Positions 1-33,029 of a stretch of 33,029 bases of DNA are shown one piece after another; position 1 is the stretch's first letter, and each line of letters begins with the position of its first letter. The stretch is from positions 1 through 33,029 of the IMG/VR virus record IMGVR_UViG_3300023301_002057. One strand, 5' to 3'. The notes beneath the pieces are model-generated. The model was not told the origin of the DNA. It saw nothing but the letters and a program-made list of their open reading frames with translations, and did not search any database. Made by a program: the position numbers and the translations under genes. Source of the stretch: a virus.

Positions 1-22
1 TGCTATTTATAAACGCAAAATT

Positions 23-81
23 CAGAAGTACATATTTTGAAAATCAAATGTACATAAAACGGAATTCAAATGTACATAAAA
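23..81 (+). repeat. attR-like transposase sites R1-R3, 22-bp spacing
   Basis: Three direct repeats begin at 23, 45 and 67, exactly 22 bp apart. R2 (45-59) and R3 (67-81) are identical 15-mers, CAAATGTACATAAAA. R1 (23-37), nearest the terminus, is a variant, CAGAAGTACATATTT. Mu and Tn7 right ends also carry adjacent 22-bp-spaced transposase sites. The same 15-mer is found inverted at the other end of the genome (32878-32892). The role as transposase binding sites is inferred from position, orientation and spacing. Confidence 0.8.
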
Positions 82-113
82 GCATAAGCATTAAACAGCT
101 ATTAAATAACAAG

Positions 114-140
114 AAAAGGCCCGTTACATACGGGCCTTTT
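114..140 (-). terminator. Rho-independent-type terminator of the tail operon
   Basis: A perfect 10-bp stem (114-123 with 131-140, core AAAAGGCCCG) encloses a 7-nt loop. In leftward transcription it is followed by a T-rich run. It lies 25 bp past the last leftward gene (stop at 165) and just inside the attR-like repeats. It would end the leftward late transcript before the transposase sites and could also block transcription entering from the host. Confidence 0.8.
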
Positions 141-164
141 GCATTCACTAAACCTAAAACCAGA

Positions 165-713
165 CTACAATGGAAACAATTCTTTTGGTGCTGCAAAGCT
201 ATAAGGAAAGTCAGCCGAATTCCAACGGGCTGAAACCATCATATACCTATCACCTTCTAGGTCTTCTTCAGAGGCTACACGGCAAAAGAAGTCAATGGTA
301 GCAACCTCTAAGTCCTTACCTGCTGGTACATACATCTTATTGTCGTGAAACATGAAACCTATTCCATACTCTTTTGACTTCAATAGCTTGTTATAGAAAG
401 CTAAATTAACATCAACGCCCTTATGTCTAAAGGGTATATTGTAAGTCTTGTTACTAAATTCCGTCTGTGTACGGCCTATCCCTGGTACACTGTTTTCGGT
501 GGCCTCAGGGAAGTTACCAGTCACAGGATTGATGATCACCAAGTCTTTGGCTGTTATACCAGTATCCCAGGTGGCTTCTGTATCATCAAGTGCCGTAATG
601 TCAAAGCCCTTCTTAATAAGGACTATCCCAATTATTCTACTATTTTCCTTCACTCCTGGGTCAGTGGTAAAGTCCGCTAAAACGGCTGCATCGTCATAAG
701 TTGTAATTGCCAT
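165..713 (-). CDS. phage structural protein at end of tail operon (possible tail tube)
   Basis: 182-residue protein of unrecognised family. The start is set at the ATG at 713 (MAITTYDDAA), because a longer open frame up to 854 would overlap the upstream gene by more than 100 bp and its extra part does not look coding. The product is acidic and soluble-looking, with no signal peptide or membrane segment and short alternating strands, as in phage tail tube or baseplate proteins. It is the last gene before the tail-operon terminator. No tail tube gene is found in the usual place between capsid and chaperone, so this gene and the one at 746-1204 are candidates by elimination. That role is inference only. 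Confidence 0.7.
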   Translation of the reverse strand: MAITTYDDAAVLADFTTDPGVKENSRIIGIVLIKKGFDITALDDTEATWDTGITAKDLVIINPVTGNFPEATENSVPGIGRTQTEFSNKTYNIPFRHKGVDVNLAFYNKLLKSKEYGIGFMFHDNKMYVPAGKDLEVATIDFFCRVASEEDLEGDRYMMVSARWNSADFPYSFAAPKELFPL

Positions 714-745
714 GGTAATTATAAATTTAAGTTTAACATATATGT

Positions 746-1204
746 CTAAATATTGCCTAAGGCGTAAACCTGCTCCATATTTGATAAGATAGCAGCGTAC
801 ACCTTTTCGGCTAAAGTCTTGCCAAGAAAGGCTGAAGAAGGTGCCGCCTGCCAATATTCTAATTGCGTAATAGACCCTTCGGGGTAATTACCCTGTTCAT
901 CGGGGTACACAAAAGCCCCTGTAGCAGGGGCAACCCTACTACCCTTAGTTGAACTTGACCATTTAAGGGTGTTAAACACCCTGATGTCATTTGCCTTTTG
1001 CTTGTCTGTTAGGGATTCATTTTGCCTGATCACATTAAGTACAGGCGTATCAAAACCGCCTTGTTCATCCTTTGTCCAGAATTCTAGCAGTATAGTAGCT
1101 GTCATTTCAAGGTCGGAATCAATTTCTAGCTTATGATGGACCAGCTTAATAAGGTAATCCGAATGTCTATGCTGTATAGGTACAGGGAATGTGAGTAAAT
1201 TCAT
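746..1204 (-). CDS. hypothetical phage tail-region protein
   Basis: 152 residues, family not recognised. It lies two bases after the beta-propeller gene (stop at 1207) and 32 bases before the terminal structural gene, so it is in the same leftward transcript. The sequence is mixed alpha/beta with no signal or membrane segment. A glycine/proline-rich middle (ATGAFVYPDEQGNYPEG) looks like a surface loop, and the C-terminal third is helical. It could be a tail tube, tail-completion or adhesin-chaperone protein. Its place beside a putative receptor-binding protein fits a small accessory fold factor, but nothing in the sequence proves this. Confidence 0.7.
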   Translation of the reverse strand: MNLLTFPVPIQHRHSDYLIKLVHHKLEIDSDLEMTATILLEFWTKDEQGGFDTPVLNVIRQNESLTDKQKANDIRVFNTLKWSSSTKGSRVAPATGAFVYPDEQGNYPEGSITQLEYWQAAPSSAFLGKTLAEKVYAAILSNMEQVYALGNI

Positions 1205-1206
1205 GG

Positions 1207-2244
1207 CTAAAGTTTGTTTTGATGGATATTATATACAGATGCTGAAAGGCCTGTTATAGGGCTTGGTTGTGTGTACATGGCTGCGGTAATGTCTCCAACA
1301 TTGGCAACTTTCATGACGGAAGTTGCCGAAAATGGAATGGCGTAAATGCAACCGTTCTGAGCCAGAGTTCCACCTACATAGCCGTTAGAATCTATTGGAA
1401 AATCTTTTTTCGTTTTTGTCAAAGGGTCTATTTCTGTAATCGAAGCGTATAATCTAGGAATACCATAAACTTTGCCGTTTGGAGCCGTGCAACCTCCTTG
1501 GAATAGTGCGCTCCCACTAAAAGTGACAAAAGTGCTTGTGGTGTCGTTTGAAGGGTCTATCTGAAGCACAGAACCCATGTTGAAGGGCAACCCATACATT
1601 TTGCCGTTAGAAGCTAAGTAGCAGCCCCAGTACTTATTCGCAGACCCTCCAAGGCTGCCAAACGTGCTTGTGGTGTCATTTGATGGGTCTATTTTCAAAA
1701 CGGTGCTCGCATTTCTCGGCACACAATATATATCCCCATTGGCAGCCAGTGCGCCACCTGAATACCTGTTTGACCCGCCAATGCTGCCAAAAGTAGTTGC
1801 CGTGTCGGCTGTGGGGTCTATTTTCAAAATGGTGGAAGATGTGAAAGGAACTCCGTATACCATTCCGTTATCTGCCAAAACGGAACCTACCCATTTTGCG
1901 CTGCCAGAAAGACTCCCGAACGTGGTCACTGTGTCATCTGAAGGGTCTATTACTAATATCGAGCTTGAATTATAAGGTGCACAATATATCTTTCCATTTG
2001 AAGCTAAGACGCCGCCAATCCATTTTGCGCTGCCAGAAAGACTCCCGAACGTGGTCACTGTGTCATCTGAGGGGTCTATCTTAAGTACCGAGGTGGAGTC
2101 GTAAGGCACGCCGTATATGCAGCCGTTTCCAGCAAGCACGCCTTGTGCCCATTTGTCACTTCCTGCCAGGCTTCCAAAATAGCTTATTTTAGGGCCACCA
2201 TTACCAATCGTACTTCCAAAAAACTGATTAACTGTCCTTATCAT
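1207..2244 (-). CDS. seven-repeat beta-propeller-like adhesin
   Basis: 345 residues made almost entirely of seven copies of a 41-44-residue unit with the pattern FGSLsGSakW-G-vLA-NGkIYgvP-sssiLkIDPsdDT. The periodicity, NG turns and IDP motif match short-blade propeller repeats, and seven units would close a seven-bladed ring. It overlaps the upstream fibre gene by 4 bp (ATGA). At the distal end of the tail operon, next to a fibre-like protein, a receptor- or glycan-binding role at the tail tip is likely but inferred. Two repeats are nearly identical in DNA (60-bp segments 129 bp apart with one mismatch), which points to recent unit duplication. Confidence 0.8.
   Translation of the reverse strand: MIRTVNQFFGSTIGNGGPKISYFGSLAGSDKWAQGVLAGNGCIYGVPYDSTSVLKIDPSDDTVTTFGSLSGSAKWIGGVLASNGKIYCAPYNSSSILVIDPSDDTVTTFGSLSGSAKWVGSVLADNGMVYGVPFTSSTILKIDPTADTATTFGSIGGSNRYSGGALAANGDIYCVPRNASTVLKIDPSNDTTSTFGSLGGSANKYWGCYLASNGKMYGLPFNMGSVLQIDPSNDTTSTFVTFSGSALFQGGCTAPNGKVYGIPRLYASITEIDPLTKTKKDFPIDSNGYVGGTLAQNGCIYAIPFSATSVMKVANVGDITAAMYTQPSPITGLSASVYNIHQNKL
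1891..2079 (-). repeat. recent 129-bp-spaced DNA duplication inside the propeller gene
   Basis: Bases 1891-1950 and 2020-2079 match at 59 of 60 positions and are 129 bp apart, exactly one 43-codon propeller unit. Other units have drifted much more at DNA level. This indicates recent unit duplication or gene conversion between neighbouring blades. Confidence 0.85.
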
Positions 2245-3644
2245 AGCGTATCTTGGCTTATAGTGTAATTAACTGCTTTAACGTCACCTGCATTGTCTTT
2301 GTCTATTATAAATAGATACAGGTTGTCAGTGTCTACTACGTATTCACCAGACAGGAGCCTTTTAGTCACTCCACCAGGCACGGATATAGCCGGTTCTGAT
2401 GCTTCGTTGTGCAATACCTTAACCATCACACTATCATCAGCATAGACGGTGGCTATAGTTAAGTCACCTGTTATGGGTGTGCCATTCATACCATAAGCCC
2501 TTGGTCTATCAAAATTAAGTGTGGCGCCTGTAGAGGGTACAAAAGACCGTCCATTCCAGCTAATCCAGTTTGTCCCCGCTGGGAGGTCATCATAAGCAGA
2601 ATCATTCAAAAGGCTTAAATCCTTCACCGTGCTATTCTTAACACCTAAGTAATCAAAGAACAAAGTCTGATAAAAGGCTGTTTTCTTCACGAATAGAGTT
2701 GCTTCAGCGGTTCCGGTGGCCACTAAAATAAAGTCTCCTGATTCAAATGAAACATCATTTGTTTGTATTTTCACTTTCTCAGTGGCCACTCCAATTGGGC
2801 TATTGGTAGTTACAAAATTAACCGTTACATACCCGTTCAAAGGGCGTGCATTAGAAGCAGCGTATTCTGAAGCCCAACCAATGAAGCCTATTTTGAAGTC
2901 ATAAGCCGTGTTTTTTAGTAGGGTTTGTTGCCAGATTGGGGCGTACTTGTTTTGTAGCCCCGCTTGATTTTTCGTGTTATAGACCAAAGAAGGGGCAATG
3001 GGCTGTGATGAATCTTCACCAGAAAAAGGTCTATATATGGTGTGTATGGCAATATGCCCTCCTGTAGCTGGATTGGGTACAGCTGGTTCGGGGTCAGCGG
3101 TACCAGCTTCAACAGCAGGCGTGTCATCCGCTGAAACACTTATTATATCAAACCTATTATTGGGATCTGTCGGGCTTACTGTCAAAGTCAAATCACCTGT
3201 AAAAGTCTTTATCACACCAGCCCAAACCCATTTCAACCCGGTCAAGGTTGCGCTTGTAGTGCTATTGATCACTAATTCACCAGGTGTCACTATCCTATTA
3301 CCTGATTGTGGCCCTACAGGCAAATCAAGAAGCGTAGCAAAAGGATTTTCAGAATCAGGTAGGTTTGCGGCCGATAAAGCCGCCAATATAGCTGCACTAA
3401 GGTCTAACCCTTCAGGTAGGTTCTTGATAGCTGAAGCATCCAGCCTATCAGTACCTCCAAGAGCTGTCAATAAGTCCCTTACCTGTTCAGCTGTCACACT
3501 ATCCCCTGTAATAGCAGACAATAACTGACTGAAGGACAATTTCAAATCCTTGTTTTCAGTAAAGCCCCTAATAATCAACAAGTCATTATTGACAATCGAC
3601 CTTTCTAATGCTGTTAATTCCGGTATTGATTTATTGTTTGACAT
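2241..3644 (-). CDS. tail fibre-like protein
   Basis: 467 residues. The N-terminus (IPELTAL...NNDLLIIRG...DLKLSFSQL) has the form seen at the start of many phage fibre and adhesin proteins, a short assembly segment before repetitive structure. A low-complexity Ala/Leu/Asp stretch follows (about residues 50-110), then beta-rich segments. No membrane segment is present. The start codon overlaps the stop of the upstream gene (TAATG at 3644) and the stop overlaps the next start, so it is translationally coupled to the baseplate and propeller genes. A fibre or fibre-anchor role is inferred from the N-terminus and gene order; the family is not firmly recognised. Confidence 0.75.
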   Translation of the reverse strand: MSNNKSIPELTALERSIVNNDLLIIRGFTENKDLKLSFSQLLSAITGDSVTAEQVRDLLTALGGTDRLDASAIKNLPEGLDLSAAILAALSAANLPDSENPFATLLDLPVGPQSGNRIVTPGELVINSTTSATLTGLKWVWAGVIKTFTGDLTLTVSPTDPNNRFDIISVSADDTPAVEAGTADPEPAVPNPATGGHIAIHTIYRPFSGEDSSQPIAPSLVYNTKNQAGLQNKYAPIWQQTLLKNTAYDFKIGFIGWASEYAASNARPLNGYVTVNFVTTNSPIGVATEKVKIQTNDVSFESGDFILVATGTAEATLFVKKTAFYQTLFFDYLGVKNSTVKDLSLLNDSAYDDLPAGTNWISWNGRSFVPSTGATLNFDRPRAYGMNGTPITGDLTIATVYADDSVMVKVLHNEASEPAISVPGGVTKRLLSGEYVVDTDNLYLFIIDKDNAGDVKAVNYTISQDTL

Positions 3645-5323
3645 TACGGATTGATTTTTAGTTTGGTATCATTGTCAATTTTCAAGAAGCTGTCTCCACT
3701 GTCTACGGCTTGTGAATCGTCTCTATTGTTAGCCGTGAATTCAACCTCTTCCAGTCTTATCCCTGCATTTGCAAAGGGGTCAGGAAGGAAGTATTCAGGC
3801 TCCAGGCTTTCTTCTGACTGCATGGCCACAGCATTGATATAGAAGGAATCATGGCCTAGAGCTATGGCCAACTGTGTGAGCAGGTAAGGAGGCACCTGAA
3901 AGATTTCCCAATCCAAGCTTTTGGTTACAAATTCATCAAGCTTGATCAGTTTTGCATCTGTCTCCCTATTGATTGTTTTTTCACCTCCTGGGAATGCTTG
4001 GTATAGCCTGCTTTTGATCCATCTTTCATGCACTATTCCATTGCCATAGAAACACCCAAATTCATCATTGTCACTGGTGTAGCTCACTATCTGGTAATCG
4101 TCCAAATCTCCCATTACTTCCAATGGTTCTGATAGTGCAAAAGTATCTGTGAAATCATCGTCTGAAACTTCTATCTTTAGCTGGAAACGGCCAATAGTGG
4201 CCATGGTTAATGATACTTCATAGACATCATAGGGCTTCACATCGTACTTGCCAGACACTTCCACCGCTATAGTTCCGGTGATTGGCACCAGATAGTTAAC
4301 TACCATTGCTTTGTAGCCCCTGGCTTCGCCTATTCCGGTTGTCACATTGGTGACCTGTACCTGTTGGCTAATCTGATCACTTACCAGGTTAATAGTGTTT
4401 CCCACTTGGCCATAACTAGGGAAGGCCCTGTTAGGAAACCATACTTGCAAGCCAACCACTGTAATGTCATTGACCGCAAAGCCAGGCACTGAAAGCAATT
4501 GATTAATGTTTTCTTCCACTTCTGTGGCTGATACAATCACATCGGCCCCACCGTCTAAGTCAACCAGCCTGATTTGATTGCCTGAAAAGCTACTCCCAAA
4601 CTGAACCTTCAATACCTGGTCTTTTTTGACCACCTGGTAAAACGCTTTGTCTATTATACCAGGATGCCTTTCATCTGCAAACAGGGGCTTTCCTTCTTTC
4701 CTGAAAGTCACAGCTGTAGCCACTGGCAAATGAAAATAAGCTACACGCCCAGGAGCGGGCAACGGGTCTGGGTCTGGCAGTGGGGTAGGTGAACCACATT
4801 GATCTATATTGATAGTAATTACCTCACTGGCAGCATTAATCTGATAGGCTGTTTTTCCGATCCTGAACCACCCTGCACCATCATAGTCCAATAGGGTGTC
4901 TATTACATCTTTGTATAGGGTAGACCCTATTTCTAAATCACCATACCAATAGACATACGCCGAACCCCCAAAGGTGCAGACATCACCAGCCAAATCACCC
5001 ATTTGATTACCAACACCGTCATTAAACCTGTACAGTGCCGAACTCCTATTGGTAACCCGGCATTCTGAAGTATTCCTCTGAATGACTACTTCACCAAACG
5101 GTGCCAATTGTTGCTTAATCACTTGGTACTTGTCAAAACCTAGGCATTCATCATAGATGGCAACGCCAAAGGTGCTTGTGACACCTGAAGGGGTACCAAT
5201 TACATAAGCCCCCACAAAATCAGCCGAAACGAATTTGGCCACATCGTCAAAGTAGATGTCATACAGCCTGTAGCCTGCCCAGAAATCCCCCTCTATAACT
5301 TTATCTAAGAATATTTTAGCCAT
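3644..5323 (-). CDS. tail tip/baseplate protein
   Basis: 559 residues, no family recognised. A proline/aspartate linker (PTPLPDPDPLPAPG) near residue 180 separates an N-terminal region of about 175 residues containing several Cys from a larger beta-rich C-terminal region. The last 40 residues are acidic. It overlaps the upstream tail-hub gene by 8 bp and abuts the fibre gene. The order tape measure, hub, this protein, fibre fits a distal tail or baseplate component. The linker suggests two domains, one to anchor and one exposed. Confidence 0.75.
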   Translation of the reverse strand: MAKIFLDKVIEGDFWAGYRLYDIYFDDVAKFVSADFVGAYVIGTPSGVTSTFGVAIYDECLGFDKYQVIKQQLAPFGEVVIQRNTSECRVTNRSSALYRFNDGVGNQMGDLAGDVCTFGGSAYVYWYGDLEIGSTLYKDVIDTLLDYDGAGWFRIGKTAYQINAASEVITINIDQCGSPTPLPDPDPLPAPGRVAYFHLPVATAVTFRKEGKPLFADERHPGIIDKAFYQVVKKDQVLKVQFGSSFSGNQIRLVDLDGGADVIVSATEVEENINQLLSVPGFAVNDITVVGLQVWFPNRAFPSYGQVGNTINLVSDQISQQVQVTNVTTGIGEARGYKAMVVNYLVPITGTIAVEVSGKYDVKPYDVYEVSLTMATIGRFQLKIEVSDDDFTDTFALSEPLEVMGDLDDYQIVSYTSDNDEFGCFYGNGIVHERWIKSRLYQAFPGGEKTINRETDAKLIKLDEFVTKSLDWEIFQVPPYLLTQLAIALGHDSFYINAVAMQSEESLEPEYFLPDPFANAGIRLEEVEFTANNRDDSQAVDSGDSFLKIDNDTKLKINP

Positions 5324-7352
5324 TGTAGTTTGCCCTTAATAGTGTAAAATTAGCCTCGTTATTCTCACTCCTTGAACGCTCTAGCAGGTACCCATGTATG
5401 GTTTCATAGGGCGTTATCACCTGAATGATTTCAAACATTTTTTCTTGAATTTGCCTGTCCTGAGTAGTCGTTAGCTTTGCTTCAAACTCATATATTTCAG
5501 GAAAGAAAAGAGGTCTTTGCATGGCCCTGGACTGTATCGATTTTCTTTCTTCACGCAACCTATTTTCACCTGTTTTCAGTGTCTGAAGGTTAGAAGCTGA
5601 TTCACTGGTAGTGTATCCCAATAACCCCTGCTTCTTATAGTAGTTGCTGGCTATATAATTAGTGTGTCTGTCCAGGCACCTTGACAGGTGTAAATCAAGG
5701 TTGTAACAGCTTTCAGGATCAACCACACCACTCACACTTTCAAAGCCTTCATTGGTTCGGCTCTTATACCCTTCTCCTTCCCTTACCAAGCTTATCAAAA
5801 ATTCATCATTGTCGTACTTTTCATTTTTAGAAGAACTACCTACCTGTCTTCTTTTTTGCTCTATAGCGTACATGCTGGCTATGTATGGATTCAGCAAATC
5901 AAGCTCATTGTTGACAAATAATCCCGGTATGATATAGTTACTTTCGGTGCAAAAATCATCTTGACTATTGCTTATTTCAGTTTCATGATTGGTGTACCCA
6001 ACGTTCACCTTATTGTGTATCATCTCTTCAGCTACTCGCTTACGAATGTTCCAAACCTTTGTAAGGGTAATGCCTACTTTTCCTTTGAAAAAGTGGCCCA
6101 TTTCTTCAATTATAATTTTCTCAGTCCCGTCTGGCAAAACAACAACGGACATGCCTAAATTATAAGCGCATTTAAAGGCTTTTAAAAGCTTGTTTAATGT
6201 CGTTTTAATGACTCCTGTTTTGTTAGAAATCTTAGCACCTGAAGTAAGCATATTCAGGGCAGCCGCGCCGTCCACATTGTAACCAATATCAGTCCTCCCC
6301 AGTACGGCACTTGAAAGGATGGCCCGCTTATCAGTTACATGTTTCAATACCTGATTAAAGGCTTCAAAAGCCAGAAAACCACCCACTTCTTTGGCTTCAA
6401 TATAGGTGTTGGCATCTACCAAAAATCTATCTTCATCCAATTCTGGGTAACGGCTAAACCCACTAATACCAACCTTCGCAGTAAAGTTGCGGTTGCACAC
6501 ACCATAAAAGTAAAATGCATCACCGGGAATAAGGGCAATAGTAGCATCTAAAGTGACTGCAAAAAAACTATAAGTGAATCCATCCACCACAGATTGGTAG
6601 GTAGTGGTGACCAATACAGGCGAACCGTTATTTACACGGTAATAGAATTGGATTTCATCTTCAAACCCACTACTACTGTCCACCGCAAAGAACACGTCAA
6701 AAACATGATCTCCACCTTCTTCACATTTGTACACCGGAAACACTTCACTTGTAGCAATGGTTATACGTTCTTTTTTCCATCCCTTAAGTTCGTCTTTTGG
6801 GTAGTCATCCCAACCTATTTGAAGCAATTGCCCTGATGTCATTGGCAAGGCTTTTTCACCTGTCCACCTGTTACTTTGGCTTTGAACAATTAGCCTACTG
6901 TGAAGGCTTGGGGTTATCTCATCTTCAGAAAAAACAGCGGTGCCACCAATCGAGAAAATAGAAGACAATTCTACTTCAGTATTGCCCCTGTTTTTTATTC
7001 TTTCCTGTATGGTGTTGGGCGTAGCCATCACCTGCAGTTCTGAAGGTCTTATTTCTATTCCTTTTAGTATAAGTACCCCTGAAAAATACTGTTCATAATC
7101 CCTGATCAATGGATTGTACTCAAACACCCTAAAAGTGACACTTGCATTGTACCCAGCCTTATTAAAAACATCCTGTACATAGGCTTTTGCATCCTTGATG
7201 AAAACAATGGGGCTGGTGATTTCACGCGTGACACCATAGGTCTTCATGTCCCTTACAAGTCGGGTTTCTCTATCCCTCCATGACATGGGTTCGTTCTGGG
7301 TTTCGTATTCCCCACGCTCTTCACTGTTCAATATAAAACGCCACTTAATCAT
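5316..7352 (-). CDS. distal tail/tail hub protein
   Basis: 678 residues from the ATG at 7352 (MIKWRFILNSEERGEYETQ). A longer frame to 7424 exists but would lie deeper within the tape-measure gene, and the chosen start gives the same 8-bp overlap as the next junction. The protein is large, soluble and beta-rich in its first half. Directly after the tape measure, this position normally holds the distal tail protein or tail-associated hub of long-tailed phages. No peptidase or lysozyme motif was recognised. The hub assignment rests on gene order. Confidence 0.8.
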   Translation of the reverse strand: MIKWRFILNSEERGEYETQNEPMSWRDRETRLVRDMKTYGVTREITSPIVFIKDAKAYVQDVFNKAGYNASVTFRVFEYNPLIRDYEQYFSGVLILKGIEIRPSELQVMATPNTIQERIKNRGNTEVELSSIFSIGGTAVFSEDEITPSLHSRLIVQSQSNRWTGEKALPMTSGQLLQIGWDDYPKDELKGWKKERITIATSEVFPVYKCEEGGDHVFDVFFAVDSSSGFEDEIQFYYRVNNGSPVLVTTTYQSVVDGFTYSFFAVTLDATIALIPGDAFYFYGVCNRNFTAKVGISGFSRYPELDEDRFLVDANTYIEAKEVGGFLAFEAFNQVLKHVTDKRAILSSAVLGRTDIGYNVDGAAALNMLTSGAKISNKTGVIKTTLNKLLKAFKCAYNLGMSVVVLPDGTEKIIIEEMGHFFKGKVGITLTKVWNIRKRVAEEMIHNKVNVGYTNHETEISNSQDDFCTESNYIIPGLFVNNELDLLNPYIASMYAIEQKRRQVGSSSKNEKYDNDEFLISLVREGEGYKSRTNEGFESVSGVVDPESCYNLDLHLSRCLDRHTNYIASNYYKKQGLLGYTTSESASNLQTLKTGENRLREERKSIQSRAMQRPLFFPEIYEFEAKLTTTQDRQIQEKMFEIIQVITPYETIHGYLLERSRSENNEANFTLLRANYNG

Positions 7353-9729
7353 ATAACCAGTCCCTTTGTTGTTTGATGGCTCTTGACCTTGATTTTTCAC
7401 GCTGTGAAACGCCCGAACGGTCAATTATAATGTCCGTTCCTTTGTTGCTCTTATAAGCCTTTTCAAGCCTATACAATCCTTGTAATAAAGCGGTGTCAGT
7501 TCCTGATTTCTCCTTGGCAGGAGGGTTCATCACATCAGCCCTAAGCTTCAATGGTACCTTATCCATGGCAATCCCTAGAAGCTTTTCATAAGTAAAGTTT
7601 TTATCTTCAATAATAGGTTTTAAAATGTCTCTGAACTTATTGGTACCTGAAGCATGCACCACGGATTCACCCCGTGACAGGCGGGCAGTAATCGAATCAC
7701 TTGTGGCATTACCGGGTCCTTCCAGGTCAAACACACCGTCTTTGTATTTTGGAACTGGCTTTGCCATTACTACACCCGCTTGAATTGCCGCCTGAGCGAC
7801 AATAAAAGCCGAAAATGGAAGACCAAAAGTTCCGGGGCTTAATTTAATCGCTTTTGATATTCCTACAGCTGCATTAATTCCTATTTCAAACAATGCAGTA
7901 GCCTTGTCCATGTTTGCCTGTTTGACCTTTTCGGCCCTAATTTTCTCGTTAAACTTTTTGGTTATGACTTCACGTTGTTGGACATCATCACCAGCCAATG
8001 CCAAGCTAGCTTCTTTTTCAGTTTCCAACTGGCTTATTCTTTCCTGTGAGGCAAAATAAAAAATATCTGATATACCCGAAGCTACATTTAGGGCCGTGGA
8101 TATGCCTTCCCGCATTACTTTTTCTTTGTGCTTTGCAAGGTCTTCATCTGCATTTTTATCTTTTTTGGTTGCTTCTTTTTGATCGTCTACAGCCTTATCA
8201 AGCCCATCCTTGGCCGCCTCTTGTACTTTCTTAAATGTCTTTGCCGTACTTTTTTCCAGCCCTTCAAATGGATCACGTTTTCCCGTGTCGATGCCTTCAG
8301 CTATCAGGTTGATCAAACCAAGTTCCTGCTGAAGCTTTTCTATTCTGGCGTCTATTCGGCTTACTTCAGCTCCACTCCCAGCCTGTGACCTTTCTTTTTG
8401 AGCCTCGGTAATATCATGTTCCAGTTTGGCTATAAGTCCAAGCCCGTTAATTCTGTCTTGTTCAGCCTGTATTTTAGCCCGCTGCACTTCCAGAGCTTCT
8501 TCAGCTTGTTTCTTAGCCTCTTCATCTGCTTCTACCTGCGCACGCCTGGCTTTGCCTTCAGCTTCGAAATAAGCCCTGCCAGCATCTGCCAAAGTGTTGT
8601 AATAGTCATTCTTCCTAATTTCTACATAGGTAGACCACAGCCCCTGCACTTCTTTGATGTCTTCGCCTTCCTGCTCAAAGATTCTAAGGAAATCCATATA
8701 GGCGGTACTTCCCTTTTCCAGCTTGGTAAAATCTATTTCATCAATTGGTTTTAATAGGTCTTTGACAAGTTTCCCGCCGTTGGTAAGGCCTAAATCCAAA
8801 AGAGCCTTTTTGGTCTCAAAGCTCCAATCTTGAACTGACTTAAAGGGGTTAAGACCTTCAGCAAATGCTCCAAAGTTTCTTAATGTGGTGATTAATGTAT
8901 TTAGTTCTTTGATGGCAAAAGCGATTACCCCGGTGGAGCCTTCACCTATTTCTTTCATTAGCATTGTCCAGTTGTCAGACAAATTAGACAGTTGGCCGCC
9001 TATAGTGGCAGACACTTCAGCCATAGCACCGGAAATACCCGCTGCATCTCCAAGGGCTAAAATATATGACCTCATGGCCTCATCCGTCTTGGCTACTTCT
9101 GTAGTCACCCCCTTAAAGGTGAACTTCACCCGGTCACCCTCTGAACTTGCTCTAATACCAAATTCCTTCAACCTTTCAAACTCCCCTGTTTGTGCATCAA
9201 GGATAGCTTCTGTTAGTTGGTCAAACTCCTTTCCCATAGAGGCGGCCAAATCTCCCATTTGCCTAAGCTGTTCCCTTGTAGGCTTAAATCCCTGATTGGT
9301 AAGCTTCACAAAACTTCTAGTAAGCTCTTCTACTTGAAAGGGGGTGTCACTTGCAAAGTCGGTAATCATCTCCATGGCCCTTACTGCATCGCTTTGGCTC
9401 CCAAGTGCCACCCTTAGCATGGCTTCCATTTTTTGGAATTTGGCTGTCACATCCACCACTTTGCTGCCAAGGGAAATAATGGCCTGAATAGAAAAAGCCG
9501 CCAACATAGCGGTACCCACACTTTTGACGGTTTTATTAAGACTTTCTAAACCTCCTTTTGCCTGCATGGAGGCTTCACGGGACTTCTTACCACCGTTTCC
9601 GATGGCTTTATTCATGTCCTTGATCTCCTTTTCAGACATGCCCGCCTTTCTGGCTATCTCATCGAGATACTTCTTAACAGATTCAAAAGACCTGTTGTCA
9701 ATATCTGCTCGTAAAGGTATATTAGCCAT
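7345..9729 (-). CDS. tail tape measure protein
   Basis: 794 residues. The N-terminal part has the tape-measure pattern: a region that assesses sample motion through the tail hub (AMEMITDFASDTPFQVEEL, about residues 115-135) followed by QLRQMGDLAASMGK and LTEAILDAQTGEFERLKEFG. Hydrophobic helices lie near residue 75 and around 630-660 (ALFEIGINAAVGISKAI). The middle, about 390-560, is a long charged coiled coil rich in Lys, Glu, Ala and Gln. The protein sets tail length and helps DNA entry. Its length would correspond to a tail of roughly 120 nm if mostly helical. It follows the tail chaperone gene, the conserved order for long-tailed phages. Confidence 0.92.
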   Translation of the reverse strand: MANIPLRADIDNRSFESVKKYLDEIARKAGMSEKEIKDMNKAIGNGGKKSREASMQAKGGLESLNKTVKSVGTAMLAAFSIQAIISLGSKVVDVTAKFQKMEAMLRVALGSQSDAVRAMEMITDFASDTPFQVEELTRSFVKLTNQGFKPTREQLRQMGDLAASMGKEFDQLTEAILDAQTGEFERLKEFGIRASSEGDRVKFTFKGVTTEVAKTDEAMRSYILALGDAAGISGAMAEVSATIGGQLSNLSDNWTMLMKEIGEGSTGVIAFAIKELNTLITTLRNFGAFAEGLNPFKSVQDWSFETKKALLDLGLTNGGKLVKDLLKPIDEIDFTKLEKGSTAYMDFLRIFEQEGEDIKEVQGLWSTYVEIRKNDYYNTLADAGRAYFEAEGKARRAQVEADEEAKKQAEEALEVQRAKIQAEQDRINGLGLIAKLEHDITEAQKERSQAGSGAEVSRIDARIEKLQQELGLINLIAEGIDTGKRDPFEGLEKSTAKTFKKVQEAAKDGLDKAVDDQKEATKKDKNADEDLAKHKEKVMREGISTALNVASGISDIFYFASQERISQLETEKEASLALAGDDVQQREVITKKFNEKIRAEKVKQANMDKATALFEIGINAAVGISKAIKLSPGTFGLPFSAFIVAQAAIQAGVVMAKPVPKYKDGVFDLEGPGNATSDSITARLSRGESVVHASGTNKFRDILKPIIEDKNFTYEKLLGIAMDKVPLKLRADVMNPPAKEKSGTDTALLQGLYRLEKAYKSNKGTDIIIDRSGVSQREKSRSRAIKQQRDWLYD

Positions 9730-10449
9730 TTTTCTTTCGGTGTAATTTGGTTTTGACTTCCAGCCATCTATAGTAATTTTCTGATGTCCCGGCTGAAATC
9801 TCCTTTGCTGCTAGTTCATTGCCATCACAGTACATTAGGGTGATGTATTCATGTTCATTCAGTGCCTTTATTATTTCGCCATGGTAAGAATCCGCCTGTA
9901 GCTTTCGGCCTTCACCTGGCTGCCTTTCAAAAAGGCTTCTATGTCTGGTAGTGATGCTTCGCCAATACCCTGACAGTGCTTTATGAGGGTAGCCAAAAAA
10001 AAAGACTGATTGGGTAGGCTTTTGAAATGAGCCACTTTCTTTTGATTGTAATCAAAATCAAAAGTAGTTAAGTCTTCTTTCTTATCGAAGTACAGCAAGG
10101 CCGCTATCCAATAGTAGGTTTCCACAGGCGTGACATTAGCCAGGGTGTCACGAAGCATGAAGACCAGACCATTGAATTTGCCACTATCACCATTTTCAAA
10201 CGCCTTTGTAAGGCCATCTAAATAGGTGTTTAAAAGCTGTTCATCTACGTTTAAATCCAATCTTTTTGTCAAGTGCAGGTAATGGATAAACCGCCCCTGT
10301 GGCATGTCAGCAGGGGCGGCAAACTTATAGTAGCCCGGCAACCCGGGCAATGGTTGGATTAGTTTTTTGTTTACCTTGTCAAGCGTTATGGCTTCATAGG
10401 CCATTGGGGTTAGCCATTCGATCAATTTAGATGCAAATCGTTTGATCAT
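9722..10449 (-). CDS. tail assembly chaperone, long form by -1 frameshift (gpGT-like)
   Basis: The frame at -1 relative to the 192-residue chaperone is open from the T9 run (9995-10003) to a TAA at 9722-9724, which overlaps the start of the tape-measure gene. Slipping at the run would give about 242 residues: the first 151 of the short form plus 90 new ones, ending ...NEHEYITLMYCDGNELAA...YYRWLEVKTKLHRKKNG. The new tail looks like ordinary protein and exactly fills the 141-base gap before the tape measure. Long-tailed phages commonly make two chaperones here by -1 slippage. A second possible slip site is CTTTTTG, about 60 bases downstream. The fusion is inference. Confidence 0.6.
9871..10449 (-). 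CDS. tail assembly chaperone, short form (gpG-like)
   Basis: 192 residues, mostly helical, no signal or membrane segment. It sits immediately upstream of the tape measure, where the tail assembly chaperone is found in lambda-like and many other phages. It carries an internal T9 run at codons 149-152 (Ser-Phe-Phe-Leu) with a long open -1 frame behind it. The start at 10449 shares a base with the stop of the preceding membrane-protein gene. No firm family match by eye; the assignment rests on position, size and the frameshift architecture. Confidence 0.75.
   Translation of the reverse strand: MIKRFASKLIEWLTPMAYEAITLDKVNKKLIQPLPGLPGYYKFAAPADMPQGRFIHYLHLTKRLDLNVDEQLLNTYLDGLTKAFENGDSGKFNGLVFMLRDTLANVTPVETYYWIAALLYFDKKEDLTTFDFDYNQKKVAHFKSLPNQSFFLATLIKHCQGIGEASLPDIEAFLKGSQVKAESYRRILTMAK
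9995..10003 (-). other. T9 slippery run, candidate -1 ribosomal frameshift site
   Basis: Nine consecutive T on the coding strand, read TCT TTT TTT TTG G in frame, allow tRNA-Phe re-pairing after a one-base backward slip (T TTT TTT). The -1 frame is open for 90 codons afterwards, while the +1 frame meets TAA within a few codons (after CTA CCC TCA). A 3' stimulatory structure was not established. Confidence 0.55.
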
Positions 10450-10718
10450 TACAGTAACCCGGTTAATACGCTGATGATAACTTGAAAGGCCGTTTGCTCA
10501 ATGAAGCCAAGGCCATGAAGCAAGGAAAGCAATACTACTCCACCTGCTAAAATCTGCCCTGTTAGTTCACTGCCTTTGATGTTTCCTACACCGCCTTCAA
10601 GTGACTTGAAGTTGTCAATCACACCGCCCACTATGGGCAGTTCTCTGATGGCTCCACGCACCACACCGCCAAGCAGACGCCCAACGGTTGTATCTTTGAA
10701 TTTCTTTTTTTCCTGCAT
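10449..10718 (-). CDS. small membrane protein, possible lysis accessory
   Basis: 89 residues. The basic N-terminus (MQEKKKFKDTTVGRLLGG) is followed by a Gly-rich amphipathic region and two hydrophobic stretches in the C-terminal half (LTGQILAGGVVLLSLLHGLG and TAFQVIISVLTGLL), predicting two membrane passes. It lies directly after the endolysin gene, with the holin-like gene upstream. A second holin, antiholin or spanin-like part is possible, but no family is recognised. The hydrophobic residues and lysis-cassette position are what can be seen. Confidence 0.7.
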   Translation of the reverse strand: MQEKKKFKDTTVGRLLGGVVRGAIRELPIVGGVIDNFKSLEGGVGNIKGSELTGQILAGGVVLLSLLHGLGFIEQTAFQVIISVLTGLL

Positions 10719-10730
10719 TTCAATTTCGTT

Positions 10731-11333
10731 TTATTGGTTAATAAGATTAAGCCTGTCTATCCACCCTCTAGTAAATGCCTCCTGACTACTGTCATTGTCA
10801 ATGATGTTCAAGTAGTGCCTTCCTTGCTGCACATTCAGTAGGTTATACAGGTGCCTGGTGTCATTTTGGTTCAGCTGGTTGATACGTCCTACAGTCAATA
10901 TGCCTATATACCCATCTACTTTCAGTTTTGAATCAGCATTCCCACGGCAAAGATAATTAAATCCTGTTTGTAGGAAAACCGCTGCCCTCCTGGTACCCAT
11001 ATTCACGCCTATGTCAAAAAGCTTGTCTTTAGTTTTCTGATCATTGAGCAATTGAAGGCTGTTTGCTTCCCAAAAGAATTCCAGATAAAAAACCTTGACT
11101 GCCTCATGCAAAATCCCAATCCTTTTTAGGTTGCGTGGAAAGTTCGATTCCTTTTTTGAATCATCAATGATTTTCCACCCATACCATTTTGGATGGTGTA
11201 CCCTCGCTATTCCCATATAGGTTTCACCACCTCTGTCAGCTGCATTGGCTCCCGTACCTGCATGGTAGCCACCTTCATGGCCCATCACTTTATCGTAAGC
11301 TATCTTAAAGTCAGTCATTTTAATTGTCTTCAA
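10731..11333 (-). CDS. endolysin, GH108-type N-acetylmuramidase
   Basis: 200 residues. The N-terminal domain carries HEGGY (Glu at residue 20), followed by DRGGETYMGIAR and FFWEANSLQLL, the pattern of glycosyl hydrolase family 108, where the Glu in EGGY is catalytic. The C-terminal half (KVDGYIGILTVGRINQL) matches the peptidoglycan-binding domain that usually follows it. No signal peptide is seen, so release would depend on the adjacent holin candidate. It overlaps that gene by 14 bp. It cleaves the glycan strands of peptidoglycan for host lysis at the end of infection. Confidence 0.92.
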   Translation of the reverse strand: MKTIKMTDFKIAYDKVMGHEGGYHAGTGANAADRGGETYMGIARVHHPKWYGWKIIDDSKKESNFPRNLKRIGILHEAVKVFYLEFFWEANSLQLLNDQKTKDKLFDIGVNMGTRRAAVFLQTGFNYLCRGNADSKLKVDGYIGILTVGRINQLNQNDTRHLYNLLNVQQGRHYLNIIDNDSSQEAFTRGWIDRLNLINQ

Positions 11334-11553
11334 AAGGTGGTTTAATCTTCTTTTTTTCCTCTATGCTTCGCTCCCACTTTTTAAGGTACTTCGTTATGAA
11401 AAAACCAATCAAAGCCCCAAACGCAGCAATGAGAGAGGAAGAAAGTAGGCGAACTAGCTCATTTATTAGTTGTTCACTTGCTGCGTAAGCAGTGATAAAG
11501 CTCCCTATAGAGGCAATGGCTGTGCCTACTTTCTGTCCTAAATCAACTTGCAT
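11320..11553 (-). CDS. holin-like protein
   Basis: 77 residues with two hydrophobic segments (about 10-27, VGTAIASIGSFITAYAA, and 36-55, RLLSSSLIAAFGALIGFFIT) and a strongly charged tail (KYLKKWERSIEEKKK). This is the usual layout of small two-segment phage holins. It lies just upstream of the endolysin and overlaps it. It probably permeabilises the inner membrane to release the endolysin. The family was not identified precisely; the call rests on topology and context. Confidence 0.75.
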   Translation of the reverse strand: MQVDLGQKVGTAIASIGSFITAYAASEQLINELVRLLSSSLIAAFGALIGFFITKYLKKWERSIEEKKKIKPPFEDN

Positions 11554-11614
11554 CTGTCTTATTGTTTAAGGTGAAAAATGAATATAAGGAAAGGCTCCCC
11601 CTTCCTTATATTGA

Positions 11615-12715
11615 CTATGCTGGTACGCCTTGGACAATAGCCACAACGCCAGCTGCCCTTCTTATTCTACCCCCTACACGTAGCAAGGCACTGTATACAT
11701 CACCCTGATAGGTGGCATCGTCCACGTTTTCAAAGAATTTCACTTCGCCCATGGCTTTTTCTACAGCATTCTTTTGCCAACACAATACCCCTGCATTGTG
11801 AGTAGCTGCACCAGCTGCACCAGGATCAACTACCACGGGGGTCGCTGCATTGGTAAACCTTAATACTTCTGCACGCTCCATTATATTGAACCCGTATAGC
11901 TTCATTAGGAAGCCTTCTTTGAGGTTCAATTCACCCCCATTAACACCGTCTCTTTTGATCAAATCAGGATCGTCTTGGAGTTGGCTAATCATCTCACTGT
12001 CAAACAGGGCATACCTGTCTTTTTTGGAAATCTTAGCTTTATTCATCAAGGAACCTGCTGCCTTCAGGTCACCTTTGACGAATGCAAATCGGTTCCCAGT
12101 GGCAGAGGGCAAATGAGACAGCACAGCTGTAGCATCAGCCCCTCCAGTGGTTCTAATAATTTGCCCCGTGACAGTTGTTCCATTCATCGTTTTGCTAAAC
12201 CAGTCTTTAAGAATCCAATTTCCGGAATCTTCATTAATTGCCCCTGAATGCTCTTCTATGGCTGATTGTCGCTTGTCATAAGAAAGCTCTACTTTGTCAG
12301 CATCTACAATATGTATTGGTTCAGTAGAATAAACATCTATGGCATACACGATATCACTATCTGCCCTTTGGGAGACTGTTAGGGGCCAATTAGTATTGTT
12401 TTTAATTACTGTTGGTTTATCTCCTATTACAGGGATGTGAACCACTTTGCCTTTGAGGACATATTCATCACCATTAAATGCATAGTTAAGGAATGGATTT
12501 TCTGAATAGAGATTCTCTATGAAGTCACTTTGCCACATTTCTACCTGCACGGCCATCGGCAATACCGCTTTCATTTCCTTTGGCATCACCATGCCAGCGG
12601 TGAACACTGTCCCTGCCACTGCATAGGCATTAAGGCCAATGGATTGACCTGCTACCCCCATAAATAGGGCTACTAACACATTAAAGAGGACTGCGCCCCA
12701 CTTGATATTTTTCAT
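11615..12715 (-). CDS. major capsid protein
   Basis: 366 residues. It follows the prohead protease/scaffold gene, the standard position for the major head protein (gpT of Mu). Features of HK97-fold capsid proteins include an early strand segment (FNGDEYVLKGKVVHIPVIGD), a long central alpha/beta domain and a C-terminal GG-R-RRAAGVVAI segment. The first 45 residues are unusually hydrophobic (NVLVALFMGVAG..., AYAVAGTVFTAGM) and might be a removed delta-like region or a membrane-associating start. The ATG at 12715 is kept because an A/T-rich leader precedes it; an internal Met near residue 42 or 44 is possible. Confidence 0.85.
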   Translation of the reverse strand: MKNIKWGAVLFNVLVALFMGVAGQSIGLNAYAVAGTVFTAGMVMPKEMKAVLPMAVQVEMWQSDFIENLYSENPFLNYAFNGDEYVLKGKVVHIPVIGDKPTVIKNNTNWPLTVSQRADSDIVYAIDVYSTEPIHIVDADKVELSYDKRQSAIEEHSGAINEDSGNWILKDWFSKTMNGTTVTGQIIRTTGGADATAVLSHLPSATGNRFAFVKGDLKAAGSLMNKAKISKKDRYALFDSEMISQLQDDPDLIKRDGVNGGELNLKEGFLMKLYGFNIMERAEVLRFTNAATPVVVDPGAAGAATHNAGVLCWQKNAVEKAMGEVKFFENVDDATYQGDVYSALLRVGGRIRRAAGVVAIVQGVPA

Positions 12716-12778
12716 AATATGGTATGTTAAATGATAGATTGGTTACGTTATTTTTTGGTTGATTTTTAGATGGTTACC

Positions 12779-13306
12779 CTACTCTTTGTAAGGAACGCCG
12801 TACTGTGCCTGATACTTTTCTTTGAATAGCTCCAAGTTTTCAGCCTTCAATTGACCTGTCAAATTCTTCTTTTCCAGTTCCCTGAAGCTTAGTTCAGCAT
12901 ACTTCCCCGTTTCTGTTTTTGGTGGACTACCTAAGTGATCCATCACAGATGTGAAACCCTTCTTTTTGTCCAGGATGTTTTTCACTGTGTCATAGTTCGT
13001 CTTTGCCAATTCCACGTATTCTTCTTTTTCGGAAACCAGAATCTTCTTTGACTGGATGGCACCGTCTACCAAAGCATTTGCCTTGTCTTCCTTTGCTGCA
13101 AGGGCCACCGTTTTAAGCTTTCCTTCAAGTACTGTGACCAAGTCGTCCTTTGCTTTTAAGTCAGCCGTTAGGCTTACTTCTTTGGCTCCAAGGTCATTGG
13201 CTTTACTTACCAGTTCGGACACTGCATTAGCAATGTCTTCCTCACTGGCACCGTTTGCCAGCTGTACAAATTTTTGGCCTTTAAATGCCAGTGCAATGAT
13301 TTTCAT
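12779..13306 (-). CDS. nested scaffold protein from internal start (Mu Z-like)
   Basis: An in-frame ATG at 13306 (MKIIALAFKGQKFVQLANG) would make a separate 175-residue product equal to the scaffold half of the protease. The bases before it (AATAAAAATAAATCTCAT) are A/T rich, like the starts of independent genes here. Mu encodes its scaffold in just this nested way, with the same C-terminus as the protease. Separate translation is inferred from that precedent and the start context. Confidence 0.5.
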   Translation of the reverse strand: MKIIALAFKGQKFVQLANGASEEDIANAVSELVSKANDLGAKEVSLTADLKAKDDLVTVLEGKLKTVALAAKEDKANALVDGAIQSKKILVSEKEEYVELAKTNYDTVKNILDKKKGFTSVMDHLGSPPKTETGKYAELSFRELEKKNLTGQLKAENLELFKEKYQAQYGVPYKE

Positions 13307-13834
13307 ATGAGATTTATTTTTATTGGATGGAAATAATTTTTCTAAATCAGGATGGTTGTCATCAGACAGACTAATTACTGTAGCGGGTTCACCCTTATAG
13401 TGCAGGCGAAGGGCCACCGCCTCACTGTCACCTGGGATAGGTTCTATTGAAACCTCTTCTAATAGGGACTTGGTAAGGGTAGGTAGGCTTTGACCGGGTA
13501 GTAAAAATTCAGGTGCATCAGACACTTCTACCATTTCGGCCTTTAGGCTTACTGCATTCAGCATGCCCTTTTCCCACTTTTTTTCTAGCTTCACGGCAAA
13601 TTCATCGTCTTGGTCAAACTCCATTTCACCTACCAGTTCATTGCTTTTATTAAGCTGGATGTTATGCATTTTCCCCACAGGTGCTATTTCTGGATTGTCC
13701 CTATTTGGTCTTTGGTGTGCATACAGTAGGATAGGGTTCTTTTCATATACGCCCAGTTCTATGCCTGATGCCAAGACCCGGAACCCATATCGGTTTACCT
13801 TATTGCTACATATTACTACAGGGTGTAATTTCAT
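12779..13834 (-). CDS. prohead protease with C-terminal scaffold (Mu I-like)
   Basis: 351 residues in two parts. Residues 1-150 resemble caudoviral prohead proteases: NRYGFRV...NPILLYAHQR with a candidate catalytic His40, and MLNAVSLKAE with a candidate Ser96. After a polar linker (about 155-176) comes a helical, Lys/Glu/Ala-rich scaffold-like part (177-351), as in Mu gpI, where the C-terminal part is the scaffold. It precedes the capsid gene. The protease would trim scaffold and capsid during prohead maturation. It is the first gene of the leftward late operon, opposite the small terminase gene. Residue assignments are by motif only. Confidence 0.85.
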   Translation of the reverse strand: MKLHPVVICSNKVNRYGFRVLASGIELGVYEKNPILLYAHQRPNRDNPEIAPVGKMHNIQLNKSNELVGEMEFDQDDEFAVKLEKKWEKGMLNAVSLKAEMVEVSDAPEFLLPGQSLPTLTKSLLEEVSIEPIPGDSEAVALRLHYKGEPATVISLSDDNHPDLEKLFPSNKNKSHMKIIALAFKGQKFVQLANGASEEDIANAVSELVSKANDLGAKEVSLTADLKAKDDLVTVLEGKLKTVALAAKEDKANALVDGAIQSKKILVSEKEEYVELAKTNYDTVKNILDKKKGFTSVMDHLGSPPKTETGKYAELSFRELEKKNLTGQLKAENLELFKEKYQAQYGVPYKE

Positions 13835-13849
13835 AAGCTTTCTAATTGC

Positions 13850-13888
13850 TTTTTTTCAAAAGTGAAAGCTTTTTACCGCCAAATCAAG
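13850..13888 (-). promoter_or_regulatory. leftward late promoter candidate
   Basis: CTTGAT (13888-13883), 17 bases, then TCACTTTTGAAAAAAA (13865-13850). TTG to CACTTTTG is 20 bases, close to the Bacteroidota -33/-7 arrangement (TTG, about 19-20 bases, TAnnTTTG), with C in place of the first T. It ends 15 bases before the protease start. The same composite element with identical spacing faces the other way at 13958-13996. Confidence 0.6.
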
Positions 13889-13957
13889 CACCTAAATTTC
13901 TAATTACTAACAAGGGTGTAACCCTTACATAGTTTCCTCTACTTAGGAATTTTACGC

Positions 13958-13996
13958 CTTGATAAGGCCGTTTTATACAGTCACTTTTGAAAAAAA
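13958..13996 (+). promoter_or_regulatory. rightward late promoter candidate
   Basis: CTTGAT (13958-13963), 17 bases, then TCACTTTTGAAAAAAA (13981-13996). It ends 9 bases before the small terminase start, implying a very short leader. It mirrors the leftward element: the 16-bp downstream box is a perfect inverted repeat of 13850-13865, and both have the same upstream box and spacing. This argues for shared recognition by host sigma plus a phage activator, or by a phage-modified polymerase. Confidence 0.6.
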
Positions 13997-14005
13997 CAAA
14001 AGCAA

Positions 14006-14443
14006 ATGGCCAATCCTATCCCACTGAAAAAGCGCAAAATTCTGGCTGAATCTTACTTCTTCAACTTCTACGCACAGAAGGAAATAGCGGAATTGCTGGA
14101 CACCCCTGAAAACACCATTTCACGCTGGGTACAGGGTGGAGACTGGAAAAAAATCAGGGATCACAAGACAGTGACTAGGGACAAGCTGGTAAGCAACCTG
14201 CTGTCACAAGTCAACCAAATAGAAGAATCTGCCCGAAATGAAGGACGGCCAATGAACAGCAAGGAAACGGACAGCATCCTAAAACTTGCTATGGCCGTGG
14301 AGAAACTTGACAAGAAAATCAACCTGTCCATATACATACAGGTGTTCAAGGAATTCAATGATTTTCTTATCCGTGAAGACTTCGAATTGGCCAAACGCTT
14401 CATACCCTTCCAAAGTAATTTCATAAGGAACCACGCTGAATAA
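14006..14443 (+). CDS. terminase small subunit-like HTH protein
   Basis: 145 residues. A helix-turn-helix lies near residues 22-48 (AQKEIAELLDTPENTISRWV, then GGDWKKIRD), followed by a helical C-terminal half that likely oligomerises. This resembles small terminase proteins of Mu-like phages (gp27/DUF1804 type), which recognise DNA for headful packaging. It is the first gene of the rightward packaging operon, and its stop overlaps the large terminase start (TAATG). It starts 9 bases after a promoter-like element, with no Shine-Dalgarno sequence. Confidence 0.82.
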   Translation: MANPIPLKKRKILAESYFFNFYAQKEIAELLDTPENTISRWVQGGDWKKIRDHKTVTRDKLVSNLLSQVNQIEESARNEGRPMNSKETDSILKLAMAVEKLDKKINLSIYIQVFKEFNDFLIREDFELAKRFIPFQSNFIRNHAE

Positions 14444-16056
14444 TGAGACAGGTACACTTAACCACACAAGAAAAGCGAAGCCTTCAGGACTGGCAAGAAC
14501 ACTGCACTAGGGTAATGAATGCCACCCCAGCCATGGCCAATGAATCTGTAGGAGACAAAGAACTTCGTAAAAAGAAGGCCATGTCTGACTATGATTTTTT
14601 CGTTACCCAATACTTCCCACATTACGCAAAGTCAAAAAGTGCTGCTTTTCATATCAAATTTGCCAATAAGGTGAAGAACAGCAAGAACATCAGGGCGCAA
14701 TACAGGGTGTTCAGAGGCGGTGCCAAGTCGGTACATTCTGATATCATCATTCCTATGTGGTTGAAGATTCAGTCCGTAAGGGAGTATAACACCATGGTGC
14801 TGATAGGTGCCAATAATGATGCAGCGGACAACCTGCTTGGTGACCTTCAGGCCGAACTGCAATTCAATCAAAGGTATATCCATGATTTTGGTGAACAATA
14901 TCAAATGGGTACCTGGCAGGAAGGCAACTTCACTACCAAAGATGGCTGTACCCATTTTGCGCTGGGTATAGGGCAGAAGCCCCGTGGACTTAGAAAGGGA
15001 GCCTTCAGGCCTGACTTGATCATCATTGACGATGTGGATGATGATGAAATGGTACAGAACGAAAGCAGGGTGAATAAGCTGGTGGATTGGATAATACGGT
15101 CACTAGTACCCACGATGGATAAAGGCCAAGGAAGGGTAATTCAGGCCAATAACCTGATACATGAAAAATCAGTAACAGCCAAGCTTGCTGCCAAGTGGAT
15201 GGAATCCGAAACCAAGATGAAAGCCCTCCAGAAGAAGCTTAACAGAAAGCTAAAAGGAGCCGCTGCCATTGAGTACTTCATTATGGATATCCCTATCAGG
15301 GACATGCATGGGAATCCCACATGGCCTGAAAAGTACAGCCTTGATGATATCCTTCAGATCGAAATAGATGCAGGCTACGCCGCCTTTGAATCTGAATACA
15401 TGAACAATCCCATTACAGAGGGGAAAATCTTCCTTAAGGAATGGTGGCGTTTTGAGAAGCTTCCACCCGTGGGCAACGTCACCAACCTGATCGCATACCT
15501 CGATGGTGGATTCAAAAATACAGGCACCTCGGATTCCAAAGCCCTGGTATTGCTGGGACTGGTAGGCCGTACCTACAGGACCTACAAGGTTTATTGCGGT
15601 GCCGCCTCCCGTATGGAGATGGTAGAATGGCACTATGATCTATACCAGTGGCTGGAAGAACGCAACGCCAAAGCGGTATGGTACATGGAAGAAGTATTCT
15701 TGCTTGACTTGCTCTATGAAGACTTTGATGCCATGGCCATGGTAAAAGGCTTTCCAATACCGCTAATAGGTGATACCAGAAAGAAGCCAGACAAAGACCT
15801 TCGAATCAAGTCCTTACAGGGAATCTTTCAGCGGGGCAATAACATCTTCAACAAAGCTGAAGAAACCAACCCCCACATGCGCAACCTTATTACACAATTT
15901 GAAGCATTCGAGCCACCAAAGAAGACGAAGAAGGATGGCCCTGATGCGTACGAAGGAGCCGTTCACCTGCTCAATCAGGCTGTTTTTACTTCACAGCCCG
16001 CCATACTTGGCAGCCTAAAAGATACCCGTGAACAGCGGGAAGGGTGGAGAATGTAA
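14443..16056 (+). CDS. terminase large subunit (Mu gp28-like)
   Basis: 537 residues. The ATPase domain has a variant Walker A, FRGGAKS (about 90-96), and Walker B, LIIIDDVDDDE (about 192-202). A coupling-type segment follows (RVIQANNLIHEKS). The C-terminal nuclease domain contains IAYLDGGF (first acidic residue), EEVFLLDLLYEDF and GPDAYEGAVHLL (last acidic residue), in the RNase H-like order. It packages the genome into proheads and cuts by headful, in Mu-like phages with some host DNA attached. It is coupled to the small subunit by TAATG. Confidence 0.93.
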   Translation: MRQVHLTTQEKRSLQDWQEHCTRVMNATPAMANESVGDKELRKKKAMSDYDFFVTQYFPHYAKSKSAAFHIKFANKVKNSKNIRAQYRVFRGGAKSVHSDIIIPMWLKIQSVREYNTMVLIGANNDAADNLLGDLQAELQFNQRYIHDFGEQYQMGTWQEGNFTTKDGCTHFALGIGQKPRGLRKGAFRPDLIIIDDVDDDEMVQNESRVNKLVDWIIRSLVPTMDKGQGRVIQANNLIHEKSVTAKLAAKWMESETKMKALQKKLNRKLKGAAAIEYFIMDIPIRDMHGNPTWPEKYSLDDILQIEIDAGYAAFESEYMNNPITEGKIFLKEWWRFEKLPPVGNVTNLIAYLDGGFKNTGTSDSKALVLLGLVGRTYRTYKVYCGAASRMEMVEWHYDLYQWLEERNAKAVWYMEEVFLLDLLYEDFDAMAMVKGFPIPLIGDTRKKPDKDLRIKSLQGIFQRGNNIFNKAEETNPHMRNLITQFEAFEPPKKTKKDGPDAYEGAVHLLNQAVFTSQPAILGSLKDTREQREGWRM

Positions 16057-16095
16057 CCGTGAAACCAATGTTTAATACCTTATAAATTAGTATAT

Positions 16096-19000
16096 ATGAA
16101 CTATTATCTTTCAAACACCGGAAATGATGCCAATGATGGCACGTCTGAAGCCCTGGCATGGGCTACCCTTGCAAGGCTCCAAACCTTCCTATCTGGCAGT
16201 CCTGGATTAGAACCAGGTGATAGGGTCTATTTCCAAAAGGATGGAATTTGGTATGAGACCCTATTGATCCCTACCCAGAATGATGGAGCAGAAGGCAACA
16301 CCGTACAGATAAGCCCATACGGCACAGGTGATGCCCCTACCATTTCAGGGCTGAAAAACCTTACTGGATGGACAAACACAAGTGGTAATCTGTGGACTAA
16401 GACAGATGCCACATTGCCTGATTATATTAGTTTATTGTTACTAGACGGCATTATTAGGCCAAAGAATATCAGCACCCCGCTAAAAACTACTTCAGACGGC
16501 ACTACCACCACACTAGTAAGCACCAACCTACCTGATTTTAATTATAGCGGTGGTGAAGTCGAATTGGTAGTAGAGAAGAATGATTTCATACATGACAAGG
16601 CTTATATTTCAGGAATTGCAGGTAACACCCTTACCTTTGTAGCTAGTAGTAGCTACTCTACCAAGTCCCAAAAAAACTACCTGATCCAAAATTGTCTAGA
16701 AGCACTTACAACGCAAGGGGACTGGATGTATAGTCCCGGTACCAATACCGTCACCCTCTATTCTGAAGTCAATCCAAGTACACTATCTATACAAGTGAGT
16801 AGTGAAGAATACAACATTAACGGTGAAGCAAATGGCAGAAATGAATTGGATGAATTATTGTTTGAAGGCGCAAATTTGGAAGGGCTTAGAATGGTATCAT
16901 CACATAATAACGTTTTTGACGGCCTCACATTCAGGAACCAAGGGGCTACAGGCTTAGGTTTATGGACTTCTACCGATGTCATTGTTAGGAATTGCACCTT
17001 TGAAAAGATTCTTGATATAGCTATCAATCAAAAAAACGCTTCTAATTCTCTGATTGTAGAGGATTCTACCTTCATGGATATCGCCCACTTTTTTGGGGCT
17101 TGTACCAATAGTGACGGCAAGGGCTTTGCTATTTTTGGGTCAAGTCACAATTCTATTTTTAGGCGAAACACTTTCCAGAATGTTGGGTACATACCTATAA
17201 GGTTCTATGGAGACAATGCAGAAGTGTACCAAAATGTAATTGAAGGCTTTTGTACTATCAAGCATGACGGCGGGGCCATATATTGCTATGGCGGCGTCAA
17301 GGATTCATCCACCTTTGTCAATAGGAAGATTCACAACAATATTGTAAGCAATTTAGGCGTCAATAAGCTCCATGGAATTCACTCTTTCTATGTAGATGAT
17401 AATTCTGAAGACATTGAAACCACCTACAATGCTTTCATTCACAATGGCCGTTCCGGTTACTTCAATCACAATTCCAGTAATATCCTGTTCAATTACAATA
17501 TCATATACTCAGCGCTCTATGGCTCCCTATATGGTCACAATGCAGGAAAGGAGTTAATTAGGAACAATGAAGAAAAGTATAACACCAAGGTGCTTACAGG
17601 CAAAGGTCAACATGCTTACTTCCTTAATTCAGGCCTTAATGACTTGGCTCTTTTTGGTGACATTGATTTCAATACCATTATACTATGTGCAGGCGGTGAA
17701 ATGGTCGTCCCCACTGAAGTATACATTTCAGGACAAAGGGTATATAACAACCTTACCAAAGCGCAATGGCAGGCTTTAAGCTATGACCTTAATTCCACCT
17801 TCCTAAGCTTAGATATTCCAGAATTCACCATAGCCACTGAATTGGCAAACAGGTTTGCCAATTCAACCTTTGAAGCAAATGTGGATGGTGTGGGCATCTA
17901 CCATGCAGGCGGTACAGCTGTCACGGCCCTTGATAGTAGCTCAAAGATTACTGGCACGGGATCACTGAAAGCCAGTGTGACCGCTGAAAGCACCGCTACT
18001 ACACGGGTAGAACTTGGTTTTGCCAACATGGGAGCCATAGACCCGGCAAAGGTGTATGTACTTAGATTCAAAGCCCTGGCACCTTCGGGCCATCAGTCTT
18101 TAAACATCTACCTAAGGGAGAAGGATACGCCCTATAGTATGATTTCTACAGAAATACACACTGTAGCCACAGCCACAGTACAGGCGTTTGAATTCTTCCT
18201 ATATGACCTGAAAGAAGCTGATACATCGTCTTTAATGATAGACTTCCAAAGTCATCAAGGTGATCTGTATGTAGATGACTTTGAGTTCAAAGAGGTTACA
18301 GGGGTGTTAACAGACTATGAAGACCATATTAAGGTATTTACCAATCCCACAACCGCCCCCGCTACCACAGCTTTGGTTGGCACTTGGAAAACGCCCGCTG
18401 ATGTGTACCCAGGTGGTAACCTTACCCTACAGCCTTTTTCCAGTGCCGTACTGATCAAAGAAGGGGACGGTCCCAACCCAAATACATTTGATGCTACTCT
18501 ATTAATTCAGGGTCAAGGTACAGCTGTCAACTTAACCGGTCCCGGTCCATTCTCTGAAGGCACAGTAGTTAATCTTCTGGCAACCCCATTATCAGGCTAT
18601 TCCTTCGTGGAATGGAAAAGAGGTACTGAAACCTACAATACAAGTGCTAATATTAATGTTGTCATGACCGAAGACATTGAATTGGTAGCGGTGTTCTCAC
18701 TGGTAATAGAAATGAACATTACCGTTCGGTTCCTGATCCCGTCAGATTATCACCCATATATCCGTAAGGAGATCAAAGAGGACATTTTGCTAAAGCAAAC
18801 CGATGTGATACAGAAAGTAGAATTTGCCGCTGAAGCAGAAATAGCTTCTTACCTATCTAGTAGGTTTGATGTGGCCAAAATCTTCACTCCAATTTCTGAC
18901 TATGAAAGCACCCGCCTGGTAAAGGCTGGTGCCTTCATACATGAATCGGACAAGATTTGGCGGTCACTGGTAGACCAAACAGGTATAAGACCTTCAGAAA

Positions 19001-19272
19001 GTGCTACCAGTGACACCCCTACTTTTGTAGTGGATGATCCAAGGAACCCTATTATTGTTTTGCGCATGGTGTACATTACGCTCTACCACGCCCACAAAGC
19101 TTTGCCAGGCTCCCAGATTCCAAAACTTAGAATTGATGACTACGACATATCTATCAGGTGGCTTGAAAAAGTGGCAGGCGGCTTACTCAATCCCTTACTC
19201 CCTGTAGCTGAAGAAGGGGATAATTTCATGGTAGCTTTCGGCTCTGAAGAGCGCAGGGTAGTCAGATACTGA
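16096..19272 (+). CDS. beta-helix tail spike fused to gp36-like head connector
   Basis: 1058 residues in one uninterrupted frame. Residues 1-110 (YYLSNTGNDANDGTSEALAW, GDRVYFQKDGIWYE) and on to about 470 form a right-handed parallel beta-helix of the pectate-lyase/spike kind, with many NN, GN and SHN turns. About 585-735 resembles a carbohydrate-binding jelly roll (FEANVDGVGIYHAGG to DLYVDDFEFKEV). About 797-868 is an InlB-like repeat (GQGTAVNLTG, SGYSFVEWKRG). From 873 it changes to a gp36/DUF1320-like neck protein (AEIASYLSSRF, IVLRMVYITLYH, SIRWLEKVAGG). Spike and connector in one chain, between terminase and portal genes, is very odd. An internal ATG could separate them. Confidence 0.85.
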   Translation: MNYYLSNTGNDANDGTSEALAWATLARLQTFLSGSPGLEPGDRVYFQKDGIWYETLLIPTQNDGAEGNTVQISPYGTGDAPTISGLKNLTGWTNTSGNLWTKTDATLPDYISLLLLDGIIRPKNISTPLKTTSDGTTTTLVSTNLPDFNYSGGEVELVVEKNDFIHDKAYISGIAGNTLTFVASSSYSTKSQKNYLIQNCLEALTTQGDWMYSPGTNTVTLYSEVNPSTLSIQVSSEEYNINGEANGRNELDELLFEGANLEGLRMVSSHNNVFDGLTFRNQGATGLGLWTSTDVIVRNCTFEKILDIAINQKNASNSLIVEDSTFMDIAHFFGACTNSDGKGFAIFGSSHNSIFRRNTFQNVGYIPIRFYGDNAEVYQNVIEGFCTIKHDGGAIYCYGGVKDSSTFVNRKIHNNIVSNLGVNKLHGIHSFYVDDNSEDIETTYNAFIHNGRSGYFNHNSSNILFNYNIIYSALYGSLYGHNAGKELIRNNEEKYNTKVLTGKGQHAYFLNSGLNDLALFGDIDFNTIILCAGGEMVVPTEVYISGQRVYNNLTKAQWQALSYDLNSTFLSLDIPEFTIATELANRFANSTFEANVDGVGIYHAGGTAVTALDSSSKITGTGSLKASVTAESTATTRVELGFANMGAIDPAKVYVLRFKALAPSGHQSLNIYLREKDTPYSMISTEIHTVATATVQAFEFFLYDLKEADTSSLMIDFQSHQGDLYVDDFEFKEVTGVLTDYEDHIKVFTNPTTAPATTALVGTWKTPADVYPGGNLTLQPFSSAVLIKEGDGPNPNTFDATLLIQGQGTAVNLTGPGPFSEGTVVNLLATPLSGYSFVEWKRGTETYNTSANINVVMTEDIELVAVFSLVIEMNITVRFLIPSDYHPYIRKEIKEDILLKQTDVIQKVEFAAEAEIASYLSSRFDVAKIFTPISDYESTRLVKAGAFIHESDKIWRSLVDQTGIRPSESATSDTPTFVVDDPRNPIIVLRMVYITLYHAHKALPGSQIPKLRIDDYDISIRWLEKVAGGLLNPLLPVAEEGDNFMVAFGSEERRVVRY
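18712..19272 (+). CDS. gp36-like head-tail connector, possible separate product
   Basis: The in-frame ATG at 18712 (codon 873 of the fused gene) would start a 186-residue protein covering just the connector domain: helical AEAEIASYLSSRFDVAKIF, then NPIIVLRMVYITLYHAHKA and ISIRWLEKVAGGLL, the pattern of DUF1320/Mu gp36 neck proteins. Just before the ATG the sequence GTAATAGAAATG contains TAA TAG in another frame, as expected if two genes had been joined by a small indel upstream. Whether it is made alone or only as part of the fusion is unknown. Confidence 0.45.
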   Translation: MNITVRFLIPSDYHPYIRKEIKEDILLKQTDVIQKVEFAAEAEIASYLSSRFDVAKIFTPISDYESTRLVKAGAFIHESDKIWRSLVDQTGIRPSESATSDTPTFVVDDPRNPIIVLRMVYITLYHAHKALPGSQIPKLRIDDYDISIRWLEKVAGGLLNPLLPVAEEGDNFMVAFGSEERRVVRY

Positions 19273-19355
19273 TATACTTATTATTTAACACCTATGTAAC
19301 ACCCCTATTAGGCTTTATATAGTTTCAAACATGTAACTAATCAACATTAAGACAT

Positions 19356-20606
19356 ATGGACAAGGCAGGCTTTAGAAACGTTCGATTGAAAGACCCCTCT
19401 TTGCACGAAATAACAATAGTCGATCAGAAGATCACTATTGCACAAATAAACAGAGGGCCGGCAGACATTGGCAATTACAGGCGTTCGATTAATAGTGCCG
19501 AAAGCCTACGCAACCCAAACCGGAAGCTTTACTATGAACTAATCGAGAATGTGAAGACCGATGGTATATTAGAATCTATCATGGGCAAAAGGATAAGGGC
19601 AGTTACCACCACGCCTATAAGTCTGGAAGGTACAGACGATGAAAAGACCATAGGTCTATTCCAAGCCCCTTGGATGTCTGACTTATTGACCTTCATGATG
19701 GGTAAAATGTTTTGGGGTCATAGCCTGGTGGAGCCTGTTTTTAATGAAGCAGCGTTCAAAGACCCTGAACTAGAGCAACTGTTTAAAATCAAGCTGGTGC
19801 CAAGGAAGAACGTAAGCCCAGAATTTGGGGTGATCACAGCCAATGCCAATACTTTTTCTAACCAGGGGCTACCCTTTAGGGATGAGCCTTTTGCTGATTA
19901 CTTGTTTGAGTTTGGAGGAGAAAGGGACTTAGGCCTTTTCATGAACCTTATACCTTATGTACTGTACAAAAGAAACAATTGGGCAGACTTTGCCCAATAC
20001 AATGAGCTTTTTGGGATGCCGCTTAGAACGTATGAATATGACCCACACCAGCCCGACACCAGAAAGCAGGTAGAGGCACAAGCCAAAGCAGCCGGGGCCG
20101 CTCCTTATGTGATCGTGCCAAAGGGTACCGCTGTCACCTATCACAATGCAGGTACTTCAGCAGGCAATGGAGGGTACAAGGAATTCAACAGCATCATGAA
20201 TGAAGAAATGATTATCACCGTCTTGGGCCAAACATTAACCACTGGCACCGATGGGAAAGGCTCCTATGCTTTAGGTGAAGTTCACCAAGACGTGGAAAAA
20301 TCTATTAACCTTGAAGACAAGCTTTGGTGTGAATACCAATTGAACTGGAACATAAAACCCAAGCTGATTAATACTTTTGGGCTTACCCAGCTTAGAGGAA
20401 CCAAATTCAAATTTGATGACACCATCAAATTAACCCCACAGCAAAAAATAGATGTGTTTGAAAAACTTAGCCTGATTACCCCTATTGATCAGCAATACCT
20501 TAGGGATGAATTCAACCTCCCTGATCCTGATGAAGATTCAATAGCCATATTCAGCCAAGGAAAGGCCACAGCTCCACCACCAGTGCCGGGAAAGACATTG
20601 CCCTAA
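19356..20606 (+). CDS. portal protein (Mu gp29-like, DUF935)
   Basis: 416 residues. The N-terminal region RNPNRKLYYELIENVKTDG, ILESIMGKRIRAV, and then FMMGKMFWGHSLVEPVF and AQYNELFGMPLRTYEYDP follow the DUF935 portal family of Mu-like phages. The portal forms the dodecameric ring at the head vertex through which DNA is packed. It is preceded by an 83-base gap after the spike gene and coupled downstream to the F-like gene by TAATG. The C-terminus is a Pro/Ala-rich tail (KATAPPPVPGKTLP). Confidence 0.93.
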   Translation: MDKAGFRNVRLKDPSLHEITIVDQKITIAQINRGPADIGNYRRSINSAESLRNPNRKLYYELIENVKTDGILESIMGKRIRAVTTTPISLEGTDDEKTIGLFQAPWMSDLLTFMMGKMFWGHSLVEPVFNEAAFKDPELEQLFKIKLVPRKNVSPEFGVITANANTFSNQGLPFRDEPFADYLFEFGGERDLGLFMNLIPYVLYKRNNWADFAQYNELFGMPLRTYEYDPHQPDTRKQVEAQAKAAGAAPYVIVPKGTAVTYHNAGTSAGNGGYKEFNSIMNEEMIITVLGQTLTTGTDGKGSYALGEVHQDVEKSINLEDKLWCEYQLNWNIKPKLINTFGLTQLRGTKFKFDDTIKLTPQQKIDVFEKLSLITPIDQQYLRDEFNLPDPDEDSIAIFSQGKATAPPPVPGKTLP

Positions 20607-21406
20607 TGATGTCAGAATACTGGGGTGAATTGCCAGCACCAAAGCAGGCAGTTACCCTCAGTTACCAAGACGACATTAGGGCTGAAGTAGAAAGAATCAT
20701 AATTGCCATCCATGCTGGTACCATGACAAAGAAGCAGGTACCAGCCACATTGGTAGACCTTGTGTATAAGGAACTGGACAAGGCTTTAGTTACTGGCTAT
20801 GGCACATTGAAAAGAAAGATAGATGCAAAAATGATCACAGCACTAAAGAACAATGTGTTTTCATTCAGTTCTGCCAAAGAATTCCAATTTATACAAGAGG
20901 CTTTTGGAAGCCTTACCCTACCAGGGGGGAAGGTCAAGCCATTTGCCAAATTTCGTGATGAAGTCCTAAAGGTTCATACTAACTATAATGTGAATTGGCT
21001 ACAGAGTGAATACCAGGCTACAACTGCCAATGCACAAATAGCAAGTAAATGGCAGGATATACAGGCCAATAAGTCTGCAAGTCCTTTGCTGAAGTTCCGG
21101 GCGGTGCTGGATGGCAGATCACGGCATAAGAAATACAATGGTATAGTCAGGCCTGTAGAAGACCCGATTTGGGATTGGTTAATGCCTATCCTTGATTGGG
21201 GCTGTAGGTGTACGGTCAATGCTGTATCTGTTGGCGAACTGACAGCACCGGACAAGCTACCAAACAACAGGGACATACGCCCGGCCTTTAGGTTCAATCC
21301 TGGCAAAGAAAAAATGGTCTTCAGTGAAAGCCATCCTTATTTCAAAGTGGGTGGTAGTGCCGTGAAGGACATGCAAAAGAATTGGGGCTTAAAAAGACCT
21401 GAATAA
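20606..21406 (+). CDS. Mu F-like minor head protein
   Basis: 266 residues. The central and C-terminal region has the phage head morphogenesis (SPP1 gp7/Mu F) signature: RAVLDGRSRHKKYNG, then WDWLMPILDWGCRCTV with the conserved WGCRC near residue 200. This is shorter than Mu gpF, with a helical N-terminal part. It is a few-copy head protein associated with the portal and prohead assembly. It is coupled on both sides by TAATG, in the order portal, F, G as in Mu. Confidence 0.9.
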   Translation: MMSEYWGELPAPKQAVTLSYQDDIRAEVERIIIAIHAGTMTKKQVPATLVDLVYKELDKALVTGYGTLKRKIDAKMITALKNNVFSFSSAKEFQFIQEAFGSLTLPGGKVKPFAKFRDEVLKVHTNYNVNWLQSEYQATTANAQIASKWQDIQANKSASPLLKFRAVLDGRSRHKKYNGIVRPVEDPIWDWLMPILDWGCRCTVNAVSVGELTAPDKLPNNRDIRPAFRFNPGKEKMVFSESHPYFKVGGSAVKDMQKNWGLKRPE

Positions 21407-21936
21407 TGGCTACTATCCAATTTGAAATAAAGGCTTATAGGAAGTTCCTTAATGACTTGCCGTCCATTGTAGCGGACACCATTATAGATTTTGTTTTGGA
21501 TAATTTTGAGGCCCAAGCTTATGAAGGCGTTCCATGGCCTGTAAGAAAAGAACCTGATTCTTCCAGGTCTTTGCTAGTGGGTGATAGAGGCGGTGTAGGT
21601 AGGCGTTCTATTAGGGTCACTTCCAGAAGTAAGAAGCACGTCACCATCGGTACTGATCTTGATTATATGATAGCCCACAATGAAGGGGCAAGGATCACGA
21701 TGGACATTAGCCCAAAAATGAGGCGGTTCTTTTGGGCCATGCACTTCAAGTATGAAGTAGATAATGAGGGGAACCTTAAAGTACCTGAAGAAAAAGTGAA
21801 ATGGAAATGGATGGCCTTGAAGAAAGGAAGGATATCATTCAACATGCCACAGCGGCAATACTTAGGGCCGTCAAAAATACTTGATTTGAAGATCAAACAA
21901 GCAATTGAACAACGATTAAACAGGGTATTCAAATGA
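21406..21936 (+). CDS. Mu G-like virion morphogenesis protein
   Basis: 176 residues. The C-terminal part MPQRQYLGPSKILDLKIKQ is the typical end of the gpG/phage virion morphogenesis family (usually P-R-x-F/Y-L-G), and HNEGARITMDISPKMRRFFW matches the mid-domain. It acts in head-tail joining or tail completion. It directly follows the F-like gene and overlaps the next gene by 4 bp (ATGA). Length is typical for the family. Confidence 0.88.
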   Translation: MATIQFEIKAYRKFLNDLPSIVADTIIDFVLDNFEAQAYEGVPWPVRKEPDSSRSLLVGDRGGVGRRSIRVTSRSKKHVTIGTDLDYMIAHNEGARITMDISPKMRRFFWAMHFKYEVDNEGNLKVPEEKVKWKWMALKKGRISFNMPQRQYLGPSKILDLKIKQAIEQRLNRVFK

Positions 21937-22400
21937 GTTACAAAGCCATATTACAGCAGTTACAAGGGCGGTTAATTACCGATAGTCCTACATTCTACAG
22001 CCAAAGGAATATTGAGATTCCAAATAATGTGATACCCTGGCAGTCCATCAGCTTTGATGAAGAAGATGATACCCAGCCCCCACGCCCTTATATAGGGGTG
22101 GACTTTGGAGACATTCCACTAGAATACTTTGAGGGCAAAAAAACAGGTTTCACTACTTTCAAAATAATGGTGGTGGTAGACAATTTCCACCGTGGTAGAA
22201 TAGAAAGTGAAGACAGACCGGACTACCTTGAAGCCTTAGCCTATGCAGATCACATTGATACACTCATAGACATGTATGGAGGTTTGACGGTTACAAGCTT
22301 TGACAAGCCTATCTTTTCTGGTAACCAGATCATCAGGGGAATTAATGTAAAGAAAGAAATCAGGTTTGAAAGGAAGCGAAATGCTTGGCAGGCAGGGTAA
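21933..22400 (+). CDS. tail terminator/head-tail joining-like protein
   Basis: 155 residues, family recognised only loosely. The layout, an N-terminal helix (AILQQLQGRLI), central strands (TTFKIMVVVDNF), then a helix (YLEALAYADHIDTLIDMYG) and a strand, matches small tail terminator or Mu gp37-like proteins of the neck. It is the last gene of the rightward packaging operon and overlaps the G-like gene by 4 bp. It ends 7 bases before the shared hairpin. The neck location is inferred from context. Confidence 0.78.
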   Translation: MSYKAILQQLQGRLITDSPTFYSQRNIEIPNNVIPWQSISFDEEDDTQPPRPYIGVDFGDIPLEYFEGKKTGFTTFKIMVVVDNFHRGRIESEDRPDYLEALAYADHIDTLIDMYGGLTVTSFDKPIFSGNQIIRGINVKKEIRFERKRNAWQAG

Positions 22401-22406
22401 AACAAA

Positions 22407-22433
22407 AAGCCCTCTGAATATCTCAGAGGGCTT
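22407..22433 (-). terminator. convergent terminator between early and packaging operons
   Basis: A perfect 11-bp stem, AAGCCCTCTGA (22407-22417) with its complement (22423-22433), encloses a 5-base loop. For leftward transcription the stem is followed by TTTGTTTT, so it is a strong terminator of the early operon. On the + strand the downstream bases are not T rich, so it may only slow transcription from the packaging operon. Confidence 0.85.
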
Positions 22434-22497
22434 GCATCGCTTCTATGGTGGAATCTGGCTTTACCGCCTGTGGGCCACCTCCCGTTTATATTTATAA

Positions 22498-22755
22498 TTA
22501 ATTTTTCCGTTTTATGTCCTGCCACTCGTCAAATTCTTCCATGGTGGCACCTTCCCCGTTTTGCTCTTTGCAATCCTTTAAGTCACTCAATAGATTCATT
22601 AATGCAGTGAATAAAATGTTAATCGTACACTCTTCGTTAGTCATAATGCTAATTCCTACCTTATCTCTACCCAAGTCAAGAATGTTTATTTCTGCCAGTT
22701 TATTGATTTTAGTCATGGCATTTTTTTGGCTTTTTGTCGTTTTTTTATCGCTCAT
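22498..22755 (-). CDS. small hypothetical early protein
   Basis: 85 residues, no family recognised. The Lys-rich N-terminus (SDKKTTKSQKNAM) is followed by a mixed region and an acidic C-terminus (EEFDEWQDIKRKN). No membrane segment. The start (ATAAAAATGAGC) has the A/T-rich context common in this genome. It is the last gene of the leftward early operon, before the 22407-22433 hairpin. A small DNA- or protein-binding role is possible but not shown. Confidence 0.7.
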   Translation of the reverse strand: MSDKKTTKSQKNAMTKINKLAEINILDLGRDKVGISIMTNEECTINILFTALMNLLSDLKDCKEQNGEGATMEEFDEWQDIKRKN

Positions 22756-22793
22756 TTTTATAATTGTTAATTGTTAATGATTAATTGTTAATT
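22756..22793. repeat. A/T-rich TTGTTAA repeat cluster
   Basis: The stretch after the microprotein contains four copies of the motif TTAATTG/ATTGTTAA arranged as near-palindromes. A similar double copy (TTAACAATTAACAATT) lies at 23906-23921, and single copies flank the repressor start (32155-32162 and 32219-32226). It could be a leader/translation-start spacer or a set of operator sites. Confidence 0.4.
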
Positions 22794-22862
22794 GCTTCTT
22801 TGATTCTTTGATTCCCTTAGTAATTCACCTAATATTCTGGCTTCATCTCTTGTTAGTCTCAT
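22788..22862 (-). CDS. 24-residue microprotein candidate
   Basis: An ATG at 22862 opens a 25-codon frame encoding MRLTRDEARILGELLRESK plus five residues (NQRSN) before TAA. It lies in the gap between two early genes, has a clean helical amphipathic pattern, and starts 5 bases after the upstream stop. Short ORFs of this type are frequent in phage early regions. The evidence is only the reading frame and the fit to the gap. Confidence 0.4.
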   Translation of the reverse strand: MRLTRDEARILGELLRESKNQRSN

Positions 22863-22867
22863 ACCCC

Positions 22868-23038
22868 CTAAAATCTAAAGTCTGTAATACCACTATTAAA
22901 ATAAAACCAGGTCGAACCTGCAATTACTCCCAACAGGAATGCTACCCCCGTCACCAGTACCAATATTGCGTACACATACGCCGCCCCTTTTTCGTTGTTA
23001 AGCTCTTCAGCTGAATAACCATATTTTCTATTTTTCAT
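22868..23038 (-). CDS. single-pass membrane protein
   Basis: 56 residues from the ATG at 23038 (MKNRKYGYSAEELNNEKGAA). A longer frame from 23095 overlaps the upstream gene and adds a poor N-terminus, so it was not chosen. Residues 20-48 (YVYAILVLVTGVAFLLGVIAG, then STWFYF) form one membrane helix, with a basic cytoplasmic start. The role is unknown. Early-operon membrane peptides in temperate phages often alter the host envelope or exclude superinfection, but nothing here shows it. Confidence 0.65.
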   Translation of the reverse strand: MKNRKYGYSAEELNNEKGAAYVYAILVLVTGVAFLLGVIAGSTWFYFNSGITDFRF

Positions 23039-23066
23039 AATTAATAATTTACAATTGTATAGAGAA

Positions 23067-23312
23067 TTAAGGCTTCCACAACCTTTTAGATTCATCTACA
23101 TATTGGCAGTCCATTATTATCTTCTGTGCTTCTAAAAGTCCATCAATGTAATCACATTCATAAGCAGTGTCTTGTGGTCGCTTACAAACATTTTCGGCTT
23201 CTTCTTTGGTAAATTTGTGAGCGGAATTAATGTCACAAGTGTAACCGTTTCTACCTTCTTTCCACCAAATTAGTGCGTTTCCTAAAAATCCTTCATTTCT
23301 TACGTAATACAT
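23067..23312 (-). CDS. conserved small phage protein of unknown function
   Basis: 81 residues. The N-terminus YYVRNEGFLGNALIWWKEG followed by GYTCDINSAHKFTKEEAE is a pattern seen in small hypothetical proteins of many unrelated phages (V/YRNEG-GN-IWW-...-GYT). A compact fold with Trp, Tyr and Cys residues is likely. No enzyme motif. It lies in the leftward early operon between two membrane-protein genes. Function unknown. Confidence 0.75.
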   Translation of the reverse strand: MYYVRNEGFLGNALIWWKEGRNGYTCDINSAHKFTKEEAENVCKRPQDTAYECDYIDGLLEAQKIIMDCQYVDESKRLWKP

Positions 23313-23361
23313 ATTTTCTGTTTTTATCTGTTTAAAATTAACTCTCTATAACACCGTGTAA

Positions 23362-23625
23362 TTAAAAGAAAAATACAGCTACAGCCACACCGCCCAAGGC
23401 GGTAAACAGGAGTTCTAACACACTTTGAAAGGTCACTCGCTTAGTCCTCCCAAAGTCCCATATTTCCTTTGCTGCCCCTATCTCTGTGGCTGCCCTTATC
23501 ATCTCATAGGGATTGCTGGTGAATAGCAGCGTAAACAAGGCTGCCAACACACCGGCTGGAAAATGAAGCAGCACTAAGTCTGCAAAAGGGAATAAATTTG
23601 ATATTGTTCTTATCGCTTTTCTCAT
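23362..23625 (-). CDS. two-pass membrane protein
   Basis: 87 residues. Hydrophobic segments lie at about 13-36 (FADLVLLHFPAGVLAALFTLL) and 70-87 (LELLFTALGGVAVAVFFF), separated by a polar loop with GAAKEIWDFGRT. The pattern HFPAG...KEIWD...LLFTALGG is reminiscent of small VanZ-like or phage hairpin membrane proteins; the exact family is not certain. It is in the early operon, separate from the lysis cassette, so superinfection exclusion or envelope modification is more likely than lysis. Confidence 0.65.
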   Translation of the reverse strand: MRKAIRTISNLFPFADLVLLHFPAGVLAALFTLLFTSNPYEMIRAATEIGAAKEIWDFGRTKRVTFQSVLELLFTALGGVAVAVFFF

Positions 23626-23664
23626 TTTGATTTTTTGATTTAAAATGTGTTTAGGTAATAAATC

Positions 23665-23892
23665 CTACCAATTCCAATCTCCAAGTATTGGGGTGATGGC
23701 TTTCATTTCGTCTAATGTTACGGGCTTACAATTCAGCTCTGAAATAGTCAAATCGCAAGTGTGAAGTTTCTTTCCTTCGTAAGTAAATTCTACTTCTAAA
23801 AAGCCCTTAGCGTATCGGCTTGTACGAAATCTATCGTGTTCATATTGGTTTGTCAATTCAAAACCAAGCCCTTTTAATTCATTTTCTGTCAT
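23665..23892 (-). CDS. small hypothetical early protein
   Basis: 75 residues, family not recognised. The mixed sequence (TENELKGLGFELTNQYEHD, then RYAKGFLEVEFTYEGKKLHT) predicts a helix followed by antiparallel strands. No membrane or metal motif. It is preceded by a TTAACAATT-type A/T-rich leader. Part of the leftward early operon; function unknown. Confidence 0.65.
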   Translation of the reverse strand: MTENELKGLGFELTNQYEHDRFRTSRYAKGFLEVEFTYEGKKLHTCDLTISELNCKPVTLDEMKAITPILGDWNW

Positions 23893-23939
23893 TTCTATTT
23901 TGATTTAATTAACAATTAACAATTCACCATTAACCATTC

Positions 23940-24377
23940 TCAATTATTCCACCGTTCCTGAAAAAGATACGTTTCTGGATACAGCTTCGTAAGCGTTGGA
24001 TTTCGCCTTAGATGGCTGTTGTATTCTTCCATGTACACCATTGCTTTTTGTCTGTCTTCAGTGTTTAGGAGGCTCCAAAGGTGTTCGGTTCGCTTTTTCT
24101 TGCCTACCTTATTGCCATACTTTTCCCAAAAGTCATCAAAGCTGATATCCAAAGGCAGAAACTTGATCATGACCTTTTTACCTACTCGCTTTTGGAAGTT
24201 TTTGACAAGGTCATTTTCACTGGTAGGGGCATTGGTCATTACCCATCGCACCTGATGCAGTTCCACGTTTCCCGTGACCCTCACACCTCTGATCATCTTT
24301 GTTTTGATGTCAAAGGTGTAGTAGATAGTAGCTGGGCTTTCCCCTATTTTTACCATGTATTCTAAGTTCAAATTCAT
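23940..24377 (-). CDS. replication-accessory-like early protein
   Basis: 145 residues. The C-terminal half has the pattern FDDFWEKYGNKVGKKKRTEH, LWSLLNTEDRQKA, then YPETYLFQERWNN, which resembles the C-terminal domain of phage replication initiation/organiser proteins (FWxxYGxKxG...W..L...DR..A...Y..TyL...W). The N-terminal half is beta-rich and unrecognised. It overlaps the HTH gene upstream by 4 bp. In a transposing phage a replication helper after strand transfer is plausible, but this is inference. Confidence 0.65.
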   Translation of the reverse strand: MNLNLEYMVKIGESPATIYYTFDIKTKMIRGVRVTGNVELHQVRWVMTNAPTSENDLVKNFQKRVGKKVMIKFLPLDISFDDFWEKYGNKVGKKKRTEHLWSLLNTEDRQKAMVYMEEYNSHLRRNPTLTKLYPETYLFQERWNN

Positions 24378-24601
24378 TGTTCTTGCATTATTGTCTGCTT
24401 GTAATAGAAACTTGGATTGTGTATACAGTTGGGTTCATCTGGCTGGGATAGAAGTTGATATATGCGGTCTGTAGAGATGTGATAGTTGTTACTTATCTGT
24501 TCCAGGCAGTAACTGCTTTCCCTGCGTTCGATCTTTCGAAGGTGCCGAAATACCTGCCTCACCTCTTCATTTCTGCTTCTTATGTTCTTTCTCCCAGCCA
24601 T
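24374..24601 (-). CDS. small HTH protein, candidate late-gene activator
   Basis: 75 residues, basic. Residues about 31-52 (SYCLEQISNNYHISTDRIYQ) resemble a helix-turn-helix, and the N-terminus is Arg/Lys rich (GRKNIRSRNEEVRQVFRHLR). In Mu the middle and late activators Mor and C are small HTH proteins at the end of the early region after GemA; here the gene also lies late in the early operon, after the 24605 gene. It is therefore a candidate activator of the paired late promoters. No firm Mor/C family match is claimed. Confidence 0.6.
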   Translation of the reverse strand: MAGRKNIRSRNEEVRQVFRHLRKIERRESSYCLEQISNNYHISTDRIYQLLSQPDEPNCIHNPSFYYKQTIMQEQ

Positions 24602-24604
24602 TTG

Positions 24605-24883
24605 TTATTTTTTTGAACCCTTGGTTATTTTACCTATCTGTGACACCAAGATTACCAGATCGGAATAACTGTATTTGTTTAGCCACAGGGGCTTTTTATG
24701 TCCATAATCATTAACCCATTTGTATATTTCGGACATCACCGGCGCATGCTTCATTTTGTCGTAATCAAAGCGGCCAAACTTGTCTGGCTTCCAAGCCATA
24801 AGCATGGCAATGATTTTTGACCTCATTGCCTGCTTAGCCTTGCTTTCATCACCCTTTTTTAGGTATGTTTTCGGCTGGTTCAT
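24605..24883 (-). CDS. GemA/gp16-like early protein (tentative)
   Basis: 92 residues, basic and helical. The pattern RSKIIAMLMAW...FDYDKM, YKWVNDYGHKKPLWLNKYSY, DLVILVSQIGKI resembles small phage regulatory proteins with a W-xx-YG-xxK-xLN-Y motif, in the position occupied by GemA/gp16 in Mu, just before the activator. It overlaps the upstream gene by 35 bases; an internal Met (codon 20) would reduce this. The family match is weak. Confidence 0.6.
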   Translation of the reverse strand: MNQPKTYLKKGDESKAKQAMRSKIIAMLMAWKPDKFGRFDYDKMKHAPVMSEIYKWVNDYGHKKPLWLNKYSYSDLVILVSQIGKITKGSKK

Positions 24884-25208
24884 CGGTTGCTTTTTCTGAA
24901 TTGTCCAAGTCTACTATGTCACCTATATGCACACGGCCCGTAAGTCGGGACATCACCATTATAGTCGTTCCATTTCTGGATTCTACCTTGTAGCCATCCC
25001 GAACCCTGTCTACAGCTGTCACACTGAAAGTAACCGCATGTTTGCGGGTACCACGGGCTTTTATTGTTACTGTATCGGGTTTCAGGCCTTCCAGAAGTTT
25101 CTTGTCTGCTTCAGCATCGATGTTGCTGGTGATCATCACCAGATTACCCGCTTTGGCTTCATCAAACATGTCTTCCAAAACGTTAATTTTTAGATTTTCC
25201 TTTTTCAT
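24849..25208 (-). CDS. hypothetical early protein
   Basis: 119 residues, no family recognised. The central section (GLKPDTVTIKARGTRKHAV, then VESRNGTTIMVMSRLTGRV) predicts a beta-barrel-like fold with several basic residues. The N- and C-termini are acidic. It starts 11 bases after the upstream stop with an A-rich leader (GAAACAAATG). A nucleic-acid-binding or chaperone role is possible but unsupported. Confidence 0.65.
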   Translation of the reverse strand: MKKENLKINVLEDMFDEAKAGNLVMITSNIDAEADKKLLEGLKPDTVTIKARGTRKHAVTFSVTAVDRVRDGYKVESRNGTTIMVMSRLTGRVHIGDIVDLDNSEKATDEPAENIPKKG

Positions 25209-25219
25209 TTGTTTCTGAT

Positions 25220-25651
25220 TTAAGCGTTTTCAAATCGTTTAGGCCGTGCATTTTCGGGCTTAAACTTCTGGTTTACTTTGAAGGTATCGAGAACATAATA
25301 ATCGGCTCCTTGAATATGTGTGTTCTTACCCGATACAGGTATTTGCACCGAATTGCCATTGATTTCAAGACTTGAAAGGATGTCTTTGGCCATTGCCTTG
25401 CAGCCAAATATTAGATTTCCACCTGTTGTTTGCCTGATGATAAACCCGTTTTCAGAGTGAAAAAAGTACCACTTTAGGGGGTGTTCTTCATCCTGGTAGA
25501 AACTAACAGTGTCAGCCTCCTTTAACCCTAGTTTTTGGATGAGTGCTTTATTGAAAGTTATCAGACCAGATTTCCCGTTTACAGTTATGGCAGGTTCATT
25601 CAGTGCCACCCTAGTTAGTGTGGTCGCTTTGTTATATTCCTTTAGTTTCAT
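25220..25651 (-). CDS. hypothetical early protein with weak AbrB-like segment
   Basis: 143 residues from the ATG at 25651, chosen because it gives the ATGA coupling with the DUF3164 stop; a longer frame begins at 25684. The segment GLITFNKALIQKLGLKEAD, then TVSFYQDEE resembles the SpoVT/AbrB swapped-hairpin pattern (a strand, then I-x-x-K-L-G-L-K-x-x-D). The rest is unrecognised and beta-rich. Coupling to DUF3164 suggests a joint function. DNA binding is only a possibility. Confidence 0.65.
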   Translation of the reverse strand: MKLKEYNKATTLTRVALNEPAITVNGKSGLITFNKALIQKLGLKEADTVSFYQDEEHPLKWYFFHSENGFIIRQTTGGNLIFGCKAMAKDILSSLEINGNSVQIPVSGKNTHIQGADYYVLDTFKVNQKFKPENARPKRFENA

Positions 25652-26292
25652 ACTGCTGTGAAGTTTAGTTTTAAGTTTTCCCATTTGCCTTGTTCATCCA
25701 CGGATTTGAATTCATACCCGTACCCTTTCAAATTGATGCTGTAGCTTTCCTTTAGAAGCTTGATGCCTTCTACCCATCGTGGATCGTCCCAAAGTTCCTC
25801 ATGTTGAATCAGTACGAAGACCTTAGCATATTCCAAATCACCATCCTTGTTTTTCTCAATGAATGGAATAAGCATTTGAAACATTTTCACATCCCTTTTC
25901 TTTACGAAATCATACAAGAAATCTTTTATGAGTTCCGTACCCTTAGTGCTTCTTTCGTCCCAGTATGGTTCGGTACTTCTGGTTCGGGTTATCCTTAGGT
26001 TTCCTTTGCTGTGGGTGATAGAAAAACCGCCTTTACTGTTAGACCTTATTTCACCATATTCAGCCAATTTTATAGCCTGGTTATCCAGTCTTTGGTGACA
26101 CATTTTTTTGAAGGTTTCAAGCCTTTCAGATATGAAGTTTGCTTCTGACATAAGGTCTAGAATTTCCATATCTCTACCAGATTCGTAAGCTTTTCGGGCT
26201 TTTTCCCGTTCTTTAAGCTTTGCAGCTGATTTGGTTTTTAGGATGGCTTCTAGCTCTTCCACCGTTAATTCATTTGCTTCCTGTGTTGTCAT
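25648..26292 (-). CDS. DUF3164 family protein
   Basis: 214 residues. It matches the DUF3164 pattern found in the early regions of Mu-like phages: a helical coiled N-terminus, then FKKMCHQRLDNQAIKLAEYG, a beta hairpin SITHSKGNLRITRTRS, and FVLIQHEELWDDPRWVEGIK, LLKESYSI near the C-terminus. The biochemical role is unknown; its frequent link to transposase/ATPase genes suggests an auxiliary part in replicative transposition. ATGA overlaps occur on both sides. Confidence 0.85.
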   Translation of the reverse strand: MTTQEANELTVEELEAILKTKSAAKLKEREKARKAYESGRDMEILDLMSEANFISERLETFKKMCHQRLDNQAIKLAEYGEIRSNSKGGFSITHSKGNLRITRTRSTEPYWDERSTKGTELIKDFLYDFVKKRDVKMFQMLIPFIEKNKDGDLEYAKVFVLIQHEELWDDPRWVEGIKLLKESYSINLKGYGYEFKSVDEQGKWENLKLNFTAV

Positions 26293-26693
26293 TTTATTAG
26301 TTGTTTTATAGATGTGAAAATACTATTTAACACCCCTTTTTTAAGGAGGTGACTTGCTCCACCGATGTAGCGCACATGGTGAAAATCTTCCCAGATGGCA
26401 GTAAGTTGGGCCTCACTGTCAAGGGTGGTCTTAAAGCTATTGCCTGGAATGTTGACCATGACTTTTTCACGGTCGATGTCTAGTTCTATGCTTTCCAAAA
26501 AAGCAAGGTCTAAGGCTTCCCATTGCGTATTCCACCAAGCCCAAAATGAAGCGGTAAGGGGAATGCTTTCTAAGGCTTCATTGTCATTGCTAAGCTGAAG
26601 GGAAAGCCATTCATACGCCTGATTAAATTGACGTGTAGATTGGTCTTCACAGCTTACCCCTGTGTAGGCGTTTATGAGTTCTTGCGTTTTCAT
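26289..26693 (-). CDS. hypothetical early protein
   Basis: 134 residues from the ATG at 26693 (MKTQELINAYTGV), which gives a 4-bp ATGA overlap with the ATPase gene. The N-terminus is helical, then SFWAWWNTQWEALDLAFLES is Trp rich and the C-terminus basic (LLKKGVLNSIFTSIKQLIK). No family recognised. Tight coupling between the RecA-like ATPase and DUF3164 suggests all three act together. Confidence 0.7.
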   Translation of the reverse strand: MKTQELINAYTGVSCEDQSTRQFNQAYEWLSLQLSNDNEALESIPLTASFWAWWNTQWEALDLAFLESIELDIDREKVMVNIPGNSFKTTLDSEAQLTAIWEDFHHVRYIGGASHLLKKGVLNSIFTSIKQLIK

Positions 26694-27331
26694 AATGCTA
26701 TACTCATTTGTGAGGGTTTCTTTACGCCTTTGTCCCATATTACATAGCGTTCTGTGGGGCCATACCTGCCTATTGTTTCAGCCGTGAAATTATCCACACA
26801 CACGATTGCACCCATCATGTGTTTGATCTTATTACCATAGTAGTCATCACATACAACTTCACGCCCTTTCTTGCTGCCCCAACAAATCACAATGAAGGAT
26901 TTAGAGGGGAATAATTCTATCAGTCGTATGTATTGTATCTTCGTTAACTTCATGTAATCAAGGCTATCCAATACTATTATCTTTTTTCGTTTGCCCGGGC
27001 CTTTTAAGTAGGTCACCAGGTCATTGAAATAGAAGCCATCACCAAGCATGACTTTGCCTGTAACTTCGCCCATATTAACGCGTTTAAATGCGTCCTGAAT
27101 GGTCTTGCTGTCTCCTTCTTCCATGCTACTATAAAAGCAATTATGTACCGTAGCCAAGTCTTTAATTAGCTGCATTGTTAGGCTTGTTTTTCCGTTTTTT
27201 GGCCTGCCTATTATCTGGATATAGAAGGGGTCTGGTAGGCAGCCAAATGAGTTTGTTATCCATTCGGGAATGCCTTCCATTATCTTGTAGTTCTTATTCA
27301 GAACCTGCGTTACTCCAAGTACCTTTGCCAT
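26690..27331 (-). CDS. RecA/DnaB-type P-loop ATPase
   Basis: 213 residues. Walker A is GRPKNGKTS at about 42-50, an acidic pair EE near 71-72 fits the RecA-type catalytic Glu, and Walker B is KIIVLDSLDY at about 117-126. The single compact core lacks a recognisable extra domain, shorter than RecA (about 350). It likely couples ATP hydrolysis to DNA or protein remodelling in replication or transposition. It lies two bases after the 27334 gene and overlaps the next. It is distinct from the MuB-like ATPase, so the phage has two ATPases. Confidence 0.85.
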   Translation of the reverse strand: MAKVLGVTQVLNKNYKIMEGIPEWITNSFGCLPDPFYIQIIGRPKNGKTSLTMQLIKDLATVHNCFYSSMEEGDSKTIQDAFKRVNMGEVTGKVMLGDGFYFNDLVTYLKGPGKRKKIIVLDSLDYMKLTKIQYIRLIELFPSKSFIVICWGSKKGREVVCDDYYGNKIKHMMGAIVCVDNFTAETIGRYGPTERYVIWDKGVKKPSQMSIAL

Positions 27332-27333
27332 CG

Positions 27334-27810
27334 TTATGAAAGTTTCTGGTGGATGTCCATCATGATCCTTGCTAATGCCGGGGTATTGAAGTATAAATAA
27401 TGCTGATGTGTCAAAATAAAAGCTTCAATCCTTGTGAATTTCAATGTTTGCCCTTCATACTTAATAGGGTTCATGAAGCGTATTTTTAGCTTATCCGCTG
27501 AAATATTGTATATCTCAATGAAAGGCTTTAGAGGGCTGTGAAAGTCAAGGGCTGAAAGCAGCTTAAATCCATCTATCATAATTACTAATGATTCAAGTTC
27601 CTGAACTGAAACGGTCACTTTGAAATCACCTGTTTTTGTCACCTTTACATATTCCTTTTTCGTAAGTTTACCCATGGTTTCTAATGATTTTTCAAGCTTA
27701 AATAATTCAATGTTTAAGTGGACAACTTCAATTGGAAAGAAGCTGTATTCACGGGCATAAATCGCTTGGATTTCGCCCTTTATTTCGGTAATTCTTTTTT
27801 GTGTGTCCAT
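27334..27810 (-). CDS. hypothetical early protein
   Basis: 158 residues from the ATG at 27810 (MDTQKRITEIKGEIQAIYAR), following an A/T-rich leader; an open frame runs further upstream to 27903 but overlaps the preceding gene and begins poorly. The N-terminal 50 residues form a helical pair, and the rest is mixed alpha/beta (FKVTVSVQELESLVIMIDG, KLKIRFMNPIKYEGQTLKF). No family recognised. Two bases separate it from the RecA-like ATPase gene. Confidence 0.65.
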   Translation of the reverse strand: MDTQKRITEIKGEIQAIYAREYSFFPIEVVHLNIELFKLEKSLETMGKLTKKEYVKVTKTGDFKVTVSVQELESLVIMIDGFKLLSALDFHSPLKPFIEIYNISADKLKIRFMNPIKYEGQTLKFTRIEAFILTHQHYLYFNTPALARIMMDIHQKLS

Positions 27811-27815
27811 AATTA

Positions 27816-28259
27816 TTATTTTAAGGCATTTTTCATACGCATTACACCCGCCTGCACCATCACCAAGTCTGAATGTACCGCTACAATGTCCATCCCAATC
27901 CAAGGGGTGTTCATTACCTTTTCTAGGTAATCCAAAGCTGACACGTTACCCATATAGAGGTTAAGTAATATTTCAGTTGCTTTTTTGAAGTTTTCAACCT
28001 CTTCAAGAGTTTTGTTACTGACTGCTTTCAGCCTTAGGTAATCGTACACAAATGGGCCTGTTGATAGGAGAATGTATTCCCTGTATAGGGATTCCTGTTG
28101 CAGCTTTTTAAGCTGCAATAGGTCTGTTTTGCTACTCCTAGACCAGGGGAAGTTTCGCCCTGGTGTAGGTCGTGGTAGTTTCATTTCTACAAGCTGATTG
28201 TACTTGCAGTTTAGGCTACTTAGTTTTTTTGACAATTTGTCCAAATATCTGGTCTGCAT
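27816..28259 (-). CDS. hypothetical early protein, coiled coil
   Basis: 147 residues, basic and helical (RYLDKLSKKLSSLNCKYNQL, LLQLKKLQQESLYREYILL). No domain recognised. The start at 28259 overlaps the upstream gene by 44 bases; the leader before it (CAAAATAACAAAAT) is the usual A/T-rich start context, which supports it over an internal Met at codon 26. Function unknown. Confidence 0.65.
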   Translation of the reverse strand: MQTRYLDKLSKKLSSLNCKYNQLVEMKLPRPTPGRNFPWSRSSKTDLLQLKKLQQESLYREYILLSTGPFVYDYLRLKAVSNKTLEEVENFKKATEILLNLYMGNVSALDYLEKVMNTPWIGMDIVAVHSDLVMVQAGVMRMKNALK

Positions 28260-28545
28260 ATTTTGTTATTTTGTTGAATAATCGGGCGTTTATCAAATCG
28301 CTTTCCCCAAGTTTATATATGCCCTTAGTGTCCGCAATCGCTGTGTAAAGGGCGTTTTTGTATACGGCAATGAATTCCGTTACCTGTGTGCTGTTGTATA
28401 TCCCACTATTGGCCATATAGCCTGATGTAGCATCGTCAATACTTGCTTGATAGCCATCATTAAAGGCTTCGCTTTCTATTAGTTCGGCCTGCTCAGGTGT
28501 TTTTAAGTACCCTGCGGTGTTCTGACGCTCTATTTCCTTATCCAT
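28216..28545 (-). CDS. hypothetical early protein
   Basis: 109 residues, acidic start and basic end (QIFGQIVKKTK). Mixed helices, no membrane or catalytic motif, no family recognised. Its ATG (28545) lies within the last codons of the short membrane ORF upstream. Position between the transposition ATPase and RecA-like ATPase genes suggests a transposition- or replication-linked role, but this is only context. Confidence 0.65.
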   Translation of the reverse strand: MDKEIERQNTAGYLKTPEQAELIESEAFNDGYQASIDDATSGYMANSGIYNSTQVTEFIAVYKNALYTAIADTKGIYKLGESDLINARLFNKITKYADQIFGQIVKKTK

Positions 28546-28636
28546 GGTGTATGCTGCTTATAATTATCATTGTGACTACTATCACCCATACAAGGGCGGT
28601 AATTATCAGGAAGAATTTAAATTTTTGAGCTTTCAT
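28538..28636 (-). CDS. 32-residue membrane microprotein
   Basis: ATG at 28636 encodes MKAQKFKFFLIITALVWVIV followed by VTMIIISSIHHG and TAA. A basic start, one strong membrane helix and an overlap with the next start (CAT GGA TAA against ATGGATAA) look like a real gene. It sits in the 110-base gap below the transposition ATPase, where Mu has small early genes such as kil. Kil-like toxicity is conceivable but unproven. Confidence 0.6.
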   Translation of the reverse strand: MKAQKFKFFLIITALVWVIVVTMIIISSIHHG

Positions 28637-28655
28637 ATTCGTGATGTTTTTCGGT

Positions 28656-29606
28656 TTAGAAATTACTGTATTCGTCAATTTCAAATAGTTGTTTTACCGT
28701 GTCTTCAGTAAGGGCAATGCCCCGTGAAAGGATCATATCATGTATGTCCTTGACATACTCATTTAGTTGGCTCCAATCTTCTACATGCTTGGCCAATAGC
28801 CGCTGTACTGGCTTGTCTGTTACCCCGTATTCTTCACAGGCAGCAAAGACATTGTTACGGCTCAGGGATTTTAGCTTGATCTTGTTGTTTTTGAAACGCC
28901 TCCATATCTGTGGCATAAGTTTCTTATTTCGTACCGCTGCTGTATGTAGTTCAGCTATCAGGCCTTTACCTGCCAGTATCAGCCCTATCTTATTCGTCGT
29001 CGCATCCTTAATGTCCTTGATTACCCGCCATATATCGGGGCTAGAATGCTCCAATTCGTCTATGATGATCACGTTACCCGGCTGAATGAATCTTTCTGTG
29101 ATCTGGTTAAGGTGTGTCACTGTTCTTTTTCCCTGTGGGGTGATATTTAGCACCTCCATAATCTTAGTGATCAGGTCACGGCCCTTCATCATGGATGTGG
29201 CCTTAATGTAGATGGCATTTTTGTTTTGGGTGGCATAGGCTTCAAGGGCGTAGGTCTTGCCTGCTCCACTGTCGGCACTGTCTATAATCCCGCTACGGTG
29301 TTTGCCTTGTGCATACCTGCACAGGTTATGCACCTGTGTGAAGTTTTGGTTATTGAAGTGAATCTGCTTTTCAAACTTCAACCCTACTGCTTCCGCTAAT
29401 TTGTAGAAGTGACTGTCTACTATCTGGATGGACTTCTCAGAAGATTTGGAAGCTTTGTAGGTAGTTTCACCTGCTCTGATAGCTTGCACGATTACGGGGC
29501 TTACCTTGCTTATTTTGCACAGCTGGTTTTGGCTCCTTTCGTTGTTTCCTTCCTCTATCCAATCATTAATGGAGGTGGTTACTTGCTTTTTCTGTTCGTT
29601 TGTCAT
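28656..29606 (-). CDS. transposition AAA+ ATPase (MuB-like)
   Basis: 316 residues. The N-terminal 60 residues carry an HTH-like region (SQNQLCKISKVSPVIVQAIR), as in MuB. The AAA+ core has Walker A DSGAGKT (112-118) and Walker B VIIIDE (179-184), followed by GLILAGKG (sensor-1 region) and RRFKNNKIKL. It would bind target DNA, activate the transposase and give target immunity. It follows the transposase gene by 60 bases, the A-B order of Mu. Confidence 0.92.
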   Translation of the reverse strand: MTNEQKKQVTTSINDWIEEGNNERSQNQLCKISKVSPVIVQAIRAGETTYKASKSSEKSIQIVDSHFYKLAEAVGLKFEKQIHFNNQNFTQVHNLCRYAQGKHRSGIIDSADSGAGKTYALEAYATQNKNAIYIKATSMMKGRDLITKIMEVLNITPQGKRTVTHLNQITERFIQPGNVIIIDELEHSSPDIWRVIKDIKDATTNKIGLILAGKGLIAELHTAAVRNKKLMPQIWRRFKNNKIKLKSLSRNNVFAACEEYGVTDKPVQRLLAKHVEDWSQLNEYVKDIHDMILSRGIALTEDTVKQLFEIDEYSNF

Positions 29607-29666
29607 AATTTTATCGTTCTATTGTTTAGGTTTATGGCTGGTTCTGGTGGGATCCAGCCTTTTTTT

Positions 29667-31868
29667 TTATTCAAATCGACTTATTGTTGCTTTTTTCTTT
29701 TCTGGTTCCGGCTCCAATTCCTCAATCGAATACCTTGGATTATTCACCAGCCTTTCAGAAGCGGCTATTTTTATAGGGTCTGACATTTCCTTTTGACCAA
29801 ATAGCCTTGGATTGATCATGTCTGCATCTTTTACACCTGCTTGATTAGCCAGTAGGTCATATTCTGCAAACCTGCCTGCACTTATTTGTGTCTGTTGTTT
29901 CTTTATGGCCTCATGTTGATCAAGCTTGATGGCTTCGCCTTCCTGGTGATCTGCCAGGGCTGAATGAAACATCTCCTTATTAATAGCTTTCACCCTATTT
30001 CCTCCCTGATCCACCACGGGCTTCCCTTCACTGTATATATAGGCATGGTCATAGTTTAAGGGCTCTATCCTAAGGCTGAATTTTTGACCTATATGCTTTT
30101 CATTGAATGAAGGGTCTATTACGTCAAAGTCCATTTTAATGTCCTTGCCATCAAGGGGGCTTTTCCTTGTTATTTTGAAGCCTTTATTGGTGAAAGTGTA
30201 TTCCTGTGGGATGTGAATAGTTTGGCTTTGACGGCTTTTCTTAGTAGTGTCCTTGATTTGCTTGGCATTGGTAGGCATCCAGTAGAATGCCTCTATGCTT
30301 TGCCCTTCAGTTATGGTTTTCTGTTTGTCCTGTGTAGCTAGTAAGCTTTCACGGAACTTTTCAAGGGGGCTTAACCTTTCGGCTTCAGCTACATCCTTGT
30401 TTTTCCAAGACTTGTCATTGTTCCAGTTGTTAACGTCTTCCTGAAGCTGGGAAAGCGTTTTTTTAAGGTCTGGAAGTTGTTTTTTTCTTACTATTTCGGT
30501 TAGCCTGTCCTGGTTCACCTTGTTATTGATGTCAGTAGACATACCCATAGACCCTGTGAAACCTGTCCTGAACTTCATCCACCTGGCAAAGAAGTGTTTG
30601 TTAAGCGGTTCAGCTACCTTGGCTTTTGAGTTCCCCACACGTGAAGGGCGGTGGACACTTCCTATGACATCATAGGCTTTTTTGATCGCTTCATAATGAT
30701 TAGCACTACTGTTGTCACTTTGTATTTCATATGGGCTGTATAGTTTTTCATCACCTGCTATGATCCCAGCATTATGACTTGCAGCCCTAAGGGCTTGAAG
30801 TATTTGACCCGATGATTCACCAATTAGCGAAATACCCACACCTAGAATGCACCAGGTGTTTTCATCCATCACAAAGAAGACATGGACCCTATTGAAAGCT
30901 GAGTCTCCATCTTGAAAATACCTGTGAAGGGGCGTTCCATCTATTACCCACTTTGCATTGCCATAGGTAGCAGGTATTCTTTTTGTTACCCTTTCAAATT
31001 TGTCCTTGTATTCACCGTTTCCATGCCTGATTCCGTACCATACTTGCTGAATGGATGGATCATAGAGGAAATTGGCTATGGTTTGGCCAGTGATGAAACA
31101 TTTGTCATTCCATCCCAAAAGGCCATTTGAAGTGGTATATTCTTCGAATTTTCGCTTAGCAATGTGCATATAGGTCAAGTGGGTGTCCTCAATGCTGTAT
31201 TTCTTAGTATCAGCATATATTTTGATCAATACCCCTTTGATTTCTTCTGACTGCCTGCCTTTAGATACCACTTTAGCAGCGTTTTTTAGCCCAAACTTTT
31301 TACTTACCAGATTACTAAGTGCCGCTTTAAAATCAGGCTCTAAACGGCTTTTAAAAGCCTTTTTAAAAGGGCTTATTTTCCTTTTAAACCTGTCAAGGTT
31401 AGATATATTCCAAGCTTCAAACTTTTCAGCCTGCATTAAGTCTATAATGGTTTGGTAGAAGCCATCCACACCGCTAAAGCCTAGTTCTCTGGCAAAGGTT
31501 ACAGTGGCAGGAGCGGCATACATTAAGTAAGCGGCAATTATTTGGTAATCCTTCGCCCATTGGTAAGTATGTGGATTGTCCAGGAAGAAAGCCAAGGCCT
31601 TAGTGTCTGTCTGAAGCTGTCCCTTGATTAGTCCCTGTTTTACCAGTTCCGTTTTTGTCGGAACCCCTTTTTCAAGGCGGGTCTTTTCCGGTATCCCATC
31701 GTATGAGATTAGACAAAAGCGGTTATCTGATGGATCAGGGATATTGTGATAGGATGGTCTGTTTCCGCTTCTAAATTCAGATGTAACCTTCCATAGGAAT
31801 GATTCTGAAAATCCATGTTTGGTTAGATCGTCCCAGGTAAAGAATATTTTAGAATCTATGATTCGCAT
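29667..31868 (-). CDS. DDE transposase (MuA-like)
   Basis: 733 residues. The catalytic core holds Asp310 (KWVIDGTPLH), Asp385 (EIQSDNSSAN) and Glu420 (KAKVAEPLNK), giving spacings of 75 and 35. The N-terminal 250 residues include HTH-like and basic regions for end-site binding. After the core lie a beta-barrel-like domain (EYTFTNKGFKITRKSPLDG to KFSLRIEPLNYDHAYIY) and a Lys/Glu-rich C-terminus, where MuA contacts MuB. It cuts the phage ends and joins them to target DNA in integration and replicative transposition. The D-35-E spacing is nearer to TnsB and retroviral integrases than to MuA. Confidence 0.95.
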   Translation of the reverse strand: MRIIDSKIFFTWDDLTKHGFSESFLWKVTSEFRSGNRPSYHNIPDPSDNRFCLISYDGIPEKTRLEKGVPTKTELVKQGLIKGQLQTDTKALAFFLDNPHTYQWAKDYQIIAAYLMYAAPATVTFARELGFSGVDGFYQTIIDLMQAEKFEAWNISNLDRFKRKISPFKKAFKSRLEPDFKAALSNLVSKKFGLKNAAKVVSKGRQSEEIKGVLIKIYADTKKYSIEDTHLTYMHIAKRKFEEYTTSNGLLGWNDKCFITGQTIANFLYDPSIQQVWYGIRHGNGEYKDKFERVTKRIPATYGNAKWVIDGTPLHRYFQDGDSAFNRVHVFFVMDENTWCILGVGISLIGESSGQILQALRAASHNAGIIAGDEKLYSPYEIQSDNSSANHYEAIKKAYDVIGSVHRPSRVGNSKAKVAEPLNKHFFARWMKFRTGFTGSMGMSTDINNKVNQDRLTEIVRKKQLPDLKKTLSQLQEDVNNWNNDKSWKNKDVAEAERLSPLEKFRESLLATQDKQKTITEGQSIEAFYWMPTNAKQIKDTTKKSRQSQTIHIPQEYTFTNKGFKITRKSPLDGKDIKMDFDVIDPSFNEKHIGQKFSLRIEPLNYDHAYIYSEGKPVVDQGGNRVKAINKEMFHSALADHQEGEAIKLDQHEAIKKQQTQISAGRFAEYDLLANQAGVKDADMINPRLFGQKEMSDPIKIAASERLVNNPRYSIEELEPEPEKKKATISRFE

Positions 31869-31871
31869 ACC

Positions 31872-32108
31872 CTACCCTTTAAGTGCTTTATTGATCTTTG
31901 CTTCAGTGGCTAATATGAATAACCTCCTTATCTCTATTTTCTGTATAGCAGAATCAATAACCTGTTCATTCTCCCACTTACCTTTAAATACATCAGTCAC
32001 ATTGTTACGGTGAATACCTAATTCATTGGCTATCTCATTAATAGCACCGTGTGGAAGGTTCCGCTTTAGCTTTATCAACTTTTCAGTACTGATCCTAAGG
32101 TTATTCAT
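31872..32108 (-). CDS. small HTH regulator (Ner-like)
   Basis: 78 residues. An HTH is seen at about 19-42 (HGAINEIANELGIHRNNVTD, then VFKGKW). It is the first gene of the leftward early operon, divergent from the repressor and 3 bases ahead of the transposase gene, the place of ner in Mu. It probably represses early and repressor transcription once lytic growth begins. The family cannot be fixed by eye, but a DNA-binding role is well supported. Confidence 0.85.
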   Translation of the reverse strand: MNNLRISTEKLIKLKRNLPHGAINEIANELGIHRNNVTDVFKGKWENEQVIDSAIQKIEIRRLFILATEAKINKALKG

Positions 32109-32206
32109 AATTTTATGTACTTTTGATTTTATAATTGCTTTCTACATTGCAATTATTGTTAATTTCTTAACATTTGCAAACATTATTAACAAAATATTAT
32201 GAAATT
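32109..32206. promoter_or_regulatory. early/repressor divergent control region
   Basis: The 98-base A/T-rich gap between the Ner-like start and the repressor. It holds TACTTTTG (32118-32125), a match to the Bacteroidota -7 box TAnnTTTG for rightward transcription of the repressor; a 6-bp inverted repeat AATTGC...GCAATT (32133-32138 and 32149-32154); TTTGCAAA at 32171; and TTGTTAA at 32156-32162. These are likely operator and promoter parts. The exact start sites cannot be read. Confidence 0.6.
32111..32125 (-). repeat. end-type transposase site in the early control region
   Basis: The leftward strand reads CAAAAGTACATAAAA, matching the genome-end 15-mer (CAAATGTACATAAAA) at 14 of 15 positions. 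It lies about 0.9 kb from the inferred L end, beside the early/repressor promoters, overlapping a possible -7 box. Mu has its internal activation sequence (transposition enhancer and operator) at the same distance. A related site, GAAAAGTACATAAAA, lies at 32540-32554 on the + strand. Confidence 0.5.
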
Positions 32207-32770
32207 TTGCAAAATAACTTAACAATTGGTGAAATTATAGCTAGGTCAAGAAAGGCAAGAGGTATGACCCAATCAACCTTATCAGAACTAACTGGTAAGA
32301 GAAGGGCTTCTATTGCTCAAATTGAAAAAGGAATTATAAAGCCAGATTTTGACTTTTTAAAAATATTTGTTAAAAAACTTAACATTCCATACCATGTTAT
32401 TTTTGATACCTATGAAAATATAGAATCCCATTTAAATTCCTTTGAAAATAACAGCCCCTTAATTGAAGGGGTAAGGGGTAAGGTATTTGATGAAGAAGGG
32501 GGTAAGGTAAGGGGTAAGGTAATGCCTGAAAATAGAAATGAAAAGTACATAAAATCTGATCCGTTAAGTTATTATGTACAAGTAGAAAGTAAAGGCACAC
32601 CAGGGGGAGAAAAAATTGTTTCTGAAGGTGATCATGAATATAATAAGCCGTTATCAGAGCAGTTAAGCCATTTTTCACAGACACACGTTCGAGTAATGAA
32701 TAAGATCCTAGACCGAATTGACGAACTAGAACAGAAAGTACTAGAACTTACCAGCCCCCTAAAAAAATAA
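32207..32770 (+). CDS. XRE-family phage repressor
   Basis: About 187 residues from a TTG at 32207, a preliminary choice; an earlier TTG at 32174 would add 11 residues inside the presumed operator, and no ATG is well placed. The N-terminal HTH (IGEIIARSRKARGMTQSTLS, RRASIAQIEKGIIKPDFDFL) is a typical Cro/C1 type. A polar linker with the repeat RGKV follows, and then a C-terminal coiled coil (MNKILDRIDELEQKVLEL) for dimerisation. There is no LexA-like protease domain, so induction would not be by RecA cleavage. It is divergent from the early operon and probably keeps lysogeny. Confidence 0.85.
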   Translation: MQNNLTIGEIIARSRKARGMTQSTLSELTGKRRASIAQIEKGIIKPDFDFLKIFVKKLNIPYHVIFDTYENIESHLNSFENNSPLIEGVRGKVFDEEGGKVRGKVMPENRNEKYIKSDPLSYYVQVESKGTPGGEKIVSEGDHEYNKPLSEQLSHFSQTHVRVMNKILDRIDELEQKVLELTSPLKK

Positions 32771-32796
32771 CCCATTAAACGGCTGTTTAACGGGTT
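32769..32796 (+). terminator. terminator of the repressor gene
   Basis: A 12-bp stem with one mismatch (AACCCATTAAAC 32769-32780 with GTTTAACGGGTT 32785-32796) encloses a 4-base loop GGCT and is followed by TTCATGG after a short T run. It starts at the repressor stop codon and prevents rightward transcription into the L-end transposase sites. Confidence 0.75.
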
Positions 32797-32877
32797 TTCA
32801 TGGCTTTTAAAATACATAGTATAGCTTTGATACACCTATAGGCGGTGAAATCGGATTATTATTAAGCCTAAATATAT

Positions 32878-32995
32878 TTTTATGTACATTTGAATTTATT
32901 GGCACCTAGTGACCAAATCAGGCCAAAAACCGCCAAAATAGGATGTATAACCTGTTTTTCGGCTAATTAATACTATATAATAATATGTACATCTC
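32878..32995 (-). repeat. attL-like transposase sites L1 and L2
   Basis: Two sites on the - strand, 103 bp apart. L2 (32878-32892) is CAAATGTACATAAAA, identical to R2 and R3; its match to R3 runs to 19 bp (AATTCAAATGTACATAAAA). L1 (32981-32995) is GAGATGTACATATTA, which matches the terminal R1 variant better than the inner sites. Inner sites are therefore of one type and terminal sites of another at both ends. In Mu, L1 and L2 are about 105 bp apart, with HU bending the DNA between them. The rest of 32797-33017 shows no gene. Confidence 0.78.
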
Positions 32996-33029
32996 TATTT
33001 AGTCCCCCTATAATACAAGTTTAAGGACA

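Follow-up and report, generated by a model that had tools for sequence, protein, structure and literature searches.

A conserved phage gene joining a beta-helix spike to a gp36-like head-tail adaptor in one chain, with a probable spiked neck ring

One uninterrupted frame of 1058 codons was found at 16096-19272 (+) in the sequence of the window (the whole stretch of DNA analyzed, 33,029 nucleotides), encoding, in order, a right-handed beta-helix, a CBM4-like jelly roll, one InlB B-repeat and a complete Mu gp36/DUF1320 head-tail adaptor. An earlier note, made from the letters of the DNA, had described a single frame running from a beta-helix spike to a gp36/DUF1320 neck domain, and this description was confirmed by matches to PF13229, PF18998, PF07030 and PHROG 195. 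We consider it reasonably likely that the phage's sole head-tail adaptor carries a carbohydrate-active spike as a permanent part of its chain, and that the neck ring displays a collar of spikes. A stricter form of this reading, which we regard as evenly balanced, is an adaptor ring of enzyme-bearing chains, in which each subunit would carry a host-related beta-helix/CBM arm; the collar would then be obligate, with up to 12 carbohydrate-active spikes, and a separate attachment protein would be absent.

The 33-kb virus contig that makes up the record contains a PHROG match for DNA transposition (MuB-type), indicating a transposable phage; the phage is one from Bacteroidota-type bacteria. The fusion gene lies 40 bp past the stop codon of the large terminase gene and 84 bp ahead of the Mu-type portal gene. 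Coordinates of the gene, its domains and its neighbors are collected in Table 1.

Table 1. Positions in the window of the fusion gene, its predicted domains, internal ATG codons and neighboring head genes.
Feature	Coordinates	Strand	Evidence or remark
Terminase large subunit	14443..16056	+	PHROG 38, 5e-63
Whole fusion gene, 1058 aa, spike and gp36-like adaptor	16096..19272	+	Open frame; full length kept in L003; dN/dS about 0.06
N-terminal cap and right-handed beta-helix, residues 1-580	16096..17835	+	PF13229; cellular relatives over residues 2-790; no signal peptide
CBM4-like jelly roll, probable carbohydrate-binding domain, residues about 590-735	17863..18300	+	Foldseek; CBM_4_9 in relative L120; bounds estimated from strand prediction
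InlB B-repeat, residues 808-868, probable spike-adaptor spacer	18517..18699	+	PF18998 8.6e-11; 4.5e-10 in L003
ATG codon 857, in frame, also in L003	18664..18666	+	Possible but unsupported internal start inside InlB repeat
ATG codon 873, internal start of the earlier note	18712..18714	+	GTA in L003
gp36/DUF1320-like head-tail adaptor domain, residues 877-1058	18724..19272	+	PF07030, PHROG 195; AF2 and Foldseek to Mu neck 9knu/9khx; sole gp36 copy of the genome
CBM5/12 (chitin-binding) fold inside adaptor domain, residues 931-982	18886..19041	+	Foldseek; insert in other gp36 rows; Pfam CBM_5_12
Mu-type portal (gp29-like), downstream partner of the adaptor	19356..20606	+	PF06074 (Portal_Mu) 3.4e-61
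Mu F-like head protein (MuF)	20606..21406	+	PF04233 8.8e-8

A homologue of the same length (1058 aa), 77% identical and with no gaps or indels, was present in L003, a separate phage contig (IMGVR_2506381023_000003; IMG 2506381023_000003). A third contig, IMGVR_3300000525_001176, carried an identical frame that ended with the contig at residue 1048; it may represent the same virus. For the fusion gene of the window compared with that of L003, dS was 2.5, with synonymous sites near saturation, and dN was 0.158, corresponding to a dN/dS of about 0.06, which was alike in the spike, the repeat and the adaptor. Judged from these substitution rates, the whole fusion is under strong purifying selection. 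The window phage and L003 were collinear, with protein identities of 46-93%. A propeller-like gene at 1207-2244 had no match in the L003 contig and was the sole exception among the genes compared.

Since the fusion in L003 is gapless, synonymous sites are near saturation and dN/dS is low, the join is neither recent nor the product of a frameshift artefact. The recent joining of two genes, suggested in the earlier note as one of two options, was thus rejected, and no frameshift was found to split the gene. The out-of-frame TAA and TAG ahead of the ATG at 18712 might raise the suspicion of an error in sequencing or assembly, or of two genes read through by chance; given the same indel-free frame in an independent contig, the identical third contig and the low dN/dS, this explanation is considered practically negligible. 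Foreign base composition was also considered as a sign of recent import. GC3 was 0.41 in the helix part, 0.53-0.56 in the terminase genes and 0.44 in MuF, and genome GC was 0.42; the helix value is near those of MuF and the genome, and the measure was judged not informative.

The adaptor was analyzed by both sequence and predicted structure. Residues 873-1058 alone matched PF07030 (Gp36) at 4e-5 with 24.2 bits, which is borderline for a cut-off of 24.7 bits, and the C-terminus matched PHROG 195 'head-tail adaptor' at 2.9e-8. PF07030 was matched by all of the aligned gp36 relatives (68/68). The AF2 model of residues 873-1058 had a pLDDT of 89.4 and a pTM of 0.82, and its best Foldseek match in the PDB was the Mu neck protein gpJ/gp36 (9knu; probability 1.00, TMt 0.60), with an E-value of only 0.016, which is modest because a module of ~52 residues is inserted in the adaptor domain. 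Among viral structures (BFVD), the best match was a DUF1320 protein of a Flavobacterium phage (1.1e-13, TM 0.78). The placing of these residues with DUF1320, on which the earlier reading depended, was therefore sustained, and by sequence and predicted fold the C-terminal domain is judged to be a genuine gp36/DUF1320 adaptor. The C-terminal end '..GSE(T)RR..RY' was common to the fused proteins and close stand-alone gp36. No second gp36 copy was found in either fused genome (the window phage and L003), and the fused gene must therefore supply the adaptor.

To place the fusion among its relatives, about 80 viral and 19 genome loci with gp36 were collected. Outside the fusion lineage, gp36 was a stand-alone gene at every one of these loci (about 100), and the same was true of 13 further matches among 395 Bacteroidota genomes. 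Beyond this lineage, no other long gp36 fusion was found in the collected loci or in the Bacteroidota genomes. As to the question raised earlier, whether relatives keep two genes, gp36 is thus a gene of its own at all other loci examined. The order terminase-gp36-portal is usual in related phages, and the fusion gene has the same place. The gene position, previously regarded as an oddity, is the ordinary place of gp36, and the spike is therefore the newcomer. Nearly all aligned stand-alone gp36 proteins begin with 'M(x)F/Y L..DY'. This start ('M-F/Y-L..DY') aligns with residues 877-880 of the fusion, and the fused domain reads 'RFLIPSDY' at that point; the native start codon was therefore lost in both lineages.

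The start codons bear directly on a different explanation, in which proteolysis, or initiation within the gene at codon 857 or 873, frees the adaptor, leaving a ring of free gp36, or a ring of few spiked and many plain subunits. We regard this as rather unlikely. In its favor, the window has an in-frame ATG at codon 873 and both lineages have one at codon 857, the phage protease is believed to trim the Mu portal (PMC11915804), and a mixed ring would lessen crowding. The ATG at 18712 was correctly noted earlier; internal initiation there was rejected, as the codon is not conserved and reads GTA in L003. Initiation at the shared ATG codon 857 is possible, as a weaker version of the internal start. 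Codon 857, however, lies within the InlB repeat, where the methionine may be kept for structure, and in L003 no in-frame start codon was found between codons 857 and 908. The native gp36 start methionine is gone from both lineages, and selection could have retained two genes, as at every other locus examined; both points argue against release of the adaptor.

The relatives of the spike half were found in cells. In the annotated phage records searched, no clear relative was found (best E 5e-3 over 79 residues), and among viral contigs the spike matched only this lineage and, over 70 residues, one other sequence. Cytophagales proteins matched over residues 2-790 at 25-30% identity (2e-64 to 8e-69, best 7.6e-69), and full-length relatives were common in Cytophagales, being present in dozens of the 390 genomes sampled. 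Descent of the N-terminal part from a phage tailspike was consequently not supported, as this part resembles secreted Cytophagales beta-helix proteins.

In nearly all Cytophagales relatives read, a hydrophobic N-terminal leader lies just ahead of the motif 'TYYVSxxGNDxNDGRS'. A T9SS sorting domain (Por_Secre_tail, TIGR04183/PF18962) was detected in four of the five relatives profiled, one of these four falling just below the cut-off. Neither a signal peptide nor a TIGR04183 match was found in the phage fusion protein. The phage protein begins at the mature N-terminus, the spike starting at the 'NYYLSNTGNDANDG' motif, which is the point where cellular relatives begin after the signal peptide, and it carries InlB and gp36 in place of the secretion tail. 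In a maximum-likelihood tree, the phage pair was placed on a long branch (2.2) external to the sampled cellular proteins. Capture of the spike from the host is suggested by the breadth of the cellular family, not by tree nesting. The likeness to host T9SS cargo points to a way for a phage to acquire a host-type surface enzyme as a weapon: both secretion signals would be dropped and the rest grafted onto a virion ring protein.

Within the spike, Beta_helix PF13229 matched residues 245-382 (6.7e-12), and strands were predicted at residues 250-390. Foldseek with the full model returned CBM4, CBM61 and CBM16 structures, and the cellular relative L120 carries CBM_4_9 at the place matching the jelly roll. 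The carbohydrate-binding-like region proposed earlier was thereby supported, and the proposed InlB-like repeat was recovered as well (Table 1). The full-length AF2 model had a mean pLDDT of 53, confidence being low except in the adaptor and in portions of the helix and jelly roll, and no claim is based on its overall shape. Toxin entries were also returned by Foldseek with the full model; each covered only about 105-150 columns, the size of the jelly roll, and they were ignored. When the spike sequence was searched against the PDB, only weak and irrelevant ficolin matches appeared, and an NCBIfam match to lacto-N-biosidase was limited to the N-terminal motif and far under the cut-off. No N-terminal anchor domain of the tailspike kind was found in the fusion protein, whose gene stands in the head cluster and whose adaptor domain is C-terminal, and the N-terminus gave no Pfam or PHROG match to a BppU-like collar domain.

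Both phage copies retain four polar residues of the helix, K389, D391, D434 and D435, which are conserved in at least 90% of 25 cellular rows. This conservation hints at, and is compatible with, a kept active site. These residues are also relevant to the possibility that the spike is a passive, structural collar (a capsid or neck stabilizer, or a spacing ring) with no part in host binding. For such a role there is precedent, as the neck passage structure of TP901-1 was reported to be non-essential (PMC6669499) and the neck-fibre CBM of phage A-1(L) failed to bind its host (PMC10966104). The passive role is nevertheless considered improbable, in view of the conserved polar residues of the helix, the presence of CBM4-like and CBM5/12-like folds in one chain and the strong purifying selection on the whole spike.

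The CBM5/12-like fold lies in the adaptor domain itself. In the predicted model, the insert was matched by Foldseek to CBM5/12 structures (2d49, rmsd 1.6, TMt 0.68; 4hmc, rmsd 1.2). An insert of 46-98 residues was present at the same site in 22/67 other gp36 rows of the alignment, approximately a third, and some of these were possibly doubled. Pfam CBM_5_12 matched 3/68 gp36 members, reaching 2.8e-4. The occurrence of a chitin-binding-type fold in roughly one related adaptor in three suggests a wider, overlooked role of the Bacteroidota phage neck as a display platform, and this phage group may habitually show host-binding modules on the head-neck. In L009, a close unfused relative (gp36 54% identical), a gene for a collagen-like fibre with an SO2946-like C-terminal domain was observed within the head cluster.

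The spiked neck ring, which is the explanation preferred here, would be built as follows. The gp36 domains would form the adaptor ring beneath the portal, where Mu has 12 copies, and the C-terminal arm of each adaptor would be gripped in the portal clip. Because the C-terminus is proposed to be buried in the portal, a spike would be tolerated at the N-terminus only, and the arrangement found matches this. The InlB repeat would serve as a spacer linking ring and spike, with the CBM4-like domain and the beta-helix pointing outward as a spike collar. These spikes may bind, and perhaps cut, host-surface polysaccharide before or alongside the tail tip. The model follows Mu gp36, which forms a dodecamer ring with C-arms inserted in the portal clip (PMC11915804), and the JBD30 adaptor, whose ring and C-arm behave like those of Mu gp36 (PMC11445458); for the 12-mer ring and the C-arm in the portal clip, the fusion itself shows C-terminal sequence conservation only. 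Incorporation into the virion as one chain, 12 copies, outward display, sugar binding or cleavage, and the host-to-phage direction of the transfer are what we infer from these comparisons. Twelve arms of ~95 kDa round one ring might cause crowding or block tail joining. Since connector and appendage form one conserved chain, the copy number and position of the spike would follow from the ring. Spikes fixed at the neck, as envisaged in the earlier note, are the most likely reading, with one chain joining the spike to a genuine adaptor.

Among known systems, beta-helix tailspikes share with the fusion a right-handed beta-helix and a presumed polysaccharide target. Typical tailspikes attach to the tail or baseplate through an N-terminal domain. 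In the fusion, by contrast, a neck adaptor at the C-terminus forms the anchor, and the annotated phage records yielded no sequence relative. The secreted beta-helix proteins of Cytophagales (T9SS cargo) align end to end with residues 2-790 of the spike, the CBM4-like part included. These proteins have a signal peptide and usually end in a T9SS tail or a C-terminal tail of another kind, whereas the phage copy is without both and ends in InlB and gp36. The adaptors Mu gp36/gpJ (PF07030, 9knu/9khx) and JBD30 gp41 resemble the fusion in fold, portal-adjacent gene order, C-terminal end and status as the only adaptor. Known Mu-type adaptors are plain proteins of about 140-190 aa, whereas the fusion adds an 876-aa N-terminal spike and the CBM5/12-like insert.

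Appendages at the neck have been described in several phages. In lactococcal phages (the 936 phages and TP901-1), the neck passage structure is a carbohydrate-binding neck appendage, in some cases with a beta-helix C-terminal domain (PMC6669499). The likeness to the fusion lies in a large carbohydrate-binding neck appendage, the probable neck location of the fusion being suggested by its adaptor domain. The lactococcal appendage is a separate protein on a BppU-like N-terminal ring domain, while the spike described here is a covalent part of the adaptor with a C-terminal anchor. The neck fibres of cyanophage A-1(L) and the fibritin whiskers of T4 are likewise rooted at the neck ring (PMC10966104); they are separate fibre proteins with other folds, whereas here the appendage is fused to the adaptor. 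Tail tubular protein A of KP32 is a ring-forming connector/tail protein with reported polysaccharide activity (PMC5440376), but in this podophage the ring protein itself is reported to be active and does not carry a fused beta-helix spike. In the open-licence literature, no described fusion of a DUF1320/adaptor with a beta-helix spike was found. Neck appendages are already known as separate, connector-docked proteins, and what is new here is the appendage and the connector in one chain.

A CBM5/12-like insert, as found in the adaptor of the window, was also observed in 22 of the 67 other gp36 proteins aligned (e.g., loci L011, L017, L019, L025, and L026), and a module of this chitin-binding fold is inserted in the adaptor protein of many Bacteroidota phages. 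Some adaptor inserts were about twice as long (90–98 aa) and possibly represent a doubled module. Unusual lengths of 280–340 aa were noted for the gp36-family proteins of L055, L057, L065, L068, L077, L082, and L083, which contain large internal insertions.

Features located in the window and related loci
Feature	Locus	Position	Strand
Repeat protein, 345 aa, DUF6923/DUF5074, propeller-like	window	1207-2244	(-)
CBM5/12-like module inserted in adaptor	window	18886-19041	
Portal and MuF in one gene	L009	8639-10696	
Portal and MuF in one gene	L010	8708-10867	
Collagen-like fibre, SO2946-like C-terminal domain	L009	10743-11966	
Collagen-like fibre, SO2946-like C-terminal domain	L008	4720-5958	

The propeller-like gene, situated at the genome's tail end, had no match in contig L003, which shares the spike-adaptor fusion and is elsewhere collinear with the window; its absence there makes it a candidate for either a moron or a tail tip gene specific to the host.

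In the unfused relative L009, the fibre gene lies within the head gene cluster, immediately behind the portal-MuF fusion gene. The fusion products of L009 and L010 comprise 685–719 aa, whereas portal and MuF are encoded by two genes in the window.
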